Assembly: GCA_944358305.1 (NCBI GenBank)
Contig: CALVQK010000010.1
Span: 1 to 57,916 of the forward strand
DNA from: an uncultured Bacilli bacterium
Lineage (GTDB): Bacteria > Bacillota_I > Bacilli_A > RF39 > UBA660
DNA length: 57,916 bases
Reading direction: 5' to 3'
Shown: in pieces, positions 1 to 57,916 of the stretch
Layout of the letters: each line of letters opens with the position of its first letter
Numbering within the stretch: the first letter of the stretch is position 1
Made by a program: the position numbers and the translations under genes
The notes under the pieces: model-generated
The model's database searches: none
Seen by the model: the letters and a program-made list of their open reading frames with translations, nothing else
What the model was told of the DNA's origin: nothing

Positions 1-40
1 TCTCGCTATTCCATTATACTATTTTTATTTCCTTTTGAAA

Positions 41-73
41 AGACTGTTAACAAAATTTATTTGTCAACAGTCT
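41..73 (-). terminator. second hairpin downstream of rluB
   Basis: Arms at 41-51 and 63-73 pair over 11 positions with one G-U pair. Read on the minus strand the second arm runs into TTTTC. It lies just beyond another hairpin (75-104), so rluB is followed by two stem-loops in tandem. Confidence 0.55.
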
Positions 74-74
74 G

Positions 75-104
75 AAATAAAGACTGATTACTCAGTCTTT
101 ATTT
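75..104 (-). terminator. hairpin at the end of rluB
   Basis: A perfect 13-bp inverted repeat (75-87 with 92-104) and a 4-nt loop overlaps the rluB TGA stop (92-94). It is A/T-rich on both sides, so it could work in either direction. The T tract on the minus strand is short. Confidence 0.65.
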
Positions 105-814
105 TTTTCTAAACTATAAACAATAGCTACTTCTTTAGGAGTTAAAGGACGATATTCACCACTTTTGAGTCCTTTTAAATCAAATATAAACTCTCTCTCT
201 CTTCTTAGTTTTAAGACAGGAAAACCAACGCTTTCAAATATTTTCTTAACTTCATGATTACGTCCTTCATGTATTGTAACTGTTAACATAGAAGTGTTTG
301 TCTTGTAGTCTGTTTTTCTTAATTTAACTTTAGCTTTTTCATAAGAAATACCATCTATAGTAACACCATTTTTAATTGCATTAATAGCATCACCTTTAAT
401 AATGCCTTTAACTTTAACAATATAAACTTTTTCTACAGCATTAGAAGGGTGCATAAGAATATTAGCAAATTCTCCGTCATTAGTAAGTAGTAAAACTCCT
501 GTTGTATCATAATCAAGTCTACCAACAGGATAAATTCTTTCATGACAAGGAATTAAATCAACAACTGTTTTTCTTCCTTTTTCATCATTAGAACTTGTAA
601 TGATTCCTCTTGGCTTATTAAGTAGATAATAAACCTTTTTTTCTTTTTCAATATGCTTTTCATCTACTTTAATAATATCTTTATTAGTTACTTTAGTGCC
701 CAGTTCTGTTACTACTTTGCCATTAACTTTTACCCTACCCTCTTTAATTAAAGCTTCCGCTTTACGTCTTGAGGCAACTCCAGCATTTGCAATTACTTTT
801 TGTAATCTCTCCAT
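92..814 (-). CDS. rluB: 23S rRNA pseudouridine synthase, RluB/RsuA family
   Basis: This 240-residue protein should convert a uridine of 23S rRNA (or 16S rRNA, if it is RsuA-like) to pseudouridine. An N-terminal S4 RNA-binding domain (MERLQKVIANAGVASRRKAE, residues 1-20 onward) is followed by the catalytic domain, with the family motif GRLDYDTTGVLLLTNDGE around residues 95-115; the Asp in RLDYDT is the expected catalytic residue. Length is normal. The ATG start lies at the S4 domain boundary. RluB and RsuA cannot be separated with certainty by eye, although RluB is the usual member in Bacilli. Confidence 0.9.
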   Translation of the reverse strand: MERLQKVIANAGVASRRKAEALIKEGRVKVNGKVVTELGTKVTNKDIIKVDEKHIEKEKKVYYLLNKPRGIITSSNDEKGRKTVVDLIPCHERIYPVGRLDYDTTGVLLLTNDGEFANILMHPSNAVEKVYIVKVKGIIKGDAINAIKNGVTIDGISYEKAKVKLRKTDYKTNTSMLTVTIHEGRNHEVKKIFESVGFPVLKLRREREFIFDLKGLKSGEYRPLTPKEVAIVYSLEKNKD

Positions 815-853
815 TTAATATCACTCCATTTCAAAAGAAAAAAGAGAAATGAA

Positions 854-1471
854 CTATTCTACTTCAACTAATGATAATTTATTATCTTCATGGACAAAAG
901 TTAAAGTTGCAGTAGTAGGATAATCCATATCTTCTTTATATTTCAAGGAAACTTCTACTTGATAAGCATTATCATCAGTAACATCTGTTCCTATAGTATA
1001 TTCTATATTTTCAACCTTTTCAACAGTAACATCTGTAACTTCAGGTAATTCTTGATCTCTAGTGCCATAAATATCACTTTCTACATATTTATAAACTGTA
1101 TCTTCTGCTTTTTCTAAGAAATTTGTTTTAGCATTTGTATGAACAAAGTCAATTCCTCCAACATCAGTATTAGCAAGTTTATCATTTAAAGTATAGAAGT
1201 CCATTATAAACATTTTACTAACCTGTTCAAGATAAGCTTCTTCATCAACAGGATCTTCACTTAAAATGTCTTTTAATTCCTGAAACATTTCTTTATATCT
1301 GTCATTTCTTGTAGATTTCAATGTGTAACCATACTCTTCAATTTCATTTTCAACTGTTGCTGTTCTAACATTTTTTGGTTGTAAGCTTTCATAAGCAAGA
1401 AAGCCTAAGCCTGCTACAATTAAGATAATCGCTATTATTAATATTACTTTTACTTTTTTCTTTAGTTTCAT
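854..1471 (-). CDS. membrane-anchored extracellular protein of unknown function
   Basis: This 205-residue protein has a lysine-rich N-terminus and one transmembrane segment (about residues 8-28). The rest is a charged, soluble domain with an acidic alpha-helical first half and a beta-rich end, probably outside the cell. I do not recognise a family. It follows the LtaS-like gene by about 13 bp on the same strand, so the two are probably co-transcribed and a role at the cell envelope is plausible. The ATG start gives a clean signal-anchor. Confidence 0.75.
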   Translation of the reverse strand: MKLKKKVKVILIIAIILIVAGLGFLAYESLQPKNVRTATVENEIEEYGYTLKSTRNDRYKEMFQELKDILSEDPVDEEAYLEQVSKMFIMDFYTLNDKLANTDVGGIDFVHTNAKTNFLEKAEDTVYKYVESDIYGTRDQELPEVTDVTVEKVENIEYTIGTDVTDDNAYQVEVSLKYKEDMDYPTTATLTFVHEDNKLSLVEVE

Positions 1472-1484
1472 AAATTACTCCCCT

Positions 1485-3554
1485 CTAATTCTCTTCAGAT
1501 ACAGCTTTACTAGCTTCTTCTTCACTATTAGGATTGAATAAGTCAAAGACAATCGCTTTATTAGATACATCTAATAACCTTTCAGCATACTGATTATTTT
1601 CACTAATATAGTTTTCATCAATTATTTCATCTTTTAGAAGTTTATATTCGCCTTTTTGACTATTATAATACATTAAGTTTGTTACCCAGTTACCATTTGG
1701 AAAGACAACAATATTATCATCTTTAGTTTGGAAAATATCATGTCCTAGGGCATATTTATTATAAAATCCTAACATATTACCAATAGTAGGCATTACATCA
1801 TACATACCCATAGTATAATTAACTTCGCCTTTAACAGCACCATCTTTAGTCCAGATTATAAGTGGAACTTTACGGTCTAATTCATAATCAAAACTATCAT
1901 AATCTATATAAGTTGGATCTTCTTCATCTTTTATATCATCAGTTACAGGATCATAATTATACATTAAATTAAATTCACTTCTAGGAAGTCTTGCATCATG
2001 ATCTCCAAAAATTATAACAACAGTATTTTCTAAAAGGCCAGCTTCGTCCATTTGATTAAAGAATTCTCCTAAAGCTTCATCGGCATAATGAACTGATTTA
2101 AAGTAATTACCTAATTTAGTTCCTTCTAGATATGGAGCTTCAATCTCTTCTGTAGTACCATCTTCATTTGTGATAGTTGTTTTCATGGTAACTGAGAATT
2201 CTCCATATTTATCGGTATCAGAAAATGGTGTATGGTTTGTTAATGTTATTATATAACCATAATATTTATCATGTTCTTCACTTATTTTCTTTAACTTCTC
2301 TACAGATTGAGCAAAGAATGATTTATCTGATAGACCTAGACCAATTACATCTTCATCATTCACTTCATAAGTTTCTTTACTGTAGAATTTATCATAACCT
2401 AATGAATCATGCATAGCACGTCTATTCCAAAAGTCAGCATTATTAGCATGCATACTGAATGTGTAATAACCTTTTTCTTTCATAAGGGATGGAGTTGAAA
2501 TATAAGTTCTATCAAAGTAACTTACAAAAGCAGTACCATTTTGAGTTGGCATTAAACTAGTATTATATGTAAGTTCAGTATCACTACTTGTTCCAACACT
2601 TACTTGAGAGTAAAAATTATTAAAGTACATTCCTTCATTAATTAATCTATTTAAGTTTGGTGTTACTTCTTCGCCATTGAATGTTCTATTTATAGCAATA
2701 CCTTGAAGACTTTCGGCATGTATTACAATAACATTACGGCCTTCTAAAACATTGGTATACTCATTAGTATAATCTTGTTCATCAGATCTACCTTCATAAT
2801 ATTCATTAAATTCTTTTTTAGCATCATCATAGCCAAACATAGCAGAAATCTGAGGTCCTATACTAGCAACGATATCATTACCTTGATATAAATAAATACC
2901 AAAACGCATAACTATATATTCCCTATTCCATTGTTTAACAAATCTACTTATTTCAAGACTTGATAAAGATAAGACAAAGAGAAGAAGTATTACAGCACCT
3001 GTTATAATGGTATTTTTAAACTTTTTAATTCTAGTTTCCTTGACATAAATTTTATATTTATCTTTCTTAACAAGGCGATGATGATAATATATGAAAAAAA
3101 TAAGGGGAAAGATATAAACTAAATCTTTAATTTGTAAGACATTTTCTACAACTGCATCTCCTACTTCGCCAATATATTGGGTAAGTGATAACATAGATAC
3201 ACTAGCAAATGAGGTGTAGAAAGTATAATATGCAGAGTTAATTGTACAAATAGCTGTAAAGATAATAGCCCATATTAATAGATATGTATATCTTCCTCTT
3301 CCTTTAAATAGATAAGAAAAGGAACCTATTATCGTAACTATGGCAAGGTCCGCTACAATAGGTTTAATAGATAGATAGTTTTCCATTGTAGGCATAGTAA
3401 AAATTCTAAGTAATGTAGAATTAAGAACGCATACTAAAACATAGACAAGAAAAAGCCTGTTATCTTTAAAATAACTGCTTATTAGTTTGTCTTTTTTTAT
3501 TTTTTTTAGTTTTGCTATAATTTTATCTTTAAATTTGATTAATTTTTTCTTCAT
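1485..3554 (-). CDS. LTA synthase (LtaS)-family sulfatase-fold membrane enzyme
   Basis: The protein (689 residues) has an N-terminal block of about five transmembrane segments (residues 30-205) and a large extracytoplasmic sulfatase-fold domain. Family landmarks are NVIVIHAESLQG near residue 275, GTSSDTELTYNTSLMP with the presumed nucleophilic Thr, HANNADFWNRR, and the metal-binding IIFGDHDARLP near residue 515. Known members polymerise glycerol-phosphate from phosphatidylglycerol onto a lipid anchor. Length fits LtaS. The exact polymer made here cannot be told from sequence. It leads an apparent operon with the 854-1471 gene. Confidence 0.88.
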   Translation of the reverse strand: MKKKLIKFKDKIIAKLKKIKKDKLISSYFKDNRLFLVYVLVCVLNSTLLRIFTMPTMENYLSIKPIVADLAIVTIIGSFSYLFKGRGRYTYLLIWAIIFTAICTINSAYYTFYTSFASVSMLSLTQYIGEVGDAVVENVLQIKDLVYIFPLIFFIYYHHRLVKKDKYKIYVKETRIKKFKNTIITGAVILLLFVLSLSSLEISRFVKQWNREYIVMRFGIYLYQGNDIVASIGPQISAMFGYDDAKKEFNEYYEGRSDEQDYTNEYTNVLEGRNVIVIHAESLQGIAINRTFNGEEVTPNLNRLINEGMYFNNFYSQVSVGTSSDTELTYNTSLMPTQNGTAFVSYFDRTYISTPSLMKEKGYYTFSMHANNADFWNRRAMHDSLGYDKFYSKETYEVNDEDVIGLGLSDKSFFAQSVEKLKKISEEHDKYYGYIITLTNHTPFSDTDKYGEFSVTMKTTITNEDGTTEEIEAPYLEGTKLGNYFKSVHYADEALGEFFNQMDEAGLLENTVVIIFGDHDARLPRSEFNLMYNYDPVTDDIKDEEDPTYIDYDSFDYELDRKVPLIIWTKDGAVKGEVNYTMGMYDVMPTIGNMLGFYNKYALGHDIFQTKDDNIVVFPNGNWVTNLMYYNSQKGEYKLLKDEIIDENYISENNQYAERLLDVSNKAIVFDLFNPNSEEEASKAVSEEN

Positions 3555-3588
3555 AATTACCTCACTTCCTAGACATTATAGCATTTTA

Positions 3589-4167
3589 TTATCTATTTTT
3601 CAATTTTTCATGTCTAATATAACAAAAATGATAGATTACTTTATATATTATTAAAATTATAAAGATAATTTGGCTTACTAAGACTATGACAAACATATTA
3701 TCATGTTGATAGATATTAGCAGTGTCTATTAGACTTAAATTCATTGAAATAGCAAGAGAAATAAAGTTTGTAAATAGATAAAGATGAATAATAGTTAGTG
3801 TATAAGTAATTATTTTATTTAATTTAACTAAGTTTTTCTTAAGCATAGTATATATTAATATAACTAATGAGATGATAGCTGTTAATATATAAAAGATAAT
3901 ATTTGGAAAATAGAAGCATCTCATAACAGTTCTTACTATCTCACTTAAAACATTTATTATATCCTCTTGGAAATAGAAAACTAATAATGAAAAGAAAAAT
4001 ATTATTAAAGCTATCAAAGCTATTTTTACTTTTTTATTTTGTCTTTTTTCATTATAAAGCAAAAAAATATAGAGAATAATAAAGATTAAAAGTATTTCAA
4101 TCGTTAAAAAAGACTGAAATGGTAGTGTTATAAATGTTAGTAATTGCTCTATTAAACTTAAATCCAT
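3589..4167 (-). CDS. polytopic membrane protein of unknown function
   Basis: This 192-residue protein is very hydrophobic, with about five predicted transmembrane helices separated by short basic loops (KRQNKKVK, KKNLVKLNK). No recognisable domain. It lies between the sortase gene and the LtaS-like gene on the same strand, so it belongs to the cell-envelope cluster, but nothing in the sequence gives it a specific job. The start is an ATG preceded by an AAGGAGAAT-type ribosome site. Confidence 0.7.
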   Translation of the reverse strand: MDLSLIEQLLTFITLPFQSFLTIEILLIFIILYIFLLYNEKRQNKKVKIALIALIIFFFSLLVFYFQEDIINVLSEIVRTVMRCFYFPNIIFYILTAIISLVILIYTMLKKNLVKLNKIITYTLTIIHLYLFTNFISLAISMNLSLIDTANIYQHDNMFVIVLVSQIIFIILIIYKVIYHFCYIRHEKLKNR

Positions 4168-4187
4168 ATTTATTCTCCTTTTTATTC

Positions 4188-4841
4188 TTAAATTTCTTCA
4201 AATATGTAGATTGTTTGATTATAATCATCATTATGGGTACAAGTAATTAAAGTTAATGTTTTCTTTGTAGGATCGCGATAAATTGCTACTGTTCCGGTTT
4301 TAGCTTGATTATATATATTTGTTAAGCGATAGTTATAGGTATTAGCATTATAACTAACACTAGCTTCATCTCCTATTTCTAATCTATATAGTTTATCAAA
4401 GAAAGAAATATAGGCATTTCCTGAATGAGCCATTAAGATAAAGTTTCCCATAGGAACATCAGGATAGTCTGCTTCATTAGCAATAGTTACATTATATTCT
4501 ATATTATTATATCTTGACTCTTTAGAAACAAAACCTCTTCTTAAATTTATCTTAGGTATTGATAGCTCTCCTATATATGAATAATTAGCTTTTTTATCAT
4601 TTTCTTCTGCCTCTTGATTATTCTCTACTGTTACTTCTAGATTTTCTGTATTTACATTATTAATAGTTGTGTTATTATTTTCATTAATATTAAGTTGAAA
4701 GATAGCTAGTCTCATTTCTTCAAAGACTTCATCTTTCAATATTCTTAAGGGAGTACTAAGAAAAACTAATATTCCTACTATAAGGAAGAAAAAGCCAACT
4801 TTAGAGAGTTGGCTTTTTATGTTTCTACTTTTTCTTTGCAT
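4188..4841 (-). CDS. sortase (class D/E-like), catalytic Arg not evident
   Basis: The enzyme should cleave a sorting signal and anchor surface proteins. It has one N-terminal transmembrane segment and a linker rich in Asn and Glu, then the sortase barrel. The catalytic His is in LMAHSGNAY and the Cys in TLTLITCTHND. The conserved Arg expected near the C-terminus, on the strand after the Cys, is not present: the aligned stretch reads DYNQTIYIFEEI, with Gln where Arg is expected. I prefer the ATG at 4841, since the longer frame begins with TTG at 4862. Either start overlaps the end of the thioester-protein gene, its likely substrate. A perfect terminator-like hairpin lies within its first codons. 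Confidence 0.82.
   Translation of the reverse strand: MQRKSRNIKSQLSKVGFFFLIVGILVFLSTPLRILKDEVFEEMRLAIFQLNINENNNTTINNVNTENLEVTVENNQEAEENDKKANYSYIGELSIPKINLRRGFVSKESRYNNIEYNVTIANEADYPDVPMGNFILMAHSGNAYISFFDKLYRLEIGDEASVSYNANTYNYRLTNIYNQAKTGTVAIYRDPTKKTLTLITCTHNDDYNQTIYIFEEI
4789..4818 (-). terminator. intrinsic terminator embedded in the sortase 5' coding region
   Basis: The inverted repeat is perfect over 12 bp (4789-4800 with 4807-4818) with a 6-nt loop. The minus-strand read-out is a stem ending GGCTTTTTC. It begins 7 nt after the stop of the thioester-protein gene and lies within sortase codons for roughly K-S-Q-L-S-K-V-G-F. It would end most transcripts after the substrate gene unless translation or another factor melts it. 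Confidence 0.7.
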
Positions 4842-6204
4842 TTTTTGGTCTTTTAGCCACAACTATTAAGACAATACCTGCTATTACAATTAGAGTTCCA
4901 ATTCCATAAACTAAGAATGAAGTACTACTTGTATCTGGTGTTGGAATTGTTGGAGCTTCTAAGTCAAAAGTTAAAGGTGTTGTAGGTCTTTCGATAAGTC
5001 CTAGTAAAGCTCTTTGTAGTTCTGTATGAACTAAACATACTCGTTCACCTTCAGCATTTTCTCCAACTGTATTTCCTGAACCAGTACAATCATCTTCTGT
5101 ATAGTCTTCTGTAAATCCCACTTGAACTTCATGGTATGTAGGATTTGGATTATAAATAAAGGCATCATATAGATCTGCAAAATATCCTACGATTGTAATA
5201 TTAACTTTAAAGTTTTCGTTTTGGACATCTTCAATTGGAACACGTAGTTTAAATCCTTGGTTAGCACTTATAGAATTGCTAGCTATAGGATTATCATTTT
5301 CGTCAACGATTTCTACATTACCAACTGAACTATTAATTTGAACTGTATAGCTTTCAAAACTTGAGTTACTACTAATTGGTCTAATTAAACTTGTTTCGAC
5401 ATAATCATTTGTTATTGTATATGTAACACTATTTGTATCTACTATTACATCTTGATTTCCATTATTAACTAGATAAGCATTTTCATTAGCAACAGCACCT
5501 TCTACTAAATTTACAACAATCTGTCCATAAGTGCTATCGGCTCTAATAGCTTGCTTATCAGCTGCTGATAAGTTATTGTAGAATTGATAATTTCCACCAT
5601 CATCAAATTTATTTTCTTCTGAGGTTGTGGCACTACTTAAATCATATGTAGTGTAATTTTGAGTATCACTAAAACCATTAGCTCTATCGATATACCACCA
5701 AACAGCAAGTTGTGTTAAATAGTAGTTGATAGAACTATCACTAGTTGGTTCGTCATTTTGAAGAATATAAATTAATCCTGGATAATCACTTGTTCTATTA
5801 TCACTGCTACCAGTTAAAGTAGTTTGATCTTTTACAGAACTACCTTTCACATAGTTATGATTTCCTATCATTCCTAATCTTCTATCCATACAGTAAATAA
5901 AACTTAGTCTTTCACCAGATGAAGTTTGTCCATAAAACTCATTTGGTAAATAAATATCAGATATTAAAGTTCTACCACTAGTAGACATTCCTGAAGTAAA
6001 GCTGTCAGGTAATTGTTGTAAAAAGCCTGCCGCATAACTTTCTTTAGGATTAATAAAAATACTTATCACTAATAATATAGCAACTAAACAACATGAGATA
6101 ATACCTATTTTTTTAACATCATTCATAGCTTTATCCATTTTGTCTATATTTCTTTTAGTTTTACTCCTTTTAATTTGTGCTTTTTGATTCATCTTTGAGC
6201 TCAT
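4825..6204 (-). CDS. thioester-domain surface adhesin with C-terminal sorting signal
   Basis: This is a 459-residue secreted, wall-anchored protein. It has an N-terminal signal peptide (hydrophobic segment about 33-52, likely cleavage near SYAAG), then a Cys-Gln thioester domain with Cys105 in FIYCMDRR and the TQLA motif at 164-167. In known members, Cys and Gln form an internal thioester that bonds covalently to host amines. A predicted beta-sandwich region follows. The C-terminus has a Pro/Thr linker with the sorting-like IPTPDTSS (420-427), a membrane segment (about 430-450) and a basic tail, which is the expected layout for a sortase substrate. The motif departs from LPXTG. The sortase gene overlaps it directly downstream. 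Confidence 0.86.
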   Translation of the reverse strand: MSSKMNQKAQIKRSKTKRNIDKMDKAMNDVKKIGIISCCLVAILLVISIFINPKESYAAGFLQQLPDSFTSGMSTSGRTLISDIYLPNEFYGQTSSGERLSFIYCMDRRLGMIGNHNYVKGSSVKDQTTLTGSSDNRTSDYPGLIYILQNDEPTSDSSINYYLTQLAVWWYIDRANGFSDTQNYTTYDLSSATTSEENKFDDGGNYQFYNNLSAADKQAIRADSTYGQIVVNLVEGAVANENAYLVNNGNQDVIVDTNSVTYTITNDYVETSLIRPISSNSSFESYTVQINSSVGNVEIVDENDNPIASNSISANQGFKLRVPIEDVQNENFKVNITIVGYFADLYDAFIYNPNPTYHEVQVGFTEDYTEDDCTGSGNTVGENAEGERVCLVHTELQRALLGLIERPTTPLTFDLEAPTIPTPDTSSTSFLVYGIGTLIVIAGIVLIVVAKRPKNAKKK

Positions 6205-6312
6205 ATAATCACCTTACCTTATACCAAGTATAACAAAAGGCAATATTTTTTTCAAGAAATTTCAAATATTAACTAGATAAATTATAATATGAATGTAAAT
6301 TAGTTGTTATTA

Positions 6313-6552
6313 TTAGACAAGATGCTCTATTTCTTTTCTACTTAAACCTGTATATTTAGCTACAGCATTAATTGACATATTGTCTTTTAAAAGATTTCTA
6401 GCAGTTTCTTTTTTGTCCTCTTTTCTTCCTTCTTTCTTACCATCACTATAGCCTTCATTCCTAGCAGAATTTATCTCTTTCTTGTGTACTATCTTGGCAT
6501 CATATAATGCTCCATATTTATCATCTAATCCTAATTCTTTTAATTTTTCCAT
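6313..6552 (-). pseudogene. duplicated C-terminal fragment of the neighbouring Rpn-like gene
   Basis: The 79-codon frame opens with MEKLKELGLDDKYGALYDA, the same sequence found internally near the end of the gene at 6588-7415, and then diverges after GYSDGKKEG. It is therefore an extra copy of the last third of that gene, with its own helical, helix-turn-helix-like ending (NAVAKYTGLSRKEIEHLV). The ribosome site is weak (AAGAAGAAAGATT). It could be a relic or an alternative C-terminal cassette. No nuclease residues are included. Confidence 0.65.
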
Positions 6553-6562
6553 AATCTTTCTT
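6428..6562. repeat. direct repeat, copy 1 (Rpn tail)
   Basis: About 134 bp here match 6700-6833 with few differences, in the same orientation and about 272 bp apart. They encode the shared protein stretch from MEKLKELG to GYSDGKKEG. Confidence 0.85.
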
Positions 6563-6587
6563 CTTATAAATCTTTTGAATAATTATT

Positions 6588-7415
6588 TTACAAATTTAAA
6601 ATATCTTTTTCTTTTAATCCGGTATAATCTTTGATTTTACTTATACTTTCTCCAGATTTTAACATTGTCTTAGCAACGAAAGTAATACCATCTTTTTTCC
6701 CTTCTTTCTTACCATCACTATAGCCTTTGTGTCTAGCAGAATTTATCTCTTTCTTGTGTACTATCTCAGCATCATATAATGCTCCATACTTATCATCTAG
6801 TCCTAATTCTTTTAACTTTTCCATAATCTTTCTCCCTTCTTCTAAATCTCCTACTATCTTTTCTAATTCTTTAAAAGATGTCGCTGTTAACATCGATAAG
6901 TAGGTATCATACTTGTTATCTCCATTATATACTATCCCTTTATAATTTAAAAGATATATTTCTATTATTTTTATGTTTTTTAATTCTTTTTTATATTTTG
7001 TATCTTGCAACTTATAACTTATTATACTATCCTCTTTTCTACCATCATTCACTATCTTATTATTTAAATTTATTTGGATTACATACCTTTCTTTATAATC
7101 TTCTCCTGATAAGTATCCATATCCCGCTAATCTTAATGCGTAGTATCTATTCTTTGTTAAAGTATACTTATAGACAAATTTATTAAATTCTAAATTAACT
7201 AGATTTTTTCCTTTCTCAAATATTAAATCTGTTCTATAATCCTTTACTTTATTACCTGTGTTAAGTTCTGTATCTATTAATTTATAATCTTTTAAATCTA
7301 TTCCTGTTTTATATTTAATTATATCTTCATAGAACCATCTATAGTTTTCATCTTTTATTAAGGCTTTAGCAGTGGTATCTGATAATAGTGGTATAAATCT
7401 TGGCTTCTTTGCCAT
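6588..7415 (-). CDS. Rpn-type PD-(D/E)XK nuclease family protein
   Basis: The protein (275 residues) resembles the PDDEXK_2/Rpn family, formerly annotated as putative transposases. Landmarks are an N-terminal KPRFIPLLSDTTAKALIKD segment, YRTDLIFEKG holding the presumed catalytic Asp near residue 80, and VNLEFNKFVY holding the Glu. E. coli Rpn proteins are DNA endonucleases that promote RecA-independent recombination. A charged coiled segment rich in Lys and Glu with GYSDGKKEGKKDG precedes a short C-terminal helical domain. The start is supported by AGGAGGAAGGTT before ATG. The 3' third is duplicated downstream. Confidence 0.8.
   Translation of the reverse strand: MAKKPRFIPLLSDTTAKALIKDENYRWFYEDIIKYKTGIDLKDYKLIDTELNTGNKVKDYRTDLIFEKGKNLVNLEFNKFVYKYTLTKNRYYALRLAGYGYLSGEDYKERYVIQINLNNKIVNDGRKEDSIISYKLQDTKYKKELKNIKIIEIYLLNYKGIVYNGDNKYDTYLSMLTATSFKELEKIVGDLEEGRKIMEKLKELGLDDKYGALYDAEIVHKKEINSARHKGYSDGKKEGKKDGITFVAKTMLKSGESISKIKDYTGLKEKDILNL
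6700..6833. repeat. direct repeat, copy 2 (Rpn tail)
   Basis: This is the partner of 6428-6562 and lies inside the intact Rpn-like gene. Unequal recombination between the two copies would remove or swap the C-terminal segment. Confidence 0.85.
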
Positions 7416-7491
7416 AACCTTCCTCCTTTCATAATGTTTGTATCACAAAGAAATAATTAATTCAAAAAGGCAATTTTTTAAATTCAATCAA

Positions 7492-7530
7492 AAAAGTATA
7501 GGTAATTTTCTAATTTCATCCTATACTTTT
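7492..7530 (-). terminator. terminator after pyrimidine-nucleoside phosphorylase
   Basis: The 11-bp perfect stem (7492-7502 with 7520-7530) has a 17-nt loop. On the minus strand it ends in CTTTTTTG. It separates the phosphorylase gene from the Rpn-like gene. Confidence 0.8.
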
Positions 7531-7579
7531 ACATTTTTCATATCTTAAATTAACACCAATTTATTAAATTTATACTTTT

Positions 7580-8803
7580 TTAAGAAATTTCAAATATTTT
7601 TTCAAGATTAAATTTAGGATCATCAATATTAGTATAAAGAGTAGCAAGAATATCCCCTTCTTTTATCTCTTCACCAATGTCCTTTTTAATAACTATTCCG
7701 GCATTATAATCTATTTTATCATCTTTGCTTTTACGGCCTGCTCCTAAACTTTCACTAAGTTTAGCAATTGCTAAAGCATTAATGTCTTTTAAAACTCCAT
7801 TCTTATTAGATTTTATATTATATATTTTAGCTTCTATATTTAGATTATCTATATCTCCATGTTGATATTTAACAAATTCTAAGAACTTATTTAAAGCTTT
7901 TCCATTTTCTAAATTTTCAGTAACTTCTTTTCTAGCTTCTTTTTCAGATATTCCTTTACCTAAAGATACCATTTTGCTAGCTAATTCAAGAGATAAATCT
8001 AAAAGTTCTCCTTTAACATTTCCTTTTAAAACATCTAGCGCTTCCATGACTTCTAATTTATTACCAATGTTATGTCCTAAAGGTCTATCCATATTAGATA
8101 TTACAGTTCTAACTTCTTTTTGATAATATGTACCAATTTTAATTAATAAACTAGATAAGCGCTCTGCTGCTTCTTTAGTTTTAATCAAAGCACCATTACC
8201 TACTTTAATATCTATAACTATTTTATCAGCACCGCCTGCTATTTTTTTACTCATAATACTACTAGCAATTAAAGGAATAGAGTTTGTTGTAGCAGTTACA
8301 TCACGTAGAGCATAGACCTTTTTATCTAAAGGTGCAAGGTCTTTAGTTTGACTAGTTACAACAATTGCAATATCTTTAGCTTGTTTTTTTATTTTTTCTT
8401 CGCTAAGATCAACAACAAAGCCAGGAATAGATTCTAATTTATCAATAGTACCACCTGTATAGCCTAAACCTCTTCCACTCATTTTGATAACTGGAATATT
8501 ACAACTTGCTACTAGAGGTGCTACTATTAAAGTAGTCTTATCGCCTACGCCTCCCGTTGAATGTTTATCGACTTTAATATCATCAATAAAACTTAAATCT
8601 AAAATATCGCCGCTTTTAATAAAAATATCAGTTAGAGCGAATATTTCACTATCACTCATATCATTAATACAAATAGCCATTAGAAAAGCACTCATTTGAT
8701 AGTCTTTAACTTCATCTTTTAAATATCCTAAAAAAATTGTTTCTAATTCTTCTTTTGTTAATTCATATTTGTTTGCTTTTTTACTTATTATATCTAATAT
8801 CAT
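7580..8803 (-). CDS. pdp: pyrimidine-nucleoside (thymidine) phosphorylase
   Basis: This cytoplasmic salvage enzyme splits thymidine or uridine with phosphate into base and (deoxy)ribose-1-phosphate. Its 407 residues carry the family signature (SGRGLGYTGGTIDKLESIPG, about 108-127), the phosphate-binding loop KHSTGGVGDKTTL (about 80-92), and a C-terminal lipoyl-like domain (IGEEIKEGDILATLYTN). It is about 25 residues shorter than the B. subtilis protein, with the missing part at the C-terminus. It appears to be transcribed alone and is followed by a clear terminator. Confidence 0.93.
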   Translation of the reverse strand: MILDIISKKANKYELTKEELETIFLGYLKDEVKDYQMSAFLMAICINDMSDSEIFALTDIFIKSGDILDLSFIDDIKVDKHSTGGVGDKTTLIVAPLVASCNIPVIKMSGRGLGYTGGTIDKLESIPGFVVDLSEEKIKKQAKDIAIVVTSQTKDLAPLDKKVYALRDVTATTNSIPLIASSIMSKKIAGGADKIVIDIKVGNGALIKTKEAAERLSSLLIKIGTYYQKEVRTVISNMDRPLGHNIGNKLEVMEALDVLKGNVKGELLDLSLELASKMVSLGKGISEKEARKEVTENLENGKALNKFLEFVKYQHGDIDNLNIEAKIYNIKSNKNGVLKDINALAIAKLSESLGAGRKSKDDKIDYNAGIVIKKDIGEEIKEGDILATLYTNIDDPKFNLEKIFEIS

Positions 8804-9025
8804 TAAGTATCACCTAACTTAATAATAATTAAAAGAAATTCAAATTACAAGAGTATTAACAACATTTTACATAGTACTAATTGTCTAGTTCAATAGTAAA
8901 TGGTTCTTGTTTTCTTCTACACTACCAGTGACGATGACACTAAAGTGTATTTATTTTTAATAGTATATATATATTACTAGGTAGCATATTATTTAAGTTA
9001 GTTTAATATTTCAAAGTTGTCAATT

Positions 9026-9059
9026 AAAAAGTAAGAGTCTATACGTCTAGCCTCTTACT
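9026..9059 (-). terminator. terminator after the XRE regulator
   Basis: The 8-bp stem (9030-9037 with 9052-9059) spans the stop codon of the regulator. Read on the minus strand it ends CTTACTTTTTAATT. Confidence 0.75.
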
Positions 9060-9395
9060 TATTAAATCTACCATCTTTTTAGGATCATCAATTATCATTT
9101 GATGAATAGAATCTAATTCACGGAGTCCCATGATAAACTCTATTTCTTCTAAAGCCATATTAGTAATTTTTTTATTCTTACCTTTTGGCTTAACTGGATT
9201 ATCATATCCTAAAAGATAATCAACATCTACATCCAAAACTTTTCCTAGTTTTGTTAGGGTATCCAAAGTTGGGACTCTCATGCCATTTTCATAACAACAA
9301 ATACTTACTTTTGTAACATTTACACGCTCGCCCAACTCGCGTTGCGTTAAGCCATTTGCTATACGCAACTCTTTTAAACGTTTACTTAAAAGCAT
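9039..9395 (-). CDS. XRE/Cro-type helix-turn-helix regulator
   Basis: The N-terminal 65 residues of this 118-residue DNA-binding protein are a textbook HTH_3 domain (RLKELRIANGLTQRELGERV, then VSICCYENGMRVPTLDTLTK and VDYLLGY). The C-terminal 50 residues are short and charged, probably for dimerisation. It is a single gene with its own sigma-A-type promoter (9427-9456) and terminator. The target is unknown. Autoregulation is likely because sequence around its promoter contains short dyads, but this is inference. Confidence 0.88.
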   Translation of the reverse strand: MLLSKRLKELRIANGLTQRELGERVNVTKVSICCYENGMRVPTLDTLTKLGKVLDVDVDYLLGYDNPVKPKGKNKKITNMALEEIEFIMGLRELDSIHQMIIDDPKKMVDLISKRLDV

Positions 9396-9426
9396 ATTTG
9401 TCTCTCCTTAATTAATTGTTTATTAA

Positions 9427-9456
9427 ACTATAAATCTTTTTTCTAACAAAAGTCAA
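9427..9456 (-). promoter_or_regulatory. sigma-A-type promoter of the XRE regulator
   Basis: On the minus strand, TTGACT (9451-9456) and TATAGT (9427-9432) are 18 bp apart, followed by GGAGAGA before the ATG at 9395. Confidence 0.65.
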
Positions 9457-9496
9457 CCGTTATTGGCAAATTATTGAAAAATAAGTGAAAAAATGA

Positions 9497-9844
9497 CTAA
9501 TTATCGATATTTTCGACATCGTCTTTTTTCTTATTTGACAGAAAAGTTACTTTATCAGCGACTACTTCTAAAAAGTATCTTGTGCCTTCATCGGTCTTAA
9601 TAATATTGCTTTGAAGACGGCCTCTAATACCAACAATATCACCAACTTTGCAATATTCTTTTGTTAGTTTGGCCTTTTCTTCCCAAAGGGTACAATTTAT
9701 AAAGTCAGTTTCATATACTCCGTCCATATTTTTAAAAGAACGTGGTACTGCTAAAGAAATAGTTCCTACTTTTTTACCAGTTTCTGTTTCTTTTATATCA
9801 ATATCTTTGGTTAGGCGGCCAACTAAAATTAAACTGTTTAACAT
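9497..9844 (-). CDS. ssb: short single-stranded DNA-binding protein (SsbB-like)
   Basis: This OB-fold protein of 115 residues has the typical start MLNSLILVGRLTKDIDIKET and core motifs FINCTLWEEKAK and GDIVGIRGRLQS. It ends ...KKKDDVENIDN and lacks both the long linker and the acidic DDDxPF tip that recruits partner proteins. In size it matches the B. subtilis competence-type SsbB rather than the essential SsbA. It is monocistronic and not flanked by rpsF or rpsR, which also argues for a secondary SSB. Confidence 0.9.
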   Translation of the reverse strand: MLNSLILVGRLTKDIDIKETETGKKVGTISLAVPRSFKNMDGVYETDFINCTLWEEKAKLTKEYCKVGDIVGIRGRLQSNIIKTDEGTRYFLEVVADKVTFLSNKKKDDVENIDN

Positions 9845-9895
9845 CTAATTCCTCCTTTCGCCCTTAAAGTAACATAGAATAAATTTAAGCGCAAA

Positions 9896-9937
9896 AGTAA
9901 AAAACTGGGAATTCATTAATATTTTAGCCCAGTTTTT
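9896..9937 (-). terminator. terminator of the suf operon
   Basis: Arms AAAACTGGG (9901-9909) and CCCAGTTTT (9928-9936) form a 9-bp stem. The minus strand continues TTTTTTACTTTT. It is A/T-symmetric and could also act on the plus strand. Confidence 0.8.
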
Positions 9938-9996
9938 CAAAATTCATACGTGCAATTTAATAAATTGACTAGCTATTTGGGGAGCAATTTAGTAAA

Positions 9997-11307
9997 TTAC
10001 AAGTTTTTTTTCAAAAGTTGATTTAACTCAACAGCATATTCCATTGGTAGTTCTTTTCTAAATTCTTCAAGGAAGCCTAGGATTATTAATTCTTCACATT
10101 TATCTTTAGGTATTCCTTTACTTTCTAAATAAAAGATACTTTCATCACTTATTTTAGAAACAGTTGCTTCATGTTCAATAGTACTAGTAGTATTAGAGAC
10201 TATATTTGTAGGAATGGTATCACTAATACTATCTTTATCTAGTATTAAAGTGTCGCATTTTATCATGCTATAAGAGTTAGTTGCATCCTCTTTTAGTTTT
10301 ACATCGCCTCTATAAGTAGCATTACCTCCATCTCGAGCGATACTTTTAGAAACTATTTTACTAGATGTATTTTTACCAAGATGGATCATCCTTGCTCCTG
10401 TATCTTGAATTTGATTATTTGAGGCAACACTTATAGTTATACAAGTACCAGATGAATTATCACCCTTTAAAATACAACAAGGGTATTTCATAGTTAGTTT
10501 ACTTCCTATATTACCATCAATCCATTCCATAGTACCATCTTCTTCAACTAAAGCTCTTTTGGTAACTAAGTTATAAACATTAGGAGCCCAATTTTGAATA
10601 GTAGTATAACGACACTTACTTCTTTTACCTACATATATTTCTACAACAGCAGCATGAAGTGAAGAAGTAGCATAAGTTGGTGCTGTACACCCTTCGATAT
10701 AGTGAAGTTCACTATCATCATCAACAATAATTAGTGTCCTTTCAAATTGACCCATGCCTTTACTATTAATTCTAAAGTAACTTTGAAGAGGCCTTTCTAA
10801 TTTTGTATGAGGGGGAATATAGATGAAACTACCGCCTGAGAAGACGGCACCATTTAAGCTAGCATATAGATTATCATTATTTTTAACAATTTTACCAAAA
10901 TATTTTTTGACTAAATCAGGATATTCTTTAATAGCATTATCAATAGATGTAAAGATTACTTTCTTATCCACAAGTTCTTTAATCATATTATGATATATTA
11001 CTTCACTTTCATACTGGACTCCCATACCGTCCATGTATCTTTCACTTTCTAAAACACCAAGATTATCTAGTTCACTTTTAATAGGTTTTAAAACTTTATT
11101 CCAATCATCCGTTAATTCATCAGTAGTACTTTTATAATAGATAATATCATCAAAGTTTAGATTAAACTCTGGACCAAATGGTAACTTTTTATTTGTTTTA
11201 GTAAAGTATTCATACGACTGTAACCGATAATCTTTTACCCAAGATGCTTCTTTTTTATGTTCTGATATTTTTAAAATATTATCTTTAGTTAGTCCTTTAA
11301 TCTCCAC
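9997..11307 (-). CDS. sufB: Fe-S cluster assembly scaffold SufB
   Basis: SufB (436 residues) forms the SufBC2D scaffold on which Fe-S clusters are built from SufS/SufU-derived sulfur. Seen here are the N-terminal helical SufBD domain, VFSGGSFIYIPPHTKLERPL near residues 150-170, the right-handed beta-helix core (SSLHAAVVEIYVG, YTTIQNWAPNVYNLVTKRA), and the C-terminal SDESIFYLESKGI. Length is slightly under the usual 460. Its 5' end overlaps sufU by 11 bp, so the two are translationally coupled. It is the last gene of the operon. Confidence 0.95.
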   Translation of the reverse strand: MEIKGLTKDNILKISEHKKEASWVKDYRLQSYEYFTKTNKKLPFGPEFNLNFDDIIYYKSTTDELTDDWNKVLKPIKSELDNLGVLESERYMDGMGVQYESEVIYHNMIKELVDKKVIFTSIDNAIKEYPDLVKKYFGKIVKNNDNLYASLNGAVFSGGSFIYIPPHTKLERPLQSYFRINSKGMGQFERTLIIVDDDSELHYIEGCTAPTYATSSLHAAVVEIYVGKRSKCRYTTIQNWAPNVYNLVTKRALVEEDGTMEWIDGNIGSKLTMKYPCCILKGDNSSGTCITISVASNNQIQDTGARMIHLGKNTSSKIVSKSIARDGGNATYRGDVKLKEDATNSYSMIKCDTLILDKDSISDTIPTNIVSNTTSTIEHEATVSKISDESIFYLESKGIPKDKCEELIILGFLEEFRKELPMEYAVELNQLLKKNL

Positions 11308-11728
11308 TTTCTTCCTCCTTTAGAATCTTATTTATTGTATCGACAGGAAGAAGAGCGCAATGTTTTCTATTTGGTTGCATATAGATGGTATCATATGCCA
11401 TTAGTTCCCCTAAAAGTTCTTCATCATATGGCTTTTCAGCGATTAAGTTTTCATAATTTTTTATTAACTCTTTAACTTCTTCAACAGTTTTACCTATTAT
11501 TTTTCGCAAGAAAATAGAAGTTGCAGAAGTTGAAATAGCACAAGCTTCGCCATCAAAGTTAGCATCAACAACAATTCCTTCTTCTATTTTTAGTTCAATG
11601 TCAATATTATCAATACAAGATTCATTATTCGTATTAGCTTTTTTATAGCCATTTTCGTTTTTTAATCCTTTATGAAAAGGACTATTATAATTATCTAGTA
11701 TTATTTCTCTTTTTAAATCTCCATCCAT
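11297..11728 (-). CDS. sufU: SufU sulfur-transfer protein
   Basis: This is a 143-residue zinc-dependent sulfurtransferase that accepts sulfur from SufS in Gram-positive bacteria. It keeps the three Cys positions expected for SufU: Cys in NNESCIDNIDIEL, the DGEACAISTSATSIFL loop, and Cys near the end in NRKHCALLPVDTI. The Asp of FDGEAC is also present. It lies between sufS and sufB in the usual order. The start ATG is 14 bp downstream of sufS. Confidence 0.93.
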   Translation of the reverse strand: MDGDLKREIILDNYNSPFHKGLKNENGYKKANTNNESCIDNIDIELKIEEGIVVDANFDGEACAISTSATSIFLRKIIGKTVEEVKELIKNYENLIAEKPYDEELLGELMAYDTIYMQPNRKHCALLPVDTINKILKEEESGD

Positions 11729-11742
11729 AATACCAATCCTTT

Positions 11743-12948
11743 CTATAGTATTACTTTAAATAAATCATCACTTTTCTCTAAAACTTCTATTAACTTATCT
11801 ATTTCTTCTTTAGTATTATAGAAATATAAACTTATTCTACAAGTATTTTTAATATTTATTTCATCTTTTAAGATTTTTGCACAGTGGTTTCCAGCTCTTA
11901 CACAAATATTATAATGATCTAAGTAAATAGCCGTATCTTGGCTGAATATTCCTTCTAGGTTAAATGCTAAAACACCACTATCAGTACTCTTATTATATAG
12001 TATTACCTTAGGATTTTTCTCTAATTTAGAGACAAGATATTTTTTTAGTTCTTTTTCATACTCATAAATTTTATCCATACCAACAGACTCTAAATACTCT
12101 ATCGCTTTTCCTAATCCTATTACTTCAGCGATAGGAGGTGTTCCTGCTTCAAATCTTGTAGGAATGCTTTTATATTCAACTTCTCCTGTTACTTCGAAGT
12201 ATTGATTCATACCACCGCCAAATTCAATAGGAGCCATTTTTTCTAGATATTCAGTTTTACCATATAATACACCTACGCCAGTTGGTCCTAGCATTTTATG
12301 ACCTGAAAATGTTAAGAAGTCAATATCATCTAAAGTAACATCAGTTTTCATATGAGGAACACTTTGGGCACCGTCTACTACTAAGATTATGTTATTGGCA
12401 TGAGCTATTTTGCTTATTTTATTAATATCTCTAACATCTCCTACGACATTAGTAATAGTAGTGACTGATATTACTTTAGTATTTTTAGTAATTGTGTCTT
12501 TTAAATTATCTATAGTTAATTCATGATTATCATTTAAAGGAATATATTTTATTTTAATATTTTTTATTTTTGCTAGTTCTAACCATGGTAAGACATTTGA
12601 AGCATGCTCACTTTTAGTAAGTAGCACTTCATCACCTTCATTTAAATAATTCATCATAAAACCAAATACTATTTTATTTAGGCCATCGGTAGCACCACTA
12701 GTGAAAACTATTTCGTTAGGACTTTTAGCGCCAATAAATTTAGCTACTTTATTTCTAACTTCTTCATAGGCATTACTAGCTTCAAGAGAAATTTTATAGT
12801 CTCCTCTATGAATATTAGCACCGTAATTATAATAATAGTCATTCATCGCTTCAATAACACATTTTGGCTTTAGAGTTGTCGCACCATTATCAAAGTAAAT
12901 TATATCATTTTTTAAAATAGGAAAATCTTCACGATTAATAATAATCAC
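11743..12948 (-). CDS. sufS: cysteine desulfurase SufS
   Basis: This PLP-dependent enzyme (401 residues) takes sulfur from cysteine. The PLP lysine lies in FLTFSGHKMLGPTGVGVLYG (about residues 210-230), the N-terminal strand has YFDNGATTLKP, and the catalytic-loop Cys is in VRAGNHCAKI (about 350), as expected for group II desulfurases. Full length. Upstream in the operon comes the DUF84 NTPase gene, 12 bp away. Confidence 0.95.
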   Translation of the reverse strand: MIIINREDFPILKNDIIYFDNGATTLKPKCVIEAMNDYYYNYGANIHRGDYKISLEASNAYEEVRNKVAKFIGAKSPNEIVFTSGATDGLNKIVFGFMMNYLNEGDEVLLTKSEHASNVLPWLELAKIKNIKIKYIPLNDNHELTIDNLKDTITKNTKVISVTTITNVVGDVRDINKISKIAHANNIILVVDGAQSVPHMKTDVTLDDIDFLTFSGHKMLGPTGVGVLYGKTEYLEKMAPIEFGGGMNQYFEVTGEVEYKSIPTRFEAGTPPIAEVIGLGKAIEYLESVGMDKIYEYEKELKKYLVSKLEKNPKVILYNKSTDSGVLAFNLEGIFSQDTAIYLDHYNICVRAGNHCAKILKDEINIKNTCRISLYFYNTKEEIDKLIEVLEKSDDLFKVIL

Positions 12949-12960
12949 CTCCTTAATAAT

Positions 12961-13500
12961 TTAGTGTTTTTTATCATTCCAAACTTTATTAATATGTTGG
13001 GTAAGAGCCATAATAAAAGCTTCTTTTGTTAAATCTATTCTGCTAATTACGTTATTAGTTAAAAAACTAATACCACCTTTGCTGCTTCTTAAATCATTTT
13101 CTTGAAATATTTTATCCATAACTTTTCCTAAATCAGTTGAAATAATTTCATCTACAAATTTATCAGGAACTGGAAATGATGAAGAGGTTCCCCAACTTTC
13201 ATATCCATATTTGTCTTTTATTACAGCAATGTTAATTATAACCCATTTACCTAATAAATTAGTTATACCTGATTCTATACCTAGAAAATACTCTGCTTGT
13301 ATATTTTTTTCTTTGGCATATTTCATTAAATTATCAACTCTATTTCTAGCACCTTCGTATATTTCATTATTTACAGGTTCTTCTCCTACATTTGAAGATA
13401 CTGGAATACCAGAAATTTCAAACTCTTTAAAATAATTTTCAAAGGCTTCTTTAGCACCTTGTATTTTTCCTGGATTTTTAGTTCCTATCAAAATTTTCAT
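12961..13500 (-). CDS. DUF84 / YjjX-type non-canonical purine NTP phosphatase
   Basis: The 179-residue protein fits the YjjX family, which hydrolyses ITP and XTP and so keeps damaged purines out of nucleic acids. Landmarks are the MKILIGTKNPGKIQGAKEAF start with the phosphate-binding TKNPGK, EEPVNNEIYEGARNR, and YFLGIESGI. It is placed inside the suf operon, 4 bp after sufD and 12 bp before sufS, an arrangement with no obvious pathway link. The reading frame is intact. Confidence 0.85.
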   Translation of the reverse strand: MKILIGTKNPGKIQGAKEAFENYFKEFEISGIPVSSNVGEEPVNNEIYEGARNRVDNLMKYAKEKNIQAEYFLGIESGITNLLGKWVIINIAVIKDKYGYESWGTSSSFPVPDKFVDEIISTDLGKVMDKIFQENDLRSSKGGISFLTNNVISRIDLTKEAFIMALTQHINKVWNDKKH

Positions 13501-13504
13501 ATTT

Positions 13505-14200
13505 TTAGCTCCTCATTACTTTATTTAAAAGCATATCTAGTATATTTTCATACTCTTTTGGTAAGTCTACTAATTTCATAAAACCAGAAAGTAATAAATT
13601 AAATGCTTCTTTTCTACTTATGCCTTTAGTCTCTAAATAAAATAGTGACTTTTCATCAAAAGGTCCTGTATAGGCAGAATGATTGGCAACAGAATCAAAC
13701 TCATCGATAAAGAGATTTGGTTCTATTAGACTTTTACCATCATCTAAATTAATTATTCGACTACTCTGATTACATATTGAACCTATCATACCCTTTTTAA
13801 TATAGCCATTAACACTAAACTTTAAATCTCCCTTTAGATAACTAATACCATGACAGATTAAATTACTAGTAGTATCTTTACTTTCATGATAAGCGTTTAT
13901 AGTATTAGTTATCTTTTTATCTGTTATCGTCATAAGATAGAAATCTAATTTAGCATTATTATATATATTAGCATTTATAGTAATATTTTCAGTAGTTATA
14001 TTATAAATAGTTGCCTTTTTAAAGATATTAAAATCTACTCTTATATTATTTTTAGTTACAAGATATAATTTTACATTATCACTTTCAATATTAATGGTAG
14101 TATCTTTATCTAGTTCTAGTTTAAAAGTACCTTCTTTATCATAACTTTTAGTACTATCTAGTAATATATTATTCATGATTTTCACTAGACTCCACTTCAT
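13505..14200 (-). CDS. sufD: compact SufD-like scaffold protein
   Basis: At about 231 residues this is roughly half the usual SufD length. The N-terminal helical domain appears to be missing. What remains is a beta-helix-like core with many Ile/Asn repeats and the conserved C-terminal part: EFDSVANHSAYTGPFDEKS carries the His seen in the SufD metal-binding region, and SLFYLETKGISRKEAFNLLL matches the SufB/D C-terminal helix. Its start overlaps the sufC end by up to 32 bp, with an alternative ATG at 14176 (MNNILLDS). Position after sufC supports SufD. Confidence 0.82.
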   Translation of the reverse strand: MKWSLVKIMNNILLDSTKSYDKEGTFKLELDKDTTINIESDNVKLYLVTKNNIRVDFNIFKKATIYNITTENITINANIYNNAKLDFYLMTITDKKITNTINAYHESKDTTSNLICHGISYLKGDLKFSVNGYIKKGMIGSICNQSSRIINLDDGKSLIEPNLFIDEFDSVANHSAYTGPFDEKSLFYLETKGISRKEAFNLLLSGFMKLVDLPKEYENILDMLLNKVMRS

Positions 14201-14933
14201 TTACCCCATTATAGCCAGTTTTTTCTATTTGTTTAGCAAGAGTTATATCTCCTGTTTTAATTATTTTGCCATCTTCCATTTGGTGAACAAAATCTGGTTT
14301 AATTAAATCTAGAACTCTACTATAGTGAGTAATAATTAAAACGCTTGTATCTTTATTTACTTTTAAGTAGTCATTAATATTTTTTGCTACTATCTTTAAA
14401 CTATCTACATCTAAGCCGCTATCTAACTCATCTAAAATTATAAAGCTTGGTTCTAAAAGCTTTAGGCCTAAGACTTCATTTTTCTTTCTTTCTCCTCCAG
14501 ATAAACCTTTGTTTATTCCTCTATGCATGGTATCTTTTGGAAGAGATAGGGAATCAATTTCTTTTTTCATCTTACTAATAAAGGTATATAGATTAGTATC
14601 ATTACTACCTCTTTCTTTTAAGGCTGTTCTTAAAGCTTCACTATTACTTACACCATCAATAATGGATGGATCTTGCATAAGTAAATAGACACCACTTCTT
14701 GCTATTTCATCAGTAGTTAAATCATTTAGAATTTTATTATTATAAGTGATGGTACCATTAGTAATAATATAATCTGGATGATGCATTATTACTTTTGATA
14801 AGGTGCTTTTACCTACTCCATTAGGTCCCATAATAGCATGAATTTCTCCAGGTTTAATTGTTAGAGAAAAATCTTTTAAAATTTCTTTACTAGTATCTTT
14901 TGTTAATACATTAAGTTTATCTATTACAAACAT
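14169..14933 (-). CDS. sufC: Fe-S assembly ATPase SufC
   Basis: SufC is an ABC-type ATPase that drives conformational change of the SufBCD complex. Walker A is GPNGVGKST (about 36-44), the signature is GLSGGERKKNEVLGL, Walker B is FIILDELDSGLD and the H-loop is IITHYSR. I place the start at the ATG of MFVIDKLNV (14933), preceded by AAAGGGTGATATTT. A slightly longer frame begins at 14942. It is the first gene of the suf operon. Confidence 0.95.
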   Translation of the reverse strand: MFVIDKLNVLTKDTSKEILKDFSLTIKPGEIHAIMGPNGVGKSTLSKVIMHHPDYIITNGTITYNNKILNDLTTDEIARSGVYLLMQDPSIIDGVSNSEALRTALKERGSNDTNLYTFISKMKKEIDSLSLPKDTMHRGINKGLSGGERKKNEVLGLKLLEPSFIILDELDSGLDVDSLKIVAKNINDYLKVNKDTSVLIITHYSRVLDLIKPDFVHQMEDGKIIKTGDITLAKQIEKTGYNGVNEVESSENHE

Positions 14934-14997
14934 AAATATCACCCTTTCTAATTATATGATAACTTCACTTGTTTTACTTGCTTATTGTAACATATAA

Positions 14998-15026
14998 TTG
15001 CTTATATTTAAAGGTTTTGATAAAAT
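14998..15026 (+). promoter_or_regulatory. promoter of the 15053 gene
   Basis: TTGCTT (14998-15003) and TAAAAT (15021-15026) are 17 bp apart, followed by a GAAAGGTAGTG ribosome site. The -35 box is a weak match. Confidence 0.45.
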
Positions 15027-15052
15027 AATAATGGTAGAAAGGTAGTGTTTTT

Positions 15053-15715
15053 ATGAGCAGTAGAAAAAAGATGAATAGTTTAATGTTAGGACAAGCATTG
15101 CTCTTTGGTATTATCATTGTTTTTTTTGGTTTTATTATTGTTAGAGAGAAAGTCCCTAGTTTAAAATCTAAAACTACAGAAGAAGATATTAATGCTTATT
15201 ATGAAGAAAATTATGGCAACTTAGATGTTAGACCTGGAGACTTTGTATATAATGAAGATGATAATAGTTATAGCATTACCTATTATGATAAAGATTATAA
15301 AGATTTAAACTTTACTATTACTTCTACTAATAACAAAATTACAGATAATTATGAGGATAATTTTGTAAAAGGTAAAAGTGTTATAGAAAAATCTACTGAT
15401 CTAGTTTTAGAAAAATATAATGAGATTTTTAAAAATACAAATTATCAAAATATAAAAGTTGAGTTTAAAGATTTAGATAAATATAATGAGGCGGAAGTTA
15501 TAGACATTTTAGAAGGTAATGTTTATAATACGGGTTATTACTCTGTTAGTTATTATGTTAAAGTTGATAGTTTAGATGATATTTATCTTAATAACTTAAT
15601 TAATAGTTTTAATACAATAGCTTTAAATAATGGTTTAGTTACAAATAATTATAGTGTTACTTTTGATAATAATGGTATAATAAGGATAGTTGAAGGAGGA
15701 GATTTTAATGAATGA
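15053..15715 (+). CDS. membrane-anchored secreted protein of unknown function
   Basis: The 220-residue product has a basic N-terminus, one hydrophobic segment (about 13-32) and an extracytoplasmic domain rich in Asp, Asn and Tyr. A repeated pattern of short beta strands (YNEDDNSYSITYYDKDYKD) suggests a small secreted fold. No family recognised. It overlaps the HIT gene start by 8 bp and is divergent from the suf operon. Confidence 0.75.
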   Translation: MSSRKKMNSLMLGQALLFGIIIVFFGFIIVREKVPSLKSKTTEEDINAYYEENYGNLDVRPGDFVYNEDDNSYSITYYDKDYKDLNFTITSTNNKITDNYEDNFVKGKSVIEKSTDLVLEKYNEIFKNTNYQNIKVEFKDLDKYNEAEVIDILEGNVYNTGYYSVSYYVKVDSLDDIYLNNLINSFNTIALNNGLVTNNYSVTFDNNGIIRIVEGGDFNE

Positions 15716-16106
15716 TTGTTTATTCTGTAAAATAATTAATGGAGATATTCCGTCTTATACTGTTTATGAAGATGATAAAGTTAAAGCATTTTTAGATGTT
15801 AATCCTAATAGTGATGGTCATGTTTTAGTAATACCTAAAGAACATTATGAAAATTTATTTGAAACACAAAATGAAATTATTATTTATATGATAGATACTA
15901 TTAAAACTAAAATATATCCTATATTAAAAGAAAAGCTTAATATAGATGGTCTTACTATTTGTCAAAATAATTATTATGGTCAAGATGTTAAACACTTTCA
16001 TATACATTTAATTCCTAGATATAATGGTGATAGCTTTAAATGTAGTTTTGATAAGAATGAAGTTAGTGATGTAAAAGATGTTTATGAAAAATTAAAAGCT
16101 GAGTAG
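15708..16106 (+). CDS. HIT-family nucleotide hydrolase
   Basis: Histidine-triad proteins hydrolyse nucleoside phosphoramidates or adenylated substrates. The triad HFHIHLIPR sits near residue 100, and the N-terminal CLFCKIINGDIPS carries two cysteines (CxxC) that can bind zinc with a later His. The length (132 residues from MNDCLFCK) is normal. The start is set by AGGAGGAGATTTTA immediately before ATG at 15708 and overlaps the end of the previous gene. Confidence 0.93.
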   Translation: MNDCLFCKIINGDIPSYTVYEDDKVKAFLDVNPNSDGHVLVIPKEHYENLFETQNEIIIYMIDTIKTKIYPILKEKLNIDGLTICQNNYYGQDVKHFHIHLIPRYNGDSFKCSFDKNEVSDVKDVYEKLKAE

Positions 16107-16132
16107 AGATTTATTCTTTACTCAGTTTTTTT
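16099..16132 (+). terminator. terminator after the HIT gene
   Basis: CTGAGTA (16099-16105) pairs with TACTCAG (16119-16125), followed by seven T residues. Confidence 0.8.
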
Positions 16133-16649
16133 ATTTTATGAAGAAACTAAAAACGAAGTCAGTGATTATTAATATTAAAAGTATTATAGAAATAAATTTA
16201 GGTATTCTTTCTATAAATTTATCTGTTAAAGGCTTTACTATATATAAAAATATTAGGCAAGCGACACCCCAACCTAAACTTACTTCTAAAGCTATATATT
16301 TACCGAAGTTAAATTTTAAATCAGTATAATCCCAAAAACTTTTATGAAAAATAAATTCTGTTAAGTATCCTCCTATTAGTTCTAATACAGTTAATATTAT
16401 TGTAATTGCTAAAAATAATATAACTATTTTTAGAGGCCTATTTAATTTTATTCTATTAAAAACTAATCTTGTTAAAAAAATCATAATAATCACACCAAAA
16501 CCATATATAGGCATCCAAGGGCCATAAAAAGGATTATTAGTTAGATTACCTGTAGTTACTAAATGCATTACATTTTCAAATAGAAAGCCAAAAAAAGAAA
16601 ATAAAAGAAAGTTATTTAAATAATAATATAGATTCTTTTTTGCTAGCAT
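16131..16649 (-). CDS. CmpB-type (PF06541-like) membrane protein
   Basis: This is a predicted inner-membrane protein of 172 residues with about five helices. It matches the 'putative ABC transporter type IV' family by the N-terminal FGFLFENVMHL and the NNPFYGPWMPIYGFGV motif, followed by the helix-turn LELIGGYLTEFIFHKSFWDYT. Its biochemical role is unknown in any organism I know of. The start at 16649 follows AGAGGTGAGGATA. The longer frame, to 16742, runs through a terminator and lacks a ribosome site. Confidence 0.8.
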   Translation of the reverse strand: MLAKKNLYYYLNNFLLFSFFGFLFENVMHLVTTGNLTNNPFYGPWMPIYGFGVIIMIFLTRLVFNRIKLNRPLKIVILFLAITIILTVLELIGGYLTEFIFHKSFWDYTDLKFNFGKYIALEVSLGWGVACLIFLYIVKPLTDKFIERIPKFISIILLILIITDFVFSFFIK

Positions 16650-16695
16650 TATCCTCACCTCTTTGTTATTATTTCCAAATATTTTTTTATAATAC

Positions 16696-16728
16696 AAAAA
16701 GAAACTCTGTTCTTTAGAGTTTCTTTTT
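16696..16728 (-). terminator. terminator after the YjcZ-like gene
   Basis: The inverted repeat is perfect over 13 bp (16696-16708 with 16716-16728) with a 7-nt loop and A/T flanks on both sides. It overlaps the stop of the 41-residue gene. Confidence 0.85.
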
Positions 16729-16852
16729 AGTAAGTCATACAAGAACCTAAGATGATAGCTAGTAAGATATATAACACAATTATGATTACAAAACTATTTC
16801 TTGGTCTAGAACAGCAGCTTGTAGTTACTGTTTGATTATTTGAACAAGACAT
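16727..16852 (-). CDS. YjcZ-like small hydrophobic protein (41 aa)
   Basis: The product starts MSCSNNQTVTTSCCSRP and ends in a single hydrophobic helix, FVIIIVLYILLAIILG. This resembles the YjcZ/YtzL group of tiny sporulation-associated membrane proteins. AGGAGGTGTAAAA precedes the ATG at 16852. The Cys pair in the N-terminal part is unusual for the family. It follows a second, shorter paralogue. Confidence 0.72.
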   Translation of the reverse strand: MSCSNNQTVTTSCCSRPRNSFVIIIVLYILLAIILGSCMTY

Positions 16853-16874
16853 TTTTACACCTCCTTATAATATC

Positions 16875-16955
16875 TTAGATATAAGCACCTATAATTATAA
16901 CTAGTAAAATGAATAATACTAAAACTATAGCACTGCTTGAATTACAATTACCCAT
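16875..16955 (-). CDS. YjcZ-like micro-protein (26 aa)
   Basis: The whole product begins MGNCNSSSAIVLVLFILLVI and ends IIGAYI. The stretch LVLFILLVIIIGAYI is the classic YjcZ-family core. An AGGAGGATTAAGTT ribosome site precedes ATG at 16955. It is too short for most gene finders. With the 41-residue gene it forms a two-gene unit ended by a strong hairpin. Confidence 0.8.
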   Translation of the reverse strand: MGNCNSSSAIVLVLFILLVIIIGAYI

Positions 16956-17035
16956 AACTTAATCCTCCTTTTTTCTAGTGTTCACATTATTCTATGGTAA
17001 ATACTAAAAAAGTGTGATAAATTTGACTTATTTAT

Positions 17036-17064
17036 TTGCAAGTTAGTTAAGTTAATGCTATGAT
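17036..17064 (+). promoter_or_regulatory. promoter of prsA
   Basis: TTGCAA (17036-17041) and TATGAT (17059-17064) are separated by 17 bp. The -10 box lies over the start of the longer open frame, supporting translation from 17105. Confidence 0.6.
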
Positions 17065-17104
17065 ATTTAATGAACTTATTAATATATTAGGAGGAATTTT
17101 ACAA

Positions 17105-18103
17105 ATGAAAAAAATAGTTAAAATTACAACATGTGCACTTGCTATATGCTTACTTATTACTGGTTGTGGTAATAATGCTGAACTTGAAGATAATCATACT
17201 GTTGTAAAGACAGATAATGGAAAAATTACAGCGGATGATTTATACGTAGAATTAAGAGATAAATATGGTATTAGTGTTCTTGTTGATATGATTGATCATC
17301 AATTATTTGATGAAAAATATGAAACTGATGAGACCGAAGAAGAAACTATTAATGCACAGATTGAACAAATGAAGTCTCAATATAACAATGATGAAGAGGC
17401 ATTTCAAGCTGCTATTACTCAATATTTAGGTGTTGAAAATGAAGATGAGCTTAGAGATTTATTATCACTTGAATATAAGAGAAATTTGGCAATTGAAGAT
17501 CATGTAAAGGAAAGTATTACTGATGATGAAATTCAAAAATACTATGATGATGAAGTTATTGGTGATATAAGCGTTAGACACATTTTAATTAGTCCTGATG
17601 TTACTGATGATATGTCTACAGAAGAGCAAGAAGAAGCAGAAAATGAAGCAAGAAAACAAGCTGAAGATTTAATTAAACAATTAGATGAAGGAGCAGACTT
17701 TGAAGAACTTGCTAAAGAATATTCTGATGATACTGGTAGTGCTAGTGATGGTGGATATATTGATTACTTCAATAAAGATGATAATATGGATGAAGCTTTC
17801 TTAAATGCTTCTATTGATCTTGAAAAAGGAAAATATACAGAAGAGCCAGTTCAATCTAGTTATGGTTATCATATAATTTTAAAAGTTGATCAAAAAGATA
17901 AACCTGAGTTAGATGAAGTTAGGGATGATATAACCTCAACACTTGCAGAAGAGAAATTAAATAATGATCCTGCTCTTATGTATAATGCTTTAATTGAAAT
18001 TAGAGAAGAAGCTGGTATTGAGTTTAATGATGATAGCTTAAAAGCTGACTATGATGAATTAATGCAACAACTAATAGATAGTGTTAGTAGTTCTGCTAGT
18101 TAG
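17105..18103 (+). CDS. prsA: PrsA-type peptidyl-prolyl isomerase lipoprotein
   Basis: This extracytoplasmic foldase (332 residues) helps exported proteins fold. The signal peptide MKKIVKITTCALAICLLITG is followed by a lipobox Cys (LITGC). A SurA-like N-terminal region leads into a parvulin domain at about residues 155-260, with VRHILISPD, FEELAKEYSDDTGSASDGG and SSYGYHIILKV, and then a helical C-terminus. The start at 17105 follows AGGAGGAATTTTACAA, and a terminator follows the gene. Confidence 0.93.
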   Translation: MKKIVKITTCALAICLLITGCGNNAELEDNHTVVKTDNGKITADDLYVELRDKYGISVLVDMIDHQLFDEKYETDETEEETINAQIEQMKSQYNNDEEAFQAAITQYLGVENEDELRDLLSLEYKRNLAIEDHVKESITDDEIQKYYDDEVIGDISVRHILISPDVTDDMSTEEQEEAENEARKQAEDLIKQLDEGADFEELAKEYSDDTGSASDGGYIDYFNKDDNMDEAFLNASIDLEKGKYTEEPVQSSYGYHIILKVDQKDKPELDEVRDDITSTLAEEKLNNDPALMYNALIEIREEAGIEFNDDSLKADYDELMQQLIDSVSSSAS

Positions 18104-18125
18104 AAAGTAGTAAAATTTAATATTT

Positions 18126-18159
18126 AAGAGAAGTACCCATTTTGATACTTCTCTTTTTT
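18126..18159 (+). terminator. terminator after prsA
   Basis: AAGAGAAGTA (18126-18135) pairs perfectly with TACTTCTCTT (18146-18155), followed by TTTT. Confidence 0.85.
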
Positions 18160-18219
18160 GACAAAATAAAAAATTTGTAGTATAATATGCGACACAAAGA
18201 AAAAGAAAGGGATGTTATA

Positions 18220-18945
18220 ATGAGACAAGATATAACTCTAGAAGCTAAACAAAAATTAATACCTATGTATCAAAAGGTAGAAGAAGATTTTAATAAATTT
18301 CCTGAGATTAGGACTACTGAAGATTTCTTTGCTTGGAGAGATAATATTAAAAAGGAAATAGAACAAGAGTTAATTAAAGCTCAAAAAGTGTGCGATGATG
18401 ATACTAAAAAAGCAATGCGTAATAAAAGAGTGGAAGAAGCAATCGCAGGAAATGAGTCATTAGAAATGCTTTATACATGGACTAAATTTGATAGAATGAT
18501 TACTAGTACTAAGGCTTTGATTAGAACAGTAAATGATAAATATGGAATTGAAGATAGTGACCATGTTCTTAAGGCAAGTGATGTTTTACATAATTATCTT
18601 GTAAACCACAATAAAATTAATACTGATAATTTATTTAATCTTTTTCAAATACCAGAACTTAATTTATTAGTAAAATACCAATACTATGAATTCAAACCTA
18701 TAACTACACGTTTTGAGTTTGAAAATCTTATTTTTAAGCAAGATGAATCACCATGGCCTGCTCCTTTATTTATCGCTGCTTTAAAGGCTTATGGAATTGA
18801 GACTGAGGACTTGTTAGTAATGGGGAGAGAATTCTCAGCTTTAGGAGATATTTATATAGATGAAGTTAATAGTCAATATGGTAATGGTACTGATGAAGTA
18901 AAAAAATATGTTTATGCTATTAGACAAAATGGAGATAACAATTAA
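18220..18945 (+). CDS. soluble protein of unknown function
   Basis: The product is 241 residues from MRQDITLEAK, mostly alpha-helical and charged, with no signal peptide or membrane segment. An acidic/basic first half is followed by a segment around YEFKPITTRFEFENLIFK and a Trp-containing QDESPWPAPLFIAALKAYG. I recognise no family. The start at 18220 follows AAAGGGATGTTATA. The longer frame (18187) begins inside the leader. It has its own terminator at the stop codon, so it is monocistronic. Confidence 0.7.
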   Translation: MRQDITLEAKQKLIPMYQKVEEDFNKFPEIRTTEDFFAWRDNIKKEIEQELIKAQKVCDDDTKKAMRNKRVEEAIAGNESLEMLYTWTKFDRMITSTKALIRTVNDKYGIEDSDHVLKASDVLHNYLVNHNKINTDNLFNLFQIPELNLLVKYQYYEFKPITTRFEFENLIFKQDESPWPAPLFIAALKAYGIETEDLLVMGREFSALGDIYIDEVNSQYGNGTDEVKKYVYAIRQNGDNN

Positions 18946-18960
18946 AGTTATCTCCTTTAT
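18931..18960 (+). terminator. terminator between convergent genes
   Basis: GGAGATAAC (18931-18939) pairs with GTTATCTCC (18947-18955) around the TAA stop, followed by TTTATTCTTTT. The recX stop starts at 18957 on the other strand. Confidence 0.75.
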
Positions 18961-19709
18961 TCTTTTGGAATATTAAAACCTAAACTATACATTTTTTGTT
19001 TTAGCTTATATTCTAACTCTTTACCTTTATATTTTTTACTTAGCTTATTATAATATTTTTGATATTCTTTTTTAACTATTTCATCATCTTCTTCTATTTT
19101 CGTATTATTTAAGACTTCTTTTACTATATCTTGATGGAAACCATTGTTTATAAGATCAAGTGATAATTTTTGTTTTAAGATTTTAGCACTTTTATTATGA
19201 TTAGATTTTATTTTTTTAGATATTAACTTCTCTACTTTTTCTTTTTCTAAAGAAGAGGTATATTCTTCTAGAGCTTCTTCATAATCATTAGAAGTAACTC
19301 CTTTTTTCTCTAGTTCTGATGCTATTTTGTTAGGTCCTTTTGTAGTTGTTATAATGCAATTATGAACATAACTTTTAGCATAGTTTTGATCATTAATATA
19401 GCCCTGCTCTTCTAATTTTTTTATAGACATTTCAATGCTTTCTTTATTAAAATCTTTATCTTTTAAATATTTTATTATATCTTGCTTAGTTTTTATCATT
19501 CTTTTTAATAGTTTTAAAGCTTGGTAATAGCATTCATAATTTTTATTATCTTTAAGTATTTGATCAAGTTCATTTTCGTCAATACTTTTAGTTATCAATA
19601 ATTCATACTTTAATATAATCTCTTCATAAAAATCATAGGTATTAAAATTATCAAAATAAAGTGTATATAAACCATTAGGTCGTTTTTTGAACTTTTCTAT
19701 TTTCAACAT
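18957..19709 (-). CDS. recX: RecX regulator of RecA
   Basis: The protein (250 residues) should bind RecA filaments and modulate recombination and the SOS response. It has tandem three-helix repeats typical of RecX: ALKLLKRMIKTKQDIIKYLK, then SIKKLEEQGYINDQNYAKSYVHNC, then LIKK/KLSLDLINNGFHQDIVKEVL. The TKGPNKIASELEKKGV segment is the conserved middle repeat. The first 70 residues are the less conserved N-terminal extension common in Bacilli. Convergent with the 18220 gene. Confidence 0.9.
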   Translation of the reverse strand: MLKIEKFKKRPNGLYTLYFDNFNTYDFYEEIILKYELLITKSIDENELDQILKDNKNYECYYQALKLLKRMIKTKQDIIKYLKDKDFNKESIEMSIKKLEEQGYINDQNYAKSYVHNCIITTTKGPNKIASELEKKGVTSNDYEEALEEYTSSLEKEKVEKLISKKIKSNHNKSAKILKQKLSLDLINNGFHQDIVKEVLNNTKIEEDDEIVKKEYQKYYNKLSKKYKGKELEYKLKQKMYSLGFNIPKE

Positions 19710-19756
19710 GTATCACCTCTAATTTTTAATATATAAAAGACTAGCATTTTAAGTCA

Positions 19757-19794
19757 AGAAAAAAGTAGTTGAATTACTTATCTTTTTCAACTAC
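19757..19794 (-). terminator. terminator of rpoZ
   Basis: GTAGTTGAA (19765-19773) pairs with TTCAACTAC (19786-19794). On the minus strand it ends CTACTTTTTTCTTG. It overlaps the rpoZ stop. Confidence 0.85.
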
Positions 19795-19989
19795 CTTTAC
19801 TTTACCTTCTAAAACTTCTTCTAAAGCTCTCCCTATATTCTTTTGACATTTATATTCGTTTAAAGCTAATTGATAATGTTCATCTTTAGTAATTTCTTTA
19901 CTACGTCTTGCAGCGATATGAACTAGTTCATATTTAGAACTTACAATATTTAACAACTTATCAATAGATGGATAAATCACTTGTATCAC
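19774..19989 (-). CDS. rpoZ: RNA polymerase omega subunit
   Basis: The omega subunit (71 residues) stabilises the beta-prime subunit of RNA polymerase. The sequence has the family hallmarks: IDKLLNIVSSKYELVHIAARRSKEI with the conserved Arg pair, then NIGRALEEVLEGKV at the C-terminus. It is not linked to gmk here, unlike in B. subtilis. It is a single gene with a terminator, preceded by AAGGAGAGTGATACA. Confidence 0.93.
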   Translation of the reverse strand: MIQVIYPSIDKLLNIVSSKYELVHIAARRSKEITKDEHYQLALNEYKCQKNIGRALEEVLEGKVKVVEKDK

Positions 19990-20065
19990 TCTCCTTATTA
20001 TTATCTTATAATTAGTTGAATTATTTTACAAGTGTTATGACATAATTAGACACTTTTAAACATGT

Positions 20066-20094
20066 AAAAGCCAAGACTGATTATCTTGGCTTTT
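20066..20094 (-). terminator. terminator after cotD-like gene
   Basis: The 11-bp perfect stem (20066-20076 with 20084-20094) has a 7-nt loop and is A/T-flanked on both sides. Confidence 0.85.
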
Positions 20095-20099
20095 TACTT

Positions 20100-20438
20100 T
20101 TAGCGAAAGTTACAGCATGATCCTTGGTCAATATTACAACAAACATTTTCTTCACAACAAGTATATCTAGGACAATAAGTATGTTTGAAAATGTGATGAT
20201 TAACTATTCTTGTATGGATTGGACATACATGAGGTACTTGATGAACGAAAGTTCTATTTATTTGACGCTCCTGTACTGGTTCAATAATAGGTTGCTGATT
20301 GTCCATCATTTCCATATTTTGACCCATGCCCATACTATTATTATTCATATTAATATCAATGTTCATATCTTGGTCGACAACATTATTATTACCATCGATA
20401 GTTGATGACATATCAATAGCTTGATTATTAAATAACAT
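20100..20438 (-). CDS. cotD: CotD-family spore coat protein
   Basis: This 112-residue protein is probably deposited in the inner spore coat during sporulation. The first 50 residues are low-complexity (Asn, Met, Asp, Gln). The middle carries the CotD pattern RTFVHQVPHVCPIHTRIVNH followed by HIFKHTYCPRYTC, rich in His, and the C-terminus is Cys-rich (CCEENVCCNIDQGSCC). CotD of B. subtilis is His/Cys/Pro-rich in the same way. The gene stands alone with a terminator. Its presence is the best evidence that this organism forms spores. Confidence 0.85.
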   Translation of the reverse strand: MLFNNQAIDMSSTIDGNNNVVDQDMNIDINMNNNSMGMGQNMEMMDNQQPIIEPVQERQINRTFVHQVPHVCPIHTRIVNHHIFKHTYCPRYTCCEENVCCNIDQGSCCNFR

Positions 20439-20498
20439 ACACTTTCCTCCTCTAGTATTAAGATATTCTCTCTAGGAAAAAGTGTATAAATTATTTGC

Positions 20499-21806
20499 CT
20501 AAAATGGCATTTTAAAGTTACCATTTTTCATTTGTTTCATCATTTTTTTCATGCTTTCAAATTGAGTTAGTAGTTTATTTACTTCTGATACTGATAATCC
20601 ACAACCTTTAGCAATTCTTGTTTTACGTGATGCTTTTATAATAGAAGGATTTCTCCTTTCTTCTTTAGTCATTGAAAGAATTATTGCCTCAATATGGGCC
20701 ATTTGCTTAGGAGGAATGTTGACATTAGTTAATCCCATCTTTTTAGCACCTGGTATTAATTTTAAAATGTTTTCAAGTGGTCCCAATTTTTTTATTTGTT
20801 TTAATGTTGATAAGAAGTCTTCAAGGTCAAATTTTCCTTGCTGCATTCTTTTAGCAGTATGCTCAGCTTCTTTCTCATCAAGCACAGCTTCTGCTTGCTC
20901 AACAAGAGATACTATATCTCCCATACCTAATATTCTTCCAGCCATACGTTCTGGATCAAATGAATCTAGGCCATCTAATTTTTCGCTCACACCAATAAAT
21001 TTAATAGGAATATTAGTTAAATGTCTTACTGATAAAGCGACACCACCTTTTGTATCACCATCTAATTTTGTTAATATTACTCCTGTTAATTTTAATTTAT
21101 CATTAAATCCGGTAATAACATTAATGGCATCTTGTCCCATCATAGCATCTATTACAAGAAGAGTTTCCTCAGGATTTACAGTTTTAGTAATATTTTCTAA
21201 CTCATCCATTAAACTTTCATCTATTTGCAAACGACCTGCAGTATCAATTAGAACATAATCATAACCATTTTCTTTAGCATAATTAATGGCATTTTTACTA
21301 ATTTCTACAGGATTACCTTTACCCTCACTATAAACTTCTATATTAAGTTCTTTACCAATTTGTTTTAATTGGTCTATTGCAGCAGGACGATAGACATCGC
21401 AAGCGACCATTAGAGGATTTTTAGCTTTCTTTTTACGAAGATAGTTAGCAAGTTTTCCACATGTTGTAGTTTTACCACTACCTTGAAGACCTACTAACAT
21501 TAAAATAGCAGGATTGCCATTAGTATTTAGAGGGGCAGCATCTCCTCCTAAAAGATCTGTTAATTCGTCTTTAACTATTTTTACAAATAAATCTCCAGGT
21601 TTAATACTAGTTCTAACTTCTTCACCTAAAGCTTTTTCTTTAACATTATTAACAAACTCTTTAACTACTTTATAATTAACATCTGCTTCAAGTAAAGCTA
21701 GACGTATTTCTTTCATCATATCACCGATATTATCTTCGGTAATTTTGCCATAACCTTTTATTTTATGAATAGCATTTTGTAATCTATCACCTAAGCTTTC
21801 AAACAT
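20499..21806 (-). CDS. ffh: signal recognition particle GTPase Ffh
   Basis: Ffh (435 residues) binds 4.5S RNA and signal sequences and delivers ribosomes to FtsY. The N domain is at 1-85, the G domain has GLQGSGKTTTCGKL (G1), DVYRPAAIDQL, DTAGRL and TKLDGDTKGG, and the M domain (about 300-435) has the GFxxxxGPLE-like QIKKLGPLENILKLIPG hinge and the RNA-binding RIAKGCGLSVSEVNKLL. The C-terminal KMMKQMKNGNFKMPF is Met-rich as expected. YlxM and FtsY lie about 6 kb away. Confidence 0.96.
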   Translation of the reverse strand: MFESLGDRLQNAIHKIKGYGKITEDNIGDMMKEIRLALLEADVNYKVVKEFVNNVKEKALGEEVRTSIKPGDLFVKIVKDELTDLLGGDAAPLNTNGNPAILMLVGLQGSGKTTTCGKLANYLRKKKAKNPLMVACDVYRPAAIDQLKQIGKELNIEVYSEGKGNPVEISKNAINYAKENGYDYVLIDTAGRLQIDESLMDELENITKTVNPEETLLVIDAMMGQDAINVITGFNDKLKLTGVILTKLDGDTKGGVALSVRHLTNIPIKFIGVSEKLDGLDSFDPERMAGRILGMGDIVSLVEQAEAVLDEKEAEHTAKRMQQGKFDLEDFLSTLKQIKKLGPLENILKLIPGAKKMGLTNVNIPPKQMAHIEAIILSMTKEERRNPSIIKASRKTRIAKGCGLSVSEVNKLLTQFESMKKMMKQMKNGNFKMPF

Positions 21807-21869
21807 CTATATCACTCTCTTTTCTTTTAATATTATAACTGATATATATTAAAAAGTAAAAGAAAATGA

Positions 21870-22283
21870 TTAGTTATCATTTTCAAAGTTTATTAAATTA
21901 TTATCTTTAAATATTATTTTAGCATAAGTACTGTCAATACAATCTATTTCAAGTTCTGCTAGAGGATGTTGTATTTTATGATTAATATTTTCATTTTCTA
22001 TTATATAGGGAAGATGATATTTAAGTATTTCATCATCATTATATTTAGAAGGTATAAGAGAAAATACAGCCCATATCCACTGTATGTCTTTATTATTTTC
22101 TAAAAAGCTTATTAAATCCTGATGCTTTATAATGATATATTCTTTATTAAAAAGCTCATCTTGATTTGTTTCTATATCTGTAATTAACCATTTATAGTTT
22201 AAATCTTTTATTTTAAACTCTTGTATTAGTTTATACATATTGGTATTGAAATCATTATCATCTTTAAAAATATAATTTTTCAT
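21870..22283 (-). CDS. small acidic protein of unknown function
   Basis: The protein (137 residues) is soluble, acidic and without signal or membrane segment. It has a pattern of alternating strands and helices (KDLNYKWLITDIETNQDELF; DIQWIWAVFSLIPSKYND; ELEIDCIDSTYAKIIFKDN). In size and layout it loosely recalls the DUF2691 family of Bacillus, but I cannot confirm this by eye. It follows the 22296 gene by 12 bp and may share its transcript. Confidence 0.6.
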   Translation of the reverse strand: MKNYIFKDDNDFNTNMYKLIQEFKIKDLNYKWLITDIETNQDELFNKEYIIIKHQDLISFLENNKDIQWIWAVFSLIPSKYNDDEILKYHLPYIIENENINHKIQHPLAELEIDCIDSTYAKIIFKDNNLINFENDN

Positions 22284-22295
22284 TTTATATTTCCT

Positions 22296-23039
22296 CTAAC
22301 TTTCAGGAATTTCTAAAGGTTCTATTTCTCCAAAATCAGAATAAGTAATAGTTATAGACGAATTAGAAGGTACCCCATTAATATAACTTGAATAACTTGA
22401 TAAATTATAAATTATTTTAACTACTTCATCATCTTCATTTGTTTCTAGAGTTATACTATTAGGAATATCATCTATATCAATATTTGTTCCATTAAGTATT
22501 TCATCTATAGTATTAGTAGTTATTTCATAATTATATGATATATTACCAGTTTCATATTCTGTTTTGGATATTAATGTTGCTCTTTTTAAAAACTTAGAAA
22601 TATTATTATCATCTGTAATATTATTAAACTGATATAAATCTGTGGTTACTTCATATTTATCACTTATTTTAATTAAATTAATATTATCATAAATGAAATA
22701 ATTATAAAAAGTATTATCTCTTGTCATAATTCCTTCTATTCTATTATCAGCTTTATCACCAGTAAAGTTTGAGACTATACCGTTAATATTTTCTTCTCTT
22801 ACAAAATGATAATTACCATTTATAATGCCATCTAATTTATACTCAGTACTAACATTATTAGTATTATTGTCGGTAGTTTCTCTATTAGTATTATAATTAC
22901 TTCTTATTAAGGAAATTAAAACAAAAAAGAAGATAAAATAAAAGACAAAGAAAAGAATTGCTCTACCTCTTTTACTTTTACTTAAGTCTTTAATAAACTT
23001 TATATATTTATTTTCTTGTTTCGGTTCTTTTTCTTTCAC
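22296..23039 (-). CDS. membrane-anchored extracytoplasmic protein of unknown function
   Basis: The 247-residue protein has a basic N-terminus, one membrane segment (about 28-47, AILFFVFYFIFFFVLISLI) and a large Asn/Thr/Ser-rich outside domain with many beta strands. No family recognised. Its GTG start overlaps the fmt stop (GTGA), so it is translationally coupled to fmt. A link with initiator-tRNA formylation is not implied, since the coupling may only set expression level. Confidence 0.68.
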   Translation of the reverse strand: MKEKEPKQENKYIKFIKDLSKSKRGRAILFFVFYFIFFFVLISLIRSNYNTNRETTDNNTNNVSTEYKLDGIINGNYHFVREENINGIVSNFTGDKADNRIEGIMTRDNTFYNYFIYDNINLIKISDKYEVTTDLYQFNNITDDNNISKFLKRATLISKTEYETGNISYNYEITTNTIDEILNGTNIDIDDIPNSITLETNEDDEVVKIIYNLSSYSSYINGVPSNSSITITYSDFGEIEPLEIPES

Positions 23040-23974
23040 CCTAATACTACTCCTAACAATTTTTCTTTATCAATACCATTTAAATAATCTTTTACTAAGC
23101 ATCTTTTCTTACCTTCTATAGCTATGTCTGTTAGTATTACTTCTTTATTACCAGCAACTACTCTAATTCCATCTTTTTCAAAGCCTACGATAGTACCTGG
23201 TTTAGTATTAGCATAATATCTATCACTTAGCCTTACATCATAAACTTTCAATCTTTTGCCATTAAGAGTTGTATAAGCACCTGGAGTTGGATTTAAGGCT
23301 CTAACTTTATTATCAACTTCAACATTACTTTTATTAAAGTCTATTTTTTCATCTTCTTTAGTAATATTATATCCATATGTAGCTTCACTCTCATCTTGTT
23401 TTACTCTTTTAATATTCCCCTTTATAATATTAGGAAGGGTTTCTAATAATAAATCTTTACCCATTTCACTCAATCTATCATGAAGACTACCTAAAGTATC
23501 ATCTTTTGTTATATCAGTTTCACTTTTACTAATAATATCACCAGTATCCATTTTAGTATCCATATACATTATAGTTATACCAGTCTTATCATAACCATCC
23601 ATAATAGCATGATGAATAGGTGCTCCTCCTCTTAATTTTGGTAAAAGAGAAGCATGAACATTTATGCATTTATATTTAGGATAATCTAATAATAATTTAG
23701 GAATAATTTGTCCATAAGCACAAGTTATAATCATATCTGGTTTATATTTTAATACGTCCTCATACTCGTCTTTTATTCTTACTGGCTGTAATACGGGAAT
23801 ATTAAATTCAGCACTTGCTTTTTTTATAGGAGATGGCGTTAAAACTTGTTTTCTTCCTACTTTTTTATCAGGTTGGGTTACAACTGCTACAACATTATAA
23901 TTTTCGGCAAGAGCTTTAAACACTGGAACTGCAAAATCAGGTGTTCCCATAAAAACAATTCTTACATCTTTCAT
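23036..23974 (-). CDS. fmt: methionyl-tRNA formyltransferase
   Basis: Fmt formylates Met-tRNA for translation initiation. The N-terminal Rossmann domain has IVFMGTPDFAVPVFKAL and the formyl-THF motif HASLLPKLRGGAPIHHAI (about 108-125), with the catalytic Asn-His-Asp set in NVHASLLP and MDTKMDTGD. A linker and a C-terminal OB-like domain (LNGKRLKVYDVRL) complete it. The length is normal (312). The start at ATG 23974 (MKDVRIVFMG) is preferred to 23986. It overlaps the stop region of the 411-residue gene. Confidence 0.95.
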   Translation of the reverse strand: MKDVRIVFMGTPDFAVPVFKALAENYNVVAVVTQPDKKVGRKQVLTPSPIKKASAEFNIPVLQPVRIKDEYEDVLKYKPDMIITCAYGQIIPKLLLDYPKYKCINVHASLLPKLRGGAPIHHAIMDGYDKTGITIMYMDTKMDTGDIISKSETDITKDDTLGSLHDRLSEMGKDLLLETLPNIIKGNIKRVKQDESEATYGYNITKEDEKIDFNKSNVEVDNKVRALNPTPGAYTTLNGKRLKVYDVRLSDRYYANTKPGTIVGFEKDGIRVVAGNKEVILTDIAIEGKKRCLVKDYLNGIDKEKLLGVVLG

Positions 23975-23975
23975 T

Positions 23976-25211
23976 TTAACCTCCAATTACTTTTAGAATT
24001 ATAATTAAAGTCATACCTAAAGTTATTGATAATAAGCCAAATAAAGCTAAAACACTGGCATTACCATAACTATAAGCATACTTGAAATTAAATCTTGGTT
24101 GCCTTTTCTCTTCTTGATATACTTCTCTAGTCATATTTGTGATAAGATTTTTTTCTTTTTTTACTTCTGGCTTTATAAATTCATTATTTTTTATTTCTCT
24201 ATAACTAGGCATAGTTATAACAGTTAAATTTAAAGAATTTATATCACTATATCTTCTAATAACAGGATATTTACTATCTGTTATTTTTGATATTAAGATA
24301 GAAAGATCAACTTTATCAACACTTTCTATAATTTCATTAATATTTGTAAGAGAATTTTTAGCTAAATCACTTCTTTTAATAAAAGCAATACAAGGAGTTG
24401 ATTTAGACATATTTAAACTATGCCATCTTTTATCAAAAGCTTTAAGAACGGTATTCTCTTCTTTTACTGTCATATTAACATGCTCACATAAAGAAACTAG
24501 ATTAGATTTACATTTGTTATAATCTTTTTCATAAAAAGCATTTCTATCATATTGTTTAATATTTTTATAATATTTACTTAAAGAGGTAAGTTCTGCTAGG
24601 TATTCAGGGCTTCTAAAAGCATAATAATAGGCCATAGCAGGAGAATCTGTTATATAAATAGCTTTACTAGTAGCTTTTAAATTTCTTGAAATAATATTTT
24701 TATAGTTATGCTTTTCAAATATATAATTTATTCTCTTTAAATCACTTAATTCTTTATAATCAATAACTTGAGTTAAGCCCTCTTCTTCAACATTCTTTTT
24801 TAAAGCTCTAGGAAAACTGTGGAAACAATAGCCATTAACAATATACTTGTCATATATATATTTAACTATTTCTTTTTTATCTTCTACTACATTTTTATCT
24901 AAATCTAATTTTCTTGCTACTAAATCTATTAATAAACCATTACCTTTGATAACTAAATCTTGGTGGTTTTCATAATTAGTAGTAATTTCATCTAATTTAT
25001 TTAAAAAATAAGAATGATACGTTTCATCATTAATAATAATTTGATATTTAATTACTAAATCCATTGTAATTAAAAGAGAATATTGATTATAAGTGTAATC
25101 TTCGCCATTTATAGAAACATTGGATACTTTGTTTTTTGTAGTAGCATTTGTTAAGACATGATGAAGGATTGACAATAGCTGATCATTTTTTAATAATGAT
25201 TTAAAATTCAT
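23976..25211 (-). CDS. tail-anchored protein of unknown function, possible ART-like domain
   Basis: This is a 411-residue protein with no signal peptide and one C-terminal membrane segment (about 388-408), so it is probably tail-anchored facing the cytoplasm. The middle part holds GYCFHSFPRALKKNVEEEG (about 130) and ITDSPAMAYYYAFRSPEYL (about 195), which recall the strand patterns of ADP-ribosyltransferase-like folds: a His after an aromatic, then a 'TDxxxxAxYYA' block. That is only a visual resemblance; no catalytic Glu is certain. It lies between HerA-like and fmt genes and has a terminator before it. Confidence 0.6.
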   Translation of the reverse strand: MNFKSLLKNDQLLSILHHVLTNATTKNKVSNVSINGEDYTYNQYSLLITMDLVIKYQIIINDETYHSYFLNKLDEITTNYENHQDLVIKGNGLLIDLVARKLDLDKNVVEDKKEIVKYIYDKYIVNGYCFHSFPRALKKNVEEEGLTQVIDYKELSDLKRINYIFEKHNYKNIISRNLKATSKAIYITDSPAMAYYYAFRSPEYLAELTSLSKYYKNIKQYDRNAFYEKDYNKCKSNLVSLCEHVNMTVKEENTVLKAFDKRWHSLNMSKSTPCIAFIKRSDLAKNSLTNINEIIESVDKVDLSILISKITDSKYPVIRRYSDINSLNLTVITMPSYREIKNNEFIKPEVKKEKNLITNMTREVYQEEKRQPRFNFKYAYSYGNASVLALFGLLSITLGMTLIIILKVIGG

Positions 25212-25246
25212 AACTATACCAACCTTCTTTCTATTTTAAATTATAG

Positions 25247-25280
25247 CAAAGAAAAAGCACTTTTACAATAAAGTACTTTT
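25247..25280 (-). terminator. terminator after the HerA-like gene
   Basis: AAAAGCAC (25253-25260) pairs with GTACTTTT (25273-25280) with one G-U pair. On the minus strand it ends GCTTTTTC. It overlaps the end of the ATPase gene. Confidence 0.6.
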
Positions 25281-27474
25281 ATAAAGTTTCATTCATATTA
25301 TTTATTTCAGGAATTGGAGTAATTTGTCCTTGATTTTCATTGTTATTTTCGAATAGTGTGCTAGTATCATTATTTAGAAAAGATTGATTATTAGGAGATG
25401 TTCCTTCATTTCCTATATTAAATAATGGTTGAACTGGTTGATCACTATTAACATCTTTTGCAGGATTAGGATTATCATTAATTAAAGGTTCTACCTCTTG
25501 TTTAGGCGCAGTCTCACTACTATTAGTTATATCAGGTGCTAACTCAGGTATTCCTGTGTTAATAGATCCTTGATTCATAAAATTATTTGTAGGGGTTGTT
25601 TGGTAGGAAATATTACTCATATTAGATGAGGTGTTACTAACATTATTTGTCTCTACATTACTTGGAATATTGTTATTATTATAATTAGTAGTATTTTGGC
25701 TACTAACATTGTTAGCATGTCCATTCCAAATTTTAACAACATCACAGTTACCACTCATTGGCATTGGATTAGGCATTTTTAATTTAACTATTAGTGGAAT
25801 TTTAAAAGCACTACCAAAGCCTAGACAAGTTCCTGATTGAAGACTCTTTTGTTTTTCTACAATTTCATCTGAAATATTAGGAACCATTTTCTTAATATAA
25901 TCAACATCAGTTGGATGGTTCATCTTAAATATTAAAAAGTTTGAACATTGAGAAATAACCGTATCAGACATTTCTACTGGTCTTTGGGTAATTAATCCTA
26001 AAATAAGTCCATATTTACGTCCCTCTTTAGCGATACGTTCAAAGATATTATAACCAATTAAGAATCTATCTCTATCATTTTGAATGTAACGATGTGCTTC
26101 TTCTACAAAGATATGGAAAGGTATACTTGCTCTATCTTTTAATCCTTTAGTAAATTCAAATAGAAGTCTTGAATATATTTTAGTTATAACTTTAGCGAAA
26201 TCATCATCTACATCATCTAAGTTAATATTTACTAATTGATATTTTTTACCATTACTAATCATTAAATCAGATAAATAGTTTTCTAAAGAAATATAAGTAC
26301 CTTTTTCCCATTTAAAATAATTAGAATTAGTTGAAGTAATTAAAGAATGAAGTCTTACTTTTAAAGTAACAGCATCTCCATAAGTATTTTCATTACGTAA
26401 CCAACCTTCACTAATTAAAGTAAAGTTTAAAGCTTTCTCTAAGTCTTCTAGAGTATAATAACAATGTTTATCAGGCTCAAAATTATCATATTCATCGTTT
26501 ATAAAGCTCGAAACATATTCTGTTAATAAAACACTCTCAGAAAACTGTCCATGAGAATCAATTAAGAAGCATTCTCTAAATTTACGAACATAACCTATTC
26601 CTTGAACTGGTGCTTCTAAATTAAATTGATCTGTAGAGCAGCTGTTAAGGATAGAAAATACTTCATTTCTTTTATTAGGAGCTGTTCCATTAGTATAAAG
26701 AATGGTCATAATAGCTTTAGCGATTAAGTGATTTTTATATTTATTAGCATCAACGCCTGTAGTAGCAAAGATACGAGCTAATTTTAACATTCTTTCAATT
26801 ATTGGTAATTGTGAATGTTCAGTTGCTTGTAAAAGAATAGTTAAATCATCTTCATTAAGTAAGAAGATTGGTAAACGTAAAGGCTCTCCTTTATGTTCTA
26901 CTTCATTAGTTGTAATAAAACGATAATTGTAGTTAGAATTTATGCTACTTAGATTTTTAAAGGCATTATAGTATTCACCAGATGAATCAAATAAAAGAAT
27001 ATTTGATTTATATGGGAATAATCTTTGATCTTCAAACATGTTTTGCATGATTCTAGAAATACCACAAGATTTACCACTACCACTATTACCAAAGATAGCG
27101 AAATGGTTACTAAAGAAATTATTTACATCTAGATATACTGGAAAATCATTATAAAATGGACTTACTCCAAGAGGCATATAGCCTTTCTTATCTTCTCCTA
27201 CAATCATAGGAATTTCTTCTTGTTTAATTACTCTAATTTTAGCATCAAGAGAAGGTTTTCTTAAAACACCTCCTACTAAATGTCCATTTGTTATTTCTCC
27301 TAAGAATCTTGCTTTAACAACACCATCAGTTAAATCATCTACTTCTCCTAAGATAGTTTTATCTTTATCTTCAAAGATTAAATGTAAGTTCATCAAGTTT
27401 ATTGCTACTTCAGCATCTTCTTTTAATTTAATATTGGCACTTTGGTCACTAATATAAATTATTTTATCAAACAT
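25279..27474 (-). CDS. HerA-like (DUF87) hexameric P-loop ATPase
   Basis: The 731-residue protein has a HAS-barrel-like N-terminal domain (1-115), then a FtsK/HerA ATPase domain with Walker A GNSGSGKSCG (about 130-140), Walker B IFVEEAHRYI (about 475), and the RFLIGYNIFERIAKEGRKYG and LITQRPVEMSDTVISQCSN motifs with the arginine finger. Residues 580-731 are a low-complexity tail rich in Asn, Ser, Thr and Pro with no fold. In bacteria HerA proteins work as DNA pumps or with nuclease partners. No NurA-like nuclease is next to it. It is upstream of a terminator, then the 411-residue gene. Confidence 0.85.
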   Translation of the reverse strand: MFDKIIYISDQSANIKLKEDAEVAINLMNLHLIFEDKDKTILGEVDDLTDGVVKARFLGEITNGHLVGGVLRKPSLDAKIRVIKQEEIPMIVGEDKKGYMPLGVSPFYNDFPVYLDVNNFFSNHFAIFGNSGSGKSCGISRIMQNMFEDQRLFPYKSNILLFDSSGEYYNAFKNLSSINSNYNYRFITTNEVEHKGEPLRLPIFLLNEDDLTILLQATEHSQLPIIERMLKLARIFATTGVDANKYKNHLIAKAIMTILYTNGTAPNKRNEVFSILNSCSTDQFNLEAPVQGIGYVRKFRECFLIDSHGQFSESVLLTEYVSSFINDEYDNFEPDKHCYYTLEDLEKALNFTLISEGWLRNENTYGDAVTLKVRLHSLITSTNSNYFKWEKGTYISLENYLSDLMISNGKKYQLVNINLDDVDDDFAKVITKIYSRLLFEFTKGLKDRASIPFHIFVEEAHRYIQNDRDRFLIGYNIFERIAKEGRKYGLILGLITQRPVEMSDTVISQCSNFLIFKMNHPTDVDYIKKMVPNISDEIVEKQKSLQSGTCLGFGSAFKIPLIVKLKMPNPMPMSGNCDVVKIWNGHANNVSSQNTTNYNNNNIPSNVETNNVSNTSSNMSNISYQTTPTNNFMNQGSINTGIPELAPDITNSSETAPKQEVEPLINDNPNPAKDVNSDQPVQPLFNIGNEGTSPNNQSFLNNDTSTLFENNNENQGQITPIPEINNMNETL

Positions 27475-27535
27475 ATCACAGGTCTCCTTTATTCTATAGA
27501 TAAATTATACCTTTAAATACAAAAAGTGACAAGAG

Positions 27536-27835
27536 TTAGATTGAAATTACTTCTTGTAATTTACGTTTTAACTCATCATCACTTATTTCTTTTATTATTT
27601 TTTCTAACATTTCATTTTTCTTTGCTAGTTTTAAATTAGATTCATAATTTTCTAGTCTTTTTATTGTTTCTTTTAATTGTTTATGGACAGCATTTCTACT
27701 AATTCCATATTTATCTCCTAGTTCTCTTAAAGATAAATTTTTAAAATAATATTCTTCAAAGTATGACTTTTGCTTATCTGTTAAGAGATTACCGTAAATA
27801 TCATAAAGTAAAGTATAGTAGACTAATTCTTTCAT
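27536..27835 (-). CDS. ylxM: YlxM/P13 (UPF0122) DNA-binding regulator
   Basis: This 99-residue helix-turn-helix protein resembles sigma-70 region 4 (YFEEYYFKNLSLRELGDKYG, then ISRNAVHKQLKETIKRLENY). In Firmicutes the gene usually stands between ftsY and ffh. Here it follows ftsY but ffh is 6 kb away. A role in tuning signal recognition particle genes has been proposed for the family. It starts 2 bp after the membrane-protein gene. Confidence 0.9.
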   Translation of the reverse strand: MKELVYYTLLYDIYGNLLTDKQKSYFEEYYFKNLSLRELGDKYGISRNAVHKQLKETIKRLENYESNLKLAKKNEMLEKIIKEISDDELKRKLQEVISI

Positions 27836-27836
27836 T

Positions 27837-28139
27837 TTAAAATCCTAATAGTTTTAATACAGCTAGAATGATTGAACCTAATCCAATAATTACATAAAGA
27901 ATTGTTAAGTTTCTTCTTTTATATATTAAATAATTATTTAGTCCCATAACTAAAAGGGTAATACCTAAAAATATTTCAAAAATATAAATAAGATCTGTTT
28001 TAAAAATAGTAACTATTCCAAAGATTATTAGTCCTATTGTTAAAAAGAACTGTAATGCTATTAATACTTTTAGATAACCAAATTTTTTTTCTTGTTCCTT
28101 TTTAGCTTTAGGGTTTAGTTGTGTAACACTCTTACTCAT
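27837..28139 (-). CDS. small polytopic membrane protein
   Basis: The 100-residue protein (MSKSVTQLNPKAKK start at 28139) has a basic N-terminus and three hydrophobic segments (about 24-44, 48-65, 76-96). No recognised family. The ATG overlaps the ftsY stop by 8 bp with a GGAGGAAAGT ribosome site, so it is translationally coupled between ftsY and ylxM. The longer frame upstream is inside ftsY and is not used. Confidence 0.75.
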   Translation of the reverse strand: MSKSVTQLNPKAKKEQEKKFGYLKVLIALQFFLTIGLIIFGIVTIFKTDLIYIFEIFLGITLLVMGLNNYLIYKRRNLTILYVIIGLGSIILAVLKLLGF

Positions 28140-29145
28140 TACTTTCCTCCATAAAGTCTTTAAAAAGACTATAAATATATTTTTCAATATCGAATTCTTG
28201 TAAATCTTTAGCTGTTTCTCCAAGGCCTATATACTTAACAGGAAGATTTACTTCTTCTTTAATAGCTAAGACAATACCTCCTTTAGCAGTACCATCTAAT
28301 TTAGTTAATACAATCCCTGTTAAGTCTGTTATTTCTTTAAAGGCCTTAGCTTGACTTATACCATTTTGACCTGTAGTAGCATCTATTACAAGTAGTGTTT
28401 CATCAGGAGATCTATTTATTACTTTTTTAATAACTCTATTTATTTTTTCAAGTTCCATCATTAAGTTTGTTTTATTTTGTAAACGCCCTGCTGTATCAAT
28501 TAAAACGGTATCAATATCATTATTTAAAGCATATTCTAAGCCTTCATAAACAACGCTAGCAGGATCTACTCCTTCTTTTTTACCATAGAAGTCTACATTA
28601 ATACGTTCAGCCCACTCTTTTAATTGAGATACAGCTCCGGCTCTAAAAGTATCACCAGCTACTAATAAGACTTTTCGATTTTGTTCTTTTTCTTTTAGAG
28701 CGAGTTTAGCAATAGTAGTTGTTTTACCAACACCATTTACACCAACAAATAAATAAACTGTTGGTTTATCATTAGATCTTTTTAAATTAGTTGATAAGAA
28801 TTCTCCATTTACATAGATAATAAATAATTCATCAACTATTATTTCTTTTAAAAGAGAAGGATCTGTTATTTTTTCATCTTTTACTCTTTTTCTTAACTTT
28901 TCCATAAAGTTCATAACAGTATTAACACCAATATCAGCATTAATTAAAATTTCTTCTAATTCTTCAAAATATTCTTCATTAATTTTATTATAACGTTTAG
29001 TTAAATCTAAAAGTCTTGAGGAAAAGGTATTACGGCTTTTAGTAAGTCCTTTGTCATAAACTTCTAAACTTTCTTTTTCTTCTGTTTTTATTTCTTTAGT
29101 TTCTTTTTTAACAAATTTATCTTTTAATTTACTAAAAAAACTCAT
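28132..29145 (-). CDS. ftsY: signal recognition particle receptor FtsY
   Basis: FtsY (337 residues) is the membrane-associated GTPase that docks Ffh-ribosome complexes. A short Lys/Glu-rich A region (1-30) is followed by N (about 35-115) and G domains with VGVNGVGKTTTIAKLA, DTFRAGAVSQL, DTAGRL and TKLDGTAKGG. The C-terminal IGLGETAKDLQEFD is the conserved ending. Length is normal. It is the first gene of an ftsY-membrane protein-ylxM operon. Confidence 0.96.
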   Translation of the reverse strand: MSFFSKLKDKFVKKETKEIKTEEKESLEVYDKGLTKSRNTFSSRLLDLTKRYNKINEEYFEELEEILINADIGVNTVMNFMEKLRKRVKDEKITDPSLLKEIIVDELFIIYVNGEFLSTNLKRSNDKPTVYLFVGVNGVGKTTTIAKLALKEKEQNRKVLLVAGDTFRAGAVSQLKEWAERINVDFYGKKEGVDPASVVYEGLEYALNNDIDTVLIDTAGRLQNKTNLMMELEKINRVIKKVINRSPDETLLVIDATTGQNGISQAKAFKEITDLTGIVLTKLDGTAKGGIVLAIKEEVNLPVKYIGLGETAKDLQEFDIEKYIYSLFKDFMEESNE

Positions 29146-29198
29146 AAAGTATCACCCATGTTTATTTTAACATAGTTTTACTTTAGTTTAAAGAAATA

Positions 29199-29480
29199 TT
29201 AATTGGAAAGTAAATTAGAAAGAAAATTATATCCTATATATTTTTCTACTGATACTAAATTTTTTTCATTAATAGTTATAATCTTTTTATTATCTTCTAT
29301 TAAATAAGAAATTTTTACTCCGAAGAAGTCAGCGATTAATCTTATGTTACTAAGTTTATCTCCCCTACCATTTATTAAATCTAATAATGTAGTATAAGGA
29401 ATAGCTATTTTCTTAGAAAGTTGAAGATAACTATTTATATTATTGATTTTCATTAACTCATTTAATGTTTCTATGTTCAT
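29199..29480 (-). CDS. small helix-turn-helix protein
   Basis: The first 60 residues of this 93-residue protein form a Cro/XRE-type fold (MNIETLNELMKINNINSYL, then KKIAIPYTTLLDLINGRGDK and VKISYLIED). The remainder (NEKNLVSVEKYIGYNFLSN) is unassigned. It probably represses itself or a neighbour. The gene is preceded by a GGAGGTTTTGT ribosome site and stands alone. Confidence 0.75.
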   Translation of the reverse strand: MNIETLNELMKINNINSYLQLSKKIAIPYTTLLDLINGRGDKLSNIRLIADFFGVKISYLIEDNKKIITINEKNLVSVEKYIGYNFLSNLLSN

Positions 29481-29752
29481 ACAAAACCTCCAGTTGTTCT
29501 TATTATAATTTGTTAAAAAATAAAAGCAAGATGTTTAAACGTTTTTACGAAAACTCGTATATGTGCTTGTTTCTTTTAAAATAAATTCTGTTCTATTAGT
29601 TTTTATGGATGAAACTATTTATCATAATGCTTGCCTTTACTTATACCAAATAATACGACCTGTATTTTCATAATAATCAATAGATACGCTATTCCTAGTA
29701 AACAATTTGAAATACTTTTGCAGAGCTTAATTTTTTATTAATTACTTATATT
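29481..29752. other. intergenic region with a possible coding relic
   Basis: No intact gene. On the minus strand, 29637-29726 is open for 29 codons and reads like protein (ALQKYFKLFTRN and then IDYYENTGRIIWYK) but has no start or ribosome site, so it may be the end of a decayed gene. The chance of a random open stretch of this length in AT-rich DNA is not small. Confidence 0.35.
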
Positions 29753-30340
29753 CTAAAATCCCATATATAATTCAACTATTTCATGCTTAGTAATTTTCTT
29801 TTCTTCCATCAGTTTATGATTATCATAATAGAATTTAAATATTTTCTCAAAAATGCTGCAATAATTATAAAAAGCAACATAAGCTCTTGCTAAAGGTACC
29901 TCTGTAGCAATTTCCATATCATCATAGGTAATACTTGCCTTTCCATTGTTTTTTATAAAACACAATTTTCCCTCTTGCTTTTCTCCGATAGATAAAATCC
30001 TACTGTCAAATTTATAAAATAAGCTTTTTACTAAATCCTCATCACCTTTTTCTATTATACTTCTAATCTTCCTTCCAGTAATATGATCAATGTTATAATC
30101 ATTTAATTTTTTGTACAATATCAATGCCCATATTAAGGCTTTGTCTTTATCAAACTCCTCTTTTTTTAAGATATAATTTGCTCTATGAACTTCATATACA
30201 TAATATACTTTTCCTTTTAAAGTTATCATAATATAATCTTCAATATTGTTTATGTTATTAGGACTCTCAATAGAAGTTAATTTACCATTTTCTTGCACTT
30301 GTATCCCAAATGATTTTAGAAAACTCTCTATACCATTCAA
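29753..30340 (-). CDS. soluble protein of unknown function (195 aa)
   Basis: The protein has no signal peptide or membrane segment. It is a mixed alpha/beta protein with a strand pair (DYIMITLKGKVYYVYEVHRA) followed by helices (FDKDKALIWALILYKKLND; PLARAYVAFYNYCSIFEKIF). The strand-helix arrangement recalls some polymorphic-toxin immunity proteins, but no family is recognised and no toxin gene is near. It is isolated between two long non-coding gaps, with an AAAGGAAAGATAAAA ribosome site. Confidence 0.6.
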   Translation of the reverse strand: MNGIESFLKSFGIQVQENGKLTSIESPNNINNIEDYIMITLKGKVYYVYEVHRANYILKKEEFDKDKALIWALILYKKLNDYNIDHITGRKIRSIIEKGDEDLVKSLFYKFDSRILSIGEKQEGKLCFIKNNGKASITYDDMEIATEVPLARAYVAFYNYCSIFEKIFKFYYDNHKLMEEKKITKHEIVELYMGF

Positions 30341-30717
30341 TTTTATCTTTCCTTTCTCTTGTCTAAAATTTAATTAGAAAAGCTTCTAGCACTAATTATA
30401 TTTAATATTTTCTACTTTACTAAAACATGATAATATCATTACAATTTTTATTATACTGCAAGTATCAATGTTAATAAAGTGGCATTTACTTATTTTCAAT
30501 TTTCTTATAAAAACTAAGAGCATTAAAAAAGTAATATACTATTTTCTTAATAATTTTATATGTTAAATTTTATTTTTAAATATATAAATAGTTGAATGAA
30601 GATATACTTTCACAGCTTTTTTTCTTTAGCTTTTAATAGTAATATTATTTTTGATATATATGTAGCCAATATAAATTAGTTACATATAATACTTTGAACT
30701 GAAAGGAGGATTTTAGT
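30341..30717. other. 377-bp non-coding gap before the ABC operon
   Basis: Very AT-rich with no open frame of note. It should hold the promoter of the ABC transporter operon: a TATAAT hexamer at about 30686-30691 is the best -10 candidate, but no good -35 box stands 17 bp upstream. I looked for TPP, SAM, cobalamin and T-box consensus blocks and saw none. A minus-strand promoter for the 195-residue gene must also be here. Confidence 0.5.
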
Positions 30718-31713
30718 TTGAAAAAAACAATTATTTATATCGTTGTTATTCTAGTTATTTTTGCTTTAGCTTGTGCTGTATTATTTAACTTTAATAAGAA
30801 AGATGATAAAGATGAAAAGAGTCTTGAAACAGTAAGACTTGCAGAAGTTGCTCATACTATTTTCTATGCACCAATGTATGTAGCGATTGAGGAAGGATAT
30901 TTTGAAGATGTTGGCATTGATATTGAACTTACTCTTGCTAGTGGTGCTGATAAGGTAAGTGCAGCGGTATTATCTGGAGATGCTGATGTTGGTTTTGCAG
31001 GAAGTGAAGCGACTATTTATGTGTATAATGGTGGTGAAAAAGATTATCTTAAAACTTTTGCTCAATTAACACAGAAAGATGGATCGTTTATAGTAGCACG
31101 TGAAGATATTGAAGATTTTACACTTGATGATTTAGTTGGTAAGACCATAATTGGTGGTAGAGCTGGAGGAATGCCTGAGATGACACTTGAATGGGCCTTA
31201 ACTGATGCAGGAATAGATCCTAAAGAAGATGTTAATATTGATACATCTGTAGCTTTTTCAGCGATGAGTAGTGCTTTTATTGGTGGAACAGGAGACTTTG
31301 TAGCTTTATTTGAACCTAATGCTTTACAACTTGAACAAGAAGGTTATGGTTATGTTGTAGCAAGTTTAGGAGAAATTGGTGGAGTTGTTCCTTATACAGC
31401 TTTCTTTGCTAGAGATAGTTATTTAAATGAAAATAAAGAACTTATCGCCAACTTTGAAAAGGCAATTCAAAAAGGACTTGACTTTGTACATAATAAATCT
31501 GATAAAGAAGTGGCCGAAGCAATAATAGATCAATTCCCTGATACATCACTTGATGATTTAACTAGTGTTGTAGAAAGATATAGATCTATTGATGCTTGGC
31601 CAGATACAACTGAATTTACTGAAGAGTCATTTGACCACTTACAAGATATAATGATTAACGCTAATGAGCTTGATAGTAAAGTTCCATTTAGTGACTTGAT
31701 GTATGAAGAATAA
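30718..31713 (+). CDS. ABC transporter substrate-binding protein, NitT/TauT (NMT1/SsuA-like)
   Basis: The protein (331 residues) should capture a small organic or inorganic substrate outside the cell. The TTG start follows AAAGGAGGATTTTAG. A hydrophobic N-terminus (about 3-23) ends in FALAC, a non-canonical lipobox, so it is either a lipoprotein or signal-anchored. The type 2 periplasmic fold shows FYAPMYVAIEEGYFEDVGID, GDADVGFAGSEATIYVY and an FVALFEPNALQLEQEG block. Substrate cannot be inferred. The stop overlaps the ATPase start by 11 bp. The transporter is crippled because the ATPase gene is split. Confidence 0.88.
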   Translation: MKKTIIYIVVILVIFALACAVLFNFNKKDDKDEKSLETVRLAEVAHTIFYAPMYVAIEEGYFEDVGIDIELTLASGADKVSAAVLSGDADVGFAGSEATIYVYNGGEKDYLKTFAQLTQKDGSFIVAREDIEDFTLDDLVGKTIIGGRAGGMPEMTLEWALTDAGIDPKEDVNIDTSVAFSAMSSAFIGGTGDFVALFEPNALQLEQEGYGYVVASLGEIGGVVPYTAFFARDSYLNENKELIANFEKAIQKGLDFVHNKSDKEVAEAIIDQFPDTSLDDLTSVVERYRSIDAWPDTTEFTEESFDHLQDIMINANELDSKVPFSDLMYEE

Positions 31714-32128
31714 TATTTTAGAAATTACACATTTATCTAAAAATTATCAAGATAAAACAGGAGAAATAGAGGCAATTAGGGATGTTAACTTAGAAGTTAG
31801 TGAAGGAAAATTCATTGTTATTGTAGGACCAAGTGGCTGTGGTAAAAGTACTCTTTTATCGATACTTGCTAATTTAGATAATAAATCTAGTGGAAAAATT
31901 AGTTTTTCTAAAGATAATATAAAGGTAGGTTATATGCTTCAAAAGGATAGTTTGTTTCCTTGGCTTAGCATTTTAGATAATTGCCTTTTAGGTCTTAAGT
32001 TAAAAGGTAAAATTAAGAAAGATGATAAAGAGTATGTCTTAAAATTACTTGATACTTATGGTTTAAGTGAATTTAAAGACAAATTTCCTAATAGTCTATC
32101 TGGTGGTATGAGACAAAGAGTTGGTTGA
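31703..32128 (+). pseudogene. 5' fragment of ABC ATPase gene, cut by the element
   Basis: This is the first part of a SsuB/TauB-type ATPase. It keeps Walker A (GPSGCGKST, residues 42-50), the Q-loop (YMLQKDSLFPWL) and the signature LSGGMRQRV (132-140), then reads one Gly and a TGA supplied by the element. Walker B, the D-loop and the H-loop lie on the other side, at 41236-41571. Joined at the GT dinucleotide (32120-32121 to 41238), the two pieces give 753 nt, a perfect 250-residue ATPase. As it stands it cannot hydrolyse ATP. Confidence 0.92.
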
Positions 32129-32144
32129 GTATTATTAAGACACA
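32099..32144. other. attL: left junction of the element
   Basis: Host sequence ending ATGAGACAAAGA joins the element at GT (32120-32121). The element arm 32122-32144 is the reverse complement, at 20 of 23 positions, of the arm at 41213-41235. Confidence 0.85.
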
Positions 32145-32171
32145 AAAAGAACTGATTTTATGTCAGTTCGT
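32144..32171 (-). terminator. terminator after copA
   Basis: GAACTGA (32149-32155) pairs with TCAGTTC (32163-32169). On the minus strand it is followed by TTTTTG. It ends the metal operon just inside the left junction. Confidence 0.7.
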
Positions 32172-32172
32172 T

Positions 32173-34353
32173 TTATATTTTCATCTTGCTTAGTCTTAAG
32201 GAGTTTATAACTACTGTTAAACTACTAATAGTCATGGCAATACTTGCAAACATAGGATTCATACTTATTCCATAATTTTCTAATAACCCAATTGCGATAG
32301 GTATCATAAGTAAATTATAGAAGAAAGCCCAGAATAAGTTCTCTTTAATGATGAGATATGCTTTTTTACTTATTTTAATAAGGTCTAAAATATTAGAAAT
32401 ATCATTGTTCATAAGGATGACATCAGCAGAGTCCATGGCAACATCAGTGCCATCATTAACACTTATACCAATAGTTGAGTTTACTAAAGCAGGCGCATCA
32501 TTAATACCATCTCCTACCATTATTACTTTTTTACCTTTATTAGTAAGATCTTTAATAACAGAGGCTTTTTTCTTTGGTAAGACATTAGATATTACTTTAG
32601 TTATACCTAACTCTTTTGCAATTATTTCTGCAGTTACTTCATTATCTCCTGTTAACATAATTACTTCGATGTTATTATCTTTAAATTTACTAATAACATC
32701 TTTTATATTAGATCTAACTATATCTTTGACACCAATAATACCAATAACATTATTATCTTCTATTATATAGATAATACTACAGCCATTATTTATTAAATTA
32801 TTATAATCTTCTTCATGTTTATCTTTTATTTTCAAATCTTTTAATAAAGAACTGTTTCCTAAATAGTATTCTTTATTATCTATATTTGCTTTTATACCTT
32901 TACCGCTTATTGTTTTAAAGTCAGTTACTTCTAGCTTCTCTTCAACTTTAAAGGCTGTGCTGATAGGATGAGATGAGTTCTTTTCAATATTAGAGACAAT
33001 GTTAATTAAATCATTATCTTTATAGTTAGAGTAATTATAAGTCTTAAAGATTTTTAAATTACCAAAAGTAAGGGTTCCTGTTTTATCAAAGACAACTGTA
33101 TCAATAGTTCTTGCTTTCTCTAAAACTTCACTGTTTCTTAAGAATAAGCCCTTTTTTGCACAGATTCCATTACTTACAACTACTACTAGAGGAACAGCAA
33201 GTCCTAAGGCACAAGGACAAGCGACTACTAGAACTGTTACCATGTGGATTAGGGATGTTTCTAAAGATAAGCCTACAAGAAGCTGAATTATAAATGTTAG
33301 AAAGGCAATGATTAAGATAACATGTACAAAGATACCACTTACTTTATCGGCGATTCTTTGGATTCTTGTTTTAGTATTAGTAGATTCTACTACTAGTTTA
33401 ACTATTTCAGAAATAGTAGAGTCTTTTCCTATTTTCTTGGCAGTATATTCAATAATTCCGTCATAACTAATAGAGCCAGCGATTAACTTTGATCCTTTTT
33501 CTTTTAAGACTGGGGCACTTTCTCCTGTGATAAAGCTTTCATTAACATAGGTTTTACCTTTAGTAACAATACCATCGACAGCGATTTTCTCTCCTGCTTT
33601 ACAAATTAGAGTATCCCCTACTTCTACTTCGTCAATAGTTACTTTTAACTCTTTATTATTCTTTTTAACTACAGCATAACTTGGAGTTATTTGTACTAAT
33701 TTCCTAATAGCATCTTTTGTTTTATCTTTACTTGAGTCTTCGATAATACGACCTAGTTTAATAAAGTATATAACCATACAAGTAGATTCAAAATATAAGT
33801 TATGGATATAAGTGTTATTTCCTTCTAATATATTTATATAACTATAAAGACTATATAAGAAACTAAAGATGACACTAAACATTACTAAAGTATCCATGTT
33901 AGGCATCTTATGAAGTAAATTCTTTATACCACTTTTAATAATATCTAGTCCATAAATTAAATATACGAAAGTAATTATCAACAGAGTTGTGGATAAAATA
34001 AGAGGATATTTGTGATTAAGATAAGGAATACTTGGTAAGTTTAGCATATCACCCATAGAGATATACATCATAAAGATAATTAATATTCCTAAAAGAATTA
34101 ATTTTATTTTATCAGTTTTATTAGTAACTTTATCTTCTATTCCCTTAAATTCTCCTAGACTAGTAAAGCCTGCTTCTTTAATAAATCTTTCTATATCTTT
34201 TACAGTTATATTTTCATAGTAAATAGTAGCGATAGATAAGACTAGATTAACAGTGGCATCATTCACTCCCTCTTGTTTGTTTAGATACTTTTCAAGACCA
34301 GATGAACAGGCACTACAAGTCATTCCACCTATTTTTAAAACTATTTTTTTCAT
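32173..34353 (-). CDS. copA: Cu+-exporting P-type ATPase
   Basis: The 726-residue membrane pump has one N-terminal metal-binding domain (GGMTCSACSSG, Cys13 and Cys16) and eight predicted helices with the CPC ion site in VACPCALGLAVP. The phosphorylation motif is DKTGTLTFG, with HP in SSHPIS and the hinge GDGINDAPAL. The P1B-1 signature is complete: FFYNLLMIPIAIG in helix 7 and MTISS in helix 8, which points to Cu+/Ag+ export. It follows the second ATPase by 2 bp in the operon led by an ArsR-type repressor. Confidence 0.92.
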   Translation of the reverse strand: MKKIVLKIGGMTCSACSSGLEKYLNKQEGVNDATVNLVLSIATIYYENITVKDIERFIKEAGFTSLGEFKGIEDKVTNKTDKIKLILLGILIIFMMYISMGDMLNLPSIPYLNHKYPLILSTTLLIITFVYLIYGLDIIKSGIKNLLHKMPNMDTLVMFSVIFSFLYSLYSYINILEGNNTYIHNLYFESTCMVIYFIKLGRIIEDSSKDKTKDAIRKLVQITPSYAVVKKNNKELKVTIDEVEVGDTLICKAGEKIAVDGIVTKGKTYVNESFITGESAPVLKEKGSKLIAGSISYDGIIEYTAKKIGKDSTISEIVKLVVESTNTKTRIQRIADKVSGIFVHVILIIAFLTFIIQLLVGLSLETSLIHMVTVLVVACPCALGLAVPLVVVVSNGICAKKGLFLRNSEVLEKARTIDTVVFDKTGTLTFGNLKIFKTYNYSNYKDNDLINIVSNIEKNSSHPISTAFKVEEKLEVTDFKTISGKGIKANIDNKEYYLGNSSLLKDLKIKDKHEEDYNNLINNGCSIIYIIEDNNVIGIIGVKDIVRSNIKDVISKFKDNNIEVIMLTGDNEVTAEIIAKELGITKVISNVLPKKKASVIKDLTNKGKKVIMVGDGINDAPALVNSTIGISVNDGTDVAMDSADVILMNNDISNILDLIKISKKAYLIIKENLFWAFFYNLLMIPIAIGLLENYGISMNPMFASIAMTISSLTVVINSLRLSKMKI

Positions 34354-34355
34354 AA

Positions 34356-36209
34356 TTAGTCCTTCTTTACTCTTAGTATTCTTAAGGCATTAATGATAGC
34401 GATAACAGAAACACCAACATCGGCAAAGACGGCTGCCCACATTGTGGCAATACCTATAGCACTTAGTAATAAGACAAGTATTTTAACAGTAATAGCGAAA
34501 ACTATATTTTCTTTTACTATTTGCATGGTTTTTTTACTTATTTTAATGGCGTTTGCTAGTTTAGATGGTTCATCTGTCATAATGACAATATCTGCTGCTT
34601 CTATCGCAGCATCACTACCAAGCCCTCCCATCGCCACTCCGATATCAGATAAGGCTAAAACTGGAGCATCATTAATACCATCTCCAATAAAGACTAGTTT
34701 CCCATCAATGCTTTTTTCTTTCATTAAAGATTCTACTTTTTTTACTTTATCTTGAGGAAGTAATTCAGCATAATATTTATCTAACTTTAATTCTTTTGTA
34801 ACTTTTTTACTAATTTCCTCTCTATCTCCTGTTAACATTACTATTTTCTTAACATTATTTTCTCTAAATTCTTTAACGGCTTTATAAGCATCTTCTTTTA
34901 TCTTATCAGAAATAGTGATAGATCCGGCGAAAGTTTTATCAATGGCAATATAAATAACAGTTCCTATATCATTACTCTTAATGTAGTTAATATTATATTC
35001 TGCCATTAACTTTTCATTACCTACTAGTACTTCTTTAGACTCTACTTTAGCGATTACCCCTTTACCTTTAAGTTCTTTAGTTTTGGTAACTAGTTTTTCA
35101 TTTATATCTTTACCATAAGCTTCTTTAATAGATAAGGCAATAGGATGATTAGAGTAATTTTCTGCATAACTTGTATATCTTAATAAGTCTTCATCGGAAT
35201 AGCCTATGGCATCTACTTTTCGGACTTTAAAAATTCCTTCAGTTAGAGTTCCTGTTTTATCACATACAACTATTTCAGTGTTAGCAAGAGCTTCTAGATA
35301 GTTACTACCCTTTACTAAAACGCCTATTTTAGATGAGGCACCAATTCCAGCGAAGAAACTTAGGGGAATTGATATTACTAAGGCACAAGGACATGAGACA
35401 ACTAAGAATGATAAGGCTCTATAAATCCATGTCTTAAAAGCAGTATCTGTTAATAATGGAGGGATAAATGCTAGAAGTATAGCAACTATTACAACTATAG
35501 GAGTGTAATATTTGGCAAATTTACTGATAAAGTTTTCTGATTTGGATTTTCTACTACTAGCATTTTCTACTAAGTCTAAGATTTTACTAACAGTAGATTC
35601 ACCAAACTCTTTAGTTACTTTTACTTTTAATATTCCTTCATTATTAATACAGCCACTTAAGACTTCATTACCTTCAGTTACACTTCTTGGCATAGACTCT
35701 CCTGTTAAAGCAAGCGTATTAAGTAGAGAATTACCTTCTACTACGATACCATCTAGGGGTATTTTTTCACCTGGCTTTATTAAGATAATTTCTCCTATAT
35801 TAACATTACTAGGATCAACTCTATTAATTTCTTCATTACGATAAACATTGGCATAGTCAGGTCTTATATCCATCAAAGCCGCGACAGACTTTCTTGACTT
35901 ATCAACAGCATAACTTTGGAATAGTTCTCCTATTTGATAGAAGAGCATTACAGCAACGGCTTCTGGAAACTCTCCTATAAAGAAGGCCCCTATGGTAGCG
36001 ATAGTCATTAGAAAATTTTCATCAAAGACTTTTCCTCTTGTTATGTTTCTTAAAGCTTTTAAGACAATGTCATAACCTACTATTATGTAGGATGCAATAA
36101 ATAAAATATCATTAATAATAACATTATCTACTTTAAGAAGAAATGCTAAGGCTAGTAAGATAAAAGAGATAATAATTCTAATTAATTTCTTCTTCATCTT
36201 TTTAGTCAT
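34356..36209 (-). CDS. Zn/Cd/Pb-type P-type ATPase without N-terminal HMA domain
   Basis: This metal-efflux ATPase (617 residues) has CPC in VSCPCALVISIPLSF, phosphorylation motif DKTGTLTEG, HP in SNHPIA and GDGINDAPVLALSDIG. The Asp in ADVGVSVIAIINALR (last helix) matches the P1B-2 (Zn2+/Cd2+) signature. Unlike most ZntA/CadA proteins it starts directly with the first membrane helices; the usual N-terminal metal-binding domain is encoded as a separate protein immediately upstream (36212-36436). Two different metals are therefore served by one operon. Confidence 0.9.
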   Translation of the reverse strand: MTKKMKKKLIRIIISFILLALAFLLKVDNVIINDILFIASYIIVGYDIVLKALRNITRGKVFDENFLMTIATIGAFFIGEFPEAVAVMLFYQIGELFQSYAVDKSRKSVAALMDIRPDYANVYRNEEINRVDPSNVNIGEIILIKPGEKIPLDGIVVEGNSLLNTLALTGESMPRSVTEGNEVLSGCINNEGILKVKVTKEFGESTVSKILDLVENASSRKSKSENFISKFAKYYTPIVVIVAILLAFIPPLLTDTAFKTWIYRALSFLVVSCPCALVISIPLSFFAGIGASSKIGVLVKGSNYLEALANTEIVVCDKTGTLTEGIFKVRKVDAIGYSDEDLLRYTSYAENYSNHPIALSIKEAYGKDINEKLVTKTKELKGKGVIAKVESKEVLVGNEKLMAEYNINYIKSNDIGTVIYIAIDKTFAGSITISDKIKEDAYKAVKEFRENNVKKIVMLTGDREEISKKVTKELKLDKYYAELLPQDKVKKVESLMKEKSIDGKLVFIGDGINDAPVLALSDIGVAMGGLGSDAAIEAADIVIMTDEPSKLANAIKISKKTMQIVKENIVFAITVKILVLLLSAIGIATMWAAVFADVGVSVIAIINALRILRVKKD

Positions 36210-36211
36210 AA

Positions 36212-36436
36212 TTATACCTCCTCAATACTTACATCAGGCTCTTCTCTTTTTATAGTTTTTTTAATTTGTTTTAAGGCACTATTTAGATTATCTTCATTAC
36301 AATTAAAAGTTAATCTTTCCATCATAAAACTTATAGAAACATTTTCTATTAAGTCAATCTTTCTTAGTGACTCTTCTAATTCGTTAGCACAGGCAGCACA
36401 ATCTAATCCTTCTATTTTAAATTTATAATTTTTCAT
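36212..36436 (-). CDS. stand-alone HMA metal-binding protein
   Basis: The 74-residue protein has the heavy-metal-associated motif KIEGLDCAACANELEESLRK with CAAC at about 14-17. The acidic tail EEPDVSIEEV suits Zn/Cd rather than Cu. It ends 2 bp before the 617-residue ATPase, which lacks an HMA domain, so it probably supplies metal to that pump as a soluble chaperone, or it is the detached domain of the pump. Confidence 0.88.
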   Translation of the reverse strand: MKNYKFKIEGLDCAACANELEESLRKIDLIENVSISFMMERLTFNCNEDNLNSALKQIKKTIKREEPDVSIEEV

Positions 36437-36449
36437 AAATACCTTCTTT

Positions 36450-36812
36450 CTATCCTTTATGATTAATATGTTCTAGTCCTATTTCAAATAATTTAACAAT
36501 ATGGTCATCATCTAGAGTGTAATATACTTCTTTACCATTTCTGCGACATTTAACTATGCCACTTCTTCTTAGAGTTGCTAATTGATGAGAAACACTTGAT
36601 TTAGTCATATTTAAGACATTAGCTAGGTCACAAACACACATCTCATCTTGATCTAAGGCAAAGAGAATTCTACATCTTGTCGTGTCACCAATAAGCTTAA
36701 ACAAATCTGCTAGATGATTAAACGTGTTTTCATCTGGCATTTTCTTTAACACTTTATCTACTGCTTCCTTATGAATAATATTACAGTCACATGAAAATTC
36801 ATTTCTAGACAT
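36450..36812 (-). CDS. ArsR/SmtB-family metal-sensing repressor (CadC-like)
   Basis: The 120-residue winged-helix repressor has Cys residues near the start (NEFSCDCNIIHKE) and the metal-site motif EMCVCDLANVL, like CadC/CmtR-type sensors. The recognition helix is TKSSVSHQLATLRRSGIV. Metal binding should release it from the operators at 36843-36893 and induce the HMA-ATPase-ATPase operon. It is the first gene of that operon. Confidence 0.92.
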   Translation of the reverse strand: MSRNEFSCDCNIIHKEAVDKVLKKMPDENTFNHLADLFKLIGDTTRCRILFALDQDEMCVCDLANVLNMTKSSVSHQLATLRRSGIVKCRRNGKEVYYTLDDDHIVKLFEIGLEHINHKG

Positions 36813-36842
36813 ATTATCACTTCCTATTTATATTATATGTTT

Positions 36843-36866
36843 ATAGTTGAATATTTGCTCAACTAT
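36843..36866 (-). promoter_or_regulatory. second operator-like dyad of the metal operon
   Basis: ATAGTTGA and TCAACTAT form a perfect 8-bp inverted repeat with an 8-nt spacer, downstream of the -10 box and about 30 bp before the repressor ATG. Confidence 0.65.
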
Positions 36867-36870
36867 TTAC

Positions 36871-36900
36871 ATTATAGTTGAATTGTTGTTCAATTGTCAA
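36871..36900 (-). promoter_or_regulatory. promoter and operator of the metal operon
   Basis: On the minus strand TTGACA (36895-36900) and TATAAT (36871-36876) are consensus boxes 18 bp apart. The spacer holds the dyad TTGAACAACAATTCAA, so repressor binding would cover the promoter. Confidence 0.85.
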
Positions 36901-36907
36901 GAGAAAA

Positions 36908-36938
36908 AATACTAACATAATTCACTTATGTTAGTATT
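36908..36938 (-). terminator. terminator after the element NUDIX gene
   Basis: The stem is perfect over 13 bp (36908-36920 with 36926-36938) with a 5-nt loop. On the minus strand it ends TATTTTTTC. Confidence 0.88.
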
Positions 36939-37689
36939 ATTTTTTATTATTACTATCTATTTCTAATAAATCTTCTAAATAACTTCTTTTAGGATTTTTT
37001 AAGTTATTTAATTCTTCTTTAGCATTCATCTTACTTACAAAATGAAGATTAGAAAATTCTACTTCTAGATTATTATCTTTTAGATATTTTAAATATTCTT
37101 TATAGTATTTTATCATTCCATTTTTAGCCTTCTTTAACTTAGCTTTAGTGATAATAAGATAAGCATTAGATTTCTCGTTTGGTAAACTTATATATTTTAT
37201 TTCAAAATTTTCTACTAAGCTTTTATCTTGTAAATTAATATTTACTTCTTCCCTACATTCTCTTATTAGAGCATTAAATATATCTACGCTTTTTTCTTTA
37301 ATATCAGTATTATCAACATTGCCTCCTGGTATTTGTAGACAATTAGGAACAGAAGTATTACTTGCCATTTCCCCTATTACATAATAATTATCACTTGTTT
37401 CTAATAGACAGCCTACTACTAGATTATGACAACCATATTCTTTAGGTAGACCTATTCTTTCATCATATAAATGGTGAGCATAAGACGTTCTTTTACAAAT
37501 AATCTCTATTAATTCATTTGTTTCCTTATATTCACCTACACAAATTAGATCGCCGTTAAAAAGACTAGGATTACTTTCCTTACTCTCTTTCCAAAAAATA
37601 TTTATTTTCTCTTTTAAGATTTTGGGTAATTCTAATATTTCATCTTTGAACTCTATTTTTATAGTTGTTCCTGCAATAGTCTTTAGCAT
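36937..37689 (-). CDS. NUDIX hydrolase of the element
   Basis: The 250-residue protein has a Nudix box that is stretched in its first part: QIPGGNVDNTDIKEKSVDIF leads to LIRECREEVNINL, giving the catalytic REXXEE helix intact. N-terminal 90 residues are unassigned. The substrate is unknown. I take the start at ATG 37689 (MLKTIAGTT), though an upstream frame reaches 37701. It is on the same strand as the metal operon but separated from it by a strong terminator, and it diverges from the TsaC-like gene. Confidence 0.78.
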   Translation of the reverse strand: MLKTIAGTTIKIEFKDEILELPKILKEKINIFWKESKESNPSLFNGDLICVGEYKETNELIEIICKRTSYAHHLYDERIGLPKEYGCHNLVVGCLLETSDNYYVIGEMASNTSVPNCLQIPGGNVDNTDIKEKSVDIFNALIRECREEVNINLQDKSLVENFEIKYISLPNEKSNAYLIITKAKLKKAKNGMIKYYKEYLKYLKDNNLEVEFSNLHFVSKMNAKEELNNLKNPKRSYLEDLLEIDSNNKK

Positions 37690-37825
37690 ATCGACACACA
37701 CTCTCTTCTAGATTAATTTTATATTATCATTTAATATAGGTAAATGCAATAATCTATCTTTTCCTACTATCCTTCTTGCAAGACTTATTAGCAAGTGGTA
37801 CAATTCTTTAAATAGAGGTGAATTT

Positions 37826-38440
37826 ATGAAGCGATATAAACAAAATGAAATAGAAGAAATAGCAGCGGTTCTAAAAAATGATGGTGTAATTAGTGTTCCT
37901 ACTGATACTATTTATGGAATTTGTGCTAGAATTAATTCTAGTAAGGCTTATAATAATCTTGTAAAAGTTAAAAATCGTCCTAATAATAAGTCTTTTCCTG
38001 TTCTTTGTAAAGATTTAGAACAAATTAAAAGTATTGCTATCCTTGATGATAATGCCCTTAAGTTAATTAAAGCTTTTTTGCCTGGGCCTCTTACTTTAGT
38101 TTTAAAGAAAAGGCCTGAAGCTTTTTCATATATCAATAATGCTGGTACAAGAGAAACAGATGAACTTGCGGTTAGAATGATTCCTTCTAAATTCTTAAAT
38201 GAATTAATAGAAAAAGTTGGAAGTCCTTTATTTTTAAGTAGCGCTAATAAATCTGGGGATGCTGTATGTAAAAATTTAGAGGAAATAGAAAAAGAATGCC
38301 CTACTCTTGATGGTATGGTTATTGGTGATGTTTCTTTTGGATAGGCTAGTACTATTGTTGACCTCACTAGTGACGATATAAAAATACAAAGGCAAGGTCC
38401 TATTAAAGAAGAACAAATTATGAAAGTTCTTAAAAGATAA
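37826..38440 (+). pseudogene. TsaC/Sua5/YrdC-like gene with in-frame TAG
   Basis: TsaC makes threonylcarbamoyl-AMP for the t6A tRNA modification. The frame encodes VISVPTDTIYGICARI with KxR/SxN-type YrdC residues, KVKNRPNNKSFPVLC and SPLFLSSANKSGD, then stops at TAG (38342-38344) after VIGDVSFG. The same frame continues past the stop with ASTIVDLTSDD and GPIKEEQIMKVLKR to TAA at 38438-38440, giving the expected 204 residues. So one substitution broke an otherwise intact gene. A truncated product of 172 residues would lack the last nucleotide-binding strand. Confidence 0.82.
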
Positions 38441-38508
38441 TATTTATTAATTTCTTAAGTATTAAATCACTTCTTTTATTAATATAGATTAATGAGGAGT
38501 GATTTTTT

Positions 38509-38628
38509 ATGTGTTCTTATAATGTTTTATGTGAATATGATAAATCTATTAGTGATGATGAGTTAAAGATAATAATTAATGATAAATTATATAAAATTAT
38601 TACTACTCTTGAGATGAGTTTAGAATGA
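38509..38628 (+). CDS. 39-residue protein upstream of the integrase
   Basis: The product begins MCSYNVLCEYDKSISDDELK and ends LYKIITTLEMSLE. It is acidic and helical. GAGGAGTGATTTTTT precedes the ATG. Its TGA overlaps the integrase ATG (ATGA), so the two are translationally coupled. A size and position like this would suit a recombination directionality factor, but I recognise no family and the role is a guess. Confidence 0.65.
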   Translation: MCSYNVLCEYDKSISDDELKIIINDKLYKIITTLEMSLE

Positions 38629-40184
38629 AAGAAATTTTTAGAGTAGCGATTTATTTAAGGCTTTCTATTGAAGATAAAGATAAATTAAATAAATTAGAGT
38701 CAAGTGAATCTATTAAAAATCAAAGACATATGTTAATGGAGGTTATTAATAATAATCCTAATTATAATTTAGCCTGCGAATACTGTGATGAAGATTTATC
38801 TGGTGCCGGTACATATAGACCAGAGTTTGAAAGATTAATTAGTGACTGTGAAAATGGGAAGATCGACATTGTTTTGTGTAAGAGTCAGTCTAGGTTTTCG
38901 AGGGATATGGAGATTGTAGAGAGATATATTAATAATAAGTTTAAAGAGTGGAATGTTAGATTTATTAGTTTATCTGATAATGCTGATACAGAAAATCCTG
39001 GTAATAAGAAATCTAGGCAGATTAATGGGCTTGTTAATGAATGGTATTTAGAAGATGTTTCTAATAATATTAGAAGTGCTTTTAATTCGAAGATGAAACA
39101 AGGTGAGTTTATCTCCCCTTTTGCACCTTTTGGCTATTTAGTAGATAGTAATGATAATAATAAATTAGTTGTTGATAAAGTGGCAAGTTTAGTAGTTAAA
39201 GATATTTTTAATTTATATTTAAAGGGGTATGGCTACTCTGCTATTGCAAAACATTTAAATGATAAAAATATACCAAGTCCATCACTTCATAAATATAGAC
39301 AAGGTATTAAATTAAATGTTGTTAGTAATAAAAAAAGAGATGAAATTAAATGGAATAGTAATGCTATTAAGACAATACTTAAAAATGAAGTTTATTTAGG
39401 TAAGCTTGTTCAGGGTAAAAGGACTACTGTTAGTTATAAAAATCATAAGATCATTAATAAAGATAAAAGTTTATGGATAAGTTATCCAAACACCCATGAA
39501 GCGATTATTGATAAAGTTACTTTTGATAAAGTACAGTTGGAGATAAAAAATAGGACTAAGCCTAGAGGTAGTAGTACTGTTCATTTATTTTCTTCTAAAG
39601 TTTTTTGTTTATGTTGTGGTCATTATTTAAGAAAGAAAAACTCTTCAAAACATGAGTATTTAGTATGCTCTAATAATAGTATCTGCTCTAATAAGTCATC
39701 TATTAGATATGATAAATTAGAAAGTATTGTTCTTCTTGAGGTTAATAAACTATTAGATAAATTTTATGATGAAGAGGTATTAAAAGAAAAGTTAAATAAA
39801 AAATATAAAGAAATATATAAGGAGAAGTTAGAATCTTTAGAAAGTGAATTAGGTAATATTAATAGAAAAATAGATGAATCTAAAAACTATTTAAAAAACC
39901 TTTATAAAGATAAGGTAAATAATGTTATTTCTCTAGAGATGTTTAAGACTTTAGTAAGTAGTTATGGAGATAATAAGGATAGATATTCTAAACAATTAGA
40001 TGATGTTAATAAAAAGATTAGTATTTATAAAGAGAATATTAAAAGTTTTGATGAGAAAATAATTTCTAAATATAAAAAACTAGATAGTCTTAATAGAGTT
40101 ATTGTTAATGAGTTTATAGATAAGATTTATATTGGTGAAATTAGAGATAGTATTAGGGTTATAAAAGTAAAGTGGAATTTTTGA
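38625..40184 (+). CDS. large serine recombinase (integrase)
   Basis: The integrase (519 residues) has a resolvase domain with VAIYLRLSIEDKDK (catalytic Ser near 15), then DLSGAGTYRPEFERLISDCE, KSQSRFSRDMEI and the long helix with EWYLEDVSNNIRSAFNSKM. A recombinase domain follows (APFGYLVD; YLKGYGYSAIAKHLND), then a zinc ribbon (FCLCCGHYLRKK ... YLVCSNNSICSNKSS) and a C-terminal coiled coil (about 390-490). This architecture catalyses attP x attB integration without cofactors. The predicted crossover GT lies at 32120 and 41236. Confidence 0.95.
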   Translation: MKEIFRVAIYLRLSIEDKDKLNKLESSESIKNQRHMLMEVINNNPNYNLACEYCDEDLSGAGTYRPEFERLISDCENGKIDIVLCKSQSRFSRDMEIVERYINNKFKEWNVRFISLSDNADTENPGNKKSRQINGLVNEWYLEDVSNNIRSAFNSKMKQGEFISPFAPFGYLVDSNDNNKLVVDKVASLVVKDIFNLYLKGYGYSAIAKHLNDKNIPSPSLHKYRQGIKLNVVSNKKRDEIKWNSNAIKTILKNEVYLGKLVQGKRTTVSYKNHKIINKDKSLWISYPNTHEAIIDKVTFDKVQLEIKNRTKPRGSSTVHLFSSKVFCLCCGHYLRKKNSSKHEYLVCSNNSICSNKSSIRYDKLESIVLLEVNKLLDKFYDEEVLKEKLNKKYKEIYKEKLESLESELGNINRKIDESKNYLKNLYKDKVNNVISLEMFKTLVSSYGDNKDRYSKQLDDVNKKISIYKENIKSFDEKIISKYKKLDSLNRVIVNEFIDKIYIGEIRDSIRVIKVKWNF

Positions 40185-40234
40185 AGAAAAAATTAGTCTA
40201 ACTGTATATTATATTAATAGAGATAGTAAAAAGG

Positions 40235-40260
40235 AAACGTGATAGATGTCACGTTTTTAT
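40235..40260 (+). terminator. terminator after the integrase
   Basis: AAACGTGA (40235-40242) pairs perfectly with TCACGTTT (40249-40256), followed by TTAT. Confidence 0.75.
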
Positions 40261-40361
40261 ATTATCTTATTTTTTACTTAGAATGTAAAATGTTAGGCAA
40301 CTTTGCAAGAACTCTCTCTAACTAAAAAAGGAATATTTTGAAAGAAAGGAAGTAATTATAT

Positions 40362-41222
40362 ATGAAGCAAGATAAAATGCATATTGTAAATAAGTTATTT
40401 AACAATGAAACAATTAGAACTGTTTGGGATAATGAAAAAGAAAAATACTATATTAGTGTAGTTGATATAGTTAGAGTTTTGACAGACAGTACTAATCCTA
40501 GACATTATTGGAACGTATTAAAAGGTAGGTTAAAAAATGAAGGAAATGAAACAGTCACAAATTGTGACCAGTTGAAATTAAAAGCTCAAGATGGTAAATA
40601 TCGTTTAACTGATGTTGTTGACATTGAGGGTATGTTTAGAATTATTGAATCAATACCTAGCAAAAATGCTGAACCTATAAAAAATTGGCTTGCTAAACTA
40701 GGTAGTGAAAGAATTGATGAAACTTTTAATCCTTCTCTTGCTGTTCAAAGGGCAATTGATACTTATAGAGCTAAAGGGTATGATGAAGATTGGATTATTA
40801 AAAGAATTAAAGGTATTCAAGATAGAAAGAAACTTACTGAAGTATGGAAAGATAATGGTGTTGACAGTAATTTAGAATATGCAATACTTACTAACGATAT
40901 CTATAGAGAATGGTCAGGTATGACTGCTAAAGAATATAAAGAGTTTAAAGGACTTAGAAAAGAATCTTTAAGAGATAATATGAGTGATATTGAAGTATTA
41001 CTTGCAGATATTGGTGAGATTACAACTCGTGAACTTGCTAAGAAGCATAAACCTTATGGATTAAATGAAAATAGAAAAATTGCTAAAGTAGGAGGTGAGG
41101 TTGCTAGTAATACAAGAAAAGATATAGAAGAGAAACTTGGGGAAAATGTTATTAGCAAAGACAATAATCTCAATTATCAATATATAGATGATAATAAGAA
41201 GCTAGATTGTACTGTGTCTTAA
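40362..41222 (+). CDS. BRO-N domain protein (DinD/antirepressor-like)
   Basis: The 286-residue protein starts with a BRO-N type domain (TIRTVWDNEKEKYYISVVDI, then RHYWNVLKGRLKNEG and LTDVVDIEGMFRIIESI, about 15-115) followed by the DinD-like part with KNWLAKLGSERIDE, AIDTYRAKGYDEDWI and EWSGMTAKEYKEFKGLRKES. Such proteins are typical of phages and integrative elements and bind DNA or act as regulators. The ribosome site AAAGGAAGTAAT is good. The TAA stop lies inside the attachment-site arm (41213-41235), so it is the last gene of the element. Confidence 0.82.
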   Translation: MKQDKMHIVNKLFNNETIRTVWDNEKEKYYISVVDIVRVLTDSTNPRHYWNVLKGRLKNEGNETVTNCDQLKLKAQDGKYRLTDVVDIEGMFRIIESIPSKNAEPIKNWLAKLGSERIDETFNPSLAVQRAIDTYRAKGYDEDWIIKRIKGIQDRKKLTEVWKDNGVDSNLEYAILTNDIYREWSGMTAKEYKEFKGLRKESLRDNMSDIEVLLADIGEITTRELAKKHKPYGLNENRKIAKVGGEVASNTRKDIEEKLGENVISKDNNLNYQYIDDNKKLDCTVS

Positions 41223-41260
41223 CAATATTCAAACAGTTGCTCTAATCAGGACACTTGCTA
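41213..41260. other. attR: right junction of the element
   Basis: The element arm 41213-41235 meets host ATPase sequence at GT (41236-41237). The host side continues TGCTCTAATCAGGACA, codons A-L-I-R-T of the ATPase. Confidence 0.85.
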
Positions 41261-41571
41261 CTAAACCAGATATATTACTTTTGGATGAGCCTTTTTCAGC
41301 ACTTGACGCTATGACTAGAGTAATACTTGCCGATGATGTATATAAAATGGTTAAAGAACTAGGCAAAACTGCTATTATGGTTACCCATGACATAGGAGAA
41401 GCGGTTAGTCTTGCAGATAAAATTGTTGTACTTACTAAAAGGCCTTGTGTTGTTAAAAATATTTATGATATTAATTATAAAAAACGTTCTACTCCATTTA
41501 ATAATAGAAAGGCTAGTGAATTTAATTATTATTATGAACTAATTTGGAGAGATTTAGATGTCAAACTTTAG
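41236..41571 (+). pseudogene. 3' fragment of ABC ATPase gene
   Basis: This is the second half of the split ATPase: ALIRTLATKPDILLLDEPFS (Walker B, D-loop), then TAIMVTHDIGEAVSLADKIV (H-loop) to the C-terminus. It has no ribosome site or start codon of its own; a TTG at 41281 is the only in-frame candidate. It matches the 31703-32128 fragment exactly in frame after excision of the element. The stop overlaps the permease start. Confidence 0.92.
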
Positions 41572-42361
41572 TAGAGAACATAAAGATTTTCTTAAAAAGA
41601 AGAAAAAAGAGAAAATTATTGTTATTAGTTTCCAAATATTAATATTACTAGTGTTCATTTTGGGATGGGAGCTATTAGCAAGATTTAATATTATTAATAC
41701 CTTTCTTTTATCTAGTCCTAGTTTAGTTGCAAAAACTTTAGGAAGCTTATTTACCGATAATGATTTATTAATCCATATAGGTATTACTTTATATGAGACT
41801 GTAGTTAGTTTTTTGATCGTTACAATTCTTTCTTTATTAGTATCTACTCTACTTTGGTTTTCTAGAAGATTAGCAAGAATAGTTGATCCTTACTTAACGG
41901 TCTTAAATTCTCTACCTAAAGTTGCTCTTGGACCTTTAATTATTATTTGGGTAGGTGCTAGTACTAATTCTATTATCTTTATGGCTTTGTTAATCTCTTT
42001 ATTTCTATCTATTATAAATGTTTACCATAACTTTAAAGAAACTAATATCAACTATATTACTTTACTTAGAAGTTTAGGTGCTAGTAGATTACAAATATTT
42101 ATGAAAGCAGTTATACCATCTAATCTATCTAATATTATTAATAATCTCAAAATTAACGTGAGTATGTGCTATATAGGTGTCATTATGGGTGAACTGCTCG
42201 TATCGAAAAAAGGACTAGGATATTTAATAATGTATGGTACTCAAGTATTTAATATAGACCTTGTCATTGCTTCTGTTATTGTTCTAGGTGTCTTGGCTTT
42301 CTTATTCTATTATCTTATTTGTTTACTTGAGAAGTTTATACAAAAGAAAACTGTTAACTAA
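41558..42361 (+). CDS. ABC transporter permease, NitT/TauT (SsuC-like)
   Basis: The 267-residue inner-membrane protein has about six transmembrane segments (first at 19-42). It carries the EAA loop LLRSLGASRLQIFMKAVIPS that docks on the ATPase, and the conserved GVIMGELLVSKKGLGYLIMYG ending of this permease family. It should pair with the 30718 binding protein and the split ATPase. With the element inserted upstream, transcription from the original promoter is also broken. Confidence 0.9.
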   Translation: MSNFSREHKDFLKKKKKEKIIVISFQILILLVFILGWELLARFNIINTFLLSSPSLVAKTLGSLFTDNDLLIHIGITLYETVVSFLIVTILSLLVSTLLWFSRRLARIVDPYLTVLNSLPKVALGPLIIIWVGASTNSIIFMALLISLFLSIINVYHNFKETNINYITLLRSLGASRLQIFMKAVIPSNLSNIINNLKINVSMCYIGVIMGELLVSKKGLGYLIMYGTQVFNIDLVIASVIVLGVLAFLFYYLICLLEKFIQKKTVN

Positions 42362-42379
42362 GGAGTTAGCAGTTTTTGA
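42347..42379 (+). terminator. terminator of the ABC operon
   Basis: Arms 42348-42359 and 42364-42375 pair over 12 bp (one G-U) with a 4-nt loop, followed by TTGATATTATTTT. The permease stop lies in the stem. Confidence 0.8.
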
Positions 42380-42655
42380 TATTATTTTATCTCAAAGGTT
42401 TATTATTTAATCAATTCCCAATTTTTAAAATATATACATTCTAAATCATCATTAAATTTAATTTCGTATATTCATCAAATTCTTAACTATTTTGTTTCAG
42501 AATCTATTCTGTTATTGCGGTATTTCCATCTATTGCTAATAATTTAATATCAATACTTTCTATATCTTTGTTAATTCAATAATCTTTTAACTTATTTAAC
42601 TACTTTTTTCATATTCTCTGTCCTTGCTATCACTACTTTATGCTTTTAAATTTAA
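42380..42655 (-). pseudogene. decayed coding remnant
   Basis: No intact gene, but two minus-strand pieces read like protein in different frames: 42403-42471 (IYEIKFNDDLECIYFKNWEL then IK and stop) and 42504-42578 (INKDIESIDIKLLAIDGNTA). Together they look like the 3' end of a gene broken by frameshifts. Family unknown. Confidence 0.4.
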
Positions 42656-43453
42656 TTACATTGTTCTAATACGGTATTCTAAAACCTTACATTTATTATC
42701 AAGTGAAAATTTTCCTTCAAACAACTTATCTTTAAATAAGTATGGAGTGAATTTTTGATTTTGATCAAATTGCTTTATTTTTTCCAAATCTTCAAATTTT
42801 ATCCATTCTAATATTCCTTCTTCTGACGCTGATAATAAATCCCCCTTATAATCATCTGCGGTATATACAAATATAATTCCTTCTGCTGAGTCCTTCCAAT
42901 AAGATATACCTTGTAGTTTTGGATTAATCAATGTTAATCCTGTTTCTTCATAATATTCTCTAATAATACAATCTAACGGTGATTCTCCTTCTTCGAATTT
43001 TCCACCAGGAGGAGCATAGACTTGTCCATATTTTTTAGTGAATTTAATCATTAAAACTTTATTGTCTTTTTTTAAATAACAAGCAGTTGCATTTAAATGA
43101 GCAATACGATGCTTTTTAATGGAAAAAACTACACATCCATTTTGTTCAGATTCTTCTTTTGTATAATAATCCCCCTCATAAGTATCTCGTACTACATCCT
43201 CAATACTATCATATTTATCCTTAAAATCTTCATCATAGTATTTAGTATAACAATCATACCAATTATTAAATGTTTCAATCTTAGTTACATCAACAATATA
43301 TTCTTCATCTAAATTTGGAAGTTTTAAAAATTTAATAGTATCTCCAACTCTTACTAACTTTCTTTTTTCATCATTTATACGATATTCCCTCTTTTTCTTT
43401 CCAGATTTTAAATCTTCAAAATTAGATTCATATAGTTTCATTATATGTTCCAT
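42656..43453 (-). CDS. ASCH-NUDIX fusion protein
   Basis: The 265-residue protein joins two domains. Residues 5-117 look like an ASCH domain (MKLYESNFEDLKSGKKKREY, with VGDTIKFLKL and a C-terminal CVVFSIKKHRI strand), a PUA-like fold tied to RNA or modified-nucleoside handling. Residues 118-265 are a NUDIX domain with the full box (GGKFEEGESPLDCIIREYYE then ETGL), closest in pattern to MutT-like 8-oxo-dGTP pyrophosphatases. The ATG follows AGAGGTGTAATCA. It lies 12 bp after the YunG-UDG gene, so the two are probably co-transcribed. Confidence 0.82.
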   Translation of the reverse strand: MEHIMKLYESNFEDLKSGKKKREYRINDEKRKLVRVGDTIKFLKLPNLDEEYIVDVTKIETFNNWYDCYTKYYDEDFKDKYDSIEDVVRDTYEGDYYTKEESEQNGCVVFSIKKHRIAHLNATACYLKKDNKVLMIKFTKKYGQVYAPPGGKFEEGESPLDCIIREYYEETGLTLINPKLQGISYWKDSAEGIIFVYTADDYKGDLLSASEEGILEWIKFEDLEKIKQFDQNQKFTPYLFKDKLFEGKFSLDNKCKVLEYRIRTM

Positions 43454-43464
43454 TGATTACACCT

Positions 43465-44373
43465 CTATTTTAATATGGTTTTATCTTCTTTTAGTTTTTC
43501 AAATATTGGTAAATTACCTTTATAACTCTTAGGAGATATTGGACTTGTATGATATATTGGTAAAATTTTATGTCCATCAACTTCATATATTTTTCCTACT
43601 ACATCTTGAAATTTATTAAACTTAAAATTAAGTAAGTTTCTGGTTGGAAATTCTCCTAAAGTAATAATTAGCTTTGGATTCAACAATTCAAGTTGTTTTT
43701 GCATAATGTTTTTACAGTTTTTAGAACATATTTTTAAATTTTTTCGTTCTAAAGGATAGCATTTTACTGATTCTAAAAAGGTAGTTTCGAAAATATCTCT
43801 ATTTATAATATCAAAAAGTTTTTGTAAAATAACACCACTTGGTAAGATTTTTCCATTTACATCAGTCCATAATCTATGACTTTTTCTCCAACCATTATTT
43901 GCAGGAGCTTCTCCTATAAGTACAATATCATTATTTTTCCCTAAATAAACAGTTCTATCATTAGGGAACTTCTCTACTAACTCGTTACATAAACTACATT
44001 TATATACATCATAATCTATTAATAGTAAATCAAGTTTATTTTTTAATTTTTTATATCTTATTTTTGTGTTTTCATTATCTAATATATCACTTCTTGATAC
44101 TAGATTATAATTAATATAGTCAGGTCCATTTACACCAAATTGTTCTTTTGTTAAATCGATAATTTCATCATCTATAATATTAAAGTAATGACTAATTCCT
44201 TGTACATTACATTTTGCAATCTTTCCATCAAAGTAATCGTTTACAATCAAAGAGGTAATAGCACAATGACCTAATGTTTTATTTTCTTCAGTCCATTCGT
44301 CTTTTAACTTTGGATAACATGTCTCGCTTGAATAGCAGTCATATAGTAAATTATTAAGTTCCTTTAAAGTCAT
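43465..44373 (-). CDS. YunG-like / uracil-DNA glycosylase-like fusion
   Basis: The roughly 302-residue protein has an N-terminal YunG-type domain (TCYPKLKDEWTEENKTLGHC, then GISHYFNIIDDEIIDLTKEQ; Cys-His-Asp order as in papain-like folds) and a C-terminal uracil-DNA-glycosylase fold. The latter shows VLIGEAPANNGWRKSHRLW, SGVILQKLFDII, LESVKCYPLERK, four Cys that could hold a metal cluster, LIITLGEFPTRNLL and ILPIYHTSPISPKS. It probably removes damaged bases. I use ATG 44373; a GTG 9 bp upstream lacks a ribosome site. Unusual architecture. Confidence 0.8.
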   Translation of the reverse strand: MTLKELNNLLYDCYSSETCYPKLKDEWTEENKTLGHCAITSLIVNDYFDGKIAKCNVQGISHYFNIIDDEIIDLTKEQFGVNGPDYINYNLVSRSDILDNENTKIRYKKLKNKLDLLLIDYDVYKCSLCNELVEKFPNDRTVYLGKNNDIVLIGEAPANNGWRKSHRLWTDVNGKILPSGVILQKLFDIINRDIFETTFLESVKCYPLERKNLKICSKNCKNIMQKQLELLNPKLIITLGEFPTRNLLNFKFNKFQDVVGKIYEVDGHKILPIYHTSPISPKSYKGNLPIFEKLKEDKTILK

Positions 44374-44441
44374 ACATATCACTTCACTTTATTTAATTAT
44401 AGCATGTATAAATAAAAATCAGAATAATTAATTTACTCTGA

Positions 44442-44807
44442 TTACAAATATTCATCTAATTTATCTGTTTTATATAGTTTAATTTTAAATTTAAGCTTTT
44501 CTAAGGCATCTGTCATAGTTTTAATCTTTTCTTCAAGTTTTTCTTGTTCTTCTTCTAATAATTGCTGACGTTTTAGTTTAGTGTTTTCTCCTTCATCATA
44601 TAAATCAACATACTTTTTTAATACTTCTATAGAAATACCAGCACTACGCATACACTTAATAAACTCTATTCTTCTTAAATCTTCTTCACTATAGTCTCTT
44701 ATACCACTACTATTTTTCTTAATTGGTCCTATTAGTCCTACTTTTTCATAATACCTTAATGTATCATTAGTCATATTAAATTTTTCTGCTACTTCTTTTA
44801 TAGTCAT
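44442..44807 (-). CDS. MerR-family transcriptional regulator
   Basis: The product is 121 residues from MTIKEVAEKFNMTNDTLRYY, a typical MerR N-terminal winged helix (EKVGLIGPIKKN...IRDYSEEDLRRIEFIKCMR), followed by the dimerising coiled coil with many Glu and Lys. No effector Cys pattern, so it is not a metal sensor of the CueR type and fits the YyaN/AdhR-like stress group. The start at 44807 follows GGGAAGTAATAAA. The longer frame upstream covers the promoter and is wrong. Confidence 0.9.
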   Translation of the reverse strand: MTIKEVAEKFNMTNDTLRYYEKVGLIGPIKKNSSGIRDYSEEDLRRIEFIKCMRSAGISIEVLKKYVDLYDEGENTKLKRQQLLEEEQEKLEEKIKTMTDALEKLKFKIKLYKTDKLDEYL

Positions 44808-44831
44808 TTTATTACTTCCCTTCGTAGTTAT

Positions 44832-44860
44832 ATTATCACTTAGAGTATAGTCTAAGTCAA
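44832..44860 (-). promoter_or_regulatory. MerR promoter with operator dyad
   Basis: On the minus strand TTGACT (44855-44860) and GATAAT (44832-44837) are 17 bp apart. The dyad ACTTAGA (44838-44844) and TCTAAGT (44851-44857) fills the spacer, as in autoregulated MerR-type promoters. Confidence 0.75.
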
Positions 44861-44925
44861 TATTTATTTTTGACATAATAATATTGTTATTTCCATATAA
44901 TAATATTGATAATGAGGTGATTACT

Positions 44926-46302
44926 TTGGATAAGAAAAGAATTTTGGTACTTGCTATAACTGGTATTCTTATTGTTTTAGGAGGGATAACACTATTTATA
45001 AATCATAATTTAGAAAGTAAAGACGAGAAAACTAAAACAATGGTCTCTACTGTGATGAGTGTTGATGATAGTACTTTTACTATTCAGGATAGTAATAATA
45101 TTATTTATACATTTGGAATTGTTGACAATAATTTATCTGTTGGTGATGTTATTGAACTTGAATATAATGGCTCTTTAAATAAAAATAAAGCTTTACAAGA
45201 CAGTAAAGTTTTGGGATATAAGACTATTAAGGTTAGTAATGATGAAGAAGGTGTACCTAGTGAGTGGCAGGATAATGGTATTTTTAAGGATTTTTATATC
45301 TTTGCTGCTAAGAAGTTAAAGACTATGTCACTTGATGAAAAAATAGCTCAGTTACTACTTGTAAGATATCCTGATACTAATCCTGTTGAAACGTTAAATA
45401 AATATCAATTTGGAGGTTATGTCTTTTTTGAAAAAGATTTTAGAGATAAAACTAAACCAGAAGTAAAGGAAATGATTAATAATTTACAAAATGTATCTAA
45501 AGTTCCTATATTAACGGCAGTTGATGAAGAAGGGGGAACTGTTGTAAGAGTAAGTAGTAATCCAAACCTTGCTAGTAGTAAATTTGAATCACCAAGAGAT
45601 TTGTATTTAAGTGGTGGTTTTGATAAGATAAGACAAGATACTATTAATAAAAGTTTATTGTTATCAGAACTAGGGCTTAATTTAAATCTAGCACCTGTTG
45701 TAGATGTATCTACTAATTCAGGTGACTATATGTATAAAAGAACTTTAGGAGAAAATACAGAGTTAACTAGTACTTATGCTAAAACAGTTATTAGTGCTAG
45801 TAAAGGATTAGGTGTATCTTACACTTTAAAACATTTCCCAGGTTATGGAAATAATTCTGATACCCATACAGGACAGTCTATTGATAATCGTTCTTATGAT
45901 GATATTGTTAAGAATGATTTACCACCTTTTGAAGCAGGTATTAATGAGGGAGCGGAAGCTGTGCTTGTGAGTCATAATACAGTAACTAATATTGATTCTA
46001 GTAATCCTGCTTCACTATCTGTTGATATTCATAATTTACTAAGAAATAAACTTGGCTTTACTGGTATTATTATTAGTGATGATTTAGCGATGGGAGCGGT
46101 ATCTTCTATTGATAATGTGACTGTAAAAGCGATAACTGCAGGTAATGATTTACTTATTACTACTGATTATGAAGAAAGTTTTAATGATATTAAAGAGGCA
46201 GTAAATAATAAAACTATTGATGAAGGATTAATTGATAAATTAGCTTTTAGAGTACTTGCTTGGAAATACTATAAAGGTTTAGTATTTGAAAATCAAAAAT
46301 AA
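44926..46302 (+). CDS. nagZ: beta-N-acetylhexosaminidase, GH3 (NagZ-like)
   Basis: The product (458 residues) has a signal-anchor segment (about 5-25), a small beta domain of about 80 residues, then the GH3 barrel. Catalytic landmarks are LTAVDEEGGTVVRVSS, LGLNLNLAPVVDVSTN, the His-Asp-type loop KHFPGYGNNSDTHTGQS and the nucleophile ISDDLAMGAV. It should remove N-acetylglucosamine from muropeptide outside the membrane. The TTG start at 44926 follows AATGAGGTGATTAC; the longer frame begins in the promoter region. It diverges from the MerR gene, with the MerR operator between. Confidence 0.9.
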   Translation: MDKKRILVLAITGILIVLGGITLFINHNLESKDEKTKTMVSTVMSVDDSTFTIQDSNNIIYTFGIVDNNLSVGDVIELEYNGSLNKNKALQDSKVLGYKTIKVSNDEEGVPSEWQDNGIFKDFYIFAAKKLKTMSLDEKIAQLLLVRYPDTNPVETLNKYQFGGYVFFEKDFRDKTKPEVKEMINNLQNVSKVPILTAVDEEGGTVVRVSSNPNLASSKFESPRDLYLSGGFDKIRQDTINKSLLLSELGLNLNLAPVVDVSTNSGDYMYKRTLGENTELTSTYAKTVISASKGLGVSYTLKHFPGYGNNSDTHTGQSIDNRSYDDIVKNDLPPFEAGINEGAEAVLVSHNTVTNIDSSNPASLSVDIHNLLRNKLGFTGIIISDDLAMGAVSSIDNVTVKAITAGNDLLITTDYEESFNDIKEAVNNKTIDEGLIDKLAFRVLAWKYYKGLVFENQK

Positions 46303-46304
46303 TT

Positions 46305-46334
46305 AACAACTCGTCTAAACCGACAAGTTGTTTT
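46305..46334 (+). terminator. terminator after nagZ
   Basis: AACAACT (46305-46311) pairs with AGTTGTT (46326-46332), then TTATATTTTG. Confidence 0.65.
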
Positions 46335-46361
46335 ATATTTTGTATAGTCAAGAAAAGAAAA

Positions 46362-46386
46362 AGACTTAAGTAAACTACTTAAATCT
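46362..46386 (-). terminator. terminator of the aldehyde/FIST/ADH operon
   Basis: The 11-bp stem (46362-46372 with 46376-46386, one G-U) and 3-nt loop ends CTTTTTCTTTTC on the minus strand. It overlaps the dehydrogenase stop. Confidence 0.75.
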
Positions 46387-47821
46387 AATCTAATATATTC
46401 TTTAAGACTATTGTCTTTGTTCTACTCATTTCTTTTAGAGTTGTAGATATTCCTTCATTACCAATTCCTGAATGTTTCCAGCCACCGAATGGCATTTCTG
46501 CAGCACGGAAGAAACTTGCTCCATTGATAACAGCTCCTCCTACTTCAAGCGCATTAGCAACTTTGAAAGCTGTTTTCATATCACGAGTTAAGATACTTCC
46601 ACATAGTCCATAACTACTTTGATTAGCTATTTCAATGGCTTCTTCAACAGTATCAAAACTACATATAGGAATAACTGGTCCAAAGATTTCCATATCTTTC
46701 ATTACGTCCATATCACGTGTAACGTTATCAAGAACTGTTGGTTCTAGGAACGCTCCGTTTCTTCTACCTCCATAGACAAGTTTAGCGCCTTGTTCAATAG
46801 TCTTTTTAATTTGATCTTGAACTCTGATAGCGGCTTTTTCATTAATTAAGCAACCAATATCGGCATCTTCTTGCTGTGGCATAGCAACTTTTAATGTCTT
46901 AATCTTTTCAACAGCGCGTCTAATAAATTCATCTTTTACATCTTTTTGAACTAAGAATCTTTTACTAGCACAACATACTTGTCCTGTATTATAAAGTCTT
47001 CCCCAAACCATTTCATTTATAACTAGGTCCATATCAGCATCATTCATAACGATGAAAGCATCATTTCCACCTAATTCTAGCATAACATGAGTAATATTTT
47101 TAGCACAGTTTGCCATTACTTCACTACCAACAGCAGTACTTCCTGTAACAGTCATTAAATTTACCATAGGATGTTTAGCAAGATATTCTCCAGTAGTTGG
47201 ACCATCACCTGAAATACAGTTGATTACTCCAGCAGGAACACCTGCTTCCATCATTAAATTACAGTATGTATGTAGTGTTAATGGATTATATGTAGATGGT
47301 TTAACTATAACACTATTACCCATGATTAGAGCACTTGGAACTTTTTGACCAAATAAGTCACATGGAAAGTTGAAAGGAATAATACATCCTACTACTCCTA
47401 GAGGTTCTTGGAAAGTCATTTGAATTGTTTTCTCTTGACCTTTTTCTGTTCCTGCAGGAATAACATTTCCATATTCATGTTTAGCTTTTTCTACATATCC
47501 ATAAACAAAACTTCTTGTATTTCCTATTTCTCCTCTTGCTTCTTTAATTGGTTTACCTGTTTCTTTAGATAGAAGCTGAGCTAACTCTTCAGCTTTCGCT
47601 TCTACTAAATCAACAAATTTATAAAGAATGTCTCCACGTTCGTGCATAGGCATTTTAGCCCAGGCCTTTTGTGCCTTAACAGCCTCTTTTACACACATGT
47701 CGACATCTTGTTCTGTAGCATTAGGAACTGTATCTATTAACTCTCCTGTTGCAGGATTAGTTACTTCTATTACTTTTCCATCGCTAGCATCAACTAATCT
47801 TCCTCCTATTAGATTCTTCAT
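46385..47821 (-). CDS. NAD(P)-dependent aldehyde dehydrogenase
   Basis: This soluble dehydrogenase (478 residues) oxidises an aldehyde to an acid. The glutamate lies in MLELGGNDAF, the catalytic Cys in YNTGQVCCASKRFL, and the cofactor loops in PFNFPCDLFGQKVPSALIMG and KPSTYNP. Length is normal. Together with the iron alcohol dehydrogenase upstream it could run aldehyde detoxification or diol metabolism. The substrate cannot be read from sequence. The FIST gene sits between the two enzymes, 12-29 bp from each. Confidence 0.93.
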   Translation of the reverse strand: MKNLIGGRLVDASDGKVIEVTNPATGELIDTVPNATEQDVDMCVKEAVKAQKAWAKMPMHERGDILYKFVDLVEAKAEELAQLLSKETGKPIKEARGEIGNTRSFVYGYVEKAKHEYGNVIPAGTEKGQEKTIQMTFQEPLGVVGCIIPFNFPCDLFGQKVPSALIMGNSVIVKPSTYNPLTLHTYCNLMMEAGVPAGVINCISGDGPTTGEYLAKHPMVNLMTVTGSTAVGSEVMANCAKNITHVMLELGGNDAFIVMNDADMDLVINEMVWGRLYNTGQVCCASKRFLVQKDVKDEFIRRAVEKIKTLKVAMPQQEDADIGCLINEKAAIRVQDQIKKTIEQGAKLVYGGRRNGAFLEPTVLDNVTRDMDVMKDMEIFGPVIPICSFDTVEEAIEIANQSSYGLCGSILTRDMKTAFKVANALEVGGAVINGASFFRAAEMPFGGWKHSGIGNEGISTTLKEMSRTKTIVLKNILD

Positions 47822-47831
47822 TTAATCCTCC

Positions 47832-49019
47832 TTATTCTTCTCCGAAAGCAGTAAATGATAACATTAATCCACCACAAATATTAGCAGAATGTTCATCATA
47901 ACCATATTCACCGAAAGTAAATACAGTAATAAATGGAACACCGTGGGCTTCTTCAACTAAATTTTTATAAACTTCATCGATTCTATCTCCAATTCCAAGT
48001 TTACGTCCTCCGCAGTGAACTAAGAAGTATCCTGCTGGTTCTGTTGATAGTTGACTCTTAACATCTTTTAGAGTAGTTTTAGTAGATTTAATTAATTCAT
48101 CTACAGTTGCTTCTAATTGAACAATAGCAGTTTTTTCTACTACTTTATTACCTAAATTAATAACATCATCTGTAGTAGTTCTTGTTCCCATATCATCTCC
48201 AAACATAGGATGACGAACTACTGTTAAGTTACCTAGAGGATCTTTTACTCCTAATGGTTTAGTAATAGATGCTACTAATAAATTTTGTCCTTTTAATTCA
48301 CTAGGTTTCTTACCAATCCAGTCTGCATATTTCTTAAGTGCAGATACACCATCGATTTTAACTAGAGTACGATCATTTTTAACTTCTGTAATTAGACCAT
48401 AGTTTTCAGTATCACGGTAAGCACCTGTATAAGATGTTACGATATCATTATCTGTATAGAAGAAAGCAACGGCAACACCATCTGAAAATACTTGATCATT
48501 GCAGAAAATTTTCCAGTTTCCTTCTACTGTATCATCAGCAGCACTTCCTCCAAACATTGGAACTCTACCAATAACATCTTGAATACCCATTAGGTAATCC
48601 TCTTCTTCTTTTGGACTTGCTACCATATAGAAATAGTTTGGTGAATAGTTTTCTCCAGCATTTTCAACAGCAGCACGAGCTACTTTACGACCTATTTCCC
48701 TAGCATTTTTTCCTGCTTTATGGCAAGCGACACCAATATTCATATTTTTATCATCAAATGACATAAGTCCAGCGAAACCATCTTCACTTTCGATGATTCC
48801 ATCATTAGTCATTATCATACCACTACTAGTACAACCAATAATTGGAGCGCCTTTCATTGATGACATTGCACCATTTACTACTTCTTCAACATCATCATTA
48901 CAAGAACAGTACATCATTCCAAGTTTTGGACGCATACCTACATTGGCATTCTTAGCAGCTTCTTTTCCTTTGGCATATGAATCTTTTAGGGTTGAATACC
49001 CTACTTTTGTTTTTAACAT
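47832..49019 (-). CDS. FIST N and C domain sensory/binding protein
   Basis: This 395-residue FIST protein has the N domain (about 20-200: GMMYCSCNDDVEEVVNGAMS, PIIGCTSSGMIMTNDG, VPMFGGSAADD) and the C domain (about 225-375: YADWIGKKPSELKG, LVHCGGRKLGIGDRIDEVYK, GVPFITVFTFGEYGYDEHSA). FIST domains are thought to bind small ligands such as amino acids and usually sit in signalling proteins; this one stands alone. It is encoded between two dehydrogenases, which suggests it senses or handles their substrate. Confidence 0.85.
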   Translation of the reverse strand: MLKTKVGYSTLKDSYAKGKEAAKNANVGMRPKLGMMYCSCNDDVEEVVNGAMSSMKGAPIIGCTSSGMIMTNDGIIESEDGFAGLMSFDDKNMNIGVACHKAGKNAREIGRKVARAAVENAGENYSPNYFYMVASPKEEEDYLMGIQDVIGRVPMFGGSAADDTVEGNWKIFCNDQVFSDGVAVAFFYTDNDIVTSYTGAYRDTENYGLITEVKNDRTLVKIDGVSALKKYADWIGKKPSELKGQNLLVASITKPLGVKDPLGNLTVVRHPMFGDDMGTRTTTDDVINLGNKVVEKTAIVQLEATVDELIKSTKTTLKDVKSQLSTEPAGYFLVHCGGRKLGIGDRIDEVYKNLVEEAHGVPFITVFTFGEYGYDEHSANICGGLMLSFTAFGEE

Positions 49020-49047
49020 AAATTTCCTCCCTTTTTATTTACTTCTT

Positions 49048-50202
49048 TTATTCATAAGCTTCTTTATATAAAGCTAAGATATCTTCTTTTGTTACTTCTC
49101 TTGGATTACCACCAGTACAAACATCATTGATAGCTTGGTCTGCAAGTGTTTCTAGTGCATCATATGGAATTCCTATTTCTTTTAATGTTTTAGGAATACC
49201 TACAGCTCTTGCTAGATTATCAACGGCATCAGCTACCTTATTAACAGCTTCTTCATCTGTTAAGTTATCCATATCAAGTCCAAACTCACGTCCCATATCT
49301 CTAAAACGATCAGGACAAACTTTTCCATTCCATCTTAAGATATGTGGTAAAAGTAGAGCATTAGCAAGACCATGTGGTGTATCAAAATATGCCCCTAATG
49401 AATGAGCCATTGAATGAACAATACCAAGTCCTACATTTGAAAATCCCATACCAGCGATATATTGTCCATATCCAACTGCTTCTATAGCATCTTTATCTTT
49501 TTCATTAACTGCTTTTTCTAAGTTGTTATAGATTAAGTTCATCGCTTGTTTATGGAACATATCAGTCATTAACCATGCACTCTTAGTGATATATCCTTCC
49601 ATTGCATGAGTTAGAGCATCCATTCCAGTTGCAGCAGCTAGACTCTTAGGCATTGTAGCCATTAATTCTGGATCAATTATTGCAACCACTGGAATATCAT
49701 GTGGATCAACACATACCATTTTCTTCTTTCTTTCATCATCTGTAATAACGTAATTAATAGTTACTTCTGCCGCTGTACCAGCAGTTGTAGGTAGAGCGAT
49801 TAATGGCATACCTGGATTTTTAGTAGATGCTGTGCCATCAAGACTTACTACATCACTAAACTCAGGGTTAGTCATAATGATACTCATACACTTAGCAGTA
49901 TCAATAACTGAACCTCCTCCTACAGCAATTAAAAAGTCAGCTTTACTATTTCTTAAAACTTCTAATCCTTCATTTACATTAGCGACATTAGGATTAGGTT
50001 TAATATCACTATATATTTCATATGGTAGTGATATATTATCTAAAAGTTCTGTTACTTTACTTGTAACATTTGCATCCATTAATGATTTGTCTGTTACAAC
50101 TAAAGCTTTTTGGTAACCTCTTTCTTTAATTTCATCAATAAGTGATTCTCTTGCATTATAACCAAAGTAAGAAGTTCCATTTAATATGATTCTGTTTGTC
50201 AT
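49048..50202 (-). CDS. iron-containing alcohol dehydrogenase
   Basis: The dehydrogenase (384 residues) belongs to the Fe-ADH family, related to lactaldehyde reductase/FucO and 1,3-propanediol dehydrogenase. Landmarks are the GGGSVIDTAKCMS nucleotide site (about 95-108), PLIALPTTAGTAAEVT, and the metal ligands in GMDALTHAMEG, GIVHSMAHSLGAYFDTPHGL. Length is normal. It is the first gene of the ADH-FIST-ALDH operon. No microcompartment shell genes are seen. Confidence 0.93.
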   Translation of the reverse strand: MTNRIILNGTSYFGYNARESLIDEIKERGYQKALVVTDKSLMDANVTSKVTELLDNISLPYEIYSDIKPNPNVANVNEGLEVLRNSKADFLIAVGGGSVIDTAKCMSIIMTNPEFSDVVSLDGTASTKNPGMPLIALPTTAGTAAEVTINYVITDDERKKKMVCVDPHDIPVVAIIDPELMATMPKSLAAATGMDALTHAMEGYITKSAWLMTDMFHKQAMNLIYNNLEKAVNEKDKDAIEAVGYGQYIAGMGFSNVGLGIVHSMAHSLGAYFDTPHGLANALLLPHILRWNGKVCPDRFRDMGREFGLDMDNLTDEEAVNKVADAVDNLARAVGIPKTLKEIGIPYDALETLADQAINDVCTGGNPREVTKEDILALYKEAYE

Positions 50203-50284
50203 TTGTTTACCTCCCTTATTATCAATTATAACATATATTTCGACAATTTTAAGTGTTTTTCTTAATATTATTATAAAAAAGAAA

Positions 50285-50311
50285 AAGACTATAGTATTTA
50301 AACTATGTCTT
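50285..50311 (-). terminator. terminator after the DUF262 gene
   Basis: AAGACATAGT pairs with ACTATAGTCTT, one bulge, around TTAAATACT. On the minus strand it is followed by TTTTTC. Confidence 0.55.
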
Positions 50312-50321
50312 CGAAACGTAT

Positions 50322-52232
50322 TTATCCATTATATAAAGTTTCTTTGAATAAATTCTCGCGAATTTTTTGTTTCATTTTTTGATAACGATTATTTAAAAAA
50401 TTAAAATATGCAGTTTTAAATTGTTCTTCATTTAAATTCTCATCTAACCAATCCAAATCACTTCTAATTGTGAAAGTATATTTTTCTTCTATTTCTTTTA
50501 TATTTTTAATTTTAGATAAATAATAATCATCATTATATATAGTTTTATCTTTTTTTACCCTGTTATCATACTCTGGAAGCAAGCATAAATTAGCAATTGA
50601 GCTTATTGGTAATCTAAACTCATTAGAGTATTTTAAAATTTTTTCTTTCATTAAATTTTTTGGTGCTAAATGTTCAATATCATATTTTGTTTCATCATTT
50701 TGATCAGTGGCACTAAATATAGAAGAGTATATTAAATTTAGAATTAATTTTTCTGGTTCTTTAGGTTGAGCAACCTGTTTTTGCTCATTTCTTTCATTAT
50801 TAATTGTATTATAATATACATCTAATACTTGTTCAAATTCTTCCCAACTTACATTTCGGTTGTAATAATAATTTTCTATAATAATATTATCTAGTTTCTT
50901 ATCTCCAGAACCTTTCCATTTTTGTCCTAATATATCCATCGCATATATTTTTAAAATATTTTTGTCAAACGTATCCTTCATATCTCTCCACTGTTTATTG
51001 AACATTGAGGTATCAATTACTAAATTTTTGACTTCACCTTTGTTATTCAACTCAAAACTTGCATGTCTATTAATAAATACAGTTGCAATTATTGACACAA
51101 TTTGTAGTTCTGTATGTAACGGATATATCTTAGAAGTAGAACGTTTATTACTCTTAAATTTTGTTCCAGCTCCAAGTCTTTTGTCCACATATTCTATTGC
51201 TTCAATTATTCTAGATAAAAATTCCTCTATTGAATGTGTTTCTAGTCCTATAATATTTTTCAAATTAATATTAAGCTTTCTCATATTAGCACTTCTTTGA
51301 ACTAAACAAGCGTTAATTAAATTAAATCCTATACTTTCAACTTTTGTTTTATCATTTTCATCATAAGTAAATAAATAAGGATATTTCTTACTAATCATTT
51401 TTCCAAAGCCAAATACAAGTTCAAAAATATTTACTTCTTTTTTCCTAGTAAGTTCTGTTGGATTATAATCTTCTAATTCCATATCTTCATCAAGCATATT
51501 TTCATATCTATCGCGATTATTATTAATTATTTCGTCAAATTTAGTATTTTCAAGTTTCACTAAATCTTGTGCCCATGTTGCAGCATATATTTGTTGTTTT
51601 GTAAGTTTAGCACCTTGTGAATTTATTCTCTCAAAAATTTCTGGTAATAAGCTTTCATCTCCCTCATAAATAAGTGCTGGGATTTGCATGTTGGAAATAT
51701 TGGCACATACATCTTGAAATTTACTAAATATTGATTTTATCAATTTTTTTATTTCATCTTTATTATCATTAGCTGTTGGCCATACTTTTATTATTTCATC
51801 TACCAAATCTCCATATTGCATTCTTTGAACATCTTGCATAGTATGATGTTCATTTACAATCCAAGCTTTAATTATATCTATAAGTTTACTTTTTATTTCA
51901 CTTCTACTACCAACAATATTAAAATAATCTATTATTTTATTAATTTTATCTTCATCTAAATTTTCATCATTAAAGAACCTAGCCGGATTTTTAATAAATT
52001 CAATTATAGTTTTACTTCTTTGTAAGCCATCAATAATTTGTCGCCTATTATCATTTTCATATAGCAAAATTGATCCAAAAGGAAAACCCTTGTTCATAGA
52101 ATCAATTAGTTTATCTTTTTGACTTTTTTGCCATACTGCTCCTCTTTGATATTTTGGAACTGTTATTTTATTATTCTTTATATCATTACTTAATTTTTCT
52201 ATAGAATATTCTGTCATTTTCCAATTACCCAT
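50322..52232 (-). CDS. DUF262 + DUF1524-like (GmrSD-type) restriction protein
   Basis: The 636-residue protein starts with a DUF262 domain (VPKYQRGAVWQKSQKDKLID, with IIDGLQRSKTIIEFI near residue 65), the ParB-like nucleotide-dependent part of GmrS. The middle is helical, and the last 170 residues carry a DUF1524-type HNH nuclease (YDIEHLAPKNLMKEKILKYS; SIANLCLLPEYDNRVKKDKT). GmrSD enzymes cut modified phage DNA. Here both halves are in one chain, and the His-Asn-like residues are present. It is a lone gene with no other restriction genes around. Confidence 0.85.
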   Translation of the reverse strand: MGNWKMTEYSIEKLSNDIKNNKITVPKYQRGAVWQKSQKDKLIDSMNKGFPFGSILLYENDNRRQIIDGLQRSKTIIEFIKNPARFFNDENLDEDKINKIIDYFNIVGSRSEIKSKLIDIIKAWIVNEHHTMQDVQRMQYGDLVDEIIKVWPTANDNKDEIKKLIKSIFSKFQDVCANISNMQIPALIYEGDESLLPEIFERINSQGAKLTKQQIYAATWAQDLVKLENTKFDEIINNNRDRYENMLDEDMELEDYNPTELTRKKEVNIFELVFGFGKMISKKYPYLFTYDENDKTKVESIGFNLINACLVQRSANMRKLNINLKNIIGLETHSIEEFLSRIIEAIEYVDKRLGAGTKFKSNKRSTSKIYPLHTELQIVSIIATVFINRHASFELNNKGEVKNLVIDTSMFNKQWRDMKDTFDKNILKIYAMDILGQKWKGSGDKKLDNIIIENYYYNRNVSWEEFEQVLDVYYNTINNERNEQKQVAQPKEPEKLILNLIYSSIFSATDQNDETKYDIEHLAPKNLMKEKILKYSNEFRLPISSIANLCLLPEYDNRVKKDKTIYNDDYYLSKIKNIKEIEEKYTFTIRSDLDWLDENLNEEQFKTAYFNFLNNRYQKMKQKIRENLFKETLYNG

Positions 52233-52329
52233 TTTACTTCTCTCCTTAAATTAATTTACAATTTTATGATAAATATTTAATATTTTAGTTATTAGTTGAT
52301 TTAAAAACCAAAAAGACACTTTTTAAATA

Positions 52330-53214
52330 CTAATTATTAGATTCATGTGATATTTCTTCAATAGTTTTATTATCGGAGTTAAGTAGGGCCATACTAGTCC
52401 AACTTGATGTTAAGCCATAATCAATATAGATAAGTTGTCCTGACATATAAGAGCAAATATCACTTCCTATGACTACCATAGGATATCCCATATCTTTTGG
52501 TTCTGCTGCATAACCATTCCAACTTTTTAGGAAGATATTTTCAATCATTGCTGCTCCTTCTTCGGCATTACCTGTAGGACTTGTCGATTTGTTAAAGTCA
52601 TCGGTTAATCCTGTAGTTGTATCTCCTGGATTAATAGCATTTATTCTTATTTTTCTTCCAATAAAATCTTGACTCATACATTTATAAGTGACATAAGAAA
52701 GTAAGCATTGTTTAGCAAAAACATAAGAACTTTCTATTTCTTTAGGATGTTCTTCATACCATCTCATCGCTTCATCCCAAGTTTTCAAATTGATTAGTTC
52801 AACGGCCTTAGGATATACTTGTTGCCAACCAAAACCACCAACTGAAGCGATATAAGTAACTGATCCATGATCTTTAATTCTATCTAGTAACTTTTCAGTC
52901 ATATACTTTTGACTATAGAAGTTTACTTTTTGAACTAATAGTTCTTTCCCTTTAAATCCTGCGATACCATGGCATAAGAATAAGGCATCAATTTGTGATG
53001 GTAAATCGTCAATTACTTTATCAATTTCTTCTTTGTTACTTAAATCAGCTTTATAGGCCTTCTTTACAGGTAAATCGATAGGATTAATGTCAATAGCATA
53101 AACTTCTGCACCTAGTTCTAGTAAAAGTTCAGTTGCTGCTTTACTCATTCCTGAAGCAGCTCCTGTGATTACAACAGTCTTTCCAACATATCCAAATAAT
53201 TTTTTTAAATCCAT
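52330..53214 (-). CDS. short-chain dehydrogenase/reductase (3-alpha-HSDH-like)
   Basis: This NAD(P)-dependent oxidoreductase (294 residues) has the Rossmann motif VVITGAASGMSKAATELL, the catalytic Ser in VTYIASVGGFGW and the Tyr-Lys pair in SSYVFAKQCLLSY. The CHGIAG strand and the end (GSDICSYMSGQLIYIDYG) resemble 3-alpha-hydroxysteroid dehydrogenases of the Comamonas/BaiA group. A bile-acid substrate would fit a gut organism but is unproven. Residues 125-165 form an extra loop. It stands alone. Confidence 0.85.
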   Translation of the reverse strand: MDLKKLFGYVGKTVVITGAASGMSKAATELLLELGAEVYAIDINPIDLPVKKAYKADLSNKEEIDKVIDDLPSQIDALFLCHGIAGFKGKELLVQKVNFYSQKYMTEKLLDRIKDHGSVTYIASVGGFGWQQVYPKAVELINLKTWDEAMRWYEEHPKEIESSYVFAKQCLLSYVTYKCMSQDFIGRKIRINAINPGDTTTGLTDDFNKSTSPTGNAEEGAAMIENIFLKSWNGYAAEPKDMGYPMVVIGSDICSYMSGQLIYIDYGLTSSWTSMALLNSDNKTIEEISHESNN

Positions 53215-53315
53215 ACTTTTATCTATCTTCCTTTCTACTTTGCATTATTATTGTAACACTAAAAAGGAATATTATTTTAAAAGTTTAAAAAGTTAGACTT
53301 TAATTTACACAGTTT

Positions 53316-54320
53316 TTATTGTAAAGGAGTTGTTGATAAACTATTTAGGTAATAGTCAGCTCTTCTACCTAACTTATAAGCATAGTAACCTGCAGCAGCA
53401 ATCATAGCAGCATTATCGGTACAATATTTCATCGGTGGGATAGATAGATGAATATTATTTTCTTTACACATATCACTTAAAGCATCTCTTAAAATAGAAT
53501 TTGCAGCAACTCCTCCTGCTACTATTAAATTATTAATATTATTATCTTTTAGAGCTTTCTTAGTTTTAGAAACGATACTTTTAACAGCAACATCTTGAAA
53601 AGAAGCAGCAAGATCAGCTTTATTTATTTTATTACCTTTTTGCTCTTCGTTATGATTTAAATTTATAACTGCACTTTTTAATCCGCTAAATGAAAAATTA
53701 TATGAATCGTCATTTAAAGGAATAGGCAATTTATAAGTAGGTTTTCCTTCTTTAGATAATTTATCTAACTTAGGTCCTCCAGGATAAGGTAGATCCATTA
53801 CTCTTGCTACTTTATCATAACACTCACCTATCGCATCATCTAATGTTCCTCCTAGTTTTTCAAAATTAAAGTGATCTGCCATTTTAATAAGTTCAGTATG
53901 ACCGCCACTAACAACAAGAGCGATTAGAGGAAATTTTAGCTCTTCTACTAAGCTATTAGCATAGATATGCCCTGCGATATGATGAACAGGTACTAAAGGT
54001 TTATTATAAATATAACTTAGAGTTTTTGCTGCTTCTAAGCCAACTAAAAGGCTCCCGATTAAACCCGGTCCATATGTTACAGCGATAGCAGTTATATCTT
54101 CTAATTTCATATTTGCTTTTTTTAGGCAATCTTCTATAACTATAGTTATATTTTTAACATGTTCCCTACTTGCTATTTCAGGTACTACGCCTCCAAAGTT
54201 TTCATGAATGGCTATTTGGGTAGCAGTACTAGTGGCAAGTTCAACAGTACCATTTTTAACAATAGAACAACTAGTCTCATCACAACTACTTTCAATTCCA
54301 AGTATATATACATCTTTCAT
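53316..54320 (-). CDS. tsaD: tRNA threonylcarbamoyltransferase TsaD
   Basis: TsaD (334 residues) transfers threonylcarbamoyl to A37 of ANN-decoding tRNAs with TsaB and TsaE. It has GIESSCDETSCSIV, the metal-binding HHIAGHIYANSL, VSGGHTELIKM, and GGVAANSILRDAL. Length is normal. The gene follows rimI after a hairpin at 54357-54388, so it may be partly uncoupled from the others. Confidence 0.96.
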   Translation of the reverse strand: MKDVYILGIESSCDETSCSIVKNGTVELATSTATQIAIHENFGGVVPEIASREHVKNITIVIEDCLKKANMKLEDITAIAVTYGPGLIGSLLVGLEAAKTLSYIYNKPLVPVHHIAGHIYANSLVEELKFPLIALVVSGGHTELIKMADHFNFEKLGGTLDDAIGECYDKVARVMDLPYPGGPKLDKLSKEGKPTYKLPIPLNDDSYNFSFSGLKSAVINLNHNEEQKGNKINKADLAASFQDVAVKSIVSKTKKALKDNNINNLIVAGGVAANSILRDALSDMCKENNIHLSIPPMKYCTDNAAMIAAAGYYAYKLGRRADYYLNSLSTTPLQ

Positions 54321-54356
54321 ATTATCACTTCCATGTCTCGCTCTTATTTTAACATA

Positions 54357-54388
54357 AAAGACTCTTTTTTTAAAGATTAAGAGTCTTT
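54357..54388 (-). terminator. hairpin between rimI and tsaD
   Basis: AAAGACTCTT (54357-54366) pairs perfectly with AAGAGTCTTT (54379-54388) around the rimI stop. The minus-strand tail TTTTATG is short, so read-through into tsaD is likely. Confidence 0.6.
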
Positions 54389-54793
54389 ATTAATTAATTT
54401 CTTTTCCATTAAAATACCATTAGTACCATTATAATATTTTTCTCTAATACTAATTATTTCAAAGCCATATTTTTTATATAAATTAATCGCTGCTATATTA
54501 TTTTCTTTAACCTCTAGAGTTATATTATTAATGTTAGTATTTTCATACTTTTCTATTAAATATTTTAATAGCTTTTCTCCAATACCTTTTTTTCTTTTAT
54601 CAAAAACTACCTCAAACTGTTCTATTTCTATTCTGTCATAGATAAGACTATATAAAAGAAAGCCAATTATTTTATCTTTTTCCACATAAGTAATTATTTT
54701 TAAGTAAGGGTTTGTGGAAAACTCTTTTTTAGTTAACTTATAATTAAAGTTATCCACAGTATCTTGTGGATAACTATTATATTCTTTAATCAT
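54377..54793 (-). CDS. rimI: ribosomal-protein-alanine N-acetyltransferase-like (RimI)
   Basis: The 138-residue GNAT protein acetylates an N-terminus or small amine using acetyl-CoA. The acetyl-CoA loop region reads VVFDKRKKGIGEKLLKYLIE, followed by ITLEVKENNIAAINLYKKYGF and the end ISIREKYYNGTNGILMEKKL. Its position between tsaB and tsaD is the usual RimI place in Firmicutes. The start overlaps tsaB by 4 bp. Confidence 0.88.
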   Translation of the reverse strand: MIKEYNSYPQDTVDNFNYKLTKKEFSTNPYLKIITYVEKDKIIGFLLYSLIYDRIEIEQFEVVFDKRKKGIGEKLLKYLIEKYENTNINNITLEVKENNIAAINLYKKYGFEIISIREKYYNGTNGILMEKKLINKDS

Positions 54794-55410
54794 AATCCAG
54801 CTTTTTCCTCAGCTTCTGTCTTTTTTAAATAGATTGGATTAACTAAATGAGGATTAACATCTTCACTATTTTCAAAATATTTAACTATTTTTAAGATATT
54901 AGGATCATAATTTTCTTTTCCTATTTTTATATCATTATTACTAATAGCGATAACATTACCTAAGTCATTAGCTTTTTCTAATAAATCTTTTAATTCTATA
55001 TGAGAATCTTCTATAACAGGATTATTATCTTTATCATATATTGCTCCATAAACATAGCCTCTTCTTGCATCTATTAAAGGCATTTTATAACTATCTTTAT
55101 CACAAGATATAGCCATGGCCGTTAAACCTGATATAGGGGTAATATTTATATTTAGAGCCCAAGCAATTGTTTTGGCTATGGTAATGCCTATTCTAATTCC
55201 TGTAAAAGAACCTGGACCATTTACTACTATTATTTTATCTAAATCTTTTGGAGTAATATTAGCTTTATCAAATAATTCTATTACTTTAGGTAAAGCTTCT
55301 TTAGATAAATCCTTTTCATATTTTCTCTTAACCTCAGATATTAGCTTATCGTCAATAACAATACCACTATATAAATAATCACTGGATGTGTCTATATATA
55401 AGACTCTCAT
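54790..55410 (-). CDS. tsaB: TsaB, t6A complex subunit
   Basis: TsaB is a TsaD paralogue lacking the catalytic metal site, needed for t6A formation. The sequence gives MRVLYIDTSSDYLYSGIVID, VVNGPGSFTGIRIGITIAKT and LIDARRGYVYGAIYD. The length (206) is normal for the shorter Firmicute version. It overlaps tsaE by 4 bp and rimI by 4 bp, so all three are translationally coupled. Confidence 0.94.
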   Translation of the reverse strand: MRVLYIDTSSDYLYSGIVIDDKLISEVKRKYEKDLSKEALPKVIELFDKANITPKDLDKIIVVNGPGSFTGIRIGITIAKTIAWALNINITPISGLTAMAISCDKDSYKMPLIDARRGYVYGAIYDKDNNPVIEDSHIELKDLLEKANDLGNVIAISNNDIKIGKENYDPNILKIVKYFENSEDVNPHLVNPIYLKKTEAEEKAGL

Positions 55411-55868
55411 AGTACATCCTCACATAGTTCTTCATACTTAGAACCATATGGTGTAATTGTTATAATTCTTGTATCTTCATCTTCATTTGATAGTCTAAAC
55501 TTAATTTCAAGACGTTCTTCTGGTAAATAATCTTTAATCATGTCAGCCCATTCGATGATACAGATACCACCTTTATTATAGTAATCTTCTATCCCAATAT
55601 CATCTACTTTACCGTCTAAACGATATACGTCCATATGATATAGTGGTAATTCTCCACTTGTATATTCTTTTATAATATTAAAGGTAGGAGAAGTTATTTC
55701 TTCTTTGACTTCTAGCGATGAAGCAAAACCTTTAGTAAACATAGTTTTACCACTTCCTAGATCACCTATTAGACAGATAACCATATTAGGAAATTTCTCT
55801 GATTCAATATTTTGTGCCAATTCAACTGTTTCACTTTCACTGTAACTAGTTATTTTATAGTTGTTCAT
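55407..55868 (-). CDS. tsaE: TsaE, t6A complex ATPase
   Basis: TsaE is a small P-loop ATPase that drives the TsaB-TsaD cycle. Walker A is CLIGDLGSGKTMFTKGFA, then SPTFNIIKEYTSGELPLYHM and the Walker B-like IIEWADMIKDYLPEERLEI. The start is the ATG at 55868 (MNNYKITSYSESETVEL) after GAGGAGATAATT; the longer frame to 55925 lacks a ribosome site. It is the first gene of the t6A operon. Confidence 0.94.
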   Translation of the reverse strand: MNNYKITSYSESETVELAQNIESEKFPNMVICLIGDLGSGKTMFTKGFASSLEVKEEITSPTFNIIKEYTSGELPLYHMDVYRLDGKVDDIGIEDYYNKGGICIIEWADMIKDYLPEERLEIKFRLSNEDEDTRIITITPYGSKYEELCEDVL

Positions 55869-55944
55869 AATTATCTCCTCTTTTCTATCTAGTTCATTAT
55901 AGCAAAGGAGATTATAGTTTTTCAAGATGTTTAGTAATTTTATT

Positions 55945-56865
55945 TTAATTATTTATTTGTAGTTCTAGATGCTCATTATCAGAGATTAATGGTGTATTTA
56001 AAATTCTGAATTTTTTATCATTGAAAAATAAATATCTTAACTCATCAAAGTTCTTATTAGGGTCTAACATTAAAGCCGCAAGATCATCTAAATCTTTTAA
56101 GTCTTCTTTAGTAAGATTAAAGAACTCATTATCATCATCTATATAACTAGGCATGAAAAGGTAAGATATTTCATCTCCCATAAGAGCATGAAAATCAAAG
56201 AAAAGAGTGTATGCTAGCATATTTAATCCTTGAAAGGATGAGCCATGTACATACTTATTTATATCATCTTTACCACTTCTAACATTAAGCCAAATTTCGG
56301 CAATCCAAGAAAAATTTTTATGAGGCATATCTGTGTGATCTGTACCACTATCAGGATCTGGATCGCAAGTTATCCACCTATTCTCAATTTCATTATAATA
56401 TTCTATAATCCAGTGATCTATATACTTGCCGTCATTGGTAAAGTAGGAAGCAAAACCACTACGAACCCTACATGGTATTCCTTTCGCTTTTAGAATAGAT
56501 GCTAGTAAAACTGCTACATAACGACAGGTGATTACTACTTTATGTCTTATTTCTCTATTTTTAGTAAAACCTCTTTCATCTTGTCTAAATAGTTCTGCTG
56601 TTATGGCAGGGGCAGTTAGTAAGATATCATCATGGCTAATGTATTTCCACCAAGGATACTCTTCAGAAACATGATCGTGGCTTTTACCTGTTTCTAATTG
56701 TTCTTTTCTACTTCTCCTTAACTCAGTTCTATGAATTGTTTGTGATAAAATTAAATCTGTTAACTCTTCCATATCATCAGGTAAACCTTTATAGTACTCT
56801 TTATATGGCTCATAATTAGTATACATACTAGTTTTTAAATAAAACTTTAATATTTCTTCATTCAT
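55945..56865 (-). CDS. transglutaminase-like protein
   Basis: The 306-residue protein has a transglutaminase-like core: Cys in VVITCRYVAVLLASILKAKG, IPCRVRSGFASYF, His in YIDHWIIEYYNE and Asp in RWITCDPDPDSG, the Cys-His-Asp set. The flanking N- and C-terminal parts are helical and acidic. No signal peptide, so it acts in the cytoplasm, maybe as a peptidase or amidase. The start at 56865 follows GGAGGTTATTTTT. Confidence 0.82.
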   Translation of the reverse strand: MNEEILKFYLKTSMYTNYEPYKEYYKGLPDDMEELTDLILSQTIHRTELRRSRKEQLETGKSHDHVSEEYPWWKYISHDDILLTAPAITAELFRQDERGFTKNREIRHKVVITCRYVAVLLASILKAKGIPCRVRSGFASYFTNDGKYIDHWIIEYYNEIENRWITCDPDPDSGTDHTDMPHKNFSWIAEIWLNVRSGKDDINKYVHGSSFQGLNMLAYTLFFDFHALMGDEISYLFMPSYIDDDNEFFNLTKEDLKDLDDLAALMLDPNKNFDELRYLFFNDKKFRILNTPLISDNEHLELQINN

Positions 56866-56935
56866 AAAAATAACCTCCACATTTATTATAGAGGTTTAAT
56901 ATATTTAAATCTTTACTTTTATACAATGAAAAAAG

Positions 56936-57730
56936 TCAGGTTAAAGGGAACCAAATTTCTACATAATTATCATAATATATTTCAAGATAGTTTTTTTCTT
57001 TTAATTTATAGTTTAGACTAGGTAAGTAGATATCTTCTGTATTATTTATATAGTTATTAATATCAAGAGCTTTAAACGAGGCGCTCGTAATTACAAACCA
57101 GCTTGAAGAAGAAATAGTAAATCTTGAAGCATTGGCCCATTTTTCTTCTAAACCAATGTGATAATAAAATTCTTCAGTATTATTCTTTATAAGTTCTGAT
57201 ATTCCATAACGTTTTTTAGTATTTTTAAATTCTTTATTTTCAGTTTTTATACTTTCCCAAAAGTTTTCAATAAAACTAGAGTTATTATTGATAGGAAATA
57301 ATTTTTTTATAGTATATAAAGTAAATTTTTTATTATATACAATCTTATATTTTATATCATCTTTATTTGTATAATTGGATTTAAAATGTAGAGCTGGATA
57401 AATTTTAGATGCCTTACCATTCTTAACTTCTTTTGGCGTTACATTATGAAAAGATATAAAACTTCTTGTAAATGATGAAGGATTTGTATAGCCATATGTG
57501 TTAGCAACATCAATTACTTTCATGTTATTACGTAAGTCTTTCGCTGCTAAAGTTAATCTCCTATATCTTACATATTCTTTCATTGTAATTCCTGTCAAAA
57601 GTTTAAATAATTGTTCAGCAATATAAAGATTAGTTCCTAAAATTTTTGCAGTATAGTTATAATCTATTTTCTCTTTTAGATTATTTTCTAAATAGTTCAT
57701 AACTTCGTTTAGTTGTTTATATATATTCAT
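56936..57730 (-). CDS. AraC-type regulator with GyrI-like domain
   Basis: The 264-residue protein has an N-terminal AraC DNA-binding domain (residues 1-105: MNIYKQLNEVMNYLENNLKE; EQLFKLLTGITMKEYVRYRR; VANTYGYTNPSSFTRSFISF; HNVTPKEVK) followed by an effector-binding domain of GyrI/Rob type (ending NYVEIWFPLT). The start at 57730 (MNIYKQ) follows TTGAGGTGTTATTTT. An upstream frame continues into the 5S rRNA gene and is not real coding. It sits just downstream of the rRNA operon end. Confidence 0.88.
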   Translation of the reverse strand: MNIYKQLNEVMNYLENNLKEKIDYNYTAKILGTNLYIAEQLFKLLTGITMKEYVRYRRLTLAAKDLRNNMKVIDVANTYGYTNPSSFTRSFISFHNVTPKEVKNGKASKIYPALHFKSNYTNKDDIKYKIVYNKKFTLYTIKKLFPINNNSSFIENFWESIKTENKEFKNTKKRYGISELIKNNTEEFYYHIGLEEKWANASRFTISSSSWFVITSASFKALDINNYINNTEDIYLPSLNYKLKEKNYLEIYYDNYVEIWFPLT

Positions 57731-57754
57731 AAAATAACACCTCAATATTAGTAT

Positions 57755-57792
57755 AACAAAAAAAGACTTGCCTTTTAAGAAAAGTCTTTTAT
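57755..57792 (-). terminator. rRNA operon terminator
   Basis: AAAAGACTT (57761-57769) pairs with AAGTCTTTT (57783-57791); the minus strand continues TTTTTTTG. It separates the 5S gene from the AraC gene. Confidence 0.85.
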
Positions 57793-57805
57793 AAACAAAA
57801 AAAAT

Positions 57806-57911
57806 TCTTGGCAACTTCCTATTTTCGCATACACTATCGTCGGCGTTAGAGTGCTTAACTTCTGTGTTCGGGATGGGAACAGGTGTACCCACTCTGCTAT
57901 CGTTACCAAGA
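57806..57911 (-). rRNA. rrf: 5S ribosomal RNA
   Basis: Read on the minus strand, the sequence has the 5S hallmarks: 5' end CTTGGTAACGATAGCAGAG, the loop block CACCTGTTCCCATCCCGAAC, then GAAGTTAAGCAC and the 3' end GGAAGTTGCCAAG. CTTGG and CCAAG ends pair to form helix I. Its 5' neighbours (23S) lie outside the window. Confidence 0.95.
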
Positions 57912-57916
57912 AAAAT

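Follow-up and report, generated by a model that had tools for sequence, protein, structure and literature searches.

The YunG-UDG gene, which fuses a YunG domain to a domain of the uracil glycosylase (UDG) superfamily, is on balance best read as encoding a Brig-type anti-phage DNA glycosylase for modified phage bases, probably of the cytosine type. We infer the defence function, the substrate and the role of YunG, and this reading is preferred because the base pocket is changed at the Brig1 positions, relatives are located in defence islands, the gene is patchily present, and the genome encodes a separate UNG. The UDG half would be a family-4-like Fe-S glycosylase with a rebuilt base pocket (Glu for Asn, Trp for Phe, and motif 1 GEAPANNGWRKS), which may flip a modified base out of phage DNA; a modified cytosine is the probable target, since a carboxylate suits the 4-amino edge of cytosine. 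Cutting of the N-glycosidic bond would create abasic sites by which phage replication would be stopped, and YunG would serve the glycosylase as a swappable accessory N-terminal module.

The window, i.e., the whole stretch of 57,916 bases that was analysed (contig C10 within a 1.36 Mb assembly of 26 contigs), contains two fusion genes on the minus strand, separated by 11 nt. The YunG-UDG gene (43465..44373) encodes 302 residues from an ATG, or 305 from an alternative GTG start 9 bases upstream, and comprises a YunG domain (44020..44373, minus strand, residues 1-118 with C37, H62, N65 and D73, model pLDDT 95.7) and a UDG-superfamily domain (43468..44019, minus strand, residues 119-302). Pfam matches these at residues 2-114 (PF24585, E 5.8e-30, 104.3 bits against a cut-off of 27) and 146-285 (PF03167, E 7e-13, above cut-off), respectively. 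The ASCH-NUDIX gene (42656..43453) encodes 265 residues, with an ASCH domain (43100..43453, minus strand, residues 1-118; PF04266 at residues 5-112, E 7e-5, 23.9 bits against a cut-off of 21.2) and a NUDIX domain (42659..43099, minus strand, residues 119-265; PF00293 at residues 122-237, E 1.2e-14). Both fusions had been recognised in an earlier sequence-only reading, and their coordinates and reading-frame bounds were borne out by Pfam, an ORF check and relatives. Co-transcription, also proposed there, is plausible because of the 11 nt gap and a Shine-Dalgarno-like AGAGGTG that overlaps the stop codon of the upstream gene of the pair. A gene for a MerR-family regulator (44442..44876, minus strand; NmlR-like, below cut-off) lies 68 nt upstream of YunG-UDG on the same strand and constitutes the conserved flank of a variable spot, the same flank being present in L085 and L108. 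The nearest neighbours in the window have non-defence functions, save a GmrSD_N (DUF262-type) protein 6 kb off (50322..52232, minus strand), which is type IV restriction-like, is the sole PF03235 match in the genome and is given as context only. Elsewhere in the window, a serine recombinase and a Bro-N gene (38625-41571) immediately precede a C-terminal fragment (96 aa) of an ABC ATPase, and an N-terminal ABC ATPase fragment (141 aa) is encoded at 31703-32128, so that a transporter operon may be split by an insertion.

The YunG-UDG structure model, built with 48 sequences (mean pLDDT 90.5), gives the UDG half a family-4 UDG fold (Foldseek to 4zbx, E 4.2e-10; VIA Z 18.2, 2.9 A over 180 residues), at 22-25% identity to the family-4 structures 4zbx, 1ui0 and 1vk2. 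Cys126, Cys129, Cys205 and Cys220 are invariant in all 48 sequences and match the Fe-S cysteines of 4zbx in the profile alignment, which makes them putative Fe-S ligands by homology. In this alignment, with positions taken from the printed numbering, the base-stacking F55 of the S. tokodaii UDG 4zbx aligns with W169 (codon 43867..43869, minus strand), and the uracil-reading N82 with E201 (codon 43771..43773, minus strand), which is also the place of Brig1 Glu147. Position 169 is Trp in 47/48 sequences (one Phe), position 201 is Glu in 47/48 (one Gly), position 275 is His in 47/48 (one Tyr), and motif 1 reads GEAPANNGWRKS in 48/48. Asn and Phe occupy the N82 and F55 places in all four solved family-4 sequences of the profile alignment, and L209, in which a canonical UDG is joined to a DNA polymerase, keeps both; Asn is likewise kept in the separate ordinary UNG of the window genome (GQDPYHG; LLLNAVLTV) and in a third UDG-superfamily protein encoded on its contig C17 (ITNLGKC). 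The Asn-to-Asp exchange N204D in human UNG, at a residue that we take to be equivalent to N82 of the S. tokodaii enzyme, reportedly confers cytosine excision. The L209 fusion (2238-6203, minus strand; G725, contig C156) is a 1321-aa protein in which the canonical family-4 UDG is joined to a region that by eye resembles C-family DNA polymerases, and its surroundings are phage-like.

The glycosylase domains of this family, of about 190 residues and 43-94% identical, are encountered in gut Bacilli and in two Clostridia MAGs. Whole or broken YunG-UDG genes are present in 13 of 291 genomes of the same family, the sample used for all co-occurrence counts, and scanning of genome contigs yielded 58 related loci, the named records being mostly gut Bacilli MAGs; broken copies are found in L107, L123 and L160. 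YunG-UDG was found neither in 50,697 phage records nor in IMG/VR, and a phage origin was rejected on that basis; IMG/VR has two loci with a YunG match, and the plasmids searched yielded only weak YunG or UDG parts.

From up to 36 loci, the proteins encoded no more than 3 genes from the fusion were taken, each cluster being represented once (123 proteins totalling 37,190 aa). They were compared with a control of equal number (123 proteins, 36,039 aa in all) from 20 arbitrary regions within the same family, and with an outer set (77 proteins, 18,175 aa) from genes of those loci at a distance of at least 5. The PADLOC figures count families at 1e-10 rather than proteins, and enrichment is expressed as families and best E-values. 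The near neighbours match 271 PADLOC families, including, among the matches listed, BrxL, type I R and M, PDC-S06, PDC-S01, PDC-S73 and DpdE, versus 41 families (best 3e-65) for the random-region control. The outer genes match 94 families, and here the matches listed include CBASS cyclase, E2, 2TM effector, BrxB, AbiE and DRT. The regions around the YunG-UDG relatives are defence islands, and closeness within them is unspecific to YunG-UDG; because genes at least 5 away are likewise rich in defence functions, the setting marks the region and not the gene. When 21 immediate neighbours, picked by size and not at random, were scanned singly, 8 looked defensive (hsdR, PrrC-like PDC-S06, nSTAND3-Mrr, Abi_2, HEC-05/SspE-like, PD-T4-6 kinase, PDC-M66A, and HNH with an ABC-3C-like part), Fic and RhuM were possible, and 11 were not defensive, the ordinary neighbours including TyrRS, a P-type ATPase and a chaperonin. 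In L127 an hsdR-hsdM pair is located directly downstream, and in L144 the UDG fusion is directly followed by genes belonging to the hsdR and hsdM clusters. A second, different UDG-superfamily protein (GQDWGP; PF03167, E 4.6e-13) is encoded a few genes from YunG-UDG in L110 (8698-9444, plus strand), and a protein resembling it in L140 (12127-12894, minus strand).

The YunG half is the more variable part, with a median identity to the window's copy, over 34 fusions, of 52% versus 79% for the UDG half, and the UDG half stands alone in 13 rows of the 48-sequence alignment. In L144 (3426-4973, plus strand) the UDG domain is instead fused behind a nuclease-like N-terminus of 280 residues, without Pfam match, in which a GPDIEV-YIECIA stretch resembles PD-(D/E)xK nucleases by eye. 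YunG, for its part, is fused to an Ada metal-binding domain in L098 (4987-5649, minus strand; by Pfam) and in L099 (5587-6216, plus strand; by similarity), and to an N-terminus that by eye is acetyltransferase-like in L195. The Cys-His-Asp order to which the sequence-only reading had drawn attention is present as C37, H62 and D73, of which H62 is found in 35/35 and D73 in 34/35 copies, but the cysteine is not invariant, being kept in 31/35 and lost in 4 (3 Ser, 1 Asp). The model shows a compact YunG fold with the Cys at a helix start and the His on a strand. Sequence searching retrieved no solved relative and Foldseek no match at 0.001, and the best VIA match, 2hly, reaches a Z of only 5.6 (3.8 A, 103 aligned). 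The VIA matches, weak at Z 2-5.6, are presumably for the most part papain-like or NAT enzymes. We regard YunG as an exchangeable accessory module that may be papain-like; its designation as a proven protease was set aside on the basis of these searches.

The ASCH-NUDIX gene is most likely an independent gene for a nucleotide hydrolase, which came to lie in the variable spot that also holds YunG-UDG. Its Nudix box is complete (42935-43003, minus strand; consensus GX5EX7REUXEEXGU at residues 151-173), and the NUDIX box and the C-terminal part align with the MutT-like NUDIX protein 3fk9 (E 4.9e-18). The DNA identity to the same-genus genome G054, per 60 nt, runs 65 73 56 64 50 66 and then 90 93 86 91 88 90 88, with the step at nt 360, the border of the ASCH and NUDIX domains; the ASCH half is exchanged as a block at this border in G054. 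YqfB-type ASCH proteins have a Thr nucleophile within a Lys/Thr/Glu triad, according to the passages of PMC9599836 that describe them, whereas in the octapeptide GKKKREYR of the ASCH half, in a register set by spacing only, Glu23 stands at the Thr place in 10/10 ASCH-bearing rows. Because of this apparent replacement of the nucleophile, ac4C deacylase activity is not expected of the ASCH half. A deoxynucleotidase gene of the NT5C type (PF06941, scanned in two loci and assigned in the others by membership of the same cluster) occurs within 4 genes of ASCH-NUDIX in 5/8 fetched loci, the window aside, and MazG, RelA/SpoT and PTPS genes also occur; a role in the nucleotide pool is the simplest reading. 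A literature search on the ASCH domain and Nudix, judged by its listing, revealed no paper on such a fusion.

The sequence-only reading had joined the two genes in one repair or nucleotide-surveillance pathway. In such a unit, the NUDIX part could rid the nucleotide pool of a modified nucleotide that the UDG part would remove from DNA. The 11 nt gap with its overlapping Shine-Dalgarno sequence would agree with this, as would the same pair in L107, the succession in L120 of YunG-UDG and a NUDIX-only gene (71%), and a NUDIX box within 3 genes of the UDG in 9/57 loci versus 0/235 random genes (p 0.004; L111 and L113 are near copies). That enrichment vanished when genes beside the UDG were compared with more distant genes of these loci (8/193 versus 7/295, p 0.20). 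Full ASCH-NUDIX genes, at 62-79% identity to the window's copy, occur in 9/291 genomes with the window counted, and only the window's own genome, 1/9, also has YunG-UDG (Fisher p 0.34); when NUDIX-only copies (at least 69%) are added the count becomes 3/14 (p 0.019), G259 having the two on different contigs. Each fusion recurs elsewhere, but the two adjoin each other only in L107, 1 of the 58 loci, and a NUDIX-only gene adjoins YunG-UDG once (L120). The supposition that the pair recurs in other genomes therefore survives narrowly, since in L107 (178-1896) both genes are broken, YunG-UDG by an early stop and ASCH by a frame break, unless these are assembly errors. In the close relatives L108 and L109, which are 91% identical, YunG-UDG is followed after 1 nt by a methyltransferase in place of ASCH-NUDIX, and L110 has this methyltransferase after YunG-UDG too. 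In G054 (L085), the variable spot, whose ABC permease and MerR-glycosidase flanks are the same, holds ASCH-NUDIX and other genes but no YunG-UDG. The two genes have thus come together by accretion at a variable spot, because co-occurrence of the two fusions is at chance level, a methyltransferase takes the place of ASCH-NUDIX in L108 and L109, and the G054 spot is without YunG-UDG. A conserved two-gene pathway was rejected, and we hold a single functional unit to be improbable.

A role of YunG-UDG in host repair of non-uracil damage, such as deaminated, alkylated or oxidised cytosine, with the islands reflecting hitch-hiking, appears unlikely, albeit worth weighing. The family-4 ancestry, the fusion of YunG to the DNA-alkylation module Ada (L098, PF02805 E 9e-7) and an altered pocket that could serve a lesion speak for it, but the presence in only 13/291 genomes, the broken copies and the defence-rich loci are unlike core repair. 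The repair role that had been suggested earlier is therefore considered less likely than defence, by the pocket residues, the island setting and the separate UNG. There is also a slim chance that the protein acts on uracil in the usual way despite its divergent pocket, as an ordinary glycosylase, or is a uracil binder that does not cut, in line with its PF03167 score above cut-off and with the ranking of UdgX structures next to family 4 for the UDG half in VIA. Against this stand the replacement of the uracil-reading Asn and the stacking Phe in 47/48 sequences, the separate UNG, and NCBIfam scores below the family-4 cut-offs (TIGR00758, 44 versus 125.3 bits; NF040953, 47.6 versus 250). Membership of UdgX was rejected on a model score of 12.8 versus 189.95 bits; UdgX bears a KRRIH/His loop, which seems absent between C205 and C220 of YunG-UDG.

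If the Brig-type defence reading is true, base-excision immunity extends to gut bacteria and their phages carry modified bases, an extension based on pocket changes at the same two positions as in Brig1, in islands with BREX, RM and CBASS genes; moreover, YunG, a domain of unknown function, gains a testable setting. With the family-4 enzymes (UDGa; 4zbx, 1ui0, 1vk2) YunG-UDG shares the fold, the four Cys, GEAP and the His at motif 2, but it has Glu for Asn, Trp for Phe and GEAPANNGWRKS for GEAPGENEDKEGRPF. A 2024 report, based on soil DNA, described base-excision immunity that depends on an enzyme of the UDG superfamily, and the papers retrieved for Brig1 deal with Brig1, Brig3 or T4, the phage that they target. 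Brig1 is, in the passages of PMC11078745 describing it, an anti-phage glycosylase that excises alpha-glucosyl-hmC, has the S. tokodaii family-4 UDG as its nearest solved relative, and is often accompanied by BREX genes, so that superfamily and location in defence islands are shared with YunG-UDG. Its authors equate Y121 and E147 with F55 and N82, and report that Y121A, E147A and E147Q alter immunity (PMC11078745); by this published residue assignment both enzymes have an aromatic residue (Tyr in Brig1, here Trp) and a Glu at these places. The same passages mention no YunG domain for Brig1, and whereas the substrate of Brig1 has been demonstrated, that of YunG-UDG is a prediction. A point against the Brig-type reading is that the phages on which Brig1 and Brig3 were shown to act have E. 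coli, not gut Bacilli, as their host.

Brig3, which acts on 5hmC and is called weakly homologous to UDGs by its authors, requires W100, D127, E55 and N50 according to the relevant sections of the preprint PMC13160076; as a UDG-superfamily glycosylase with an essential Trp and an acidic pocket residue, encoded in one operon with a hydrolase, it resembles YunG-UDG. It differs, in those sections, in being single-domain and in having as partner BapA, a glucosyl hydrolase and not an ASCH-NUDIX protein, and its motif 1 residues N50 and E55 (by description) correspond to A156 and G161 of YunG-UDG in our own register. A bolder proposal, which we regard as rather a long shot, is that gut Bacilli have a new branch of base-excising anti-phage enzymes that bear Fe-S clusters and are assembled as cassettes, a single conserved glycosylase domain being combined with exchangeable partners, in which YunG would be a cysteine amidase stripping amide-linked decorations from hypermodified bases before excision and the nuclease-like domain of L144 would cut at the abasic site. 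YunG would then serve its glycosylase as BapA serves Brig3 in the preprint's account.
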